DNA from: an uncultured Neomegalonema sp.
GTDB lineage: Bacteria > Pseudomonadota > Alphaproteobacteria > Rhodobacterales > Rhodobacteraceae
Reading direction: 5' to 3'
Assembly: GCA_937922185.1 (NCBI GenBank)
Contig: CAKZUT010000115.1
Coordinates: 1-61,083, forward strand
DNA: 61,083 nt
Of the stretch, positions 1 through 61,083 are shown piece after piece. Positions within the stretch are counted from its first letter, which is position 1. Each line of letters starts with the position of its first letter. The position numbers and the translations under genes are program-made. The notes beneath the pieces were generated by a model. It was not told where the DNA came from and did no database searches. It saw only the letters and a program-made list of their open reading frames with translations.

Positions 1-6
1 CAGAGC

Positions 7-729
7 GTGATCCGCCGCCTTCAGACGCGGCGGCATGTCTTTATGCTCGGACATGATCTCGTGTATCAGGGTCAGCATGAACGCTCGGCCTATATTCTGC
101 TGTCGGGCTGGGCCAGTTCCTACAAGCTGCAACCCGACGGGGGGCGGCAGATCGTCGATATCCATGTGCCCGGCGATTTTCTCGGGTTGCGGAGCATATT
201 ATTGCACAAGTCGGATCATAACGTCGAACCTGTGGCGGATATCGAGGTTGCCGAGCTTGGGATGGAGGATCTTCTGGAAGGCTTCGCCCGTATGCCGCGC
301 CTGTCGGCGGCAATTCTCTGGGCCGCCTCCAGGGACGAGGCAATGGTTGCGGAGCGTCTGGTCAGCCTGGGGCGTCGCACGGCCATCGCCCGCGTGGCCC
401 ATTTCATGCTGGAACTGGGGGAAAGGCTTGCGCTTGTCGGCCAGGGGAGCGATGCGGGATATGACTGTCCCCTGACCCAGTATCAGCTCGCCGATGCATT
501 GGGATTGAGCGCGGTACATGCCAACCGCGTCCTCCGGCAATTACGCCTGAAGGGCATGATGACATTCCGTGACGGGTATGTGGCTTTCGATGATCGCGAC
601 GGCCTCGTTGACCTCGCCGGTTTCGATCCCGCCTATCTCGATCAGGTCGGCCCGCTTCAAAGGAAGATCATATCCGAAACGGGGCCGGTCCGCATGGCGA
701 CCTCTCCGGCTCCGCAGAATCAGATCTGA
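7..729 (+). CDS. Crp/Fnr family transcriptional regulator (probably 5'-truncated by the window edge)
   Basis: cNMP-binding-type N-terminus (LVYQGQHERSAYILLSGWASSY...IVDIHVPGDFLGL) and a C-terminal Crp-type HTH (LTQYQLADALGLSAVHANRVLRQLRLKGM). The reading frame stays open to base 1. Confidence 0.88.
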   Translation: MIRRLQTRRHVFMLGHDLVYQGQHERSAYILLSGWASSYKLQPDGGRQIVDIHVPGDFLGLRSILLHKSDHNVEPVADIEVAELGMEDLLEGFARMPRLSAAILWAASRDEAMVAERLVSLGRRTAIARVAHFMLELGERLALVGQGSDAGYDCPLTQYQLADALGLSAVHANRVLRQLRLKGMMTFRDGYVAFDDRDGLVDLAGFDPAYLDQVGPLQRKIISETGPVRMATSPAPQNQI

Positions 730-744
730 TCCCTGCCGATGGGG

Positions 745-1134
745 CTATTGCGTCAGCGTTGACAGCACTTCATCGGCACCGGAAATCGTTTCGCCGGTCA
801 GGGTCACGGATTCCGAGTTCGTCGATGCCTGATCGCCGTCGGAGAGCTGATCGGTCGCTACCTGGCCGGTAGAGCCGTTGAGAATGATGCAGGTGTTGTT
901 TGCCGTGGCGGTCGAAGCCCCTCCGCCGCAGACGATGGTGGTGGACCCGGCCCCACCGCCGCTGCCGATACCGCCATTGCCGCTGTCCTCGATCTGCTTC
1001 ATGGCCACGGCGATCTGCGCGCGGTTCTGCGGATCGAAATTATAGGACGGGAACTGCTGGGCCTCCGCCGCAGGGGAAAGCATGGTGGCGAACGCGATGA
1101 TCGCCGCTGACCGGACAAGGGGAATAGATGACAT
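745..1134 (-). CDS. small secreted protein, possible curli/holdfast-type accessory or subunit
   Basis: Signal peptide (MSSIPLVRSAAIIAFATMLSPAAEAQ), Gly/Ser/Thr/Asn-rich mature part, SD GGAGG upstream of the ATG; lies next to a CsgG/HfaB-like gene. Confidence 0.6.
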   Translation of the reverse strand: MSSIPLVRSAAIIAFATMLSPAAEAQQFPSYNFDPQNRAQIAVAMKQIEDSGNGGIGSGGGAGSTTIVCGGGASTATANNTCIILNGSTGQVATDQLSDGDQASTNSESVTLTGETISGADEVLSTLTQ

Positions 1135-1167
1135 GGCCTGTGGCCTCCATGGTATTCGTCTCTGCGG

Positions 1168-1196
1168 AAAAAAGGGGCGGGTGGATGACCCGCCCC
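1168..1196 (-). terminator. intrinsic terminator-like hairpin
   Basis: Minus strand reads GGGGCGGGT-CATCC-ACCCGCCCC-TTTTTT: perfect 9-bp stem, 5-nt loop, T6 tract. Confidence 0.85.
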
Positions 1197-1299
1197 TCGA
1201 TGGTGATGACGCTATCGGCGCGCTCCGGGAATGGGGTCACATCGCCCGGAATGCGCCGACAGCGATCCTGCCCGACCGGGAAGGATGCTTTGGCGAGGC

Positions 1300-2367
1300 T
1301 CAGAGGTCGCCGACGTTGCCGACATTGATCGACACGTTGTTGCCAACCGCCGTTGCGGAGGAGCCTACCAGCGGGTTCACCGCTGCGAGGTTGGTGTAGT
1401 TGTTGACCGTCACACCGCTGACGCTGGACGATGCGGAGATATCCGCAAGCGCGAACTGCGTCATATCCGCGATCAGCACCGAGTCTCCCTCGGGCGTACC
1501 ATCGGCATTCACGTTGACCGACACGTTGTTGCCCACCGACGTCGCGGCGCTGTCAACACGCGCGTTGAGGATATCGGACACCTCGGACGTGGAATCGACT
1601 TCAGCTTTGGCGATGGTGCCGGTGACGGCGAGAGCGGTCGCACCCACTGCGAAAGCGGTGTGGGAATTGTCAGCAAACGCCGAGCCGAGGCCGATCGCCG
1701 CGATGGCACCGACAGCATCAATCTCGTCGAAAGCCACATCCCGGCCATTGGTGTCGAGCAGGAACTGACCGTCATGCAGCAGGGTGGCCACATCGCTGTT
1801 GATCGACTGGTTGTTGCCGACGGCGGTGGCCGCGCTGTCGATGCTGGGCAGCTCGACCTCTGCATCCAGGCTGTCCGCAGGATCGACGGTGACCGTCCCT
1901 TCGACCGAGAAGGTCAGCTCGGTAAGCTCGCCCGACATATTGGGGCCGAACTCGTTTTCGTTGGTGCTTCCACCATCGAAGCTTGCCGTAATGCCGTTCT
2001 GCTCGATCGGGCCTGCCGGCAGGATCGGATCATTGCCGGCCACCTCCTGATTCAGGTCCGTCTCGAACGTGAACGTCTCGGAGAACGTGCCGACGCCCGC
2101 TCCGTCACCGGCAGGCTGGTTGTTGGTGATGCCGCTCACGGTCGATGTCGCGCTGACATCACCGATCTGGACCTGAAGCTTTTCCACCTGCGTCAGGCCG
2201 GTCGGTACGAGATCCGCCTCAACGGTGATATCGATGTCGGTGCCGCCGGTGACCTCGTTGTCCCAGACCCAGTTGACCGCATCGAACGCGAAGGCCCCTG
2301 TCGGCATTGCCGCAAACATGGCCACAGCAGCCGCAGAACTCAGCATCTTTTTATTCAGGATACGCAT
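1300..2367 (-). CDS. secreted Asn/Ser/Ala/Val-rich repeat protein (putative surface fibre/holdfast-anchor-type protein)
   Basis: Signal peptide MRILNKKMLSSAAAVAMFAAMPTGAFA; repeats SAATAVGNNQSIN, SAATSVGNNVSVN, SSATAVGNNVSIN; start codon overlaps the stop of the CsgG/HfaB-like gene (TAATG). Confidence 0.7.
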   Translation of the reverse strand: MRILNKKMLSSAAAVAMFAAMPTGAFAFDAVNWVWDNEVTGGTDIDITVEADLVPTGLTQVEKLQVQIGDVSATSTVSGITNNQPAGDGAGVGTFSETFTFETDLNQEVAGNDPILPAGPIEQNGITASFDGGSTNENEFGPNMSGELTELTFSVEGTVTVDPADSLDAEVELPSIDSAATAVGNNQSINSDVATLLHDGQFLLDTNGRDVAFDEIDAVGAIAAIGLGSAFADNSHTAFAVGATALAVTGTIAKAEVDSTSEVSDILNARVDSAATSVGNNVSVNVNADGTPEGDSVLIADMTQFALADISASSSVSGVTVNNYTNLAAVNPLVGSSATAVGNNVSINVGNVGDL

Positions 2368-3323
2368 TACTCTTCTCCGTTGGTTTCAGGTGACAGCCGC
2401 TTAAGGTGGCCATCGAAATGGCCGGTCTCGACGAGCGCGCAGCTCTCGGAACTCGGGAGACCCAGAAAGTCCGTCATGATCTGGTAGACACCCATCTCGA
2501 CGACAGACCGGACGCCGAGCTGCAACGGTTCATTGCGAACCGAGCCGGCTTCCAGCTCAACGAGCGTGTTTCCGAAGAAGCGGAACACGTTCGCTTCCAC
2601 CTCGAACCCGTAGATTTGCTTTTGCAGGGTCGAGACGTAACGGACAGCGAAATTCTTCGCATCGACGACGCGCAGATCGAGCGCGACATTGATGACAACG
2701 GTGCGAACTCCGCCGCCGATTCCTCTGATGGCAAGCCGTGCTCCGCCTGACGCGATGTTGTAGTTCAGCTCGGTCAGGGCGCCGACGACGATAAAGTCGC
2801 TGGCGGGAAGATCCCTGAATGCCGAGATATCGCGGTTCAGACGCTTCTGTTCGGCCAGCTTGACCTCGGCCAGCGGGATACGCAGGTCGAGGCGTTCGAC
2901 GAGATTGACCTTGCCCGTCTTGTAGAGCGCGGAGACGGTCATCTCCGAGATGCCCTGACTGATGACATGGCCGTTTTCGTCGTAGTTGATCTGTCCGGTC
3001 TTGTCGGCGACTTCGCCCACGGAGAAGACCGGCAGATTATTCCCCCTGAAGGATGCAAGACCCTTCAGGCACTGGGAATAGGGTGTTTCGTTGGACGTGA
3101 CCGGATAGGTATAAAGCGGCTTGATGCCTTGCGGCTCCTGCCCGGTCGCCACACAGCCCGCCAGCGCAAGACCACAGAAGGCGGGCATGAACCGCGCAAT
3201 GCAGCCCGGTGCCGCTATGCGCCGCCCCCATCCCGTTCGTTTCGATCTGTCAGCCGGTCCTGGCATGGTTTCCCCCATTACAGCTCGATGCTGCGAAAAC
3301 TGCCGTTTGCACGGCACGGACAA
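2367..3323 (-). CDS. CsgG/HfaB family lipoprotein (curli/holdfast-type outer-membrane secretion component)
   Basis: Lipobox-like GLALAGCVATG; CsgG-like core (ISEMTVSALYKTGKVNLVERLDL...DFIVVGALTELNYNIASGGARLAIRGIGGG...VINVALDLRVVDAKNFAVRYVSTLQKQIYGFEVEANVFRFFG). The true start is probably internal. Confidence 0.82.
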   Translation of the reverse strand: MSVPCKRQFSQHRAVMGETMPGPADRSKRTGWGRRIAAPGCIARFMPAFCGLALAGCVATGQEPQGIKPLYTYPVTSNETPYSQCLKGLASFRGNNLPVFSVGEVADKTGQINYDENGHVISQGISEMTVSALYKTGKVNLVERLDLRIPLAEVKLAEQKRLNRDISAFRDLPASDFIVVGALTELNYNIASGGARLAIRGIGGGVRTVVINVALDLRVVDAKNFAVRYVSTLQKQIYGFEVEANVFRFFGNTLVELEAGSVRNEPLQLGVRSVVEMGVYQIMTDFLGLPSSESCALVETGHFDGHLKRLSPETNGEE

Positions 3324-3748
3324 TGCGGGAAGTACGGCTCTCAGCGACCCTTTCGGGCGGCCTGCACGGTCATTCTCGTTCCGACCGGCAGGGAGCAGTA
3401 GTTGTGACCCCCGTCTCGAATAGAGAATGTCGGAAAAGCATGGGGGCGAATATTCTCCTTAAGGTTGATTTTGATACAGTCAAAGGATCTAGACCTTAAG
3501 ATCAGGTCCGCAAATAACCGGATTCACAGTGATCCAGAGCACACCTTCAGGGTGATTAATGTGAAGAGTGCCGCGCCGCATCGTCATGGCGTGTATTTCG
3601 TATATCTTTTCGATCTAAGCCCTTCGGCCTAGGTCGAACCGCGCCTTGCCAATACCCTGTATTCCCCTTCATTCTTCGCGATATGGCGGCTCCGTGGCTG
3701 AAACCATCACCCCCGGTGTCCCCAACAAAAGCGCGAAAAGGATATGTC

Positions 3749-4279
3749 ATGCCTGTTCCTTTCACCCGGACCGCAGCACTGTCGGTCGCCGTCGTCCTTT
3801 CGGGGCTTCCCGGCATCGAGGCCTATGCCCAGCAGGACACGCTTCAGGTGGATATCGGCAGTGTCGGCGGGCTGACGGTCATCGAGAATGGCCGTCCGGT
3901 TATTTCCGGTCCGCTCACTTCAGGCGTGATGCTGATCGATCCTGCGACCGGCAGCCTGGGGCCGGGCCAGAACAACCGGCTGTTCATCGGCAGGGTCGAG
4001 GACGCGATCCCGACCGCCCCCTCCCCAGAGCAGAGGCGCAGAAGCGCATTGTCCTCTGCCGACAGAGCGGAGAGCGGCCTTTCCGATACCTTTTTTATCC
4101 GGCGCGTCCCGGAGGGCACGACGGAGTTCGCTCCCTTTGACTTCAACCATCCGGCAGAGGCTACGGTCGATACCTGGACCGAGCAGATCATGACGAACGG
4201 TGACGTATCGGGCGCGCCGACCTCCCCGGTCACGATGTGGACAGGCACTGTCTACGGCGCTGAGCAGGGCACCCCGTGA
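3749..4279 (+). CDS. secreted hypothetical protein
   Basis: Internal ATG preceded by AAAAGGA; signal peptide MPVPFTRTAALSVAVVLSGLPGIEAYAQ; diverges from the CsgG/HfaB-like gene and converges on the LuxR-type regulator. Confidence 0.6.
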   Translation: MPVPFTRTAALSVAVVLSGLPGIEAYAQQDTLQVDIGSVGGLTVIENGRPVISGPLTSGVMLIDPATGSLGPGQNNRLFIGRVEDAIPTAPSPEQRRRSALSSADRAESGLSDTFFIRRVPEGTTEFAPFDFNHPAEATVDTWTEQIMTNGDVSGAPTSPVTMWTGTVYGAEQGTP

Positions 4280-4307
4280 TCCGGTACGGTGATGTCGAAT
4301 GGACAGG

Positions 4308-4958
4308 TCAGGCGACCTCGCCATTGAGGAAGGCCCAGCGGGCGGCCTGTGTGCGGTTCGAGGTGCCCGTCTTTCGGAGTACGGCGTTCAGATGGGCTTT
4401 CACCGTCGATTCCGCGATCCCCAGCTCGCGCGCGATAACCTTGTTCGCCATACCTTTCCCGATCAGGAACAGGACCGATTGCTCACGCGGGGTCAGTGTG
4501 ACGCAGGCAGGCTCGGGCGGCGGGGCGATATTCGGAAGCCTGTGGACCCTGGCCTCTTCATTCTGCGGAAAGCAGCGCGTCCCTGCGGCAACGAGCCGAA
4601 GGCCCGACAGCAGCAGTTCCGGTTGCAGATCAAGAGACAGACATCCATCCAGCCCCAGAATCCCGGCAGTCCGGCCCATTTCGTCGATCTCTCCCGCATC
4701 CAGCAGCATAAGGCGGCTGGTCGGAAATCGCATACGCAGCATTGCACACAGATCAGGCAAAGCCGAGGGACAGAATCCGACAATGCAGACCGAGGGGTCC
4801 GCAACGGATGAGATCTCTCCGGTTTCCTCAAGCTGTGAGAGAGTTCCCAGCACCCTTAAATCGGTACCATCCAGCACATCTGCGATATATTTCGCCATGA
4901 ACTCGCGCTCATGCGCGATTAGAATAGTTTCGTCACTGCACGTCATATTTACCGCCAA
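4308..4958 (-). CDS. LuxR/NarL-type response-regulator-like transcription factor (CsgD-like architecture)
   Basis: C-terminal LuxR HTH (LTPREQSVLFLIGKGMANKVIARELGIAESTVKAHLNAVLRKTGTSNRTQAA) after a receiver-like N-terminus. Confidence 0.87.
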   Translation of the reverse strand: MAVNMTCSDETILIAHEREFMAKYIADVLDGTDLRVLGTLSQLEETGEISSVADPSVCIVGFCPSALPDLCAMLRMRFPTSRLMLLDAGEIDEMGRTAGILGLDGCLSLDLQPELLLSGLRLVAAGTRCFPQNEEARVHRLPNIAPPPEPACVTLTPREQSVLFLIGKGMANKVIARELGIAESTVKAHLNAVLRKTGTSNRTQAARWAFLNGEVA

Positions 4959-5242
4959 ACCATACTCAATTACAACTTAACTTCATACAAGCAATACTTG
5001 CTTTACAGTCTCTATAGGCTCATAAAACCCGACAGACTCGCACTAACATGCGTTAATATGATCCAACACGGAAGAAATTCGCCCCTTTATTCTTCATATG
5101 AAGTTCCCGATAAGGCATTAATAAGGCGTTGTCCGGTGAAGGGTTAAGAGATTTCACAGGTTTGTGATTGTATGTTGCTGTCAGGCCGGATGAAGCCGAC
5201 AATCCTCCGGGATGACACGGCTCGCCATATGGTCTTTTTCCC

Positions 5243-6031
5243 TCACCGCCCTTCCCATTCCGGTTCCCGTTTTTCGATGAAGGCGTCGATGCCTTCTACG
5301 GCGTCGGCGGTCATCATGTTGGCGGCCATGGTGGTTCCGGCATCGGTATAGGCGGCGCTGAGGGATTGGCCGATCTGGCGGTAGAAGAGGGCTTTGCCCA
5401 TTTTCAGCGGCACCGGGCTTTTGCGGGTGATGCTGGTGGTGAGGCGGGTGATTTCCGCGTCCAGATCCTGCGCCGGGACAGCCCGGTTGATGAGGCCCCA
5501 GGACTCCGCCGTGGCGGCGTCGATGAACTCGCCGGTGGTCAACATCTCGAAGGCCCGCTTGGGGTTTACGGCGCGGCTGAGGGCGACGGAGGGGGTCGAG
5601 CAGAAGAGGCCGAGATTGACCCCCGACACGGCAAAGCGCGCATCGTCCGAGGCCACGGCCATGTCGCAGGTCGCGACCAACTGGCATCCGGCGGCTGTGG
5701 CCAGCCCCTGCACCCGCGCGATCACGGGGACGGGCAGGGCCACGAGGCTCTGCATGAAGCGTGAGCAGCGGGTGAAGAGAGCCTCATAATACGCCCGCTC
5801 CGGCGTCGCGCGCATTTCCTTGAGGTTATGCCCCGCGCAGAACGCCTTTCCGGCGGCGGCGATGACCAGCACCTTGAGGTCCGTCCGTCCGCCGATCTCC
5901 GCGATCTCCGCTTCCAGCGCGCCGAGCATGGCTTCGGACAGAACATTGTACTGCCCCGGATCATTCAGGGTGAGGGTGACGGTTGCGCCCGCCTCTTCAC
6001 GAAGGACCAGACTCATACGATCGTCTCCCAT
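5243..6031 (-). CDS. enoyl-CoA hydratase/isomerase family protein
   Basis: Crotonase fold signatures FCAGHNLKEM and VARVQGLATAAGCQLVATCDMAVAS. Confidence 0.9.
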   Translation of the reverse strand: MGDDRMSLVLREEAGATVTLTLNDPGQYNVLSEAMLGALEAEIAEIGGRTDLKVLVIAAAGKAFCAGHNLKEMRATPERAYYEALFTRCSRFMQSLVALPVPVIARVQGLATAAGCQLVATCDMAVASDDARFAVSGVNLGLFCSTPSVALSRAVNPKRAFEMLTTGEFIDAATAESWGLINRAVPAQDLDAEITRLTTSITRKSPVPLKMGKALFYRQIGQSLSAAYTDAGTTMAANMMTADAVEGIDAFIEKREPEWEGR

Positions 6032-7086
6032 CCAAATTCCGGTGTATCGGTCGCAGGCTCGAACATCGACGCGACCTCGGCCTCCGTCACGCTTTCCAGC
6101 GCGGGGTGCGGCCAGCGGGGATTGCGGTCCTTGTCGATCACCTGCGCGCGGATGCCTTCGAGAATTGCGCCGGTCTCGATGAAGCGCCGGGTGATCGCAT
6201 ATTCCATCCGCAGGGCATGGGTGATGTCAAGCCTGCTGCCCAGCGCCAGCGCCCGGTGCGTGACCTTCAGGCTCAGGGGCGCGCCCCGGCGGATCGCGGC
6301 CAGTTGCTCGCCTGCCCAGTCGCCGCCCTGCGTTTCCAGCCCGGCGACGATCTCCTCCACGCTGCCCCTGTCGAAGGCCGCATGAATCTCGTGCCGCGCG
6401 TCGATGGCCGGGGTCGGAGCGTCGGGCACCTCGTGACAGGAATCGAGCGCCTGCTCGACCGCTTCCCACGCTCCGTCACGCCAGTCCACCGCGCGCAGCC
6501 GCGCCTCGACAGCCCCGAGCGCGCCGGAAGGCACCGTATGCGTCGCCAGTCCCAGCCCCAGCATGTCGCCCTGTCCCAGCCGCGCGCCGGTCAGGCCCAT
6601 CCAGATCCCCGCCGATCCGGCGAGGCGCGGCAATACATGGGTCGCGCCCACATCGGGATAGAGACCGATCCCGCATTCGGGCATCGCGAACAGCGCATCG
6701 GGGGTCGCCACGCGATAGCGGCCATGGATCGATATCCCGACCCCGCCGCCCATCACCGCGCCGTCGATCAGCGAGACATAGGGCTTCGGAAACCGCGCCA
6801 CACGCCAGTTGGTCAGGTACTCGTCGGCGAAGAACCGCATCGGCCCCGCCGTATCCCCCGCCAGCCGCGCGCGATACAGTTCCCGGATATCCCCTCCGGC
6901 ACAGAATGCCCGGTCCCCGGCAGCCTTGAGCAGCACGCCCCGGATCGCGGTATCCGCCCGCCACTGCACCAGCCGCTCGCCGAGGCTGCGGCACATCGCG
7001 TGTGACAGGGCATTGAGGCGCTGCGGGGCATTGAGGGTCACGATCCCCCACCCATCGGCCTCCTCGAAGATGATTTCGTCGCTCAT
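6013..7086 (-). CDS. 3-hydroxyisobutyryl-CoA hydrolase / enoyl-CoA hydratase family
   Basis: FCAGGDIRELY, DGAVMGGGVGISIHGRYRVAT and FAMPECGIGLYPDVGATHVLPRLAG match the HIBYL-CoA hydrolase subgroup. Confidence 0.9.
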   Translation of the reverse strand: MSDEIIFEEADGWGIVTLNAPQRLNALSHAMCRSLGERLVQWRADTAIRGVLLKAAGDRAFCAGGDIRELYRARLAGDTAGPMRFFADEYLTNWRVARFPKPYVSLIDGAVMGGGVGISIHGRYRVATPDALFAMPECGIGLYPDVGATHVLPRLAGSAGIWMGLTGARLGQGDMLGLGLATHTVPSGALGAVEARLRAVDWRDGAWEAVEQALDSCHEVPDAPTPAIDARHEIHAAFDRGSVEEIVAGLETQGGDWAGEQLAAIRRGAPLSLKVTHRALALGSRLDITHALRMEYAITRRFIETGAILEGIRAQVIDKDRNPRWPHPALESVTEAEVASMFEPATDTPEFGWETIV

Positions 7087-7129
7087 GACCCGACCCTAAC
7101 TTTTCCCGTATTCCTTCGCCACATTGAGC

Positions 7130-10100
7130 CTAACCCGCGAACACGATCAGCAAGTCCTTCGCGTCCACCTGTGTTCCCGGTCCCGCGACGACGCGCCCGA
7201 CCTCGCCGTCGCGTTCGGCATGGATAGCCGTTTCCATTTTCATCGCCTCCAGCGACAGCAGCAGATCGCCGGCCTTGACGACCTGCCCCTGCTTCACCGC
7301 AACCGAGACGACCGAGCCGGGCATGGGGGCCGCAACATGGGTTTCATTCGTCGGATCGGCCTTCTCCGCCCGCCCCGCCGAGGCCACGGCATCGCGGTCG
7401 GGGACGCGGATGACGCGCGGCTGGCCGTTCAGCTCGAAGAACAGCTTGACGTCGCCCTCATCGGTCGTCTCGGAAATCGCGGAGAGACGGATATGCAGCG
7501 TCTTGCCTGCCTCCAGATCGACCGGGATCTCCTCGCCCGGCTCCATGCCGTAGAGAAAGGTCGGTGTCGGCACCGTGCGAACGGGGCCATAATCGCGGCG
7601 ACGGGCCATGTAATCGGTATAGACCTTCGGATACATCAGGTAGGAGGCGAGATCCTCGTCATCGACTTCCCGGTCCACCTGTGCCTCGGCCTCGGTGCGG
7701 GCGGCCTCCAGATCGACCGGCTCCATGAGCGAGCCGGGACGTACCGAGATCGGGGTCTCGCCCTTGAGCACCTTGGCCTGGATATCCGCCGGAAAGCCCC
7801 CCGGAGGCTGACCCAGATCGCCGCGCATCAGGCCGACCACGGATTCGGGGAAGGAGACATCCACGTCCGGGCTTTCCACCTGCGCGCGGGTCAGTCCGGC
7901 GGAGACCATCGACAGCGCCATGTCGCCCACCACCTTCGAGGTCGGCGTCACCTTGATGATATCGCCGAACATTGCGTTGACATCCGCATAGGTGCGGGCG
8001 ACCTCGTGCCAGCGATCCTCCAGCCCCATCGAGCGGGCCTGCGCCCGCAGGTTCGTGACCTGACCGCCCGGCATCTCGTGCAGATAGACCTCCGAGGTCG
8101 CGTGGCGCATATCGGATTCGAAGCCCGCATAGAGCCGCCGCACACCTTCCCAGTAATCGCTGATCTCCCGGATCGCATCGATATCGAGACCGGTATCGCG
8201 CGGCTGGTGGCGCAGGGCTTCGACCAGCGATCCCATGCAGGGTTGCGAGGTCAGCCCCGAAAAGGCGTCCATCGCCGCATCCGCCGCATCGACCCCCGCG
8301 TCGGAGGCCGCGAGAATGGAGGCCGCCGTAATCCCGGATGTGTTGTGGGTGTGAAAGTGGATGGGAATCGTTATCTCGTCCTTCAGGGCCTTCACCAGTG
8401 CCGTCGCGGCGGCGGGTTTGACGAGGCCCGCCATGTCCTTGATGCACAGCACATGCGCGCCCAAGGCTTCCAGTTCCTTCGCGATGCCCACATAGTAGCC
8501 GAGGGAGTATTTCGCCCGGTCGGGATCGTGGATATCGCCCGTGTAGCAGAAGGACGCCTCCAGTATGCGCCCGCTCTCCAGCACGGCATCGCAGGCGACG
8601 CGCATATTCTCGACCCAGTTCAGCGGGTCGAAGACGCGGAAGATATCCATGCCCACATCCGCCGATTTGCGGATGAAAAGCTGCACCACGTTATCGGGCA
8701 GGTTCGTGTAGCCGACCCCATTGGACGAGCGCACGAGCATCTGCGTCAGTAGATTGGGCATCGCCGCCCGCATCTCGCGCAGGCGTTGCCACGGGCATTC
8801 CTGCAAAAAGCGATAGGCCACGTCGAAGGTCGCCCCACCCCAGCATTCCATCGAGAACAGGTTCGGCAATGTCGCGGAATAGGCCGGGGCCACGCGCAGC
8901 ATGTCGATGGAGCGCATCCGGGTCGCCAGAAGGGACTGGTGCGCGTCGCGCATGGTCGTGTCGGTCAGGAGCAGCCGGTCCTGCGCCAGCATCCAGTCCG
9001 CAACCGCCTTCGGCCCCTGCGCGTCGAGCATCTGTTTCAGGCCGTCCGGCGCACCGCTGGCGCGCGGGGCTTTGGGCGGGCGCGCATCGGCGGGAGGGCG
9101 GGGCCTGCCCGCCGCCTCGGGGTTTCCGTTCACCGTGATATCGCCGATGAAGGTCAGCAGGCGCGTGGCCCGGTCACGGCGGCGCTCGAATTCAAAGAGG
9201 CCGGGCGTCTCGTCGATGAATTTCGTGTGGTAGGTGTCGTCCAGAAAACTCTCGTGCTTGAGCAGGTTTTCCACGAAGGCGATATTCGTCGCGACGCCCC
9301 GGATTCTGAACTCCCGGAGTGCGCGGTCCATCCGGGCAATCGCCGCGTCCGGGGTCGGCGCCCAGGCCGTCACCTTCTCCAGCAGGCTGTCGTAATAGCG
9401 TGTGATGACGGCCCCGGAATAGGCCGTGCCCCCGTCGAGCCGGATGCCGAAGCCCGTCGCCCCGCGATAGGCGGTGATGCGCCCGTAATCGGGAATGAAG
9501 TTGTTGAGGGGGTCTTCCGTGGTGATCCGGCACTGAATCGCGTGGCCGTTCAGTTCCACGTCTCCCTGCGAGGCCGCTCCCGTCGCCTCCGCCAGCGACT
9601 TGCCTTCGGCGATGAGGATCTGCGCCCGAACGATGTCGATCCCGGTCACTTCCTCCGTCACCGTATGCTCGACCTGCACACGCGGATTGACCTCGATGAA
9701 ATAGAAGGCGTCGGTTTCCATATCCATCAGGAACTCGACCGTGCCCGCGCATTCATATGTCGCATGACGGGCGATCTTCAGGCCCAGTTCGTTGATCTCC
9801 GCGCGCTGGGCATCGGTCAGATACGGGGCCGGTGCGCGCTCGACGACTTTCTGGTTGCGCCGCTGGACCGAGCAGTCGCGCTCATAGAGATGCAGCAGGC
9901 TCCCCTGTTTGTCGCCCAGTACCTGCACTTCCACATGGCGGGCCTTGAGGATCAGCTTTTCGAGATAGCCCTCGCCATTCCCGAAGGCCGCCTCCGCCTC
10001 GCGCCGCCCTTCGCGCACCTTCGCGTCCAGTTCATCCGGGCCGTGGATCGGGCGCATTCCGCGTCCGCCGCCGCCCCAGCTTGCCTTGAGCATCAGCGGA

Positions 10101-10582
10101 TAGCCGACCTCCTCGGCCATGGCGCGGATGCGGTCCATCGCGCCCGGTTCGTCAGGGTCGGGCAGTACCTCGGTTGCGGGGATCACCGGCACCCCGGCGG
10201 CGATGGCGGCACGGCGGGCGCTCGCCTTGTCGCCCAGCATCCGCATCGTCTCGGCCTTCGGTCCGATGAAGGCGATGCCGCTGGCATGGCAGGCATCCAC
10301 GAAATCGGGGTTCTCGGACAGGAGGCCATAACCGGGATGCACGGCATCCGCGCCGCATTCCCTCGCCACGCGAATAATCTCGTCGATGGACAGATAGGCC
10401 TCGACCGGCCCCAGCCCCTCGCCGATGCGATAGGCTTCGTCGGTCTTGAACCGATGCAGCCCCAGCTTGTCCTCTTCCGCATAGACCGCCACGGTCGCCT
10501 TGCCCAGTTCATTGGCGGCACGGCTGACGCGGATGGCGATTTCGCCCCGGTTTGCGATGAGAATTTTGCGGAATTCGGGCAT
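7130..10582 (-). CDS. pyc: pyruvate carboxylase
   Basis: Biotin carboxylase (FRKILIANRGEIAIRVSRAANELG), carboxyltransferase (DTTMRDAHQSLLATRMRS) and biotinyl (LLSLEAMKMETAI) domains; start set to the internal ATG (MPEFRKIL). Confidence 0.97.
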   Translation of the reverse strand: MPEFRKILIANRGEIAIRVSRAANELGKATVAVYAEEDKLGLHRFKTDEAYRIGEGLGPVEAYLSIDEIIRVARECGADAVHPGYGLLSENPDFVDACHASGIAFIGPKAETMRMLGDKASARRAAIAAGVPVIPATEVLPDPDEPGAMDRIRAMAEEVGYPLMLKASWGGGGRGMRPIHGPDELDAKVREGRREAEAAFGNGEGYLEKLILKARHVEVQVLGDKQGSLLHLYERDCSVQRRNQKVVERAPAPYLTDAQRAEINELGLKIARHATYECAGTVEFLMDMETDAFYFIEVNPRVQVEHTVTEEVTGIDIVRAQILIAEGKSLAEATGAASQGDVELNGHAIQCRITTEDPLNNFIPDYGRITAYRGATGFGIRLDGGTAYSGAVITRYYDSLLEKVTAWAPTPDAAIARMDRALREFRIRGVATNIAFVENLLKHESFLDDTYHTKFIDETPGLFEFERRRDRATRLLTFIGDITVNGNPEAAGRPRPPADARPPKAPRASGAPDGLKQMLDAQGPKAVADWMLAQDRLLLTDTTMRDAHQSLLATRMRSIDMLRVAPAYSATLPNLFSMECWGGATFDVAYRFLQECPWQRLREMRAAMPNLLTQMLVRSSNGVGYTNLPDNVVQLFIRKSADVGMDIFRVFDPLNWVENMRVACDAVLESGRILEASFCYTGDIHDPDRAKYSLGYYVGIAKELEALGAHVLCIKDMAGLVKPAAATALVKALKDEITIPIHFHTHNTSGITAASILAASDAGVDAADAAMDAFSGLTSQPCMGSLVEALRHQPRDTGLDIDAIREISDYWEGVRRLYAGFESDMRHATSEVYLHEMPGGQVTNLRAQARSMGLEDRWHEVARTYADVNAMFGDIIKVTPTSKVVGDMALSMVSAGLTRAQVESPDVDVSFPESVVGLMRGDLGQPPGGFPADIQAKVLKGETPISVRPGSLMEPVDLEAARTEAEAQVDREVDDEDLASYLMYPKVYTDYMARRRDYGPVRTVPTPTFLYGMEPGEEIPVDLEAGKTLHIRLSAISETTDEGDVKLFFELNGQPRVIRVPDRDAVASAGRAEKADPTNETHVAAPMPGSVVSVAVKQGQVVKAGDLLLSLEAMKMETAIHAERDGEVGRVVAGPGTQVDAKDLLIVFAG

Positions 10583-10921
10583 GGAGGCGCTCCCTGCGTT
10601 ATGGCGTTGGGGCAGAGGTAACGGGTTTGCCGGCAGGGAGCAATTCGGTCGGTCAGACGAGCGCGGGTTTCCCGCGTACCCGGCCACGGGCTTCCGGCAC
10701 AGCGACGAACAGGCCCCGGATATCCGCAGGCAGGAGCGACTGACGGACCATGTCCTCCCACACCGCCGGATGCGGAGCCGCAAGCGGATTCACCGCAACA
10801 GGGACGCTATTCGTGGCGCAAGTCGTGATGGCAGCCTTTGGTCGTGTGGCGTTCTTTGCTGTCTGACCCCTGACGGTTCACCGGTCATGTTCGGGATGCA
10901 TTGATTTTCCGCCGCTGCCCC

Positions 10922-11236
10922 TCAATCCGCGTCGCCCTCGTAAGGTTCCTCGTTGATGTCGTCGTCGGCGTCCTGCCGCCTGCGGGCGGAGCGGCGCAGC
11001 AGGGTCGCGCCCAGCAATCCGCCGATGCCGCACAGGACATAGGGCAGGCTGGTGTTGACGTTCTCGCTCACCACGGCCGGATCGACGACCATCAGTGTCA
11101 CGGCGGTCAGGAAGGCCCCGATGCAGGCCCCGCCGAAGAAGAATTCATCCGTCAGCAATTGCAGACCGGCAAGGGCGAAGGCGGCCATGAACCAGAAGTA
11201 AGGATGAAAACTCCAGGTCGCCAGCCAGTCCATCAT
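10922..11236 (-). CDS. NfeD-like membrane protein
   Basis: Short TM protein directly downstream of an SPFH protein in the common stomatin/NfeD arrangement. Confidence 0.65.
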   Translation of the reverse strand: MMDWLATWSFHPYFWFMAAFALAGLQLLTDEFFFGGACIGAFLTAVTLMVVDPAVVSENVNTSLPYVLCGIGGLLGATLLRRSARRRQDADDDINEEPYEGDAD

Positions 11237-12109
11237 CTATCTCGCCTTCAACAGGTCCACCGCGCGCCCGAACGTCTCCAGCATTTCGGCGGGCAGGAGT
11301 ACGGTACGGGTATTTGTGCCGTCCGCAACCTTCGTCATCGCCTCGATCTGCCGTTTCCGCACTTCGAACTCAACCGCCTGCACCCCGTGTTCGGCGATGG
11401 CGCTGGAGACGATCTGGATCGCATAGGCATCCGCATCGGCGATGACCTTGCGGCCCTCGGCCCGTTTGCGGGCGTCATAGAGCATCGCGTCGGCCTTCAG
11501 TTCGATGGTTCGCTTGTCTCCCTCCGCTTCGGTCACCGAGGCCCGCCGCTTCCGCTCGGCATTGAGCTGCTGCATCATTGCCTCGCGGGTGCGTTCGTTG
11601 AGATTGACATCCAGCACCTCGGCGCGGGTGATGACCACGCCCCAGTCCCGTGTCGCGCCTTCGAGCTGTTCCTTGATCGCCATGTTCAGATCGGCGCGGT
11701 TCGACTGCACCTTGTCGAGATCGGTCGTGCCGATCTCGGATCGCACGATGCCCGCCACGGTCGTCGTCACCGCCGAATCGATATCCCGGATGCGGTAGAT
11801 CATGCGTTCGGGCGAGACGACCCGGAAGAAGACGGCCACCACCACCTCGATCACCACGTTGTCGTTCGTGATCGCGTCCTGATGCATGGGCGGCAGGGGG
11901 CGTTCGAGGATATCGACCTCACGCCGCACCGTCTCGATGAAGGGAACCAGGACATGCAGTCCGGCTGTGGCGACCCGGCTGTACTTGCCGAGGCGCTCGA
12001 TCACGAAGGCCTGACTCTGGGGGACGATGATGAAACTCTTCCACAGAGCCAGCAGCAGCAGGAGCGCGAGGACCAGCCCCATGCCCAGTGCCAGATACTC
12101 CAGTCCCAT
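11237..12109 (-). CDS. SPFH/Band 7 (stomatin/paraslipin-type) protein
   Basis: VPQSQAFVIERLGKYSRVATAGLHVLVPFIETVRREVDILERPLPP and DVNLNERTREAMMQQLNAERKRRA. Confidence 0.92.
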   Translation of the reverse strand: MGLEYLALGMGLVLALLLLLALWKSFIIVPQSQAFVIERLGKYSRVATAGLHVLVPFIETVRREVDILERPLPPMHQDAITNDNVVIEVVVAVFFRVVSPERMIYRIRDIDSAVTTTVAGIVRSEIGTTDLDKVQSNRADLNMAIKEQLEGATRDWGVVITRAEVLDVNLNERTREAMMQQLNAERKRRASVTEAEGDKRTIELKADAMLYDARKRAEGRKVIADADAYAIQIVSSAIAEHGVQAVEFEVRKRQIEAMTKVADGTNTRTVLLPAEMLETFGRAVDLLKAR

Positions 12110-12205
12110 CGCTGCTTCCTTCCCGTCTCAACCCGTTGTCATAAGACCTTACAATGAAAGGCGGACCGGGGGAAGAGTCGGAAAGGTCTGCACCCTGAAG
12201 CGCGT

Positions 12206-12781
12206 TCAGGCCACCCGGCTGTCCAGCAGATACTCGTCCGACAGCAGAAACAGCTCGTTGGTCAGTTCGGGTTCGTCCGTTTCCAGCGCCATGACCTCAT
12301 GTTCTTTGAAAGGCACATAGACCGAGGCCGCCGTCGCGCCCGGCTCGATCGGTGCGACCCAGATAATGAACCGTTCGACCGTGTCCTGATCGTCGAGGGA
12401 GAGCGGCAGGATCATGCGCTCAAGGCTTTTGAACAGGCCACTCTCAAGCGTCGCGCGCTGAATCGAATAGCAGGGTTTGCGTGTGCGGATGCTCAGTTCA
12501 TAGGGAGCGACGGTATCGTGATACGATGCCTCGGGAATGGCATCCTCAAGATATTTCTTGTGAAAATTCGGGCCGAGATGCCGCGCCACATTCGCGCCGT
12601 GCAACGATACGAAGTATCGCTTGTCGCCTTCGTGCAGATGGACGATGCTGATATCCCCGACCCATTGGCGCAGACGAAGCGGGTCGGCGAAGCGGGCGGT
12701 CGGCAGGGCATGGGTGCCACATGCATCATGCCATTGCCTCAGCAGCGCCTCGGCAGGCTCCTGCAAAATCAGTCGTGTCAT
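12206..12781 (-). CDS. PAS domain-containing protein (PAS_5-like)
   Basis: LRQWVGDISIVHLHEGDKRYFVSLHGANVARHLGPNFHKKYLEDAIP...APYELSIRTRKPCYSI. Confidence 0.65.
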   Translation of the reverse strand: MTRLILQEPAEALLRQWHDACGTHALPTARFADPLRLRQWVGDISIVHLHEGDKRYFVSLHGANVARHLGPNFHKKYLEDAIPEASYHDTVAPYELSIRTRKPCYSIQRATLESGLFKSLERMILPLSLDDQDTVERFIIWVAPIEPGATAASVYVPFKEHEVMALETDEPELTNELFLLSDEYLLDSRVA

Positions 12782-12942
12782 GTCGCTCTCCAGCTTCAGC
12801 TCTGTTCCGCCCCCAGAGGTAGCAATATACTATCGTGCTAAACTGAATTCCGGGTTGAAATACAATCCTTGGAATTACTCAAGTTTGATGCTTTTTAAAA
12901 CCCTTCGCCCGTCGCCCTGAATTTTCCGAGCCTGAATGTGCC

Positions 12943-13524
12943 ATGCCTGTCCTGACACCGAGCGACATAGAAGGCGAAACCGTCGGGCTGTTCGTCAATC
13001 CCGACCGGGAGGACGGCATGGCGAGTCGTGCGGTGGAAGCCGTGCGAGTGACCTTCGCGGGGTTCGAGGGCGAGGCGCATGGGGGGCTGACCCGCCCCTC
13101 CTGTACCCGTGTGAAGCTGCAATATCCGCGCAATACCGAAATCCGCAATGTCCGCCAGATCTGCATCCTGTCGGAGGAGGAGATCGCCGGGATCGCCGCC
13201 GATATGAAACTCGATACGATAGACCCGCGCTGGCTGGGCGCGAATGTGGTGATGCGGGGCATCCCGGACCTGACGCAGCTTCCGCCCGCATCGCGCCTGA
13301 TCTTCGCGAACGGGGTCTCGCTCGTCATCGACATGGAAAACGCCCCCTGCCGCATCGCCGCACAATCCATCGAGGATCACAGACCGGGACAGGGCATGAG
13401 CTTTCCGGCACATGCAGCGGGTCGCCGGGGCGTCACCGCCTGGGTCGAGCGCGAGGGCGAGATCACGACCGGCGAACGCGCGCGCCTTCATGTTCCGCCC
13501 CAGCGGCTCTATCCGCATCTGTAA
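12943..13524 (+). CDS. MOSC domain-containing protein
   Basis: RQICILSEEEIAGIAADMKLDTIDPRWLGANVVMRGIPDLTQLPPASRLIFANGVSLVIDMENAPCR. Confidence 0.8.
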   Translation: MPVLTPSDIEGETVGLFVNPDREDGMASRAVEAVRVTFAGFEGEAHGGLTRPSCTRVKLQYPRNTEIRNVRQICILSEEEIAGIAADMKLDTIDPRWLGANVVMRGIPDLTQLPPASRLIFANGVSLVIDMENAPCRIAAQSIEDHRPGQGMSFPAHAAGRRGVTAWVEREGEITTGERARLHVPPQRLYPHL

Positions 13525-13713
13525 TGCCGATGCGCGCGCCGGGGTGATATGGGCCGCCTTTCGCGAAGTATTCCCGCCGTGACCCCTGCCCCAGCCCGGT
13601 GATGATTTGATATCGCATCAAAAATTCACACCTTCCCCCGTGATCTTTGTGTCGGGTCTTGTTAAGCCCGTGCATCATACGCCCCGAACGCAGCCCTGAG
13701 CAGGTGCCCGCCC

Positions 13714-15162
13714 ATGAACCAGTCCAGAAACGTCAAGATCGTCGCCACTCTCGGACCGTCTTCCTCAGACCGGGCGATGATCCGCACGTTGTTCGAGACG
13801 GGCGTGGATGTCTTTCGCCTGAACATGAGCCACGGGACGCAGGAGGATCAGCGTGACCGCTACGAACTGATCCGCGAGGTCGAGCATGAGCTGGGCCGCC
13901 CCATCGGCGTCCTCGCCGACCTTCAGGGGCCGAAGATCCGATGCGGCGTCTTTGCGGATGCGCCCCATGAGCTGAGCGTGGGACAGAGCTTTCGCTTCGA
14001 TCTCGACGAGACACCGGGGGATGCCAGCCGGGTTCGCCTGCCTCATCCCGAAATCCTCGGTGCCCTGACCGAAGGGGCGACCATCCTCGTCAATGACGGC
14101 AAGATCCGCATGAAGGTGCGCGAGGCCTATGGTGACGCGGTGGTCGCGGAGGTGCTGGTCGGCGGCGAGATTTCCGACCGCAAGGGCATCAATCTGCCCG
14201 ATGTCGTGCTGCCCGTTGCGGCCCTGTCCGACAAGGACCGCTCCGATCTGGAGTTTGCCTGCGATCTCGGCGCGGACTGGATCGCGCTGTCCTTCGTGCA
14301 GCGCGCGGCGGATATCGAGGAGGCCAAGGCTCTTATCAAGGGCCGCGCCCTTGTGATGACCAAAGTGGAGAAACCGGCGGCGGTGAGGGATTTTCCCTCC
14401 ATCCTCGCCGCATCCGACGGCATTATGGTCGCGCGCGGTGATCTGGGGGTCGAGATGGAGCTGTCCGACCTGCCCGCGATCCAGAAATCGCTGATCCGGT
14501 CCTGCCGGGATATCGGCAAGCCCGTCGTCGTCGCCACGCAGATGCTGGAGAGCATGATTTCCAGCCCCGTGCCCACCAGGGCCGAAATCTCCGATGTGGC
14601 GGGTGCGATCTACGAGGGGGCCGATGCCGTCATGCTGTCGGCGGAATCGGCGGCGGGGCAATTTCCCGTCGAGGCCGTCGCGACCATGGTGAATGTCGCC
14701 CTGCGCGTGGAGGCCGATCCCCAGTATCGCGAGCAGATCGATGCCTCGCGCACCGCCGCCAAGGCCAGTGTCGCCACAGCCATCACCGCCGCCGCCCGCG
14801 AGGTTGCCGAGGCCGTCGAGGTCAGCGCCGTCTGTTGCTTCACCCATTCGGGCACCACCGCCCGCCTCGCCGCCCGTGAACGCCCGAACGCTCCGATCAT
14901 CGCCCTGACCCCGGTGATGAGCACCGCCCGCGCCCTGACGATGTACTGGGGCCTGCATTGCATCGTTTCCGACGAGGTGACACGCTTCAAGCTGGCGGTC
15001 GTGTCGGCGGCGCGGGCCGCAAAGGCCATGGGCATCGCGGAGGAGGGCGACCGCATCGCCGTCACCGCCGGAGTTCCCTTCGGTCGTCCGGGTACCACCA
15101 ACATCCTCCGGGTCGCCCCCGTGGACGAGCAGGCGATCTACGAGGGCGAGAGCAATTACTGA
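13714..15162 (+). CDS. pyk: pyruvate kinase
   Basis: VKIVATLGPSSSDRAMIRTLFETGVDVFRLNMSHG, GDLGVEMELSDLPAIQK and ATQMLESMISSPVPTRAEISDVAGAI. Confidence 0.97.
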   Translation: MNQSRNVKIVATLGPSSSDRAMIRTLFETGVDVFRLNMSHGTQEDQRDRYELIREVEHELGRPIGVLADLQGPKIRCGVFADAPHELSVGQSFRFDLDETPGDASRVRLPHPEILGALTEGATILVNDGKIRMKVREAYGDAVVAEVLVGGEISDRKGINLPDVVLPVAALSDKDRSDLEFACDLGADWIALSFVQRAADIEEAKALIKGRALVMTKVEKPAAVRDFPSILAASDGIMVARGDLGVEMELSDLPAIQKSLIRSCRDIGKPVVVATQMLESMISSPVPTRAEISDVAGAIYEGADAVMLSAESAAGQFPVEAVATMVNVALRVEADPQYREQIDASRTAAKASVATAITAAAREVAEAVEVSAVCCFTHSGTTARLAARERPNAPIIALTPVMSTARALTMYWGLHCIVSDEVTRFKLAVVSAARAAKAMGIAEEGDRIAVTAGVPFGRPGTTNILRVAPVDEQAIYEGESNY

Positions 15163-15261
15163 TCCCCGTTCCGGGTCGCCGATTTTCACGTTGCGGAGCC
15201 TTGCGAATATTGTCAGCATCCGGCGCGGGGGCTGGGACGATCATACTGAGGAGATGACGCG

Positions 15262-16206
15262 ATGCGCTTCCTGACCACTCTAGCCACCCTGACCGTGCTG
15301 ACCATAGCCCTGCCCTGGACGGCGCAGCCGGTTGCCGCGCAGCAGGTCGTGAAAGAATCGATCACCTGCGAATCCACCAACCGGCAGCGAGTCGAATGCC
15401 CCGTGAACGGGCGCCTGCGCGCCGTCCGGCAGACCGCCGCGATCGGGGGAGGGTTCTGCCTGCAAGGATTTTCCTGGGGCTATGAGAGCGGTCATGTGTG
15501 GGTCGATCTTGGTTGTTCGGGCACCTTCGATGTCGAGGTTCAGCGGGAAGTCACCGCCGAACGACAGCAACGGCGGGCCGCGCGCCAGACCTTCACCGAG
15601 GCGCTCGATTGCCGGGCGCAGGGGCGGCAGCGCCTGGAATGCCCGGTCGATGGGCGCATCGAGAATGTTGAGCCGGTCGGCTCCTTCACCAGCATTCCCT
15701 GTCGCTATGGCACGTCCTGGGGTTATGAGAGGCGTCATGTGTGGGTAGAGCGTGGCTGCGAGGCCCGTTTCAACGTGACCTTCACGCGCCGGATCGCCGA
15801 ACCTGCCCCCGAACCCGCACCCGCTCGCAGGGACGAGCCGCAGGTCACCCGCGACAAGGCCCCGGCCAGAGGCATCGCGGACGCGGCCCTCTCCGATATC
15901 GTCGCGCAGGGGGCCTGCACGGGCCTCTATCCCTCGCTCGGTTCCGGCGGCTTCGTTTTCGCCGTTCCCCGCGAATGCTCGCAGAATGCTCCCGATTGCT
16001 CGGCTGTCTGCAAGGGCATCACCCAAACCGTCGAGACGCGGAGCTGGCGCAAGAGGCTCAGCAGCAGGAAGCTCGGATGCTTCAATTCCGTGCATGTCTA
16101 TGCCAACGGGCCGGGCGAGGTCGGCGGGGCCGGGCTTCGCAGCTACGTCTATAACAGTTGCGGCGGTCAATGCGGCCCCAATTACTGTTGCTGCTCCGCC
16201 GAGTGA
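15262..16206 (+). CDS. secreted protein with two DUF3011-like repeats and a Cys-rich C-terminus
   Basis: Signal peptide; two repeats of the pattern CES.N.QRVECPVNGRL...C..G.SWGYESGHVWVDLGCSGTF; ends ...SCGGQCGPNYCCCSAE. Confidence 0.75.
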   Translation: MRFLTTLATLTVLTIALPWTAQPVAAQQVVKESITCESTNRQRVECPVNGRLRAVRQTAAIGGGFCLQGFSWGYESGHVWVDLGCSGTFDVEVQREVTAERQQRRAARQTFTEALDCRAQGRQRLECPVDGRIENVEPVGSFTSIPCRYGTSWGYERRHVWVERGCEARFNVTFTRRIAEPAPEPAPARRDEPQVTRDKAPARGIADAALSDIVAQGACTGLYPSLGSGGFVFAVPRECSQNAPDCSAVCKGITQTVETRSWRKRLSSRKLGCFNSVHVYANGPGEVGGAGLRSYVYNSCGGQCGPNYCCCSAE

Positions 16207-16224
16207 CCTGACCCGCCCTGCCGC

Positions 16225-17187
16225 ATGGCACCATCCGAGGACAATCCCATGGCCGAGCAGGGCATCACCCACGCCGCCGATGACGACCCGCGCAACGCCG
16301 ATGTGCTGATCTATGTCGATGGGGATCTCGCCCATCGCGATGCGGCCAGGGTCTCGGTTTTCGACAGCGGCTTCATGCTGGGTGACGGCGTGTGGGAGGG
16401 CCTGCGCCTTTATAACGGGCGCTGGGCCTTTCTCGATGCCCATCTCGACCGCCTGTTCGAGGCGGCCAAGGCCATCGATCTCGATATCGGCATGGACAGG
16501 GCAGGGGTGATCGACGCGCTGGAACGTACCCGCCACGCCAATGGCATGACCGGGAACGCCCATGCCCGCCTGATGATCACGCGCGGGAAGAAGGCCAGGC
16601 CCTTCCAGCATCCCAATCTCTCGCGCTTCGGCCCCACCATGGTCATTATCATGGAGCACTCGACCCCCGTGGCGGCGCTGGCTGACCGGGGCGTACGCCT
16701 TGCCACGGTGCCGCAGATACGCGGGATGCCCATGGCGCAGGACGCCAAGCTGAACTCCCATTCCAAGCTTAACTGCGTGCTGGCGGCGGTGCAGGCCGAG
16801 AAGGCGGGGGCGGATGAGGGCCTGATGCTCGATCCCCACGGCTTTGTGAATACTACGAATTCATGCAATTTCTTCATTGTCCGCAAGGGCGAGGTTTGGA
16901 CCAGTACAGGCGATTATTGCATGAATGGCGTCACCCGCGCGAATATCGTGCGCCTGTGCCGCGATGACGACATCCCCGTCTTCGAGCGCAACTATTCGCT
17001 GGTCGATACCTACGGTGCCGATGAGGCGTTCATGACCGGCAGCTTCGGCGGTGTGACGCCGGTGGCCGAGATCGACGGGCGCAGGATGGGCGGGGACTTC
17101 CCCGGCCCCCTGACCCTGCGGCTGCGCGCGCTGTACAGGGCGCTGGTGCAGGCGGATACGACGATGGCGCAGGCCACCGACCGGTAA
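16225..17187 (+). CDS. class IV (PLP-dependent) aminotransferase, D-amino-acid/branched-chain type
   Basis: FDSGFMLGDGVWEGLRLYNGRWAFLDAHLDRL, SKLNCVLAAVQAEKAGADEGLMLDPHGFVNTTNSCNFFIV. Confidence 0.92.
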   Translation: MAPSEDNPMAEQGITHAADDDPRNADVLIYVDGDLAHRDAARVSVFDSGFMLGDGVWEGLRLYNGRWAFLDAHLDRLFEAAKAIDLDIGMDRAGVIDALERTRHANGMTGNAHARLMITRGKKARPFQHPNLSRFGPTMVIIMEHSTPVAALADRGVRLATVPQIRGMPMAQDAKLNSHSKLNCVLAAVQAEKAGADEGLMLDPHGFVNTTNSCNFFIVRKGEVWTSTGDYCMNGVTRANIVRLCRDDDIPVFERNYSLVDTYGADEAFMTGSFGGVTPVAEIDGRRMGGDFPGPLTLRLRALYRALVQADTTMAQATDR

Positions 17188-17291
17188 AGTCCGGGGCCGG
17201 GCGTATCACTGTCTGTTTACCGATAACGCGATATTAACCGGGGTCATCGACGGTCTTGACTGTCAAGATCAGCAAAGACCCGGAACGCGCC

Positions 17292-17831
17292 ATGACATCG
17301 GACCTTTATACTTATGACGGTTGCTCGCTTGCTGCGGAATTGAGTTATCTCGCGAATGATACGTATTCGTCCTGTGCTGTCATCTGCGACATGGAGCACA
17401 AATCGGCCCCGATCATTCTGGCGACCCGCGAATTCTATCGCGTGACCGGGTATCGTCGGAACGAGGTCATCGGACAGAACTGCCGCTTTCTTCAGGGCCG
17501 GAATACGGACCCGAGAGACGTGGAGGAAATCCGCGATGCGATTGCGGAGCGGCGGCAGGTCAGCCTCGAAATCCTGAATTACACGAAATCGGGTACGGAG
17601 ATGCTCAACTCGCTGTATATGGCCCCCTGTTTCAACGACAGCGGCAAGATGGTGCGATATCTGGCCTATCAGACCTTCTGCATGAAGGAAGCGCGGGAGG
17701 ACGATGCGCCCTATCGGGTCATCCTTCCGCGTTCGGGGTGCCGGGTGTCCCTGCAACGGTACAGCAAGGGCGAGTTCCATGCCGGATACCGGACTGCCCC
17801 GGCGATGCCGGAGCATGATCTGAGCCGGTAA
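17292..17831 (+). CDS. short LOV-type PAS protein (putative blue-light photoreceptor)
   Basis: Canonical flavin-adduct motif GQNCRFLQGRNTD plus NYTKSGTEMLNSLYMAP and the terminal YLAYQ; start at an internal ATG. Confidence 0.85.
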   Translation: MTSDLYTYDGCSLAAELSYLANDTYSSCAVICDMEHKSAPIILATREFYRVTGYRRNEVIGQNCRFLQGRNTDPRDVEEIRDAIAERRQVSLEILNYTKSGTEMLNSLYMAPCFNDSGKMVRYLAYQTFCMKEAREDDAPYRVILPRSGCRVSLQRYSKGEFHAGYRTAPAMPEHDLSR

Positions 17832-18019
17832 GCGAGGATCGCCGCGCAGGGAATTTTTCCGCTGCGCCGGACCTGATTGTCCGTGTGAAGCGACGGAGCC
17901 TGCGTGTTTTCCGGGAAAGCGTGTTGTGTTCAGGTCGGATCGCGCGTTCGGAACAGTCCGCCCGGTCGGTCGGCCAATTCCGCTTGTCCCCGCCTTCCGG
18001 GCCGGTCTATCTACCCGGC

Positions 18020-19549
18020 ATGAACACACGATCCGATTATGCCGCGAACCACCTCGCCCGCGCCCTGCGTGCCGGGTCCGTCGGGCGCGATGACGCGCTG
18101 TGCCTCGATCTGCATGACCGGGGCGTGACGCTGGATTTCGGGACGGTCTTCGCCATGGCCGAACGCTATGCGAACGCCCTTGTCGCGCAGGGGGTGGCGC
18201 CCGGTGACCGGGTGATGGTGCAGGCGGAGAAATCGGTGGAGGTGCTGGCCGTCTATCTGGGCACTGTGCTGGCGGGCGCGGCCTTCGTGCCGCTCAATAC
18301 GGCCTATACCGCCCGCGAACTGGAGCATTTCATAACGGATGCGGAACCGGCCCTTGTCGTCTGTGACCCGGCGGGGGAGGAGACGGTGCGCGGCCTTGCG
18401 ACGGGGGCGGTGCTGACCGTTGCCGCCGACGGCACGGGTACGCTGGCCGAGGCGGTGGCGCGCGCGGCGGAGGGGTTCGACGCCGTTCCCCGCGCGGCGG
18501 ATGACCTTGCCTGCATCCTCTACACCTCCGGCACCACGGGTCGGTCGAAGGGGGCCATGCTGACCCATGCCAATCTCGCCTCCAATGCCGAAACGCTGAG
18601 CGATTACTGGCGCTTTACCCGTGACGACGTACTGATCCATGCCCTGCCGATCTTTCATGCCCATGGTCTTTTCGTCGCCGCGAACGTGTCGCTGAACGCG
18701 GGCAATGCGATGATCTTTCTGCCGAAATTCGATCCCGATACGATCCTGTCGCTCATGCCCCGCGCCACGTCGATGATGGGGGTGCCGACCTTCTATACCC
18801 GCCTGCTGGCCCGACCCGGCCTGAAGGAGGCAAGCGCCGCCATGCGCCTCTTCGTCTCCGGTTCCGCGCCCCTGCTGGCCGAGACGCACCGGGCATGGAC
18901 CGCCGCCACGGGCCATAACATTCTCGAACGCTATGGCATGACCGAAACGGCGATGAACACCTCCAACCCCTATGACGGCGAGCGTCGCCCCGGCACCGTC
19001 GGCTTTGCGCTGCCCGATATCGAGATCCGCGTGACCGATCCCGAAACCGGCGCGGCGCTCGGAGCGGATGAAATCGGCGGGATCGAGGTGCGCGGTCCGA
19101 ATGTCTTCACGGGATACTGGCGGATGCCGGAGAAGACGGCGGAGGAGTTCCGCGCCGACGGATTCTTCATCACCGGCGATCTGGGCACGATCAGCGAGGA
19201 CGGCTATGTCACCATCGTGGGCCGGTCAAAGGATCTGATCATCTCTGGCGGCTATAATATCTATCCGAAGGAAATCGAGGGTCTGATCGATGATCTGCCC
19301 GGTGTGATCGAATCCGCCGTCTTCGGCGTTCCGCATCCCGATTTCGGTGAGGGCGTGGTCGCGGCGGTGGTGTCCGGTCCCGATGGTTCCGTGCAGGGAG
19401 AGGCGATCAGGGCGGCCCTGTCGGACCAACTCGCGAAGTTCAAGCAGCCCAAGGCCGTCGTGATCCTCGATGACCTGCCCCGCAATACCATGGGCAAGGT
19501 GCAGAAGAATGTCCTGCGCGAAACCTATGCGGATATCCTGTCGGGCTGA
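18020..19549 (+). CDS. matB: malonyl-CoA synthetase / AMP-dependent acyl-CoA ligase
   Basis: ILYTSGTTGRSKGAMLTHANLASNAETL, ERYGMTETAMNTSNPYDGERRPGTVGFALP, GFFITGDLGTI and PRNTMGKVQKNVLR; start set to an internal ATG. Confidence 0.88.
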   Translation: MNTRSDYAANHLARALRAGSVGRDDALCLDLHDRGVTLDFGTVFAMAERYANALVAQGVAPGDRVMVQAEKSVEVLAVYLGTVLAGAAFVPLNTAYTARELEHFITDAEPALVVCDPAGEETVRGLATGAVLTVAADGTGTLAEAVARAAEGFDAVPRAADDLACILYTSGTTGRSKGAMLTHANLASNAETLSDYWRFTRDDVLIHALPIFHAHGLFVAANVSLNAGNAMIFLPKFDPDTILSLMPRATSMMGVPTFYTRLLARPGLKEASAAMRLFVSGSAPLLAETHRAWTAATGHNILERYGMTETAMNTSNPYDGERRPGTVGFALPDIEIRVTDPETGAALGADEIGGIEVRGPNVFTGYWRMPEKTAEEFRADGFFITGDLGTISEDGYVTIVGRSKDLIISGGYNIYPKEIEGLIDDLPGVIESAVFGVPHPDFGEGVVAAVVSGPDGSVQGEAIRAALSDQLAKFKQPKAVVILDDLPRNTMGKVQKNVLRETYADILSG

Positions 19550-19813
19550 AGCGCCGAGGACCGTTTCGCGGGGGGGGGGCGGCCCCAAATGGGGACCGGG
19601 GTAGGGAACCCGGCCCCCGATACTGACACGCCCGATGTGGTTGGCTGGGTGTGGATCGGACATGCCGCTCACGGAAGGCTTGCCGCCGCGAACAGGGGTG
19701 TCACGGGGCAGGGGTCGCTTTCCGTCGAATTTTTTTCATCGCACGGGCGATGGGACGCGAAGAGTGCGCCGCTATTCCCGTTGTTTTAACGCTCCGCGCC
19801 CTATCGTGATGCC

Positions 19814-21316
19814 ATGCGAGGGCACTTTCGATACGCGATTTCCATGATTCTCAGCCTCGTGGCCGCGTTCGTCGTGCTGTGGGGCGGAGTGGCCCGTGCG
19901 GAGCCGGAGGGGCGCGAGGCACTCAGGAACGGGGCCGACGTGTCATGGCGGATCGAGCCTTACAGCGATGGTTCCCGTCTCGGCCTGTCTGTTCCTGCCT
20001 TCGCGCAATGGAGGCCGGACGGCTTTGAGGAGCCGATGACCATCGAGATGCGAAGCGATGCGCTTGCGATGATCGATGCGTGGGAACTGGCCATTCATCG
20101 CCTCGGTGATACGGATTTCAGTCGCCCGCTGCGCCGGTTCCGGGGAACAGCGCGCACGCTGCACCGCCCGCTGCAATGGTCGGGGGAAACCGGCGACGGA
20201 CCGGCCCTGCGCCCCGGTGAAACCGTGGTCACGCGCCTGAGCGTTCGGGACGTGTCCGGCAATATCGACCGCAGCGCGCCGCAGAATACGCTGATCGCGC
20301 GCTACATCATGCGGGCCGAGCGTCGCAAGATCGCCGTCACGGATGCCGACCGGGCCAGCCTGCTGGATATCGGTACCGCCCCGCTGCCCCGCCGGATTCC
20401 CGTGCGGGGCCACCCTGTCGATCTGTTGCTGGAAAACTGGGACGAGAGCGACGCGCCCCATGCCTCCGGTGTGCCCCTGCGGCGCTCCGCCGATGCGTGG
20501 GTGCTCAACCAGTTCATGCCGACGGGGGACCACAGTATCGTCATCCAGTCCACCCGCCCCATCATCGGCGGTGTGCGCGCGGTGCCGGTGGGGGTCGTGC
20601 CGGTATCGGCCCCGCCTGACCTGCCGCTCGTCGCGGGGGTGAAGGGAACCGGCAAGCTGGAGCGCGAACCGACCGAACAGGAGGCCCCGTCCGGTTTCGA
20701 GATGGAAGGGGTCGTCTCCGGCAGGGGGGCGATCTCGCGTGTTCTGACGAACCGGGAAGGGGCGGAGGACCGGCTGGCCTTTGCGCTGATCGATGTGGAT
20801 CGGCCCGTGGCACTGGTCAAGGACGCGCGCAAGCGGCGGTCCCTGTTGATGTCCTACGATGCCGGGACGGTGGCCTGGCCGGGGTCGGGGCGGTCACAGG
20901 CATCCCTGCGCGATCCCGCAGACCCGGCGACCCGGCGCATCACGCTGACCTTCGCGATCCCCGCGCGGCCCGAACTGGTGCTGCCCCATACGGATGTATC
21001 CGATATCACGCTTTCCGTCCGGGGCGAGGGCAGGGCGCTCAGGGCGTTCCGCGATTATTTTCCCAATACCGCCGAAGGGCGGCTGCTTCTGTCGGGAACC
21101 GTGCTCACGCGGCTGGGGCAGATGCCGGATGCCGTTCTCGATGTGGGATATGATGTCCCGAAATTTGCCCCCTCGGTGCCGGTGGTCGGAACGATCCGCG
21201 AGGGCGGCGGGGGGGCCGACACCCGCTGGAACGATATCGAGGGCGGACCCTCTGTCGTCTCGTCCGGTGCCCGGAAGGATGGGCTGATAGAGCGATTTCT
21301 GAGCCTGTTCTTCTGA
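19814..21316 (+). CDS. secreted/periplasmic hypothetical protein, first gene of the XpaC/TelA-associated cluster
   Basis: 500-aa ORF with N-terminal signal/TM segment; co-directional with the downstream cluster; no family recognised. Confidence 0.6.
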   Translation: MRGHFRYAISMILSLVAAFVVLWGGVARAEPEGREALRNGADVSWRIEPYSDGSRLGLSVPAFAQWRPDGFEEPMTIEMRSDALAMIDAWELAIHRLGDTDFSRPLRRFRGTARTLHRPLQWSGETGDGPALRPGETVVTRLSVRDVSGNIDRSAPQNTLIARYIMRAERRKIAVTDADRASLLDIGTAPLPRRIPVRGHPVDLLLENWDESDAPHASGVPLRRSADAWVLNQFMPTGDHSIVIQSTRPIIGGVRAVPVGVVPVSAPPDLPLVAGVKGTGKLEREPTEQEAPSGFEMEGVVSGRGAISRVLTNREGAEDRLAFALIDVDRPVALVKDARKRRSLLMSYDAGTVAWPGSGRSQASLRDPADPATRRITLTFAIPARPELVLPHTDVSDITLSVRGEGRALRAFRDYFPNTAEGRLLLSGTVLTRLGQMPDAVLDVGYDVPKFAPSVPVVGTIREGGGGADTRWNDIEGGPSVVSSGARKDGLIERFLSLFF

Positions 21317-21442
21317 ATTTCCCCGTTGATCGTGCAACGGTTTTGACCGATGGGCCGACCATGGCGTATGAGAGGTTCTGAAGATCGAACCGCCCCCTCG
21401 GGGAGCGGTGTCTCGGGCCAGATCATCGGGAAAGACCGTCAG

Positions 21443-21535
21443 ATGAGTCCACGATTCCTGCGTACCCTCGCCTTCATCGTCCTGATCGGCATCGTATTCG
21501 CCGCATCCTGTGCTACATTCGCACAGGTGGGCTGA
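21443..21535 (+). CDS. 30-aa single-TM small protein candidate
   Basis: Internal ATG giving MSPRFLRTLAFIVLIGIVFAASCATFAQVG; sits just before the XpaC-like gene. Confidence 0.35.
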   Translation: MSPRFLRTLAFIVLIGIVFAASCATFAQVG

Positions 21536-21564
21536 ACGATGTTCGAACGGGAGGACGCCGCGCG

Positions 21565-22506
21565 ATGACGGGCGATGCCGACGGCAAGAAGGAATACACG
21601 CCGAATTCCGCGAGTCGGTTCGGCGGGGCCGGTGCGGGCCGGGACGGAGCAGACCGATTCAAGAGCGCCCTGCGGCTGGATGATCGCGGAAAGCGGCGCT
21701 CGCGGTTTCGCAAGCGGACGCTTGGGCTGCTGCTTGCGGCCTCTCCCCTGCTGTTTGCCGCGATCAGGTCGCTGATGACCGGCAATGCCATCGGCATGGG
21801 CACGAATATCGGCCTTTTCGCGCTGTTCGCCTTCTCGGTCTTCCTGATTCGGGAAGGGGGCGAGGCGGAAGCGGCCTATGTGGACCGCACCTATGCCTCG
21901 CCGCCGCGCCTGCCCCGCAAGCTGCTCGGGTCGCTGGTGCTGGGCGGGGCGACCGTGCTGACGGGGCTGTTCGGCTGGGATATCGGCATGATCCAGTCGC
22001 TGGGCCTTGGGGTGCTGGCGGCGGGGGCGTCCCTGATGACCTTCGGTATCGACCCGATGCGGGCGAAGGGCGAGGTGTCGCTGTCCGGTGTCACGCCGCA
22101 GATGGTGGAGGAGGCGATTTCGGAGGCCGAGACGCGGATCGAGGGGATCGAGCGCGCCGCCGCCGATATCGTGGACCGCCCCCTGCGCGATCGCCTGTCG
22201 AAGATCACGGCGCGGGGGCGCGATATCCTCGCCCGGATCGAGGAAGACCCGTCCGACCTGCGCCGCGCCCGTAAGTTCCTGAAAGTCTATCTCGAAGGGG
22301 CGCTGGAGGCGACACGCAAATATGCGCGCAGCCAGCACGATCTCGCTGACAGCGAGATGTACCTGAAATTCCGCAGCCTGCTCGACGACATGCAGGCGAC
22401 CTTCGACCAGCAGCATCAGAAATTGCTGACGAATGACCGGATCGATCTGGATGTCGAAATCGATGTCCTCGCTGAACGCTTGAACAGAGAGGCCGTGCTG
22501 CAATAG
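21565..22506 (+). CDS. XpaC-like (5-bromo-4-chloroindolyl phosphate hydrolysis family) protein
   Basis: N-terminal TM pairs followed by a helical C-terminus (ARKFLKVYLEGALEATRKYARS...EMYLKFRSLLDDMQATFDQQHQKLL); directly upstream of telA as in known XpaC/TelA pairs. Confidence 0.75.
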   Translation: MTGDADGKKEYTPNSASRFGGAGAGRDGADRFKSALRLDDRGKRRSRFRKRTLGLLLAASPLLFAAIRSLMTGNAIGMGTNIGLFALFAFSVFLIREGGEAEAAYVDRTYASPPRLPRKLLGSLVLGGATVLTGLFGWDIGMIQSLGLGVLAAGASLMTFGIDPMRAKGEVSLSGVTPQMVEEAISEAETRIEGIERAAADIVDRPLRDRLSKITARGRDILARIEEDPSDLRRARKFLKVYLEGALEATRKYARSQHDLADSEMYLKFRSLLDDMQATFDQQHQKLLTNDRIDLDVEIDVLAERLNREAVLQ

Positions 22507-22540
22507 CTTGGCACTGACCTAAAAAGAGACAGGGACCGTC

Positions 22541-23752
22541 ATGGCCGTTGAACAGACCGAGGCACTGCGGAACAGAACCGCGCTGGCAATCCGCGAAGCC
22601 GAGGATATCATCACGATCACGCCGCCGCCCCCGGCGCAGGAACTGATCACGCTTCAGAGCGCCGATCCGAATGCCGTGGCCGCGATCCGGGCGCGGATGG
22701 GCGAAATCGACCTGTCCAATACCCAGACAATCATCAAGTTCGGCTCGAAGGCGCAGGAAGACCTGACCGCGATTTCCGACGAGATGCTCGACGGGGTGCG
22801 GAACAAGGATGTCGGCCCCGCCGGGAATTCCCTGCGGAAAATGGTCACGACCATTCGCGGCTTCGATGTCAGCGAACTGGCCCCCGGCGAGAAGCCCGGT
22901 TTCCTCGCCCGCATGTGGAACTGGATCATGGGCAAATCGGCATCGACCGCCGATTTCGTCGCGCAATACGAGCAGGTGCGCGGCCAGATCGACAATATTC
23001 AGGACGAGTTGCTGACCCATGAGACCAAGCTGCTGAAGGACATCAAGTTCCTCGACAAGCTGTATGATTCGTCGTTGTCCTTCTATGACGAGCTGGCCCT
23101 CTACATCGCCGCCGGTGAGGCCAAGCTCAAGGAACTGGACGAGGTGGAGATTCCGGCCAAGGAACGCTATGTCGCCGAAGCCTCCGAGAATGACGGCGTG
23201 TTGCGGGCGCAGGAATTGCGCGATTTGCGCGCGGCCCGCGATGATCTGGAACGGCGCGTCTATGACCTGAAACTGACCCGGCAGGTGACGATGCAGTCGC
23301 TGCCCTCGATCCGGCTGGTGCAGGAAAACGACAAGAGCCTCGTCAACAAGATCAACTCGACCCTCGTGAACACCGTGCCGCTGTGGCAGACGCAGCTTGC
23401 TCAGGCGGTCACGATCCAGCGGTCGCGCGATGCGGCGGGGACGGTGAGGGATGCGACCGACCTGACCAACGAGTTGCTGACCAAGAATGCCGATAACCTC
23501 CAGATGGCGAACCGCGAGGTACGCGAGCAGATGGAGCGCGGTGTCTTCGACATCAATGCGGTCAAGCAGGCGAACCAGAGCCTGATCGACACGATCAATG
23601 AAAGCCTAGCCATTGCCGATGAGGGCAAGAAACGCCGCGCCGATGCGGAGATCGAACTGGCGCGCATGGAGGAGGAGCTGAAGAAGACCCTTTCCTCCGC
23701 GAAGGCGCGCCGGGACGGGACCGGCGACAATGTCGGCATTTCCGCCGGGTGA
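22541..23752 (+). CDS. TelA-type toxic anion resistance protein
   Basis: TelA core: VRGQIDNIQDELLTHETKLLKDIKFLDKLYDSSLSFYDELALYIAAGEAKL, LKLTRQVTMQSLPSIRLVQENDKSLVNKINSTLVNTVPLWQTQLAQAV. Confidence 0.93.
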   Translation: MAVEQTEALRNRTALAIREAEDIITITPPPPAQELITLQSADPNAVAAIRARMGEIDLSNTQTIIKFGSKAQEDLTAISDEMLDGVRNKDVGPAGNSLRKMVTTIRGFDVSELAPGEKPGFLARMWNWIMGKSASTADFVAQYEQVRGQIDNIQDELLTHETKLLKDIKFLDKLYDSSLSFYDELALYIAAGEAKLKELDEVEIPAKERYVAEASENDGVLRAQELRDLRAARDDLERRVYDLKLTRQVTMQSLPSIRLVQENDKSLVNKINSTLVNTVPLWQTQLAQAVTIQRSRDAAGTVRDATDLTNELLTKNADNLQMANREVREQMERGVFDINAVKQANQSLIDTINESLAIADEGKKRRADAEIELARMEEELKKTLSSAKARRDGTGDNVGISAG

Positions 23753-24630
23753 GCGGATATCGCGCATATTCCGCCGCGTTTGCCGTGGCGCTTTCGCTGG
23801 CCGTGACGGCCTGCGGGGGGACGGGGAACCCGTACCCGACGCAGCAGCCCCGCGCGACATCGGTGGGGGTGCTGCCCCCTGACGTGCTGTCGCCGGTCTC
23901 GCGGGAGACTTTGCCCTTCGTCGCGGCGCGCCCCAGGGTCGAGCCTGACTATTCCAACAGCGAAGTCCTGCGTAATTTCCTCTCCATCGCGCTTCAGGCC
24001 GAAGCTGCCGACGAGGTGGGGCCGGATGGCGGCATCGCGATCTCGAAATGGCGCAGCCCGATCCGCTATCGTCTGACGGGCGCGCAGGTTCGGGACAGCG
24101 TTCAGGTCGCGGCCTTCGCGCAGCACCTGGCGTCCCTCACGGGCCTCGATATCCGCGAGGCGCGGGAAGTCGAGCGGTACAATATGGATATCCGCTTCGT
24201 GCCGCGCTCCTATCGCGGGGCCGAGATGCGCGAATTGCTGGGGACGCAGTGGCTGGGGCCACAGGTCGCGCGGCTGGCCTCCAACTGGCGGGATTTTGAG
24301 GCTGACCGCTGTTTCACGCTCACCACCCGCGATCCGCGCTCGGGCGTGACCGGGACCGCGCATATCTATATCAAGGATGAGTTACCCCTCGTGTGGCGCG
24401 AGACCTGTATCATCGAGGAGATGACTCAGAGTCTGGGCCTTCTGAACGATGATTCGCGGGCAAGGCCGTCGATCTTCAATGACGACGGTGCCTATCAGGC
24501 GCTGACGACGCATGACGAGTTGCTGCTGCGTATTCTCTACGATCCGCGCATCCGATCCGGGATGCGGCGTCGGAGCGTGGTGCCGCTGGCAGAACAGGTA
24601 CTCGCTGAACTGCGACCGGAGACGCGCTGA
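23749..24630 (+). CDS. DUF2927-like lipoprotein (copy 1)
   Basis: Lipobox LAVTACGG; C-terminal ETCIIEEMTQSLGLLNDDSRARPSIFNDDGAYQALTTHDELLLRILYDPRIRSGM; overlaps the telA stop by 4 bp. Confidence 0.8.
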   Translation: MSGYRAYSAAFAVALSLAVTACGGTGNPYPTQQPRATSVGVLPPDVLSPVSRETLPFVAARPRVEPDYSNSEVLRNFLSIALQAEAADEVGPDGGIAISKWRSPIRYRLTGAQVRDSVQVAAFAQHLASLTGLDIREAREVERYNMDIRFVPRSYRGAEMRELLGTQWLGPQVARLASNWRDFEADRCFTLTTRDPRSGVTGTAHIYIKDELPLVWRETCIIEEMTQSLGLLNDDSRARPSIFNDDGAYQALTTHDELLLRILYDPRIRSGMRRRSVVPLAEQVLAELRPETR

Positions 24631-25469
24631 TGAAACATCTTTTGAGCGGAACGGGACTGGCTCTGGCCCTCACGGCCTGTGCGCCGCCATCGGCGGGGCC
24701 GGAACTGGCTGACCTGTATGGTCGGGCGGAAGTCCTCTACCGGACGGAAGCGAAGTTCCGCACGGAATACGATCCGGTCGATGCGCCCATCGACGCGCAG
24801 GCGCTGGAGCGCAATTTCCTGAAACTCGCCTTCAACAGCGAGGAACAGGTGATCGGCGACCGCACTATCGTGGCGGGCGATACGGTGCAGTTGCTGCGCT
24901 GGCCCTCGGATGTGACCTATGCCTCGATCGGGATCACATCGGCGGATGCCGCGCATCTCGATGCGCTGGCCCTGCGGATCGGCGGGGTGATCGGTCGCCG
25001 CGTGATCGCGACCGATGACGTGGCCGGTGCCCATGTGAAGATATGGATGCTCGACGGGCGCGACCGCTTCATCCTGCGCCAGACCGTCACCGAACGGTTC
25101 GGCGAATCGCTGGGGGCCTTCATCGCCGCCTGGACCGAACGCCCCGAATTGCCCTGCATCGGGATGATCTCGACCGACCCCGAAGATGACAGCCTCGCCG
25201 TGGGCCTGATCTTCGTGAAGGCGGAACTGAGCGGAAATTTCCGTCGTGCCTGCCTGACCGAGGAGTTCACGCAGGTCTTCGGCCTCATCAATGACGACCC
25301 CGAGGCGCGGCCCTCAATTTTCAATGACGACCAGGAGTTCATTGAATTGACCCGCCACGATGAATATCTGCTGAAGGTGCTTTACGATCCGAGGCTGAGG
25401 CCGGGCATGACCGAAGCGGAGGCCCGCCCGCTGGTGCGTCGGATCGTGCAGGATATTCCGGGCCTTTAA
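24630..25469 (+). CDS. DUF2927-like lipoprotein (copy 2)
   Basis: Lipobox ALTACAPP; RACLTEEFTQVFGLINDDPEARPSIFNDDQEFIELTRHDEYLLKVLYDPRLRPGM parallels copy 1. Confidence 0.8.
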   Translation: MKHLLSGTGLALALTACAPPSAGPELADLYGRAEVLYRTEAKFRTEYDPVDAPIDAQALERNFLKLAFNSEEQVIGDRTIVAGDTVQLLRWPSDVTYASIGITSADAAHLDALALRIGGVIGRRVIATDDVAGAHVKIWMLDGRDRFILRQTVTERFGESLGAFIAAWTERPELPCIGMISTDPEDDSLAVGLIFVKAELSGNFRRACLTEEFTQVFGLINDDPEARPSIFNDDQEFIELTRHDEYLLKVLYDPRLRPGMTEAEARPLVRRIVQDIPGL

Positions 25470-25502
25470 CAGGCCGCGAACGACGAGAACCAGGAGAGCC
25501 GG

Positions 25503-26618
25503 ATGAGCTTGTGGGACCGCCTTACGGGCGAATTTATCGACGTTATCGACTGGACGACCGATGACGGCGATACGATGGTCTGGCGCTTCGAGCGTTATGG
25601 AAACGAGATCAAGCATGGCGCGAAGCTGACCGTGCGCGAGGGGCAGGCGGCGGTCTTCGTGAACGAGGGGCAGGTCGCGGATGTCTTTCCGCCGGGCCTG
25701 TACATGCTGGAAACGAATAACCTGCCCATCCTCTCGACGATGCAGGCCTGGGACCACGGGTTCCAGTCGCCCTTCAAGGCGGAAATCTACTTCGTCAGCC
25801 TCAAGCAGTTCACCGATCTGAAATGGGGCACGAAGAACCCGGTCATGCTGCGCGATCCCGATTTCGGGCCGACGCGCCTGCGCGCCTTCGGCACCTATGC
25901 GATCCGGGTGGAAGATCCCACGGTCTTCCTGCGCGAGATCGTGGGCACGGACGGCGAGTTCACGACCGGCGAGATCGAGGGACAGCTTCGCAATATCATC
26001 GTCTCGCGGTTCTCGAACGCTATCGCCTCCTCGCATATCCCTGTGCTTGATCTGGCCGCCAATTACGACGATCTGGGCAAGTTCGCGGGCGTGAAGATCG
26101 GCGAGGAGATGACCGAATACGGGCTGACGCTCACCAAGCTGCTGGTCGAGAACGTCTCGCTGCCGCCGGAGGTCGAGAAGGCCATGGACCGGCGCACCCA
26201 GATGGGCGTCATCGGTGACCTGCACAAGTACACGCAGTTTCAGGCCGCCGAATCCATGCGTGCCGCCGCCGAGAATCCGGGGGAGGGTGGCGGGGCCGCC
26301 TCCGCCGGGATCGGGGCGGGTATCGGCATGGCCATGGGCGGCATGATGGGCAATGTGATGGGCGCGGGCGCCGCCGGGGGCAATGTGATCGCTCCGCCGC
26401 CGCTGCCTTCGGGCAAGCAATGGCATGTGGGCATCGGCGGGCAGACAAGCGGGCCGTTCGACGGGCAGGCCGTGGCCGGCATGGCCCGCGATGGCCGCCT
26501 GACGCGCGATACGCTGGTCTGGACGGCGGGTATGGAGGGCTGGGAACGCGCCGGTGCTGTCTCCGATCTGGCGCAGATGTTCGGAGCGACGCCCCCGCCG
26601 TTGCCGCCGGAAAGCTGA
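25503..26618 (+). CDS. SPFH-domain protein with Gly-rich linker and C-terminal GYF_2-like domain
   Basis: SPFH-type N-terminus (LTVREGQAAVFVNEGQVADVFPPGLYMLETNNLPIL); C-terminal WHVGIGGQTSGPFDGQAVAGMARDGRLTRDTLVWTAGMEGWERAG. Confidence 0.85.
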   Translation: MSLWDRLTGEFIDVIDWTTDDGDTMVWRFERYGNEIKHGAKLTVREGQAAVFVNEGQVADVFPPGLYMLETNNLPILSTMQAWDHGFQSPFKAEIYFVSLKQFTDLKWGTKNPVMLRDPDFGPTRLRAFGTYAIRVEDPTVFLREIVGTDGEFTTGEIEGQLRNIIVSRFSNAIASSHIPVLDLAANYDDLGKFAGVKIGEEMTEYGLTLTKLLVENVSLPPEVEKAMDRRTQMGVIGDLHKYTQFQAAESMRAAAENPGEGGGAASAGIGAGIGMAMGGMMGNVMGAGAAGGNVIAPPPLPSGKQWHVGIGGQTSGPFDGQAVAGMARDGRLTRDTLVWTAGMEGWERAGAVSDLAQMFGATPPPLPPES

Positions 26619-26929
26619 GGGGGTTGTCAGGGGTCGGGTGGCGTGGTTGTTGCCCGGCTCCGAGGCGTGCGAGCGGCTCTTTTCAGAGATGTCGCATTGG
26701 AGAATGGCTATTGTGGCGGATCGTTGGGGTGCCTAATACGGTCGTTCGCTTGATGCGTCAGTCCGGGTGCTGCGGCTGATCGTGTCTCTCTTGGTGGAGA
26801 GGCCGGGGCGCGCTTGTGGGCAGTTTTTGCAATTTGCTCGGTGCGGCATGGACCCATCATCCCGCTTGCGGTGTGCGGAGGGATGGTTAAAGTCCGCCAC
26901 GCCCGATCCATGCCTGAAAGGCTGCTCCG

Positions 26930-27661
26930 ATGACAGACGACCCCTCCCATCCGAAATGGTCGCGCGTCCTGCTGAAAATCTCGGGCGAGGCGCTGATGGG
27001 CGATCAGGGCTATGGGGTCCATCCGCCGACGGTCAATCGCATCGCGGAGGAGATCTACGCGGTTCAGCAGCAGGGCATCGAAATCTGCCTCGTCATCGGG
27101 GGCGGCAATATCTTTCGCGGGCTGTCCGCCGCCGCCTCGGGGATGGAACGGGCCTCCGCCGATTACGTGGGGATGCTGGCGACGATCATGAACGCGCTGT
27201 CGATGCAGAGCGCGCTGGAGGCGCTGGGGGCCGAAACCCGCGTGATGTCGGCCATTCCGATGCAGGCCGTGTGCGAACCCTATATCCGGCGCAAGGGGAT
27301 GCGGCATCTGGAGGAGGGACGCATCGCGATCTTCGCCGCCGGGATCGGCAACCCCTTCTTCACCACCGACACCGCCGCCGCCCTGCGGGCCATCGAGATG
27401 GGCTGCGATGCCCTGCTCAAGGGAACGCAGGTGGACGGGGTCTATGATTCCGACCCGAAGAAGAACCCGGATGCCAGACGGTTCGAGACGGTCAGCTACC
27501 GGCAGGTTCTGGCCGATAATCTGAACGTGATGGACGCGACCGCTATCGCCCTGGCGCGGGATAACAAGCTGCCCGTCGTCGTCTTTGACCTGCACCAGAA
27601 GAGCGGATTCGCCTCGGTCTTGTCGGGTGAGGGAAAATCGACCATTGTACAGGAGAGTTAA
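26930..27661 (+). CDS. pyrH: uridylate kinase
   Basis: [54 protein letters not shown]. Confidence 0.97.
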
Positions 27662-27679
27662 TACCATGGGTCTTTTCCG

Positions 27680-28246
27680 ATGAGTGACGATTTCGATATC
27701 GATCTCGATGATCTGGGTCGCCGTATGGAGGGGGCGCTGACCGCCCTGCGCGGCGAGTTCGGCAGTCTGCGGACGGGCCGGGCCACCGCCAGTATGCTCG
27801 ACCCCGTGATGGTGGATGCCTATGGCGCGAACACGCCGATCAATCAGGTGGGCACCGTCAATGTGCCCGAGCCGCGCATGGTGACCATCACGGTATGGGA
27901 CAAGGGCCTCATCAAGGCCGTGGAGAAGGCGCTGCGCGAGTCCGGCCTCGGGATCAATCCGCAGGTGGACGGTACGCTGTTCCGCCTGCCGATTCCCGAG
28001 CTGAACGAGGAACGCCGTGCCGAGCTGGCCAAGGTCGCCGCGAAATACGCCGAATCCGCGCGTGTCTCTGTCCGCAATGTGCGGCGGGACGGCATGGATC
28101 AGGTGAAAAAAGCGAAGAATGCCAACGATATCTCCGAGGATGACCAAAAACTTTACTCGGATGAAATACAGGAAATGACAGACAAGCATATCGCCGAGAT
28201 CGACGAGGCGCTGGCGGCGAAGGAAAAGGAAATCATGCAGGTGTGA
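27680..28246 (+). CDS. frr: ribosome recycling factor
   Basis: [41 protein letters not shown] and [17 protein letters not shown]. Confidence 0.97.
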
Positions 28247-28318
28247 TCCTTCGCCTGCGGCCCGTGCCCCGCCGTCGCCTCCAACCGTCGGTCCGAGGGC
28301 CGGAACAGAAAGAGTCCC

Positions 28319-29095
28319 ATGCGTAGATTGCTGCCCGGCCGCCCCGCCCCTGTGACGGATGTTCCGCCAAAGACAGGCGATACCAGACCCTTGCCCGGTC
28401 ATGTGGCGATCATCATGGATGGTAATGGCCGCTGGGCCACGGGGCGCGGTCTGCCCCGGATCGCGGGGCATAAGCGCGGAATCAACTCCGTCCGCAAAAT
28501 CACCCGTCACGCCAAGGCGCGGGGGGTCAGATACCTGACGCTCTTTGCCTTCTCGACCGAGAACTGGCTGCGCCCGAAAGAGGAGGTCCACGGCCTTTTC
28601 GACCTGTTCCGCTACTACATGCGGCGGGAATGCCGCACGCTGGCGCGCGAGGGCGTGCGTATCCGTTTCATCGGCGACTCATCCGAGATGCCACAGGATA
28701 TCCAGTCGATGATGGTCGAGGCGGAGAACATGACCGCCGCAGGCGATACGATGACCCTGATCGTCGCGCTCAATTACGGCTCGCGGGCCGAGATTGTGAC
28801 GGCGACCCAGCGGCTGGCCGCGCGGGTGGCGGCGGGAGAGCTGTCCGCCGGAGACATCACCGACACGATGATCTCCGCCGAACTGAACACGTCGGACTTC
28901 CCCGACCCCGATCTCATCATCCGCACGAGCGGTGAACAGCGGCTGTCGAACTTCCTGCTCTGGCAGGCGGCCTATTCTGAATTCCTGTTCGTGGATCGCC
29001 ACTGGCCGGATTTCGACGAGCCGTCCTTTGACGAATGCCTTGACCTCTATTGCCAGCGTGACCGCCGCTTCGGCGGGCTACGCAAGTCCGGGTAG
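28319..29095 (+). CDS. uppS: isoprenyl transferase (undecaprenyl diphosphate synthase)
   Basis: HVAIIMDGNGRWATGRGLPRIAGHKRGINSV and DLIIRTSGEQRLSNFLLWQAAYSEFLF. Confidence 0.97.
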   Translation: MRRLLPGRPAPVTDVPPKTGDTRPLPGHVAIIMDGNGRWATGRGLPRIAGHKRGINSVRKITRHAKARGVRYLTLFAFSTENWLRPKEEVHGLFDLFRYYMRRECRTLAREGVRIRFIGDSSEMPQDIQSMMVEAENMTAAGDTMTLIVALNYGSRAEIVTATQRLAARVAAGELSAGDITDTMISAELNTSDFPDPDLIIRTSGEQRLSNFLLWQAAYSEFLFVDRHWPDFDEPSFDECLDLYCQRDRRFGGLRKSG

Positions 29096-29098
29096 CGG

Positions 29099-29908
29099 AT
29101 GCGGTTCGGGTCCGATCTGCGCCAGCGGGTGATTTCGGGTGCCTTGCTGGCAGGGGCAGCGGTGATCGCGGTCACGCTCGGCGGGTGGGTATCGGCGCTG
29201 TTCGTCGCGCTGGGCACGGGGATCATGGCGTGGGAACTGACCCGGATGACGCGCGGAGTGCTGGGTTTCCGCCTGCCCGGTGCGATTCTCGCCTTTCTGA
29301 CCGGAGCCGCCGCGCCCGTCGTGGTCGAGGTCGCCGGGATCGTGCCGGCACTGGCGACGGCAAGCGTACTGTCCGTCGTGACGGGCTTCGGGCTGGCGCG
29401 AAAGACGCCCCGGCCCGAACTGCTGGCCCTCGGTATCTTTCTGCTCGCCTGTGCGGGCGCATTCTTCGTCTGGCTGCGCGATCTCGACAGTATCGGCCTG
29501 ACGATCGTTATCTGGCTCGTGCTGGTGGTCGTGGCGGCGGATATGGGCGGGTATTTCGTGGGACGTGCCGTCGGCGGGCCGAAGCTGGCCCCGATTCTCA
29601 GCCCGAACAAGACCTGGGCGGGGGCGCTGGGGGGGATCACCTTCGCCGTTATCGCCTCGGAGATGGTCGCGCTGGTCGTCCAGGGTAAACCGGTCGTCTT
29701 CGCCCTGCTCGCGGCCCTGACCGCGATTGTCTCGCAGGCGGGCGACCTGATCGAATCCGCCACGAAACGCCGGTTCGGCGTGAAGGATTCGAGCGCGCTG
29801 ATCCCCGGTCACGGCGGCGTTCTCGACCGTTTCGACGCCCTGGCGGCAGCATCTCTGTTCGTCGGGCTGGTTCTGTTTCTCTTCCCGTCCCTGATACGCC
29901 AATGGTAG
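29099..29908 (+). CDS. cdsA: phosphatidate cytidylyltransferase
   Basis: DMGGYFVGRAVGGPKLAPILSPNKTWAGALGG and SALIPGHGGVLDRFDALAAAS. Confidence 0.95.
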   Translation: MRFGSDLRQRVISGALLAGAAVIAVTLGGWVSALFVALGTGIMAWELTRMTRGVLGFRLPGAILAFLTGAAAPVVVEVAGIVPALATASVLSVVTGFGLARKTPRPELLALGIFLLACAGAFFVWLRDLDSIGLTIVIWLVLVVVAADMGGYFVGRAVGGPKLAPILSPNKTWAGALGGITFAVIASEMVALVVQGKPVVFALLAALTAIVSQAGDLIESATKRRFGVKDSSALIPGHGGVLDRFDALAAASLFVGLVLFLFPSLIRQW

Positions 29909-31086
29909 CGCGTCGCTCTGTTTCCGTCTTCGGCTCGACCGGATCGGTGGGGCGCAGCACACTCGACGTGATCGCGGCCCATGGCGGGGCCGGGACGTGG
30001 GATGTGGAGGTTCTGACCGGCGGATCGAATGCCGCGTTGCTGGCCGAACAGGCCAGGGCAACCCGCGCGAAGCTGGCCGTTATCCAGAACGAGGATGCCC
30101 TGCCGACCCTGCGCGAGGCGCTGGCCGGAACGGGGATCGAGGCGGCGGCGGGGGATGCGGCCCTGCTGGAGGCGGCGGGTCGGCGTGTGGATGTCTGTCT
30201 GTCGGCCATCGCGGGCGCGGCGGGGCTGGCCCCGACAATGGCCGCCATCCGCGCCGGATCGACCCTCGCACTGGCCAATAAGGAATCCATGGTCTGCGCC
30301 GGGGGCCTCGTCCGGCAGGAGGTCGATAAGGCCGGTACGCGCATCCTGCCCGTCGATTCCGAACACAGTGCGATCTTTCAGGTGCTGGAGGAACGCCATT
30401 CGGAGGCCATCGACCGCATCGTGCTGACGGCTTCGGGCGGCCCGTTCCGCGCGTATTCGCTGGAGCAGATGCGCGCCGTGACCCCCGAGGACGCCATCGC
30501 GCATCCGCAATGGTCGATGGGGGTGGCGATCTCGCTTGATTCCGCCACGATGTTCAACAAGGGGCTGGAACTGATCGAGGCCGATCAACTGTTTCCCGTC
30601 GCGGCCCACAGGATCGAGATTCTGGTCCATCCACAGTCGATCATTCATTCCATGGTCGGCTATCGCGACGGGTCGATCCTCGCACAACTGGGCACGCCCG
30701 ATATGCGGACCCCCATCGCCTATGCGCTGGGCTGGCCCCGGCGCGTCGATGCGCCGGTCGAGCGACTCGATTTCGTGGCGCTTTCCCGCCTCGATTTCGA
30801 GGCACCCGACGATATCCGCTTTCCGGCCCTGCGGATTGCGCGCGAGGCGATGGAGGCCGGTGCCCTCGCCCCCTGCGCGATGAATGCGGCCAAGGAGGTC
30901 GCCGCTGAGGCTTTTCTGACCCGAAGGATACCCTTTCTTGAAATCGCCGTGGTTGTAGAGTGTGTCATGGAAAGCTTCGACCATGGCCCCGCCGCCACAT
31001 CGCTGGATGACGTGATCGCCGCCGACCGGGACGCCCGTGCGCTTGCCCGCGAGGTCATGGAACGACGCGCCCGCCAGTTTGCCTGA
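29902..31086 (+). CDS. dxr: 1-deoxy-D-xylulose-5-phosphate reductoisomerase
   Basis: VSVFGSTGSVGRSTLDVIAAHGG, ILPVDSEHSAIFQ, NKGLELIEADQLFPV and VHPQSIIHSMV. Confidence 0.97.
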   Translation: MVARRSVSVFGSTGSVGRSTLDVIAAHGGAGTWDVEVLTGGSNAALLAEQARATRAKLAVIQNEDALPTLREALAGTGIEAAAGDAALLEAAGRRVDVCLSAIAGAAGLAPTMAAIRAGSTLALANKESMVCAGGLVRQEVDKAGTRILPVDSEHSAIFQVLEERHSEAIDRIVLTASGGPFRAYSLEQMRAVTPEDAIAHPQWSMGVAISLDSATMFNKGLELIEADQLFPVAAHRIEILVHPQSIIHSMVGYRDGSILAQLGTPDMRTPIAYALGWPRRVDAPVERLDFVALSRLDFEAPDDIRFPALRIAREAMEAGALAPCAMNAAKEVAAEAFLTRRIPFLEIAVVVECVMESFDHGPAATSLDDVIAADRDARALAREVMERRARQFA

Positions 31087-31104
31087 TACGAGGATCGCAT
31101 AAAT

Positions 31105-32448
31105 ATGGGCTTCATCGAACAGATACCCCTGATCGGACCCACGCTCTACTATGTGCTGCCATTTCTGCTGGTCCTCGGGATCGTGGTCGCGGTGCATGAA
31201 TACGGCCATTACATCGTCGCCAAATGGTGCGGGGTCCATTCGGACGTGTTCTCGCTGGGCTTCGGGCCGGAACTCTATGGCTGGGAAGACGGCAAGGGGA
31301 CGCGCTGGAAGGTGTGCCTGATCCCTCTCGGAGGGTACGTGAAGTTTCGCGGGGATGCGGATGCGGCCAGCGCCCGCCCGGATGATGAGGCTATCGGACA
31401 GATGACCGAGGCGGAACTCGCCGCCTCCTTCCCCCGTGCCTCTCTGGGCAGACGCGCGATGATCGTCGCGGCGGGGCCGGTGTTCAACTTCGTGCTGGCC
31501 GCCCTGATCTTCGGCGGCGTCGCGATGATCTCCGGGCTGCCCTCCGAAAAACCGGTGATCGGCGTCGTTCAGGAGGACACCGACGGCGCGAAGGCCGGGT
31601 TCCTGGAGGGGGACCGCATTCTCGCGGTGGACGGGGCATCGGTCGAGACCTTCCGCGACTTCGGCACCACTGTCCTCGACGATACGGGAGGGCGGCGCGA
31701 GGTGGAGATCGAGCGCGACGGTCGCCGCATGGTGATTCCCTTCGAGATCATCAGCCCGGTGACCCTCGCCAGCGTGACGGACGGTGCCGCGCGCGAGGCG
31801 GGCTTGCAGGCGGGCGACACGATCCTGACCATCGACGGCAGGGATATCCGCGTCTTTCAGGATCTGCGCGAGGCGGTGCTTGCCTCGGAAGGACAGCCTC
31901 TCGATGTGGAGGTGGGCCGGGGAGACGAGACACTGCGCGTGGAGCTGACCCCGCGCCGAACGGACACGACCGACGAAAACGGCGAGCCGGTGACGCGCTG
32001 GCTGATCGGGGTGACGGGGGGATCGTCCTTTGGCCTCGGACCTGCCCTTGAACGGGCCGGGCCGGTCGAGGCGGCGACCTACGGGGTCAGGGCGACGGTC
32101 AATATCATCAGCAGTTCGCTTTCCTTCATCGCCGATATCTTCCGGGGGCAGGGCGATTCCGCCGATCTGGGCGGACCCATCCGCATCGCGGAGGTCTCCG
32201 GCGAGGCGGCGAATGACGGGTTCGCCTCCCTGATGCGGCTGACCGCGATCCTCTCGGCATCCATCGGTCTCATCAATCTGTTCCCAATTCCGGTTCTGGA
32301 TGGGGGACATTTACTCTTTTACGGTATTGAAGCCATACGAGGCCGTCCGCTGAGCGAACGGATGCAGGAAATCGGCTTGACGATAGGGCTTGCGATGGTC
32401 GTGATGCTCATGGTTTACGCCACGTATAACGATGTTATGCGATTGTGA
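31105..32448 (+). CDS. rseP: site-2 protease family RIP metalloprotease
   Basis: VVAVHEYGHYIVAKWCGVHSDVFSLGFGPELYG (HExxH), PDZ regions and NLFPIPVLDGGHL. Confidence 0.95.
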   Translation: MGFIEQIPLIGPTLYYVLPFLLVLGIVVAVHEYGHYIVAKWCGVHSDVFSLGFGPELYGWEDGKGTRWKVCLIPLGGYVKFRGDADAASARPDDEAIGQMTEAELAASFPRASLGRRAMIVAAGPVFNFVLAALIFGGVAMISGLPSEKPVIGVVQEDTDGAKAGFLEGDRILAVDGASVETFRDFGTTVLDDTGGRREVEIERDGRRMVIPFEIISPVTLASVTDGAAREAGLQAGDTILTIDGRDIRVFQDLREAVLASEGQPLDVEVGRGDETLRVELTPRRTDTTDENGEPVTRWLIGVTGGSSFGLGPALERAGPVEAATYGVRATVNIISSSLSFIADIFRGQGDSADLGGPIRIAEVSGEAANDGFASLMRLTAILSASIGLINLFPIPVLDGGHLLFYGIEAIRGRPLSERMQEIGLTIGLAMVVMLMVYATYNDVMRL

Positions 32449-32528
32449 TCTCGAAACGGGACGGTATGCTCCGTTCAGTGTCAGGGAATTGGTTTTGCGG
32501 TGCCCGCAGGGTGTCGCCGGAGGACGAC

Positions 32529-34898
32529 ATGCGAAAGATACTGGGAACGTCGGCACTGGTGGGGCTGGTCGCGCTGGCCTCTGGAAGTCTGCCGGGCAGG
32601 TTGGCCGCGCAGACCTTCGGGGTCGTGTCGCCGGGGTTCGGAACCCCCGCACCGGCGATCGTTCAGCCCGGTGTCATCTCTCAGGTTCTCGTGGAGGGAA
32701 ATCAGCGGATCGAACCCGCCACTGTCCTGTCCTACATGACCGTGCGCGCGGGCCAGCCCGCCAGCGCCGATCAAATCAACGACAGTGTGCGCGCCCTGTT
32801 CGAGACGGGCCTGTTCCGCGATGTGAGCATCGTGCCGCGCGGTAATGTGCTGGTGGTGACGGTCGAGGAAAACCCGGTCATCAACCAGATATCCATCGAG
32901 GGAAATGACCGCATCGATGACGACCCGCTGCGCGCCCTGCTCACCAGCCGCGAACGCCGGGTCTTCACCCGCGCGAAGGCCGAGGCCGATGCCGATGTGC
33001 TGCTGGAGCAATATCGTCGCTCGGGCCGCTATGCCGCCGTCGTCGAGCCGAAGATCATCGAACTGCCCCAGAACCGCGTGGACCTCGTGTTCGAGATCGA
33101 GGAAGGCCCGCTCACGGGGGTCGAGAGCCTGCGCTTCATCGGGAACACCAAATTCTCAGACCGCCGCCTGCGCCGGGTTGTCTCGACCGATGAATCGACG
33201 CTGTTCAACTTTCTGTCCAGCACGGATACCTACGATCCCGACCGGCTGGAACTCGACAAACAGCTTCTGCGGCGCTTCTATCTGTCGAACGGCTATGCCG
33301 ATTTCGAGATTCTCTCCGCCGTCGCCGAACTCGCCCCGGACCGGGAAGGATTTTTCCTGACATTCACGGTCAACGAGGGCGAGGAATACGATTTCGGCCC
33401 CATCGACATCATCTCCAATGCCGAAGGCGTCGATGTGGAGGAACTTCGCTCGCTGGTCGTCGTACGGGAAGGGGCGGATTACGATGTGAAGGACGTCGAG
33501 GACTCCATTGCCGCGCTCACGTTGCGCCTCGGTGAACTGGGGTATGCCTTCACCGAAATCGACCCCGTTCCGACGAAAGACGAGGCAAACCGCACACTCG
33601 GCGTGACCTTCGAGGTGAATGAAGGTGAGCGCGTCTTTGTGGAACGTATTGATATCGAAGGTAATTCGCGGACTCTTGACCGGGTGATCCGGCGTGAGTT
33701 CGAGCTGGTGGAAGGCGATGCCTTCAATGCGCTTCAGGTGCGCCGCTCGCGCTCGAATATCCGGGGGCTGGGGTTCTTCAGAACGACCGATGTGACCACC
33801 GAACCGGGCAGCGCACCGGATCGCGTGGTCCTGAAAACCCAGGTCGAGGAGCAATCCACCGGCCAGATCAGCTTTGGCCTCGGCTTCTCGACCTCCGACA
33901 GCGTGTCGGGCGAGGTCAGCATCGTCGAGCGTAACCTTCTGGGGCGGGGCCAGTTCCTGCGCGTGCGCGCCCGGCTTTCCGGTTCCAACCAGCTTTATGA
34001 TCTCAGCTTTACGGAGCCGCGTTTCCTCGACCGCGATGTGGCCGTCGGCTTCGATCTCTATCGCCGCGAAACCAACGATCAGGACACATCCTCCTTCGAT
34101 ACGCGCAATACCGGCTTCTCGCCGCGTGTCAGCTTTCCGCTCGGTCGCCATTCGCGGCTCGCGACCCGCTACCGGATATCGCAGGACGAAATCATCGACG
34201 TGCCGGACGATGCCTCGCCGCTCATCCAGCGCGATATCGGCGACAATATCACGTCATCCGTCGGCTACACTCTGACCTATGATCGCCGGAACGATCCCAT
34301 CGAGCCGAGCAAGGGCTATCTTCTCAGGCTTGATCAGGATTTCGCCGGTCTGGGCGGAGACACCCGCTATGTGCGGACCGAGGCATCGGCAAAGGCGTTC
34401 ACGCGCCTCATCTCCGACGAGATTATCGGCAGTGTCGAGATCGCGGGGGGAGCGATCGTCGGGTTCGGCGGGTATGAGCCGAATATCTCCGACCGTTTCT
34501 TCCTCGGCGGCGACAGTTTCCGGGGCTTTGAAAATGCGGGCATCGGCCCCGAAGATTCGTTCACCGAAGACTCGCTCGGCGGGAAATATTACGGGATTGT
34601 CCGAACCGAAGTCACTTTCCCGTTGCCTATCCCCGAGGAATATGGCCTCGCCGGGGGACTTTTCGCCGATGCCGGTACGGTCTGGGGGCTTGATGAAACC
34701 ACCTATACCGATCCCAACATCAATGGCGGTAACCCCGTGACCGTCGATGACAGCGCCCGGCTCCGCGCTGCCGTCGGGGCCAGTCTCTTCTGGCAATCGC
34801 CCTTCGGCCCGGTTCGTATGAACTTTGCCGTGCCGGTGGTTCAGGAAGACAGCGATGATGACGAGTTCTTCCGGTTCACGGCGGGTACGCGCTTCTGA
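32529..34898 (+). CDS. bamA: outer membrane protein assembly factor BamA
   Basis: POTRA repeats (VLVEGNQRIEPATVLSYM, ISIEGNDRI) and beta-barrel end FGPVRMNFAVPV...FFRFTAGTRF; start at MRKILGTSALVG. Confidence 0.95.
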   Translation: MRKILGTSALVGLVALASGSLPGRLAAQTFGVVSPGFGTPAPAIVQPGVISQVLVEGNQRIEPATVLSYMTVRAGQPASADQINDSVRALFETGLFRDVSIVPRGNVLVVTVEENPVINQISIEGNDRIDDDPLRALLTSRERRVFTRAKAEADADVLLEQYRRSGRYAAVVEPKIIELPQNRVDLVFEIEEGPLTGVESLRFIGNTKFSDRRLRRVVSTDESTLFNFLSSTDTYDPDRLELDKQLLRRFYLSNGYADFEILSAVAELAPDREGFFLTFTVNEGEEYDFGPIDIISNAEGVDVEELRSLVVVREGADYDVKDVEDSIAALTLRLGELGYAFTEIDPVPTKDEANRTLGVTFEVNEGERVFVERIDIEGNSRTLDRVIRREFELVEGDAFNALQVRRSRSNIRGLGFFRTTDVTTEPGSAPDRVVLKTQVEEQSTGQISFGLGFSTSDSVSGEVSIVERNLLGRGQFLRVRARLSGSNQLYDLSFTEPRFLDRDVAVGFDLYRRETNDQDTSSFDTRNTGFSPRVSFPLGRHSRLATRYRISQDEIIDVPDDASPLIQRDIGDNITSSVGYTLTYDRRNDPIEPSKGYLLRLDQDFAGLGGDTRYVRTEASAKAFTRLISDEIIGSVEIAGGAIVGFGGYEPNISDRFFLGGDSFRGFENAGIGPEDSFTEDSLGGKYYGIVRTEVTFPLPIPEEYGLAGGLFADAGTVWGLDETTYTDPNINGGNPVTVDDSARLRAAVGASLFWQSPFGPVRMNFAVPVVQEDSDDDEFFRFTAGTRF

Positions 34899-34899
34899 T

Positions 34900-35472
34900 A
34901 TGCGCGCCGCGCTCGGCGTTCTCTGGCTCTGCACGGCTCTGCTGTCGGCATGGCCCGCGTTTGGACAGGATGCACAGGACACGGGGCGGAGCGCCCCGGT
35001 CCTCATCGTCGATATGCAGAGGATCAAGAGCGACACCTCTGCCGGACGTGACATGCTCGCCAAGCAGACCGAAATCCGCAACCGCATCCAGGCGGGCCTT
35101 GCCGAGCGTCGCGAACGCCTGCGCGAGGAGGAAAACCGGCTTGCCGAGGAACGGGAAAAACTCACGCCCGAAGCGTTCCGCGAACAGGTTCGCGCATTTG
35201 AACAGCAGGTCTTTGCCAATCGGGAATTCTCCGAGCGGGAAAGCCGGCGCCTGCAACTGGTGCTGTCCCGTGCATCCGCATTGCTGAAAGAGCGGGCGAC
35301 CGCCGTTCTGGCCGGCATCATGCGTGAACGGAGCGCGGAAGTCCTGCTCGACTCGACCCAGATCATTCTCAGCGTCAACAGCCTCGACATCACCGATGAG
35401 GCGATCCGGCGGCTGGATGAGATCCTGCCGGAGATCCCCATCGACCTTTCCAAACCCGAGATCGAACCCTGA
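34900..35472 (+). CDS. OmpH/Skp family periplasmic chaperone
   Basis: Signal peptide MRAALGVLWLCTALLSAWPAFGQ, ApVLIVDMQRIKSDTSAGRDM and a Glu/Arg-rich coiled coil; immediately after bamA. Confidence 0.87.
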   Translation: MRAALGVLWLCTALLSAWPAFGQDAQDTGRSAPVLIVDMQRIKSDTSAGRDMLAKQTEIRNRIQAGLAERRERLREEENRLAEEREKLTPEAFREQVRAFEQQVFANREFSERESRRLQLVLSRASALLKERATAVLAGIMRERSAEVLLDSTQIILSVNSLDITDEAIRRLDEILPEIPIDLSKPEIEP

Positions 35473-35615
35473 CGGCGCGGACTTGCCCGCTATCCAGCCG
35501 GTCGCTACAGTCGGCACCCGTGAGGTTCAGCCGTCAATGTCGTGACATACGCGAATTTTCGCGCGTTTGGTGACCCGGCCCGATCCCGGATGACTGCGAA
35601 GAGAAAGAAACGTCG

Positions 35616-36035
35616 ATGCGCTACTGGCTGTTCAAATCCGAACCGGACAAATGGTCCTGGGACGATCAGGTCGCGAAGGGCGATGCGGGCGAGGAATGGG
35701 ACGGTATCCGCAACTATCAGGCGCGCAACAATATGCGTGAGATGGCGATAGGTGACCGGGGGTTCTTCTATCACTCCAATGCGGGCAAGGATATTGTCGG
35801 CATCGTGGAGGTCTGTGCGACGAGCCACCCGGACTCGACCACGGATGACGAACGCTGGGACTGCGTGGATGTGAAAGCCGTGCGTCCCTTCAAAACGCCC
35901 GTGACCCTCGCGCAGATCAAGAACAGCCCCGAACTGGAGGATATCGCGCTCGTGCGTCAGTCGCGCCTGTCCGTTGCGCCGATCACCGCCGATGAATGGC
36001 GGATTATCTGTAAGATGGGCGATACAAAGCCTTGA
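35616..36035 (+). CDS. EVE domain-containing protein
   Basis: MRYWLFKSEPDKWSWDDQ...WDGIRNYQARNNMREMAIGDRGFFYHSNAGKDIVGIVEV. Confidence 0.92.
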   Translation: MRYWLFKSEPDKWSWDDQVAKGDAGEEWDGIRNYQARNNMREMAIGDRGFFYHSNAGKDIVGIVEVCATSHPDSTTDDERWDCVDVKAVRPFKTPVTLAQIKNSPELEDIALVRQSRLSVAPITADEWRIICKMGDTKP

Positions 36036-36808
36036 GCACCGACCCCGCAGAAGCCCCGCCGGTCAATATCCTGTGCATGAAATGGGGGACGCTCTACGGC
36101 CCGGAATATGCCAATCGCCTTTATGCCATGGTCGCGCGGAACATGACGCGGCCTTTCCGGTTCGTCTGCTTCACCGATGACGAGACGGGCCTGCGCGGGG
36201 AAATCCTCGCCCGCCCCCTGCCGCCTGTCGCGATTGATGCGCCTTATGAAACGACGCCGTGGAAAAAGCTGGCGCTCTACAATGCCGATCTGGGTGATGT
36301 GACGGGGACAGCCCTGTTTCTCGATCTCGACCTGCTGATTATCGGGCCTCTGGACCATTTCTTCGACTTTCCGGGGGAGTATTGCGTGATCCGCAACTGG
36401 ACGCGGCCCAATGATATCGTGGGCAATACCTCGGTTTTCAGGTTCGAGATCGGCGCGCATACCGATTTGCTGGAAACGTTCCATGCAAAGCCGACCCAGC
36501 ACTGGGTCGATGAGGTCCGTATAGAACAGACTTTCCTGTCGCGTATCCTGCATGAGCAGGGGCGGCTGACATTCTGGCCCGAGGGCTGGTGCGCCTCCTT
36601 CAAGGTCCATGCGTTGCCCGGTGGCTGGAAGTTTCCGCGCCTGCTGCTCAACTGGATCAGGCCCTCGCGGGTGCCGCAGGGGGCGAGTATCGTGGTGTTC
36701 CACGGGCATCCCAACCCGGACGACGCGCTGGCCGGGCGCTGGCCGGGGGCGTGGTACAAGCGCCTGCTGCCTGCGACATGGATCGATGATTACTGGCACG
36801 AACGATGA
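36032..36808 (+). CDS. glycosyltransferase-like protein
   Basis: LCMKWGTLYGPEYANRLYAMVARNMTRPFRFVCFTDD...TPWKKLALYNADLGDVTGTALFLDLDLLIIGPLD. Confidence 0.7.
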   Translation: MSTDPAEAPPVNILCMKWGTLYGPEYANRLYAMVARNMTRPFRFVCFTDDETGLRGEILARPLPPVAIDAPYETTPWKKLALYNADLGDVTGTALFLDLDLLIIGPLDHFFDFPGEYCVIRNWTRPNDIVGNTSVFRFEIGAHTDLLETFHAKPTQHWVDEVRIEQTFLSRILHEQGRLTFWPEGWCASFKVHALPGGWKFPRLLLNWIRPSRVPQGASIVVFHGHPNPDDALAGRWPGAWYKRLLPATWIDDYWHER

Positions 36809-37710
36809 GCGAGCCGATGCTGAGCGTGATCTCGGCGGTGTATAACAAGGCCCGGTACCTGCCTGCCCTGTTGCAGAATTTGCGCGAACAGACCGGGATG
36901 GCCGGTGCGGTCGAGTACGTCTTTGCCGATGATGTCTCTACCGACGGGTCCGCCGATTTGCTGGAGGCGGAGGCCGCTCGCGATCCCCGGATCAGGGTGA
37001 TCCGCAATGCGGAGAATGCAGGACCGTCGATCCGGTTCAATCAGGCGGCAGAGGCCGCGCGTGGAAGCTGGCTGTTGCCCGTCGATCCCGATGACAGGCT
37101 TTCACGCAATGCGGCGGCGGTCTTCCTGAAAGTGGCGCGGAATCATAGCGCCGATCTGGTTTTCGCGCGTAGCCGGAGGGGGGGCGAACCGCAGGATATC
37201 CCTGCTCCGCCGGATGTCACGGTATCGGATGATCCACTTCTGCTGGCGGCAAGCCGCAAGATTGTCCGCATGGGCTATCTGGCGAGAGCCGGAACGTGGC
37301 GCGAGGCCGGAGGCGCGGATGAGCGGGTATTCATTCAGGATCAGTCCCTGCCGCTGCGACTGGGGTCCATGGCGCGGAAGGCGGCCTTTGTCGATCATGT
37401 CGCCTACTGGCTCGGGGCGCAGGAAAGCACCTCGCTCTCGACCGATACGGTTCAGCAGCATCACGACCGTTTCCTGTCCATGGTGCATATGCTCGACCGT
37501 CCTCTCACTGCGCCACAGCGGCGGGCGCTGGAGCGGCAGATGATATCGGCATGGTGGAAGATGCGTCGCGAGACGGGCGGCGGCTATTATGATGCCCTGC
37601 CCGCTTATCTGCTGAACCGTCTGGCCGCGCGTGGATTGTCACCGCGACAGCTTGCCCGCGCCCGTTCCGCTTTTGCGGCCCTGCCGGATGTGCGCCGGAT
37701 GATGTCCTGA
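36805..37710 (+). CDS. glycosyltransferase family 2 protein
   Basis: MLSVISAVYNKARYLPALLQNLREQ...EYVFADDVSTDGSADLLEA...LLPVDPDDRL. Confidence 0.88.
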   Translation: MSEPMLSVISAVYNKARYLPALLQNLREQTGMAGAVEYVFADDVSTDGSADLLEAEAARDPRIRVIRNAENAGPSIRFNQAAEAARGSWLLPVDPDDRLSRNAAAVFLKVARNHSADLVFARSRRGGEPQDIPAPPDVTVSDDPLLLAASRKIVRMGYLARAGTWREAGGADERVFIQDQSLPLRLGSMARKAAFVDHVAYWLGAQESTSLSTDTVQQHHDRFLSMVHMLDRPLTAPQRRALERQMISAWWKMRRETGGGYYDALPAYLLNRLAARGLSPRQLARARSAFAALPDVRRMMS

Positions 37711-37771
37711 TCGCATACTTGACGCGGAGGACGGGGCGCGGCCCTATATCGGGATTGAACGACGCGGGGGT

Positions 37772-38485
37772 ATGATGACCGAAATGACGCTTGCCGGAGT
37801 GCTGGGGCTGCTCGGGGTGGTGCTGTACATCACGGCGTATGCCGCCATGCAGGTCGGATTGGTCCGGGGGCAGTCCTATCTCTATGCCGGAGCGAACATT
37901 GCCGCCGCAATCTGCGTGCTTTTCTCCCTGACCGAGAACTACAACCTGTCCTCCGCACTGATCCAGATCATGTGGATCGTCATCAGTATCGTCGGCATCC
38001 TGCGTCTGTGGGTCATCGAAAAGACCCTGCGGTTCACGCCTGTCGAACAGCGATTGCTGGAGGCGCTGGCGCCCGGTCTGCCGAAAGATCAGGCGCGCAA
38101 GGTGCTCGATCTCGGAGAGTGGCGTGCGATGAGCGCGGAGGAGATGCTCATCGAGGAGGGCAAGCCCGCTTCCATGCTCGGATATCTCGATGAGGGGGCG
38201 CTCGTTGTCTCGAAAGGCGGTGTTCCGATCCTGTCGCTCGGGCCGGGGGCGATCATCGGGGAGATAACCTATCTCGACGCATCGCCCGCCACGGCGCGGG
38301 TCAATGTGCTGGACAATGCCTCGGTCTTTTGCATCGACGCGGAGCGCCTGCGAACTCTGGTCGCGCGTAATGACAGTATCGCGAATGCGCTGGAACGCAC
38401 CGTCGCCGGAACCTTGCGCGCCAAACTTCAGAACACGTCCCAGGAACTGCGCGATGCGACGTCCGGTTTTATGCCGTATACGTAA
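37772..38485 (+). CDS. multi-TM plus cyclic-nucleotide-binding domain protein (Popeye/CBU_0592-like architecture)
   Basis: Three N-terminal hydrophobic segments followed by a cNMP-binding-like fold (GYLDEGALVVSKGGVPILSLGPGAIIGEITYLDASPATARVNVLDNASVFCIDAERLRTL). Confidence 0.75.
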   Translation: MMTEMTLAGVLGLLGVVLYITAYAAMQVGLVRGQSYLYAGANIAAAICVLFSLTENYNLSSALIQIMWIVISIVGILRLWVIEKTLRFTPVEQRLLEALAPGLPKDQARKVLDLGEWRAMSAEEMLIEEGKPASMLGYLDEGALVVSKGGVPILSLGPGAIIGEITYLDASPATARVNVLDNASVFCIDAERLRTLVARNDSIANALERTVAGTLRAKLQNTSQELRDATSGFMPYT

Positions 38486-38710
38486 GGCGAAAAGCGTCTC
38501 AGAATTAGGCAGTTATCTCCTTGCCCGCCCGGTCGATGCCACGCCCCGGTCAATCGACGGGGATGACGGCAGGGGCCACGCGCAGGGTGTTCCAGAGGTC
38601 GGCTATGGTCCCGCCGCGCGGGCGATGCGTGAGGGGGGCAGGCTTCAGGTTGATTCGCAGCGCGCACACCACAGATCGAACAGTGCAACGTCCTATGAAG
38701 GAGCCACCTC

Positions 38711-39958
38711 ATGTCCCTCGCCTCCGCCCGAGAACGTCTGAACGCTGCCGCGAGGCATATCGACGTGCCTGAAGAGGTGGTCAAACGGCTTGAATACCCG
38801 ATGGAGACGCTGGCCGCGTCGATCCCCGTGCGGATGGATGACGGGACGCTGACATTCTTCAAGGGCTGGCGGTCGCGCTATTCGGATGTGCTGGGGCCGA
38901 CCAAGGGCGGCATCCGCTTTCACCCCGATGTCAGCATGGATGAGGTGATGACGCTTGCCTTCTGGATGACCATGAAATGCGCGGTGGTGGACCTGCCTTT
39001 CGGCGGAGCGAAGGGGGGCATCTCGGTCAATACCAAGGAACTGTCCGAGATGGAGATCGAACGCCTCGCGCGGGGCTGGGTGCGGGCCTTTGCGCCGGTG
39101 ATCGGGGCGGAGCGGGATATCCCGGCCCCGGATATGTATACCGGCCCGATGACGATGGCATGGATGGTGGATGAGCTGGAAATCCTGCGCGACCGAAAGG
39201 AACCGGGGGCCTTCACCGGCAAGCCCGTTTCACTGGGCGGTAGCAAGGGGCGCGACACGGCAACGGGGCGCGGGGCCTTTCATGCCCTGACACGCCTGCA
39301 CGGATCACTCGATCTGCCGAAGGAGGGCGCGACCATCGCTCTGCATGGCTTCGGCAATGCGGCGAAAGCGTTTGCGAAGCTGGCGGAGGAGGAAGGCTAC
39401 AGGATCGTCTCGGCGTCCGATTCCAGTGGCGGGATCTTCGACGGAAACGGGCTGGATGTCGATGCGCTGATCAAAGCCAAGGAAAGCGGTGGCTCGGTCA
39501 CGGCCTATGAGGGGGCAGAGGAGATCGATAATGACGCGCTGTTGCGGCTCGATTGCGATCTGCTGGTCCCGTCCTCGCTTGGCGGGGTGATCGACGAGAC
39601 GGTTGCCAGGGAGATGAAGGCCGGTGCGATACTGGAAATCGCCAATGGTCCGGTCACGAGCGATGCGGATTCGATCCTGCGCGAGCGGGGGATCGAGGTC
39701 GCCCCCGATATTCTGGCCAATGCGGGGGGCGTGGTGGTGTCGTATTTTGAATGGGTGCAGAATCGCAGCGGCGATGTCTGGTCGCTCGACCGGGTGCAGG
39801 ACCGGCTGCAAACCCGCATGAACGATGCCTGCGATGCGCTCGGCAAGCGGATGGAGACGGTCGGCAGCCTGCGTGAGGCGGCCTATGTCGTCGCGCTGGA
39901 TCGGCTGGCCACTGCCCTGAAGGACAGGGGAACCTGCCGTGATTTCGGAGGATGCTGA
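38711..39958 (+). CDS. Glu/Leu/Phe/Val dehydrogenase (glutamate dehydrogenase)
   Basis: TKGGIRFHPDVSMDEVMTLAFWMTMKCAVVDLPFGGAKGGI, DIPAPDMYTGPMTMAWM, IALHGFGNAAKAFAKLA. Confidence 0.95.
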   Translation: MSLASARERLNAAARHIDVPEEVVKRLEYPMETLAASIPVRMDDGTLTFFKGWRSRYSDVLGPTKGGIRFHPDVSMDEVMTLAFWMTMKCAVVDLPFGGAKGGISVNTKELSEMEIERLARGWVRAFAPVIGAERDIPAPDMYTGPMTMAWMVDELEILRDRKEPGAFTGKPVSLGGSKGRDTATGRGAFHALTRLHGSLDLPKEGATIALHGFGNAAKAFAKLAEEEGYRIVSASDSSGGIFDGNGLDVDALIKAKESGGSVTAYEGAEEIDNDALLRLDCDLLVPSSLGGVIDETVAREMKAGAILEIANGPVTSDADSILRERGIEVAPDILANAGGVVVSYFEWVQNRSGDVWSLDRVQDRLQTRMNDACDALGKRMETVGSLREAAYVVALDRLATALKDRGTCRDFGGC

Positions 39959-39961
39959 CCC

Positions 39962-40990
39962 TCACGCCTCCAGCAGCGCATCGGCATAGGCGAAGAGGGC
40001 GGGCTGTCCGCCTGTATGCCAGTAGAGAACCCGGTTTCCGGCAAGTTCCGCGCGTTCTTGCAGGGTAATCAGCCCCGCCATGACCTTGCCGGTATAGACC
40101 GGATCGAGCAGCAATCCCTCCTGCCGCGCCGCGCGCAGGATGGCATCATGGGTGGCCGCGCTCATCTGTCCGTAGCCCTTCTCACGCGCATCATGGAAGC
40201 AGCGGACATCCGCATCGGGGATGGTCAGGTCCAGGCCGGTCAGGGCGGCCATGTCCTTCAGACGGCGGGCGACCCGCGCCTCCTGAATATCCGCAGCGCG
40301 GCGAACGCAGATGCCCCTGACGGGCGTTTGCAGCCCGAGCGCCCGCAGCCCGAAGAGAATGCCGCAATGGGTCTGGGCACTGCCCGAGGCCACGAGGATT
40401 TCGTCATAGGGCAGATCGCCGCCATGCTGGTCGGCCAGTTCCATCGCGCCGATCACATACCCCAATGCGCCTAACGGCGGAGTGCTGGCGGCCAGACCGA
40501 TGATATACGGGGTGCGGCCCTCGCCGCGCAGGCGCTCCGCGATTCCCTCCAGCGAGGCATCGGCGGCGTCCTCGTTTTCCCCCTCCGGGAAGGTATGGAT
40601 CGTCGCCCCGAACAGATGATCGAGCAGGACATTGCCATTGCGGCGATGGGTGTCGTCGATATCGGGTACGCGCTCCTCAAGCTGGACATGGCAATCCATC
40701 CCCGCCCGTCGCGCCATGGCGGCGGCGGTGCGGACGAAATTGGACTGCACAGCCCCGGTAATCAGGATCGTGTCAGCCCCCTTCGCCTGCGCCGCACCGA
40801 TATAGAATTCGAGCTGCCGCACCTTGTTGCCGCCGAAGGCGACGCCTGTGCAATCGTCGCGCTTGACCGTCAGGTCGAGACCGAGGGACGCCCCGAGCCG
40901 GGGCAGGGCCTCCAGCGCCGTGGGGGCATGGGTGGCAAGATGGCGGGGAAAGCGGGCCAGAGCGCGCTCGACGATCTCAGGTGAAAACAT
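39962..40990 (-). CDS. D-cysteine desulfhydrase / ACC deaminase family PLP enzyme
   Basis: LTVKRDDCTGVAFGGNKVRQLEFYIGAAQAKGADTILITGAVQSNFVRTAAA. Confidence 0.9.
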   Translation of the reverse strand: MFSPEIVERALARFPRHLATHAPTALEALPRLGASLGLDLTVKRDDCTGVAFGGNKVRQLEFYIGAAQAKGADTILITGAVQSNFVRTAAAMARRAGMDCHVQLEERVPDIDDTHRRNGNVLLDHLFGATIHTFPEGENEDAADASLEGIAERLRGEGRTPYIIGLAASTPPLGALGYVIGAMELADQHGGDLPYDEILVASGSAQTHCGILFGLRALGLQTPVRGICVRRAADIQEARVARRLKDMAALTGLDLTIPDADVRCFHDAREKGYGQMSAATHDAILRAARQEGLLLDPVYTGKVMAGLITLQERAELAGNRVLYWHTGGQPALFAYADALLEA

Positions 40991-41040
40991 GGGGCGGCTC
41001 TGTTATGGGAGGCAAAATCTTATATGGGCGGAGAGATACC

Positions 41041-41790
41041 ATGACACGGAAGATCGCATTGGTCACGGGGGCGGCGCAGGGAATCGGCCTTGCCTGCGCG
41101 CAGGCACTGGCGGAAGACGGGGCGCAGGTCGTGCTGGTCGATATCAAGGCCCATGCCGTCGCCGAGGCGGCGGCGGTGCTCGGCGACGCTGCGGTCGGCC
41201 TCGGCGTCGATGTGGCGGATCGCGAGGCGCTGGCCGGACTGTTCGACAGGGTTGAGGCCGATTACGGGCCGGTCTCGATTCTCGTCAATAATGCCGGGAT
41301 CGCCATGCCGGAGGATTTCATGTCGGTGACGCCGGATCGATTCCAGCAGGTGCTGGATCTGAACCTGCTGGCCCCTTTCATCGCGACCCAGCGGGCGGCG
41401 CGGACGATGATCGATCAGGGTATCAAAGGGGCCGTCGTCAATATGTCCTCGATCAACGCGCAGGTCGCGATCCCCTCGATTCCCGCCTATTGCGCCTCCA
41501 AGGGCGGTATCATGCAACTGACCAAAGCCTCCGCGCTGGCGCTGGCCCCCCATGGCATCCGGGTCAATGCGGTCGGCCCCGGTTCCATCGATACCGAAAT
41601 GATGGCGGGGGTGAATGCCGACCCGACGGCGATGTCGCGCGTCCTGTCGCGCACGCCGCTTGGCCGGGTCGGGGATGCGCGGGAGATCGGTGACGTGGTG
41701 GCTTTCCTCGCCTCGGAAAAAGCCAGTTACATCACCGGCGAGACGATCTATGTCGATGGCGGGCGGCTCGGAATGAACTACACCTGTTGA
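41041..41790 (+). CDS. SDR family oxidoreductase
   Basis: ALVTGAAQGIGLACAQAL, NNAG, SSINAQVAIPSIPAYCASKGGIMQLTKASALALAPHGIRVNAVGPG. Confidence 0.93.
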   Translation: MTRKIALVTGAAQGIGLACAQALAEDGAQVVLVDIKAHAVAEAAAVLGDAAVGLGVDVADREALAGLFDRVEADYGPVSILVNNAGIAMPEDFMSVTPDRFQQVLDLNLLAPFIATQRAARTMIDQGIKGAVVNMSSINAQVAIPSIPAYCASKGGIMQLTKASALALAPHGIRVNAVGPGSIDTEMMAGVNADPTAMSRVLSRTPLGRVGDAREIGDVVAFLASEKASYITGETIYVDGGRLGMNYTC

Positions 41791-41822
41791 AAAACCGGCA
41801 AAAGCGCCGTATCGTCAAAGGC

Positions 41823-42254
41823 ATGAACGACGTTTCTTCTACTGCGGCCCCTGAATCCAGTGCGGTCTGGCTGGCCCGCGCGGGCCTGCGCCCGACGCGG
41901 CAACGCCGTGCGCTCGCCGACCTGTTGCTGGCGGGCGGACACCGGCATCTGACGGCGGAGACTTTGCACGGCGAGGCGCTGGAGGCGGATGCGGGGGTAT
42001 CTCTTGCGACGGTCTACAATACGCTCAAGGCCTTCACGTCGGTGGGCCTGCTGCGCGAGATCGTCATCGAGCCGGGGCGCGTCTACTACGACACCCGCAG
42101 CGACGACCACCCGCATTTCTATCACGAGGATGACGGCACCATCGCCGACGCCCCGGTCGGCTCGGTCGCGTTCGCCTCATTGCCCGATGCCCCCGACGGC
42201 ATGGAAATCGCGGCGGTGGACGTGGTGGTGCGACTTCGCAGACAGGCGCGCTGA
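41823..42254 (+). CDS. irr: Fur family transcriptional regulator, Irr-like
   Basis: LRPTRQRRALADLLLAGGHRHLTAETLHGEALEADAGVSLATVYNTLKAFTSVGLLREI and HPHFYHEDDG in place of the Fur HHDH motif. Confidence 0.85.
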   Translation: MNDVSSTAAPESSAVWLARAGLRPTRQRRALADLLLAGGHRHLTAETLHGEALEADAGVSLATVYNTLKAFTSVGLLREIVIEPGRVYYDTRSDDHPHFYHEDDGTIADAPVGSVAFASLPDAPDGMEIAAVDVVVRLRRQAR

Positions 42255-42444
42255 ACCGCCTCTGTCATACAAATTCAGCCACTGCCACTGTTATGCCCGC
42301 GAAGACGGACAGCCTGCTGAACCGGATCAGGCCGGGTCATCAAAGCGCGTTCGATGACACTGTCCGGTTCAATCGAGAGCGACTGTAGGGAGATTTCCGC
42401 TTCCCGGAGGTCGCGATAACAATCAGCAAGAAACGCTGCCGGTG

Positions 42445-43650
42445 TCAGATCGCGCCGTCTTCTCGCATCTTGTCGATGGCCGCTTCGTCATAACCCAGTG
42501 CCGTGAGGATGGTGTCGGTGTGCTCGCCCGCTTTCGGAGGGGGGGCTGTCAGGGTGGCCTGCGTGCGGCTCATCCTGATCGGCTGGCTGACGGCGTGGGT
42601 ATCGCCGCGTTCGTGGCTGTGCATGGGGGCGGCCATGCCCAGATGCCGGACCTGCGGATTGGCGAAGGTGCCCCCGATATCGTTGATCTCGCCCGCCGGA
42701 ACACCGGCTTCCGTCAATGTCTCGATCCAGTGGGCGGTCGGGGCGGTGGCGGTGATTTCGACGATCCCGGCATTCAGGGCGGCCCGGTTTTCCGAACGCC
42801 CCTCCGCATCGGCGAAACGCGGGTCGGTGATCCAGTCCTCGCGGCCCATGGCCTTCGCGAAGCGTTGCCAGATCACTTCTCCGGCCACGGCGATGTTCAT
42901 ATGACCGTCCGATGTGACGAAGACGCCTGTGGGAATGACGGTCGGGTGATCGTTGCCGGCCTGACCTGCGATCTCGCCGTCCATCAGGTATCGCGCCGCC
43001 TGAAAATCGAGCATGAAGACCTGAGCCTGCAATAACGAGGTCTGCACCCATTGCCCGCGCCCGGATGCCTGTCGTTCGAGCAGGGCGACGAGGATGCCCT
43101 GAGCGGCGAAGATTCCCGCGCAGAGATCGGCGATGGGGATGCCGACGCGCATCGGTCCCTGCCCCGGCTCTCCGGTGATGGACATCAGCCCGCCCATGCC
43201 CTGCGCGATCTGGTCGAAGCCGGGCCGTGTCGCCAACGGGCCGTCCTGCCCGAACCCGGAGATGGAGGCGTAGACAAGGCCGGGATTGGTGGCGCTGAGG
43301 GTCTCGTAGTCGATGCCGAGACGGGTTTTCACGTCGGGGCGGAAGTTCTCGACGATGACGTCCGCTTTGTCGGCGAGTTGCCGGAAGACGCGCATTCCCG
43401 CTTCGGATTTGAGGTTCAGGGTCAGGCTGCGCTTGTTGCGATGCAGGTTCTGGAAATCCGCACCCGCGCGGGGACCGCCCATTTCGGCATCGTCGTGCGG
43501 AGCCTCGATCTTGATGACGTCCGCCCCCCAATCGGCAAGCTGGCGCACGCAGGTCGGGCCGGAACGCACGCGCGTCAGATCGAGAACGAGATAGCGGGAG
43601 AGAGCCGCGCTGGCGGGGGGCGTCCGCTCACCGATGGTTCCTGTGGTCAT
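42445..43650 (-). CDS. CaiB/BaiF (type III) CoA-transferase
   Basis: LDLTRVRSGPTCVRQLADWGADVIKIEAP...NLHRNKRSLTLNLKSEAG...VIVENFRPDVKTRLGIDYETL. Confidence 0.95.
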   Translation of the reverse strand: MTTGTIGERTPPASAALSRYLVLDLTRVRSGPTCVRQLADWGADVIKIEAPHDDAEMGGPRAGADFQNLHRNKRSLTLNLKSEAGMRVFRQLADKADVIVENFRPDVKTRLGIDYETLSATNPGLVYASISGFGQDGPLATRPGFDQIAQGMGGLMSITGEPGQGPMRVGIPIADLCAGIFAAQGILVALLERQASGRGQWVQTSLLQAQVFMLDFQAARYLMDGEIAGQAGNDHPTVIPTGVFVTSDGHMNIAVAGEVIWQRFAKAMGREDWITDPRFADAEGRSENRAALNAGIVEITATAPTAHWIETLTEAGVPAGEINDIGGTFANPQVRHLGMAAPMHSHERGDTHAVSQPIRMSRTQATLTAPPPKAGEHTDTILTALGYDEAAIDKMREDGAI

Positions 43651-43859
43651 CTGCTGCTGCTCCCTTCGATCTCATGTTCTGCGAGTCGGCATCCATGAAA
43701 GGCAGCATCGATGGTAAAGGATATCCACTCCGGCGGCGACCATTGCTGTCGCGCCCTGCATAGGGCTGATGCGGGTGAAGCCGACCCGCATCACCGCGAA
43801 TCGCCGGTGGGGTGGTGGGAGAAAGACGTCCTGTTCCGGCAGGACCGGACAGCGCAGGC

Positions 43860-44591
43860 TCAGCCGCGCCAGGTCCGCACCGGCCCGGTATCCAGATGGA
43901 TGAATCCCGCGCGCGGGTAGTATCCGACGCCTCCGGCGTGCATCTTCAGGGCCAGCTTGCGGAGGGTATTGGTCGAAACGCCGTCGAGGCGGATATCCGC
44001 CGCCATGCCGCGCACATGATAGCTGTTCTTGGCGACCCCGCGCAGGCGGCGGCGCAGCATCCGGTTCGTCGCCTCCGAGCGATAGCCGGAGACGACCGTG
44101 ATCGCCTGATCGAAGCCGATTTCCTCCTGCACCATGGACAGCAGTTCGATCAGGCCCCGGTCGATCTTGACCACCTCGTCCCGGCGCCAGTCGCGCAGCA
44201 GGTGGTCGATCTCGCCCAGGGCGTCGTCATATATGATCGGCCCGGTGCGGAAGACCCCGTCGAAGATTTCGCCCGTGCGCTTGACGCGCAGTTTCAGGCG
44301 GTGTTCGCGGTTGTCCTCATAGCCCATATCGACGCGCAGAGGCTTGCGGACGGGCAGGGGGAACAGACCCTTGCGGCTGACTGCCGGTTCGGGCTGCACT
44401 TCGGACAGGGCGTGGTATTCGATCCTTGCGTCCCAGCCCCGATTGGCGCGGTAGGTCGCGACTCCCTGCCCCACATCGCCGTCATAGATCGGACTCATCC
44501 CCGCGAGGGCAGGGGATGCGCCCGCGAGAGTCAGCCCGGCGGCGGCGCGGGATGCGTTCATCAGAAACAAGCGGCGGGTGGTATCGGCCAT
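43860..44591 (-). CDS. DUF882/YcbK-like M15 peptidase-family protein with Tat-like signal
   Basis: Twin-Arg TRRLFLM start; VVSGYRSEATNRMLRRRLRGVAKNSYHVRGMAADIRLDGV...AGGVGYYPRAGFIHLDTGPVRTW. Confidence 0.88.
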   Translation of the reverse strand: MADTTRRLFLMNASRAAAGLTLAGASPALAGMSPIYDGDVGQGVATYRANRGWDARIEYHALSEVQPEPAVSRKGLFPLPVRKPLRVDMGYEDNREHRLKLRVKRTGEIFDGVFRTGPIIYDDALGEIDHLLRDWRRDEVVKIDRGLIELLSMVQEEIGFDQAITVVSGYRSEATNRMLRRRLRGVAKNSYHVRGMAADIRLDGVSTNTLRKLALKMHAGGVGYYPRAGFIHLDTGPVRTWRG

Positions 44592-44768
44592 GCGTGGTAG
44601 TCCCCAGATCGTACTGCGTACTGGTGCAGCAACGCGGAGCCTAGATGCCGGGGGTTTAACAAGGGTTAACGCGCCGTACTTCGTATCCGCATTGACGCAA
44701 GCCTTACCGACGGTTAGCAGACACAAGTTCAGACAATCTTATCCATGTTCGACAGCGGGGCCTGACCG

Positions 44769-46337
44769 ATGACCGAGTTGCGCGATATTGCCCTCTCCGC
44801 CAAAGCGTGGCCTTTCGAGGAAGCGCGCCGACTGGTCAAACGCTTCGAGCGCAAGCCGCCCGAAAAGGGCTATGCCCTGTTCGAGACAGGCTATGGTCCC
44901 TCCGGCCTGCCGCATCTGGGCACCTTCGGCGAGGTCGCGCGCACGACCATGGTGCGACGTGCCTTCGAATCGATGAGCGACATCCCCACGAAGTTGATCG
45001 CGTTCTCCGACGACATGGACGGGTTGCGGAAAGTTCCGACCAACGTGCCCAATGGCGAGATGCTGGCCGAGGATCTGAATCTGCCCCTGACCAAAGTGCG
45101 CGATCCCTTCGGCGAGCATGAGAGCTTTGCCCATAACAACAACGCCCGTCTGTGCGCTTTTCTCGACGGTTTCGGCTTCGATTACGAATTCGCCTCCTCG
45201 ACCGATTACTACACTTCGGGCAGGTTCGATGAGATGCTCGTCCGCTGTCTGGAGCGTTTCGATAAGATCATGGCGATCATGCTGCCGACGCTGGGGGCCG
45301 ACCGTCAGGCGACCTATTCCCCCTTTCTGCCCGTCAGCCCGAAGACCGGCCATGTGCTTCAGGTGCCGACTCTGGAGCGCAATGTCGAAAAGGGCACCAT
45401 CACCTATGAGGAACCCGATGGCGAGCGCGTCGAGCTGCCGGTCACGGGGGGCAACGTCAAGCTGCAATGGAAACCCGACTGGGCCATGCGCTGGGCCGCG
45501 CTCGGCGTCGATTACGAAATGGCCGGGAAAGACCTGATCGATTCGGTCACGCAATCCTCGAAAATCTGCAAGGCACTGGGCTGTCCGCCGCCCGAGGGCT
45601 TCAATTACGAACTCTTCAACGACGAGAAGGGCGAGAAGATATCCAAATCGAAAGGCAATGGCCTCTCGATGGAGGAATGGCTGGCCTATGCGCCCGCCGA
45701 GAGCCTGTCCTACTTCATGTTCCAGAAGCCGAAAACCGCCAAGCGGCTGTATTTCGACGTCATCCCCAAGGCCGTGGACGAATATCATCAGCAATTGCGC
45801 GCCTACCCGGAGCAGGACACCGCCAGGCGGATCGCCAACCCTGTCTGGCATGTCCATCAGGGAAATCCGCCCGAAACGGCGATGCCGGTCAGCTATTCGA
45901 TGCTGCTCAATCTGGCGAGCGCGGCGGGGGCCGAGGATACGGAGACTCTGTGGGGCTTCATCCGCAAATACGCTCCCGATGCCACACCGGGCAGCCACCC
46001 GGCGCTCGATGAGGCGGCGGCGGGGGCGGTGCGCTACTACCACGACCGGATCGCGCCCTATAAACTGCGCCGCGCCCCCGACGACAAGGAACGCGCCGCC
46101 CTTGCCGATCTCCGCAACCGCCTCGCCAACGCCCCCTCAGACCTCGACGGCGAAGCCCTGCAATCCATCGTCTACGAAGTCGGCATGGCCCACGATTTCG
46201 ACCCCCTGCGCGCATGGTTCACGGCGATCTACGAGACGTTGCTGGGCCAGTCACAGGGACCGCGTTTCGGCGGCTTTGTCGAACTGTACGGGGTGCCGGA
46301 GACAGTGGCCCTGATCGACGAGACATTGGGGGAGTAG
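44769..46337 (+). CDS. lysS: lysine--tRNA ligase, class I
   Basis: [19 protein letters not shown] (HIGH-type) and [16 protein letters not shown] (KMSKS-type). Confidence 0.95.
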
Positions 46338-46425
46338 GGCATCTCTGCCCTTCGGGTGGCTTGAAATGACGGGCCGCAGTGGCCACGTTCCGAATACGGG
46401 GCATTCTGACGCGAGGGTTCTCACT

Positions 46426-47145
46426 ATGTATTTCGATATGACCTACATGCTTCTGGTCGTGCTTCCGGGCATGGTTCTGTCCGGCGGTGCTTCGTGGATG
46501 GTGAAGAACACCTTCAAGAAATACGAGACGGTCGGTACCCGCAGCAATCTGACGGGGGCCGAGGCCGCACAGTTGATGCTCGAACGGTCGGGGGTCACGA
46601 ATTGCCGGATCGAGCCGGTTTCCGGGCGTCTCAGCGACCATTACGACCCTCGCGACCGCACGTTGCGACTCTCCGAACCTGTCTATGCGTCGCGCTCCAT
46701 CTCCGCCATCGGGGTTGCCTGCCATGAGGCGGGCCATGCCCTGCAACACGCTCAGGGCTACAAGTGGCTCAGGATGCGCTCTGCGATGGTGCCGGTGACG
46801 AATATCGCCAGCAAGATGTCGATGCCGATCCTGATGGTCGGCATGATGCTGCTGTCGCTCGCGCCGATCCTCGGTCAGTGGGTCGTGCTGGTCGGTGTTG
46901 CCCTGTTCGCGGCGGCGGTCGTCTTCTCGGTCGTCACGCTGCCGGTGGAATGGGATGCGAGCGCGCGGGCCAAGACCGCCATGGTGCAGGCGGGCATCGT
47001 GGACGGGCAGGAGGCACGCGGGGCGGCCAAAGTGCTCAATGCCGCCTTCCTCACCTATCTGGCCTCCGCCATCGCCTCGATCATGACCCTGATCTATTAT
47101 CTGCATCGTTCGGGTCTGTTGCGGCAGATGATGAGCCGCCGCTGA
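46426..47145 (+). CDS. YugP-like neutral zinc metallopeptidase, membrane-bound
   Basis: ACHEAGHALQHAQGYKWLRMRSAMVPVTNIASKMSMPIL (HExxH) with several TM segments. Confidence 0.9.
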   Translation: MYFDMTYMLLVVLPGMVLSGGASWMVKNTFKKYETVGTRSNLTGAEAAQLMLERSGVTNCRIEPVSGRLSDHYDPRDRTLRLSEPVYASRSISAIGVACHEAGHALQHAQGYKWLRMRSAMVPVTNIASKMSMPILMVGMMLLSLAPILGQWVVLVGVALFAAAVVFSVVTLPVEWDASARAKTAMVQAGIVDGQEARGAAKVLNAAFLTYLASAIASIMTLIYYLHRSGLLRQMMSRR

Positions 47146-47163
47146 CGCCAGCCGAGGAACGGG

Positions 47164-49035
47164 TTGGCCCTGACCGTGCGAAGCGGCTATACCCGCCCGC
47201 GAACCACGGAGCGCACAGGCTTGGCCGACATCACCTCACCCCCGCCCCCCGCCAGAAAGGTGAAGGATGCCGGGCTGTCCCTCGCCGAGCCGCAGTCAAA
47301 GGTGCTGCTCGGCCGCCTCTGGCACGAATACGTCAGGCGCCATTTCAGGGTGCTGATCGTCGCCACTGTCCTCATGATGATGGAAGGCAGTGTTCTGGGG
47401 GGCCTCTCCTTCCTCGTCGCGCCGATGTTCGATCAGGTGATGATCGACAAGGACCGCGACGCGATGGTCTGGATCGGCGCGCTGGTCTTCGGCCTGTTCT
47501 TCATGCGGGCCGTCGCGGGGTTTATCCAGCGGATGCTGATCGTGCGTGTGGGCCTGAAGGTCGTGACCGACATGCAGAGAGATCTGCTCGGACATATCCT
47601 GTCTCTCGATTCCGCGTTCTTCCAATACCATCCCCCCGGCCACCTGATCGAGCGGGTGCGGGGGGACGCCCAGAGCCTCCAGAGTTTCGCCGCCACCGCC
47701 CTGATGACCGTGGGCCGCGATACCGTGAGCCTGATCTCACTGATCGCCGTGGCGCTGTATTACGACTGGAAGCTGACCCTGATCGCCTTTATCGGCGTGC
47801 CGCTGCTGGTCTTGCCGATGGTGAAGACCCAACGCTGGATACGCTCGAATACCCGGTTTTCGCGGGAGGCATCTGCCCGGATATCCAATCGCCTCGACGA
47901 GATTTTCCACGGCGTTCACGCGATCAAGGTCAACCGGCTGGAAGAGCATGAGCGGGGCCGTTTCCTGGGCGATCTCAATGAATTTCTGCGCCTTCGCATC
48001 CGGGAAGCCATGGGGCAATCGGCGCTGCCCGCCCTGATCGATATTCTGGCGGCGGGCGGTTTTCTGGCCGTCCTCGTCTATGGTGGCAGTCAGATCATCG
48101 ACGGCAACAAGTCGCCGGGGGAGTTTCTCAGCTTCTTCGCCGCCGTCGGCCTTGTCTTCGACCCCCTGCGCCGTCTGAGTTCGGTTTCGGGCCGGATTCA
48201 GTCGGCCCTTGCCTCGCTGGAGCGGCTCTACGGTCTCTACGATGCGCGCCCGGACATTGCCGATCCCGTGCCCGCGCAGGCGATGGACGTTCCCGCCGAT
48301 ACCACCATCGCCTTGCGGGACGTGCATTTCCGGTATGATGACTATCCGGTCCTGCGGGGGCTGTCCTTTACCGCCAAGGCAGGCGAGACGACGGCGCTGG
48401 TCGGCCATTCGGGGGCGGGCAAGAGCACGGTTTTCCACCTGCTGACGCGCCTGATCGATCCGCAATCGGGCGAAGTGACGGTCGGGGGTGTTCCTGTCTC
48501 CGCCATGCGGCTGGGCGCGTTGAGGAACCTCTATTCCGTCGTCAATCAGGATGCGGCCCTCTTCGATGAGACGATCCGCTACAATTTCCGCCTCGGCAGA
48601 CTGGATGCCACCGATGCCGAGATCGAGGCGGCGGCGGAACAAGCCTTCGTCACCGACTTCGCAAGGGATCAGCCCGAGGGTCTCGATACCCGTGTCGGCC
48701 CGCGCGGCGGTTCGCTCTCGGGCGGTCAGCGCCAGCGTATCGTCATCGGTCGCGCCATGCTGCGCGATGCCCCGATCCTGCTGCTGGACGAGCCGACATC
48801 GGCGCTGGACGCCTCCGCAGAGGCCACGATCCAGAAAGCCCTGAACCGCCTTTCCGCCGACCGCACCACCCTCGTCATCGCCCATCGTCTTGCCACCATT
48901 CGCGATGCCGACAAGATTGTCGTCATGGACAAGGGGGCGGTCGTGGATGAGGGCCGCCATGAGGATCTGTTGTCACGGGGCGGCCTCTATGCCGATCTCT
49001 ACAACCTGCAATTCAGGACGGGAGATGTGGGATAA
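47164..49035 (+). CDS. ABC transporter, fused permease/ATP-binding (MsbA-like)
   Basis: Walker A VGHSGAGKSTV, signature LSGGQRQRI, Walker B ILLLDEPTSALD after an N-terminal TM domain. Confidence 0.95.
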   Translation: MALTVRSGYTRPRTTERTGLADITSPPPPARKVKDAGLSLAEPQSKVLLGRLWHEYVRRHFRVLIVATVLMMMEGSVLGGLSFLVAPMFDQVMIDKDRDAMVWIGALVFGLFFMRAVAGFIQRMLIVRVGLKVVTDMQRDLLGHILSLDSAFFQYHPPGHLIERVRGDAQSLQSFAATALMTVGRDTVSLISLIAVALYYDWKLTLIAFIGVPLLVLPMVKTQRWIRSNTRFSREASARISNRLDEIFHGVHAIKVNRLEEHERGRFLGDLNEFLRLRIREAMGQSALPALIDILAAGGFLAVLVYGGSQIIDGNKSPGEFLSFFAAVGLVFDPLRRLSSVSGRIQSALASLERLYGLYDARPDIADPVPAQAMDVPADTTIALRDVHFRYDDYPVLRGLSFTAKAGETTALVGHSGAGKSTVFHLLTRLIDPQSGEVTVGGVPVSAMRLGALRNLYSVVNQDAALFDETIRYNFRLGRLDATDAEIEAAAEQAFVTDFARDQPEGLDTRVGPRGGSLSGGQRQRIVIGRAMLRDAPILLLDEPTSALDASAEATIQKALNRLSADRTTLVIAHRLATIRDADKIVVMDKGAVVDEGRHEDLLSRGGLYADLYNLQFRTGDVG

Positions 49036-49138
49036 GCCCGCTTCTCTCTTCGCCTTGCCTGCCGATGCGCGGCTCCGATATAGATTCCCCTTGCGTTCCC
49101 GCCCCGTTATGCAACCATGCTGAGAGACTTCCCGGCGG

Positions 49139-49831
49139 ATGACGATGGCGACGGACGTGCTGACCCTGAGCGTATGTGACGATCTGGTGGAGCCGCGTCC
49201 GAGCGGGGCGCTCTGGCTTGCCCAATCGCGCACGCTCGTTGTCTCCGACCTTCATCTGGGCAAAGCCGAGCGCAATGCAAGGCGGGGCGGGGGATTCTGG
49301 CCCCCCTATGAGAATACCGAGACACTGACCCGACTCGAACACGAAATCACGGCCCTCGATCCGGCTTGTGTCGTGACGCTGGGCGACAGTTTCGATGATG
49401 GAGCCTGTATCGCGGCGCTGGACCCGCAGACCCGCGCGCGGATTGATGCGCTGGTGGCCGCGCGGCGGTGGATCTGGGTGACGGGCAATCATGATCCTGC
49501 TCCTGCCGGTATGGGCGGTGAGAGCGCGGATGCCGTGCCGCTGGGTTCCCTCATGCTGCGCCATATCGCGGAGCCGGGCGCACAGGGCGAGATTTCGGGG
49601 CATTATCACCCGAAGGCCAGCCTGCGTATCCGGGGGCGGCGCATCACCCGCAAATGCTTTCTGGCCAGTGCCGACCGGATCATCCTGCCCGCTTTCGGGG
49701 CCTTTACGGGTGGCCTCGATGTCTTCGATCCTGCCTTTGAACCGCTGTTCGACCGCGATGCCTGCGTCGTGCTGACCGGAGCGCGGGGCGCTGCCCTGCC
49801 GCTCACCCGCTTGCGCCGTATGGCGGCATAA
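49139..49831 (+). CDS. PdeM-like metallophosphoesterase (ligase-associated DNA damage response family)
   Basis: LVVSDLHLGKAERNARRGGGFWPPYENTETLTRLE, TLGDSFDDG, VTGNHD, SGHYHPK. Confidence 0.85.
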   Translation: MTMATDVLTLSVCDDLVEPRPSGALWLAQSRTLVVSDLHLGKAERNARRGGGFWPPYENTETLTRLEHEITALDPACVVTLGDSFDDGACIAALDPQTRARIDALVAARRWIWVTGNHDPAPAGMGGESADAVPLGSLMLRHIAEPGAQGEISGHYHPKASLRIRGRRITRKCFLASADRIILPAFGAFTGGLDVFDPAFEPLFDRDACVVLTGARGAALPLTRLRRMAA

Positions 49832-49848
49832 TCCCTCTGGAGAGTTTC

Positions 49849-50523
49849 ATGATCCGATCACTTGGCGCGTTTTGCCTTTGCATGGGCCTCGCGGCCACCC
49901 CGGTCGCCGCGCAGGAGGGTCGGGCTGCCACCTCCCCGAAGAAGGGCGGCACGATGGTCATCAACTTTCTTGGCCCGGTGACGTCGTTCTCCATGGCCGA
50001 GATCGTGCGCGGCGCACAGGATGCGGTACTGGTCGGGGCGGATGAGGTGCAGATCAATATCAGTTCGGGGGGCGGGCGTGTCTATGCCGCCCGGTTCGCC
50101 GTGAACGTCCTGCGCTCCCTGCCGATCAGGATCACGACCGTGGCCATGTCGGATGTCGGCAGTTCAGCCGTCGCGCTCTTCTGTGCGGGGGAGGAACGCT
50201 ATGTTGCCCCCGGCGCATCGGTCTTTCTGCACCAGCTCACGCGCTTTGCCGAACGCTCGGTCAAGACGGCACGGGCGCAGGAGCGCGAGGACGAGATCGT
50301 GCGCGGCTGGTATGACAACATGCTCGGCCAGTGTCTGGCCGACCGCGCCTCGATGAGCGAGATCGAGGTCTATAACGAGCGTGATCTGATCCTCGACGAT
50401 GCCGATATCCTGCGCCTCGGCATGGCGAACAAGGCGTATTCGACCCTCAACGAGAAACGCCAGTTCGGGCGGGCCATCAACGTGGTGCCCGGTGACCTCA
50501 AGCGGATCGTGCCCGACAATTGA
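49849..50523 (+). CDS. secreted ClpP-like serine protease-fold protein
   Basis: Signal peptide ending AAQ; INISSGGGRVYAARFAVNVLRSL, VAMSDVGSSAVALFCAG and VFLHQL correspond to ClpP nucleophile and His regions. Confidence 0.75.
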   Translation: MIRSLGAFCLCMGLAATPVAAQEGRAATSPKKGGTMVINFLGPVTSFSMAEIVRGAQDAVLVGADEVQINISSGGGRVYAARFAVNVLRSLPIRITTVAMSDVGSSAVALFCAGEERYVAPGASVFLHQLTRFAERSVKTARAQEREDEIVRGWYDNMLGQCLADRASMSEIEVYNERDLILDDADILRLGMANKAYSTLNEKRQFGRAINVVPGDLKRIVPDN

Positions 50524-50553
50524 TCCGCTGTCGGCCCTCGCAGCGACCGCCGG

Positions 50554-51519
50554 TTACTCCAGACACCATCGCAGGATGCTCTTCTGGGCGTGCAGGCGGT
50601 TCTCGGCCTCGTCGAAGATCACCGATTGCAGCCCGTCCATGACGGCCCCCGTCGCCTCTTCCTCGCGATGGGCGGGCAGGCAGTGCATGAACACCGCTCC
50701 GGGATTGGCCTGTGCCATCAGGGCCTCGTCCACCTGATAGGGGGCAAGCTGGTTATGCCGCCGTTCGCGCACATCATCGCTGTCATTCATCGACAGCCAT
50801 GTGTCCGTTACCACCGCATCGGCCCCCGCGACCGCCTGTGCCGGATCATCGACCACGCGAACTCTGGCCCCGTTCGCCTTCGCCCAGTCCAGTGCGCGCG
50901 GATCGGGGCGCAGGGTTTCGGGGCAGGCAATATCCAATGCAAAATCGAACTGTCCGGCGGCATGGATCAGGCTGGTGACGACATTGTTGCCGTCCCCTGT
51001 CCAGGCCAGTTTGCGCCCTCTGATCGGGCCGATATGCTCCTCGAAGGTCATGACATCGGCCATGATCTGACAGGGATGCGTGTCATCGGTCAGGCCGTTG
51101 ATGACGGGCACTGTCGCGTGGCGGGCCAGCTCGGTCAGCGTGTCATGCGCGTTGCAACGGATCATGATCGCATCGACGTAGCGGCTGAGGACGCGGGCCG
51201 TATCGGCAACCGTCTCGCCGCGCCCCAGCTGCATATCCGCCGCCGAGAGCACGATGGTTTCCCCCCCCAGTTGCCGCATCCCCACATCGAAGGATACGCG
51301 GGTGCGGGTGGAGGGTTTTTCGAAGATCATCGCCAGCAGTTTTCCGGCAAGCGGGGCATCCGCATCGCGCGCGGCCTGCCCCAGTCCGTTGCGCGCGGAT
51401 TTACGGCGGCGGCTGTCATCGAGGATGCCGCGCAGGTCGGTGGGGGACACCTTGTGCAGATCGAGGAAATGACGTCCCCGTCCGGCCCCCAGGGGCCGGT
51501 CACTTGTCTTGTCCGTCAT
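50554..51519 (-). CDS. argF: ornithine carbamoyltransferase
   Basis: [66 protein letters not shown]. Confidence 0.96.
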
Positions 51520-51530
51520 GGGAAAGCCCT

Positions 51531-52733
51531 CTACTTCGCGGCGACCGCCGCGCTGTCGCGCAGGGCCTTGCAGGCATTGGTCAGGGTATCGACCGCCTGT
51601 CCGATATGCGCGGCCTCCACGATCAGCGGGGGCAGGATACGCACGACATTATCCCCTGCGGGCACCGTCAGCAGGCGTCGCTCGAAGGCCGCCGTTACCA
51701 ACGCCGTGTTCGCCACGCTTTCGCGCAGTCGCAGGCCGATCATCAGGCCCTCTCCGCGCACGCTCTCGATGATATCGGGGAACTCGTCCGCCAATCCCGC
51801 GAGGCGCTGGCGCAGCAACCCGGCCATCTCGACCACATGGTCCATGAAGCCCGGCGCGGTCATCTCCTCCATCACGGCATTGCCGACCGCCATGGCCAGC
51901 GGATTGCCGCCATAGGTTGAGCCATGCGTGCCGCCGGTCATCCCTGCCGCCGCGCGTTCGGTGGCCAGACACGCCCCCAACGGAAAGCCGCCGCCGATGC
52001 CCTTGGCACTGGCGAGGATATCCGGCGTCGCGTCCCCCGCCCATTCATGGGCGAACAGCTTGCCGGTCCGGCCCATGCCGCACTGGATCTCGTCATGGAT
52101 CAGCAGAATGCCGTGCTCGTCACACATCTCCCGCAATCCGCGCAGGCACTGGTAGGGCACGGGCCGGATGCCGCCCTCGCCCTGTACCGGCTCGATCAGG
52201 ATTGCCGCCGTCCTGTCGGTCACGGCGGCTTTCAGCGCCTCATGATCCCCGAAGGGCACAGAATCGAAGCCATCGGGCATCGGCCCGAACCCCTTGACCA
52301 GCTTTTCCTGTCCTGCGGCGGCGATGGTGGCCAGCGACCGCCCGTGGAAGGCCCCTTCAAAGGTGATGATCCGATACCGTTCCGGGGCACCGTTATGCGA
52401 GTGGTACTTGCGCGCCATCTTGATCGCGCATTCCATCGCCTCCAGCCCCGAATTGGTGAAGAACACGGTATCGGCAAAGCTCGCCGCCACCAGCCGCTCG
52501 GCCAGTTCCTGCTGTCCGGGGATGCCGTAGAGGTTGGAGGTATGCCACAATCGTCGCGCCTGCCCTTCCAGCGCGGCGACGAGTTTGGGATGAGCATGGC
52601 CAAGGGCGCAGACGGCGATGCCGGCCCCGAAATCCAGATACTTCTCACCCGCCTCGTCGAAGAGCCATGGCCCTTCGCCTCTTTCGAAGGCGACCGGGGC
52701 GCGCGCATAGGTCGGCAGCACCGGAGCGATCAC
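51531..52733 (-). CDS. argD: acetylornithine/succinyldiaminopimelate-type aminotransferase
   Basis: [65 protein letters not shown] start with GGAGG SD; adjacent to argF. Confidence 0.95.
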
Positions 52734-52747
52734 GACATTTCCTCCAT

Positions 52748-52786
52748 AAAAACAAAAAACGCGCCGCCCACGGGTTGTGGGCGACG
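52748..52786 (-). terminator. terminator/attenuator-like hairpin in the argD leader
   Basis: Minus strand CGTCGCCCAC-AACCC-GTGGGCGGCG then CGTTTTTTGTTTTT: 10-bp stem with one G:U, 5-nt loop, T-rich tail ending next to the argD SD. Confidence 0.75.
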
Positions 52787-52889
52787 TCGTGTTTTACGTG
52801 TGCCGGGAAGGGAAGGGGATTGTCAAGCGCGGGATGAGCGATGTGTCGGCCCGCCGTCATCTCGCCGCGCTTCAGGGCGTCCAGCTTGC

Positions 52890-53297
52890 TCAGGTCATGG
52901 TGTCGGAATGCTGCGGGACTTTCACTTTCCGCTCTCCCATCACCTTTCGCAGGGTCGGCAGGATGATCAGAAACACCCCATACGCCCGTTCCAGCACCCA
53001 TCGTCCCGGAGCGGTCCGGCCCAGCTTTGCGGCCCAGTGCAGGGCGGGCAGGCGCGCCCAGATTTCCACGAAGGCCCGCCCCCCGCTGACCAGCGTTCCC
53101 GCCGCATCGCGCACATGGAACTTGCCCTTCGCGGTCTCCGGGGTCAGGCCGGGGCCGAGCGCCGCCGCATCGGCCCCCGTGAGGTCAAACCAGTGGATAC
53201 GCTCGGCCCCTCGCATCTTCGCGTAGAGGTCGATCTCCCAGCCACAGATCGGGCAGGTGCCATCGTAATAGACGGTCAGGTCCGGTGTCTCTGTCAT
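52890..53297 (-). CDS. DUF393 / DCC family thiol-disulfide oxidoreductase-like protein
   Basis: LTVYYDGTCPICGWEIDLYAKMRGAERIHWFDLTG. Confidence 0.88.
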   Translation of the reverse strand: MTETPDLTVYYDGTCPICGWEIDLYAKMRGAERIHWFDLTGADAAALGPGLTPETAKGKFHVRDAAGTLVSGGRAFVEIWARLPALHWAAKLGRTAPGRWVLERAYGVFLIILPTLRKVMGERKVKVPQHSDTMT

Positions 53298-53311
53298 GGG
53301 AAGTGATGTAA

Positions 53312-53343
53312 CACGCGCCGCATCCCCGGCGATGCGGCGCGTG
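53312..53343. repeat. perfect 13-bp inverted repeat (hairpin)
   Basis: CACGCGCCGCATC-CCCGGC-GATGCGGCGCGTG between the peroxidase stop and the DUF393 start; no T tract. Confidence 0.85.
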
Positions 53344-53349
53344 GTCCCG

Positions 53350-54978
53350 TCACCCGTAAGCGAAGTCGATCATCGCCCGCATCGACATGCGCGGTCCGAA
53401 CTTCATGCCCGCCAGCGCAACCCCGTCACCGCCCGTCGGCACGTCGGGGTCGTAGTCGAGGCCCTTGCCGGTCGCATCGCGGTAATGGTCGAGCAGGCCC
53501 ATCAGCACCTCGCCCACGATCCGCCCGCCCACGGGGCCGAGCCGATCACCGCCCGCCGATTGCTTCTCGTGATCTTCCTGCAAGTCCTTGCTGGCGAAAC
53601 CTTTACCCCAGATCGCGGCTTCCATGAGGATATAGAGCCACAGAGGCGTCTCCGGCAAGGCGTACTCGCCCGAGAGCTTTTTCTGCAACGCCTTGATTTC
53701 GGTAGGTATTTCGGTCGTATCCGGCCCGATCATATCGCTGTCCGTCATGGGCTGATCATAGGCGATATGCGCCCCGTCCGCGATCATGCGGCGGGCGATG
53801 GATTCGCCCGAGGGCAGGCGGAAGATGCGCCCGCGCATCAGGTTCCGCGAGGCCAGCGATTGCTCTTTCCCGGCGAACTCCATGGGCAGGGCGAATAGCG
53901 GTTCAGGCAGGAACGGATCGATCCGGTGCGCGAACTGTGTCGCCGTATCATCCTGCGCGACGAAGAAATTGCCGAAATCCATGAGCTGTGCAGCCGGAAT
54001 GGCGTGAAAACCCCGCAGGGAGTCGTCGAACAGCTTCTTCTTCCTGCTGCCCGAATTGACGTCATAGGTATCGCGGACCGTCGAATGGCCGTAGCGATAG
54101 GCCGCGACCGAGAATTCCACCGGCATGAAGGGCCGCTCGGGCCAGCCTTTTTCGCCGTCGAAGCCGTTCGGAAAGTAATACTGCCGCCCCTGGGTCGAGA
54201 TCGCCTGAATCATGTCCAGCCCGATCACGCGATAGAGAAAATCCTCCAGAATGATGCGGTGGTAGTAATGCGTGGTGGTGTCACGCGCCTTCTCGAACAG
54301 TTCCTCGGCATCCTCCAGCCCTCTGGCGTGCAGGTAATCGACGCATTTGTTGTGAAACCGGATAAAGGCGCATTGTACCTGCGCCACGAAGATATTCTCG
54401 TCATTGCGGGGATCGCCGATGATCGCGCGCCCCGCGCTGTTGCGTTGCAGGTCGTTGCGGCCCGATCCGGTGCCGGGGCCGGTGAACAGATCGCCTTCGA
54501 TCAGTCTGGCGCTTTCCCATGCCTCACCGCCGGTATTGTAGAGATACGGGCTGGCCTCGCGACCGCCGCCATAAACGCAATCGAGGTCGAGATTGGGGGT
54601 GCGCGCATTCTCCAGCCGCGCGTTCATCTGCGGTGAGGAGAATTTCGACTGCACGTCCAGCGTGATGTCATGGTCGATGAACTGCCCGAGGAAGGTGATC
54701 CCGGCAGGGGCGAGCGAGTCGCGCTTGCCGGCCTTGGGGCCGTTCTTCGGCTCCAGTGGTCCGTCCTTCGCGCCGAGACGGCGTAATTCGTAGCGGGGCA
54801 CGGGGTTGGGTTGCAGCTTCTCGGTCCCGTCCTCGGCCCTGCCCTCACCGATGACGAACATGCGGCCAAAGCGACCGTCGGACTCCTCGTCCACCCGATC
54901 ACCGGAAAAATCATTGACCTCATACAGACCCGGATTCTTGCCCGGTGCGCCATGGGCGCCGAGTTGGCGATTGTTCAT
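53350..54978 (-). CDS. animal-type heme peroxidase family protein
   Basis: Distal His motif LGQFIDHDITLDV, proximal-type motif FSVAAYRYGHSTVRDTYDVN and FIRFHNKCVDYL; start set to MNNRQLG. Confidence 0.88.
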   Translation of the reverse strand: MNNRQLGAHGAPGKNPGLYEVNDFSGDRVDEESDGRFGRMFVIGEGRAEDGTEKLQPNPVPRYELRRLGAKDGPLEPKNGPKAGKRDSLAPAGITFLGQFIDHDITLDVQSKFSSPQMNARLENARTPNLDLDCVYGGGREASPYLYNTGGEAWESARLIEGDLFTGPGTGSGRNDLQRNSAGRAIIGDPRNDENIFVAQVQCAFIRFHNKCVDYLHARGLEDAEELFEKARDTTTHYYHRIILEDFLYRVIGLDMIQAISTQGRQYYFPNGFDGEKGWPERPFMPVEFSVAAYRYGHSTVRDTYDVNSGSRKKKLFDDSLRGFHAIPAAQLMDFGNFFVAQDDTATQFAHRIDPFLPEPLFALPMEFAGKEQSLASRNLMRGRIFRLPSGESIARRMIADGAHIAYDQPMTDSDMIGPDTTEIPTEIKALQKKLSGEYALPETPLWLYILMEAAIWGKGFASKDLQEDHEKQSAGGDRLGPVGGRIVGEVLMGLLDHYRDATGKGLDYDPDVPTGGDGVALAGMKFGPRMSMRAMIDFAYG

Positions 54979-55193
54979 GGTGTTTTCCCCTTCGGAAACT
55001 CGCAACACAGATGACTCATCGCGCCACGGACTCACGCATGGCGCATCCGACCGTTCTAAAAGGACTCACGATCAGGAAAGTGATCCATAACACGACAACG
55101 TGTACACTGAAAGATGAATGCGATCAGAAGGCGAGTCAGCCTGTCGGTTCTTCGCTCTTTTCCGCATGAAACCTGCCAGCCTTTGCTTGCCAA

Positions 55194-56417
55194 GTGCCCT
55201 CGTCCCGGCCATTCTCCCGCCACGGGCGAATTACGGGGCACAGGCGGTTGAACGATCCGACGAATGACACATTTCGACAGTTGTTGATGGAGGCCCGCAT
55301 CGATGATGCGGAGAAAGCCCGTGTTGCGATTGAGGAAATCGGCGAAAAGGTTGAGCGCGCTGAAACGCGCTGGACCGAGGACGAATTGCGCGAGACCGTA
55401 GCGCGTGTTCTCGCCGATGCTCTGCGCGAGGCCGGGCGCACGGATCGTGATGCCCTCATCCGCGCCATCGCCCCCAATGTCCTCGCCACTGTCCGGGGTG
55501 AGATTTCCAACGCCCATCCCGAAATCATCGAAGCACTGTCTCCGCGTATCGGTGAGCTGATCCGTACGGCAGTGAACAAGGCGGTCGAGGGCCTGCAACG
55601 CCAGATCGACGATGCGGTGCCGGTCGATCTGTGGATCGCGACGCTCAAATCCCGCCTCACCGGAACGTCCAGCGCAAGCTGGATCATTCACGAGGAAGAC
55701 GGCTTTCGGGTCATCGAAGCCTTTCTGATCGAGCGCGGTTCCGGCCTGATACTGGCGCAGGATCGCCCTGTCGGTTCCGAACTGGATGATTCCGCCACCC
55801 TCGACGATGATCTTCTGGGCGGCATGATCGCCGCCCTCGATGCCTTTGCCCGCGATGCTTTTGGCGGCGGCGGAATAGACGAGTTGCGTCAGCTCAACCT
55901 GTCTGCGGGGACGATCTATCTGCGCGCCAGTCCGATGAAGATTCTCGCCCTGCGCTGCACCGGAACTGCGCCGCCGAAGATCGAGGAAGAGATCGATCAT
56001 CTGCTCGATCAGGTGATCCGCCGTTTGCAGGAGGGGGGAGACGATGCGCTTCCCGCCCGCCTTCTCGCGGTTGATGTCGCGCCCGTCTCCGGGGATGACG
56101 GGGTGAGCGGTGCCGCGCTGATCGGCAAGGGCGTTGCCGCCGTTGCCGCGATTATGCTGACGATATGGGGTCATTTCGCGCTGGAAGGAGCAAACATTGA
56201 ACGCTGGACCGAATCCGCCTTCGATGTTGCGAACGGGCATCCGGCCATGACCGGGTATCCTGTGGAGGCGGCCTATGCGGACGGGGCCGTGACCGTGACC
56301 GGCCTCGTTCCTGACGAGGCGACACGGGCCGATATCGCGGACGCTCTGTTGCGCTGGCCGATGCCGGTGGCGACGACGCTGGCGATGCCCGTTGCCGGAA
56401 GGCGACTCGATCCATGA
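55194..56417 (+). CDS. TM-anchored protein: helical N-terminus, candidate roadblock/longin-like domain, TM, BON-like C-terminus
   Basis: FRVIEAFLIERGSGLILAQDRPVGS...LLGGMIAALDAFARDAF; TM AALIGKGVAAVAAIMLTIWGHF; BON-like DGAVTVTGLVPDEATRADIADALLRWPM. The start codon is uncertain. Confidence 0.65.
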   Translation: MPSSRPFSRHGRITGHRRLNDPTNDTFRQLLMEARIDDAEKARVAIEEIGEKVERAETRWTEDELRETVARVLADALREAGRTDRDALIRAIAPNVLATVRGEISNAHPEIIEALSPRIGELIRTAVNKAVEGLQRQIDDAVPVDLWIATLKSRLTGTSSASWIIHEEDGFRVIEAFLIERGSGLILAQDRPVGSELDDSATLDDDLLGGMIAALDAFARDAFGGGGIDELRQLNLSAGTIYLRASPMKILALRCTGTAPPKIEEEIDHLLDQVIRRLQEGGDDALPARLLAVDVAPVSGDDGVSGAALIGKGVAAVAAIMLTIWGHFALEGANIERWTESAFDVANGHPAMTGYPVEAAYADGAVTVTGLVPDEATRADIADALLRWPMPVATTLAMPVAGRRLDP

Positions 56418-56920
56418 AGACCTACAAGATTGTGGTCCTCGGCGATTTCGGCGTCGGCAAGACGTCGCTGATCCGCCGCTATGTCCTCGATGAATTCTCG
56501 GAAGCATACCGTGCGACCATCGGGGTTCACATCTACAAGCATCTCGATAGCCTTGAGGGAGACGATCTCGAAGTCAGCCTCGTCGTCTGGGATATTGAGG
56601 GCGCGCCTCTGCCCGGTGAGCAGACCCGCCGCTACATCGTCGGGGCATCGGGGGCGGTCATCGTCGGTGATCTGACCCGCGATGATCCCTTCCCGGCCAT
56701 GTGGCAGGCGGCGGATATGTTCGAGGAGGCTCTGCCGGGTCGCCCGCTGTGCCTCGCGCTCAACAAATCCGACATCGCATCCGTGAAAAGCCCTGAAACC
56801 GTAAAACGCATGGCACGTCGCTACGATTGCTCCGTGTTCGAGACCAGCGCGCGCACGGGTGATGCCGTGAATACGATGTTCCGCGCTCTGGCGCGCTCCA
56901 TTCTCTCGCTTGGATTGTAG
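56414..56920 (+). CDS. Rab/Ras-like small GTPase
   Basis: G1 GDFGVGKTS, G2-region ATIGVH, G3-like WDIEG, G4 NKSD, G5-like ETSART; ATGA overlap with the upstream gene. Confidence 0.9.
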   Translation: MKTYKIVVLGDFGVGKTSLIRRYVLDEFSEAYRATIGVHIYKHLDSLEGDDLEVSLVVWDIEGAPLPGEQTRRYIVGASGAVIVGDLTRDDPFPAMWQAADMFEEALPGRPLCLALNKSDIASVKSPETVKRMARRYDCSVFETSARTGDAVNTMFRALARSILSLGL

Positions 56921-56927
56921 GGCCGGT

Positions 56928-58022
56928 ATGGACCTGCAACCCGATCTTCTGACCGCGACCCTGGGCATTGTCGTGATCCGGCTCGACGATGACCTCACCG
57001 TGACGGAGGTGCATGGTGAGATTGACGATCTCGCGCCCGGCCATGACATCCGCGAGACGATGCCGGTTCTCTACGGGCTGGAGGAGGCGCTGGCCGGGCC
57101 GGATGTGGATATCGCCATGCCGCTGATCCAGACCGGGCGCAATAATGATGAGCCTGTATCGCTTCATATCCGGCGTGACCCGGAAACGGGCGGGCTATGG
57201 CTGTTCCGCCGCGATGTCTCCGAGGAAAGTGCCATTCATCGCCAGCTTGTGCAGAACCATAATTCGCTGTCTCTGGCTCAGGCCGAGCTGGTCAAGGCCC
57301 GCGATGCGGCCCGTGAGGCCGACCGTACCAAGACCGCTTTCCTCGCCAATGTCAGCCATGAGTTGCGGACGCCGCTGCACGTCATCATCGGGGGGGCGTC
57401 CATCCTGTCGAAGACGGGCGAGCGGCGTCCCGATCCGTCTGAAGTCGTCGAATATGCAACGGATATCCACGAAAGCGGCATTCTGCTGCTGCAACTTGTC
57501 GATGACCTGATAGATCTGTCGCGTTCCGAGACCGGCGACCTGACACTCTACGAGGAATCCTGCGATCTCTGCACTATCGTTGCCGGGATCGTATCGCTCT
57601 GCCGCGACCTGCCCGAGGCGCGCGGGACACGCATCGACAGTGACATTCCCGACGAGCGCGTGGGCCTGACGGGTGATGCGCGCCGCCTCAAGCAGGTGTT
57701 GCTCAACCTGATCTCCAACGCCCTCAAGGCGGTGAACGGTCTGGCCGAGGCAAAGGTCACCGTTACGGTCGATCCAGACGGCCCGCGCCTGATCGTTGCC
57801 GATAACGGTGCGGGGATGACGGCGGAAGACCTTGCGATCGCGCGTCAGCCTTTCGGACAGCCCCGCGCCGCCGTGCGCGCGAAGGGCGCGGGGCTGGGCC
57901 TCGCCATTGTCCACCGCCTCGTCGCCCTGCATGGTGGCGACCTGGTGATCGAGACCGCCCCGAACGAGGGCCTGACCGCTATCGTCACCTTCGATCCGGC
58001 CCGCGCGCGACCGGCCTCCTGA
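56928..58022 (+). CDS. cytoplasmic sensor histidine kinase
   Basis: H-box FLANVSHELRTPLHVII, N-box LLNLISNALKAV, G1 VADNGAGM, G2 GAGLGLAIVHRLVALHGG; no TM segment or receiver domain. Confidence 0.93.
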   Translation: MDLQPDLLTATLGIVVIRLDDDLTVTEVHGEIDDLAPGHDIRETMPVLYGLEEALAGPDVDIAMPLIQTGRNNDEPVSLHIRRDPETGGLWLFRRDVSEESAIHRQLVQNHNSLSLAQAELVKARDAAREADRTKTAFLANVSHELRTPLHVIIGGASILSKTGERRPDPSEVVEYATDIHESGILLLQLVDDLIDLSRSETGDLTLYEESCDLCTIVAGIVSLCRDLPEARGTRIDSDIPDERVGLTGDARRLKQVLLNLISNALKAVNGLAEAKVTVTVDPDGPRLIVADNGAGMTAEDLAIARQPFGQPRAAVRAKGAGLGLAIVHRLVALHGGDLVIETAPNEGLTAIVTFDPARARPAS

Positions 58023-58089
58023 GTCCGACGAACGGAACGAAACAGGAAGCCGTTTCCCGGAAGACTCATTTTCGCCCCTTGATGCGGTT

Positions 58090-58308
58090 TTGCTGTCACC
58101 GTTGCGTCTTGAAGCGCGCCACCCGGATGATTTTTTGCTGGATCAATATGGGCTGTCATCGGCTGAGTTCCTCAAAGCGGTCAGGAGGGACAAGGCCCAT
58201 TATCTCAACCCGCCGCTTGATACCGACAGTTACCTGTCCTCGCTCGGCAAAGCAGGGGTCCCGAAGACAGTTGACCGCCTTCGGGACGTTGCGATCCTGC
58301 TCGATTGA
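58090..58308 (+). pseudogene. C-terminal remnant resembling a PIN-domain (VapC-like) toxin
   Basis: LEARHPDDFLLDQYGLSSAEFLKAVRRDKAHYLNPPLDTDSYLSSLGKAGVPKTVDRLR resembles the tail of many PIN-domain proteins; no catalytic N-terminus is present. Confidence 0.55.
58258..58287. repeat. 9-bp inverted repeat
   Basis: GTCCCGAAG ... CTTCGGGAC with a 12-nt spacer inside the PIN-like remnant. Confidence 0.7.
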
Positions 58309-58316
58309 AACCGGAT

Positions 58317-60812
58317 CTATCCGCTGACCCGGATCGTCTCGTTTTTCGGATCATAGGGGCTGTCTTGCACGATCTCGGCATCCCATAATTCGGTGAGCAT
58401 CCGAACTTTGAGTTTCGTGCCCACCGCCGCGCAGGTCGGGTCCACATAGCCGAGGCCGATCTGCTTGCCGAAATGTACCGAATACCCGCCCGAGGTCAGC
58501 CGCCCGACCCGTGTGGTGCCGTCTTCGCGATAGAGGGCCTCGCGGCCCCAGGGATCGGTATCCTCCGGCCCATCGATCAGCAGCGTGACACATTTTGCGC
58601 GAATGCCGGTCTCCTGCATCGCCGCCTTGCCCCGGAACTCCTTCGAGAGATCGACGAAGCGGTCCAGCCCGGCCTCCAGCGGGGTCGCATCGCGGCCCAG
58701 ATCGGTGCCGAAGGCGCGATAGGATTTTTCCTGCCGTAGCCAGTTCTGCGCCCGCGCGCCGCACAGCTTCAGGCCCAGCGGTTCCCCGGCGGCCATGATC
58801 CTGTCATAGAGATGGTTCTGCATCTCCATCGGGTGGTGCAGTTCCCAGCCCAGTTCGCCGGTATAGGCCACCCGGATCGCCATGGTCGGCACCATGCCGA
58901 GATCAATCTGCCTGGCCGACAGCCACGGGAACGCCTTGTTGGTGAAGGCTTCTTCGGGATTCTCGGTAAAGACCAGCTTCTTCATCAAATCGCGCGAGCG
59001 GGGGCCGGCAATGGCGAAGACACCGTATTGCGAGGTCACATCCACCAGCATCATCGGTCCGAATTCGGGGGCCTTGTCCGTGACCATCCTGTTCAGGAAA
59101 TCGCTGTCATAGGCCTGTGCGGCCCCGGCGGTGACGAGGTAATAGCTGTCCTCGGCCTGCCGCACGATGGTCAGTTCGGTCCGCACGGTTCCGGCGGTGG
59201 TCAGCGCATAGGTCAGGTTGATGCGCCCGACCTTCGGCAGCTTGTTGCAGGTCAGCCAGTCGAGAAACGCGGTGGCCCCCGGTCCCTTGAGCGCGTGTTT
59301 GGTGAAGGCGGTGGCGTCGAACATGCCTAACCCCTCGCGCACGGCCTCGGCCTCGCGCCTGGCATATTCCCACCATCCCCCGCGCCGGAAGCTGCGCGAA
59401 TCGTGGTCGTTGAAGCCCGGTTCGGCGAAATAGTTTGGCCGCTCCCACCCGTTGACGCAGCCGAACTGCGCCCCTTCGGCCTTCATGCGGTCATAGCAGG
59501 GGGCCGTCCGAAGAGGGCGCGCGGCGGGGCGTTCCTCATCGGGATGGTGCAGGATATAGACGTGTTCGTAGGCTTCCTCGTTCTTCTTGACCGCATAGGC
59601 ACGGTTGACCCATTTGCCGAAGCGGCGGGGGTCGAGCGACCACATATCGATCTCGGCCTCGCCCTCGGTGATGAGCTGCGCGAGATAGTGCCCCGCACCG
59701 CCCGCCGCCGTGATCCCGAACGAGAACCCTTCCGCAAACCAGAAATTCCGCACTCCCGGTGCAGGCCCGATCAGTGGATTGCCGTCGGGCGTGTAGCAGA
59801 TGGGACCGTTGAAATCGTCCTTCAGGCCGCAATTCTCGGAGGAGGGGATGCGGTGGATGAAGCTGGCATATTCCTCCTCGATCCGCTCCAGATCGAGTTG
59901 CAGCAGGTCCGCGCGGAAATTCTCCGGCACGCCATGCACGGCCCAGGCGGGGGCATTGCGCTCATAGGGGCCGAGAATCCAGCCGCCCCGTTCCTCGCGC
60001 ACATACCATTTCGCATCGGCATCGCGCAGGACGGGGTGTTCGCCGTTCTCCTTGCGCCATTCGACCAGCATCGGGTCCGGCTCGGTGACGATATACTGGT
60101 GTTCGACCGGAATGGCGGGGATATAGGCTCCGATCATCGCCGCCGTGCGCTGGGCATGGTTGCCCGTGGCCGTGATGACGTGTTCGCAGCGGATTTCGAA
60201 GGTCTCTTCGGTCGGCAGCAGCGAGTTGCCCCGCTCGACCATGATACGGCCCATGACGACCCACTCGTTGCCCTCGCGGCGATAGCCGTCCACCTGCGCC
60301 CGGCGCACGATCTCGACGCCCCGCATCCGTGCGCCCTTGGCCATGGCCTGAGACACATCCGCCGGATTGATGTAGCCGTCTGTCGGGTGATAGATCGCCC
60401 CTTCCAGGTCTTCGGTGCGGACCAGGGGATAGCGTTCCCTGACCTGTGCGGGGGACAGCCACTCGAAGGGCACGTCGCAGGTCTCGGCGGTGGTCGCGTA
60501 GGTCATGTACTCGTCCATCCGCGCCTTGGTCTGGGCCATGCGAAGGTTGCCGACGACCGAGAAACCCGCGTTCAGGCCCGTTTCTTCTTCCAGCGTCTTG
60601 TAGAACTTGATCGAGTAGTCATGGATATGCGTAGTCGCATAGCTCATGTTGAAATACGGCAGCAGGCCCGCCGCGTGCCATGTGGACCCGGCGGTCAACT
60701 CGTCGCGTTCGAGCAGGATGGTATCGGTCCAGCCCGCTTTGGCCATGTGATAGGCGATGGAGCAGCCGACCGCTCCCCCCCCGACGACAACCGCGCGTGC
60801 CTGCGTTCTCAT
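58317..60812 (-). CDS. FAD-dependent dimethylglycine/sarcosine dehydrogenase-like protein (DAO + GcvT domains)
   Basis: AVVVGGGAVGCSIAYHMAKAGWTDTILLERDELTAGSTWHAAGLLP and a GcvT-like C-terminus (AYTGELGWELHHPMEMQNHLYDRIMAAG). Confidence 0.92.
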   Translation of the reverse strand: MRTQARAVVVGGGAVGCSIAYHMAKAGWTDTILLERDELTAGSTWHAAGLLPYFNMSYATTHIHDYSIKFYKTLEEETGLNAGFSVVGNLRMAQTKARMDEYMTYATTAETCDVPFEWLSPAQVRERYPLVRTEDLEGAIYHPTDGYINPADVSQAMAKGARMRGVEIVRRAQVDGYRREGNEWVVMGRIMVERGNSLLPTEETFEIRCEHVITATGNHAQRTAAMIGAYIPAIPVEHQYIVTEPDPMLVEWRKENGEHPVLRDADAKWYVREERGGWILGPYERNAPAWAVHGVPENFRADLLQLDLERIEEEYASFIHRIPSSENCGLKDDFNGPICYTPDGNPLIGPAPGVRNFWFAEGFSFGITAAGGAGHYLAQLITEGEAEIDMWSLDPRRFGKWVNRAYAVKKNEEAYEHVYILHHPDEERPAARPLRTAPCYDRMKAEGAQFGCVNGWERPNYFAEPGFNDHDSRSFRRGGWWEYARREAEAVREGLGMFDATAFTKHALKGPGATAFLDWLTCNKLPKVGRINLTYALTTAGTVRTELTIVRQAEDSYYLVTAGAAQAYDSDFLNRMVTDKAPEFGPMMLVDVTSQYGVFAIAGPRSRDLMKKLVFTENPEEAFTNKAFPWLSARQIDLGMVPTMAIRVAYTGELGWELHHPMEMQNHLYDRIMAAGEPLGLKLCGARAQNWLRQEKSYRAFGTDLGRDATPLEAGLDRFVDLSKEFRGKAAMQETGIRAKCVTLLIDGPEDTDPWGREALYREDGTTRVGRLTSGGYSVHFGKQIGLGYVDPTCAAVGTKLKVRMLTELWDAEIVQDSPYDPKNETIRVSG

Positions 60813-60954
60813 GTGAGTCTCCATGGCCGGAAATGCTGTTTTCGCCTTTTAAGGCGACTTTAGCACAGGGCGCGGATGGAGGGCGACGGGGAAACGCGGA
60901 TTTGCGACCCCGGAATGCAGTCAGCGTGGATTACCTATTCGGACCTTGAGATTT

Positions 60955-61083
60955 TCATGGTGCTTCCCACGTATCGAGAAAGTCTTCCCATCGCTTTGCG
61001 AAATCTTTCGGTTTTGGCCCCTTCTCCGGCAACGCTACCTGTACGCCGTGGTACTGCGAATACTCGGATGAAAGACCATCCAG
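60955..61083 (-). CDS. 3' end of an unidentified ORF truncated by the window edge
   Basis: Minus strand frame ...LDGLSSEYSQYHGVQVALPEKGPKPKDFAKRWEDFLDTWEAP* is open from the window edge to a TGA. Confidence 0.4.
   Translation of the reverse strand: MDGLSSEYSQYHGVQVALPEKGPKPKDFAKRWEDFLDTWEAP

Follow-up and report, generated by a model that had tools for sequence, protein, structure and literature searches.

A conserved Neomegalonema operon of a membrane protein, a Rab-like GTPase and a histidine kinase, best described as a variant Group 1 Rup system

The Group 1 Rup GTPases are similar to Rab and Ras, lack the Gln of the G3 motif and, in the 2014 survey that described them, whose Rup set holds 71 sequences, are placed closest to eukaryotic Rab/Ras (Wuichet and Sogaard-Andersen 2014, PMC4316618). 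Beside their genes lie one for a coiled-coil cytoplasmic protein and one for a protein in which an 'unknown domain' is joined to a transmembrane (TM) segment and, often, an OmpA domain; the output is a kinase or a c-di-GMP enzyme that carries an invariant Gln in its N-terminal region (PMC4316618). Of the 121 Rup genes in the survey, not one was scored as coupled to MglB, and no roadblock domain is named there; Rup GTPases were, as of 2014, experimentally uncharacterised (PMC4316618); our literature search found no later experimental Rup study.

Small GTPases are combined with roadblock-type proteins and two-component signalling in MglA/MglB, where the G3 Asp of MglA is described as replaced by Thr (PMC3000849), and in the actinobacterial conservon (CvnA-D), which encodes a kinase, a roadblock-type protein and a small GTPase in one operon. 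In the conservon, which has been studied experimentally, a kinase without a sensory domain of its own is stimulated by an accessory protein (PMC13343842).

Layout and conservation of the operon

The window analysed here, meaning the whole stretch of 61,083 nucleotides from an uncultured Neomegalonema sp. (contig CAKZUT010000115.1), has uncultured Neomegalonema MAGs as its closest records. In agreement with a preliminary description of this DNA, ORF coordinates place three co-directional genes on the + strand, coding for a membrane protein (P1), a GTPase and a histidine kinase, with an ATGA overlap of the first two ORFs at 56414-56417 and a 7-bp gap before the third (56921-56927). The features are as follows.

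55248..56417, + strand: P1, the membrane partner of the GTPase, conserved at every locus of the genus with full context; start taken from orthologues
55248..55604, + strand: N-terminal helical region of P1, predicted to be cytoplasmic; helices in a low-confidence model, conserved in the alignment
55605..56051, + strand: middle domain of P1, remotely roadblock/longin-like by hhalign against Robl_LC7 and by the top two PDB profile matches
56109..56165, + strand: core of the single predicted TM segment of P1; hydropathy 1.92 over 19 residues
56211..56393, + strand: BON-like C-terminal domain of P1, presumably periplasmic
56414..56920, + strand: Rab-like small GTPase of the Group 1 Rup type; Pfam Ras 5.6e-25, canonical G1, G4 and G5
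56591..56605, + strand: G3 motif DIEGA, with Ala in place of the catalytic Gln; Gln in 0 of 63 relatives
56928..58022, + strand: histidine kinase, HisKA-HATPase_c, with neither receiver nor TM segment (Pfam; hydropathy)
56928..57302, + strand: N-terminal domain of the kinase, common to other outputs in an alignment of 26 output proteins
57252-57254, + strand: kinase Gln109, in a column that is Gln in 23 of the 26 outputs
57357..57359, + strand: phospho-acceptor His144 (SHELRTPL), invariant in the alignment

P1 probably starts at TTG 55248 and not at GTG 55194, as in the earlier ORF, because its orthologues begin MSDPT... Its one strong hydrophobic segment (residues 306-324) bears out the single TM helix proposed before, and a BON-like C-terminus, likewise proposed, is supported by the predicted structure, in which this part is modelled at a pLDDT of ~90. 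Foldseek relates the C-terminal model to OsmY, DolP and BonA at a probability of 0.99-1.0 and E between 0.01 and 0.16, with no match at E <= 0.001, and the Pfam BON model does not match the sequence of the window's P1. The GTPase is a single domain of 168 aa with the motifs GDFGVGKT, NKSD and TSA, the solved structures closest to it are Rab32, Rab28 and Rab38, and Asp60 of its G3 motif is kept and invariant in the genus. In the kinase (HATPase_c 3.2e-23, HisKA 1.3e-17) Pfam finds no receiver and hydropathy no convincing TM segment, again as first described.

The order P1-GTPase-kinase is kept in seven related loci, and the GTPase is present in 13 of 14 Neomegalonema genomes. Among the other genomes of the same family that were listed it is absent; it occurs in 8 of the 386 sampled genomes of the class and in 52 of 399 of the phylum, a sample clumped by taxon, so that these counts do not represent independent events. 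In 57 of the 58 Pseudomonadota loci with readable upstream context, the gene immediately before the GTPase encodes a relative of P1, and conversely 44 of the 45 genomes that encode the P1 middle domain also encode the GTPase. These figures support a conserved unit in which P1 is the constant membrane partner of the GTPase. At the sole exception with readable context (L087:7619-9252), the GTPase is followed by an HD-GYP protein and no P1 relative lies upstream; the same genome holds another GTPase copy with P1 (L088).

The P1 proteins of other taxa frequently have a C-terminal OmpA domain (Pfam E down to 6e-12), preceded by BON in Nostoc, and a small coiled-coil gene often lies 5' of P1. In Neomegalonema there is no OmpA and P1 stops after the BON-like domain. 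In a second clade of the genus (L095, L096, L098 and L099), P1 carries an N-terminal coiled-coil extension of up to ~170 residues, which occupies the place of the separate coiled-coil gene in other taxa. One further operon (L021:225-5105) contains two P1 paralogues separated by a coiled-coil gene.

Upstream of P1, relatives in the genus have nadK and the window has a divergent gene on the - strand (53350-55035) for an animal-type haem peroxidase (PF03098, E=3.4e-22), an unusual neighbour for signalling genes. Downstream of the kinase, a short open stretch at 58080-58308 resembles, on visual inspection, the C-terminus of a PIN-domain protein; Pfam gave no match for such a remnant.

Comparison with described GTPase systems

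The Group 1 Rup description applies to single-domain Ras-superfamily GTPases with canonical G motifs and fewer than 240 aa, and the GTPase of the window is one of these. The two further share the Rab-like character without the G3 Gln, a neighbour made of a conserved domain and a TM segment, and an output with an N-terminal Gln (23/26), the sameness of this Gln being judged from the published description. The P1 of the window differs in ending with a BON-like domain in place of the OmpA that its relatives do have; since OmpA was reported as present 'often', P1 agrees with the domain and TM arrangement despite missing it. Judged by gene order and architecture, the P1 domain would correspond to the 'unknown domain' of 2014. 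The matching order in Mesorhizobium sp. WSM1497 reads hypothetical, OmpA family protein, Rab family GTPase and cyclase. Two differences remain: an NtrC-type regulator joins the unit in Neomegalonema relatives of the window, and the window has no separate coiled-coil gene nearby, which is why we file its operon as a variant.

We therefore regard the operon as a real, conserved signalling unit of the kind predicted in 2014 and not as a new kind; on the features compared, it appears to function as Group 1 Rup systems do and is most aptly named a variant of them. The preliminary description considered the coupling of such a GTPase to a kinase to be poorly described. In that form the statement finds no support: the window unit matches the Group 1 Rup description, for which the 2014 survey reports the coupling, and the conservon has been the subject of experiments.

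With MglA/MglB the operon shares a Ras-like GTPase, a roadblock or roadblock-like partner and a link to two-component proteins. Its GTPase, however, keeps Asp60 and thus lacks the MglA-type G3, no protein of the window genome passes the Robl_LC7 threshold, and P1 is a membrane protein; the retained Asp60 and the missing Robl_LC7 match rule out membership. The conservon is likewise similar in its gene content and, through the stimulation of a sensorless kinase, offers a useful parallel for the window's kinase without a TM segment. It differs in that the window, which comes from another phylum, has no CvnC-like fourth gene, a GTPase of the Rab/Rup type and a kinase that has neither a TM segment nor the C-terminal LPxR (it ends FDPARARPAS). 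The missing LPxR and fourth gene exclude it from the conservons.

The middle domain of P1

What deserves to be followed up is the fold of the middle domain in P1, a segment that the preliminary description had likened to partners of small GTPases. No Pfam family was found for P1 as a whole, and the middle domain retrieved nothing from Pfam, NCBIfam or the PDB when P1 itself or a profile of its close relatives was used; the signal came only from profiles built on distant P1 relatives. In hhalign, such a profile scored 24.0 over 77 columns against 26 Robl_LC7 domains (P=0.002), where the best of 150 column shuffles reached 15.1; a wider P1 profile scored 23.7, the best of 300 shuffles reaching 17.1, and unrelated families used as decoys reached at most 19.0. 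When a roadblock profile was compared in reverse with 18 protein families from these loci, P1 was best at 27.1 and the next family reached 16.8. An unbiased profile search of 177,635 PDB sequences returned an Asgard Roadblock/LC7 protein and TRAPP BET5, which has a longin-like fold, as its best two matches (E=0.12-0.30), and the registers of the two agree and are collinear.

These results leave some room for an unrelated fold, with P1 merely anchoring or scaffolding the GTPase and the kinase at the membrane, since neither the PDB nor the hhalign values are significant alone. Pfam, moreover, detects Robl_LC7 in just 1 of 31 P1 family members (E=0.042), amid chance matches of similar strength. 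The structure models do not settle the matter: AlphaFold, run on full-length P1 and on the middle domain alone with an alignment of 8 close relatives and used for the C-terminus only, gave the middle domain a pLDDT of 30-50, and the low-pLDDT beta-beta-alpha-beta-beta-alpha arrangement of the full-length model has an unreliable domain-only counterpart. On the other hand, shuffles and decoys all score lower, the register is collinear, and a search with no prior choice of target puts roadblock and TRAPP proteins in the top two places, so that we consider an unrelated fold a real possibility but well short of an even chance. Taken together, the individually sub-significant results make a roadblock/longin fold likely, and this remote but consistent evidence, which fits the likeness originally noticed, is what is new here. 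The broader proposition that nearly every Group 1 Rup GTPase has a membrane-embedded, divergent roadblock/longin domain as its partner seems to us somewhat better than an even bet.

Should that broader proposition hold, the pairing of a GTPase with a roadblock/longin partner would become a common rule for both prokaryotic families, and the exchangeable signalling enzymes would be readers of the GTPase switch. Should P1 prove to be roadblock/longin-like, the Rab-like branch of GTPases in bacteria would have an identified regulator, a result that would also bear on the origin of the roadblock and longin proteins by which eukaryotes regulate their small GTPases.

Outputs, the NtrC-type regulator and the direction of signalling

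Five kinds of enzyme are encoded after the GTPase, namely kinases, hybrid kinases, GGDEF-EAL proteins, class III cyclases and HD-GYP proteins, and several loci have no same-direction output gene at this place. By sequence alignment, the N-terminal domains of these five kinds are homologous, and the strongest indication that this domain reads the GTPase is that it stands in front of such different enzymes. In the 3 of 26 outputs that depart from the Gln109 column, the Gln is shifted one place further on, which speaks somewhat against a strictly catalytic role. As the N-terminal domain of the kinase matches a kinase structure only weakly (E=0.079), we claim no PAS assignment for it.

The kinase likely has a partner regulator. 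A receiver-AAA-Fis (NtrC-type) protein is encoded directly 3' of the kinase in 9 members of the genus; the earlier statement that there is no response-regulator neighbour thus holds for the window and fails for most of its relatives. The window genome and two near relatives keep the regulator elsewhere in the genome, the window genome on another contig (G000:C237:5654-7147, L111; 80% identical). That it was kept although separated from the kinase suggests a pair that still cooperates.

Our preferred reading, to which we assign a probability of about 0.7, is a Group 1 Rup-type operon in which P1 senses the envelope and sets the GTPase, and the kinase reads the GTPase and drives the NtrC-type regulator. 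P1 would sit in the inner membrane, with the BON-like domain in the periplasm, where it would sense the state of the envelope, and the helical and roadblock-like parts in the cytoplasm, where the latter would set the nucleotide state of the GTPase as a GAP, a GEF or a scaffold. The kinase would then read the GTP-bound GTPase through its N-terminal domain, whose conserved Gln may stand in, in trans, for the one missing from the GTPase, an idea that comes from the authors of the 2014 survey (PMC4316618); this would couple binding to GTP hydrolysis. The kinase would in turn phosphorylate the NtrC-type (sigma54) regulator, adjoining in relatives and on another contig here. With three compact genes and a kinase-regulator pair that can be named, Neomegalonema makes such a path from envelope to transcription testable.

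Signals could also run in reverse, as has been proposed for the conservon, with the kinase sensing through its N-terminal domain and the GTPase and P1 acting on the envelope. The window, where no regulator follows the kinase, would suit this direction, and the authors of the 2014 survey propose that the GTPase is the conservon output because the conservon has no response regulator (PMC4316618). Yet 9 relatives have a regulator directly after the kinase, and in the place after the GTPase other loci encode cyclases, GGDEF-EAL and HD-GYP proteins, all typical outputs, which makes reversed flow improbable. More radically, the kinase could merely happen to lie downstream of an unrelated GTPase gene pair. 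A neighbourhood survey had been proposed at the outset as a way to see whether the three genes are rarely adjacent; it found the trio kept across the genus, which argues against chance, and other families as well as Nostoc show the arrangement again, with N-terminal domains that are homologous. Nothing was found in favour of chance adjacency, which is refuted by the survey and can hardly be credited.

One output (L025:9151-10272) has Trp in place of the H-box His (RWGFRAPL), and Pfam finds no kinase domain in it; it resembles a degenerate kinase, so that signalling in this lineage may do without phosphotransfer. The gene 3' of the regulator in relatives encodes an AAA ATPase whose middle part is long and acidic (L090:11488-13779); it, too, is relocated in the window genome (G000:C54:530-2815). 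The relocated regulator itself adjoins genes for sugar-nucleotide enzymes, a methyltransferase and a flippase-like protein, neighbours that hint at control of surface polysaccharide.
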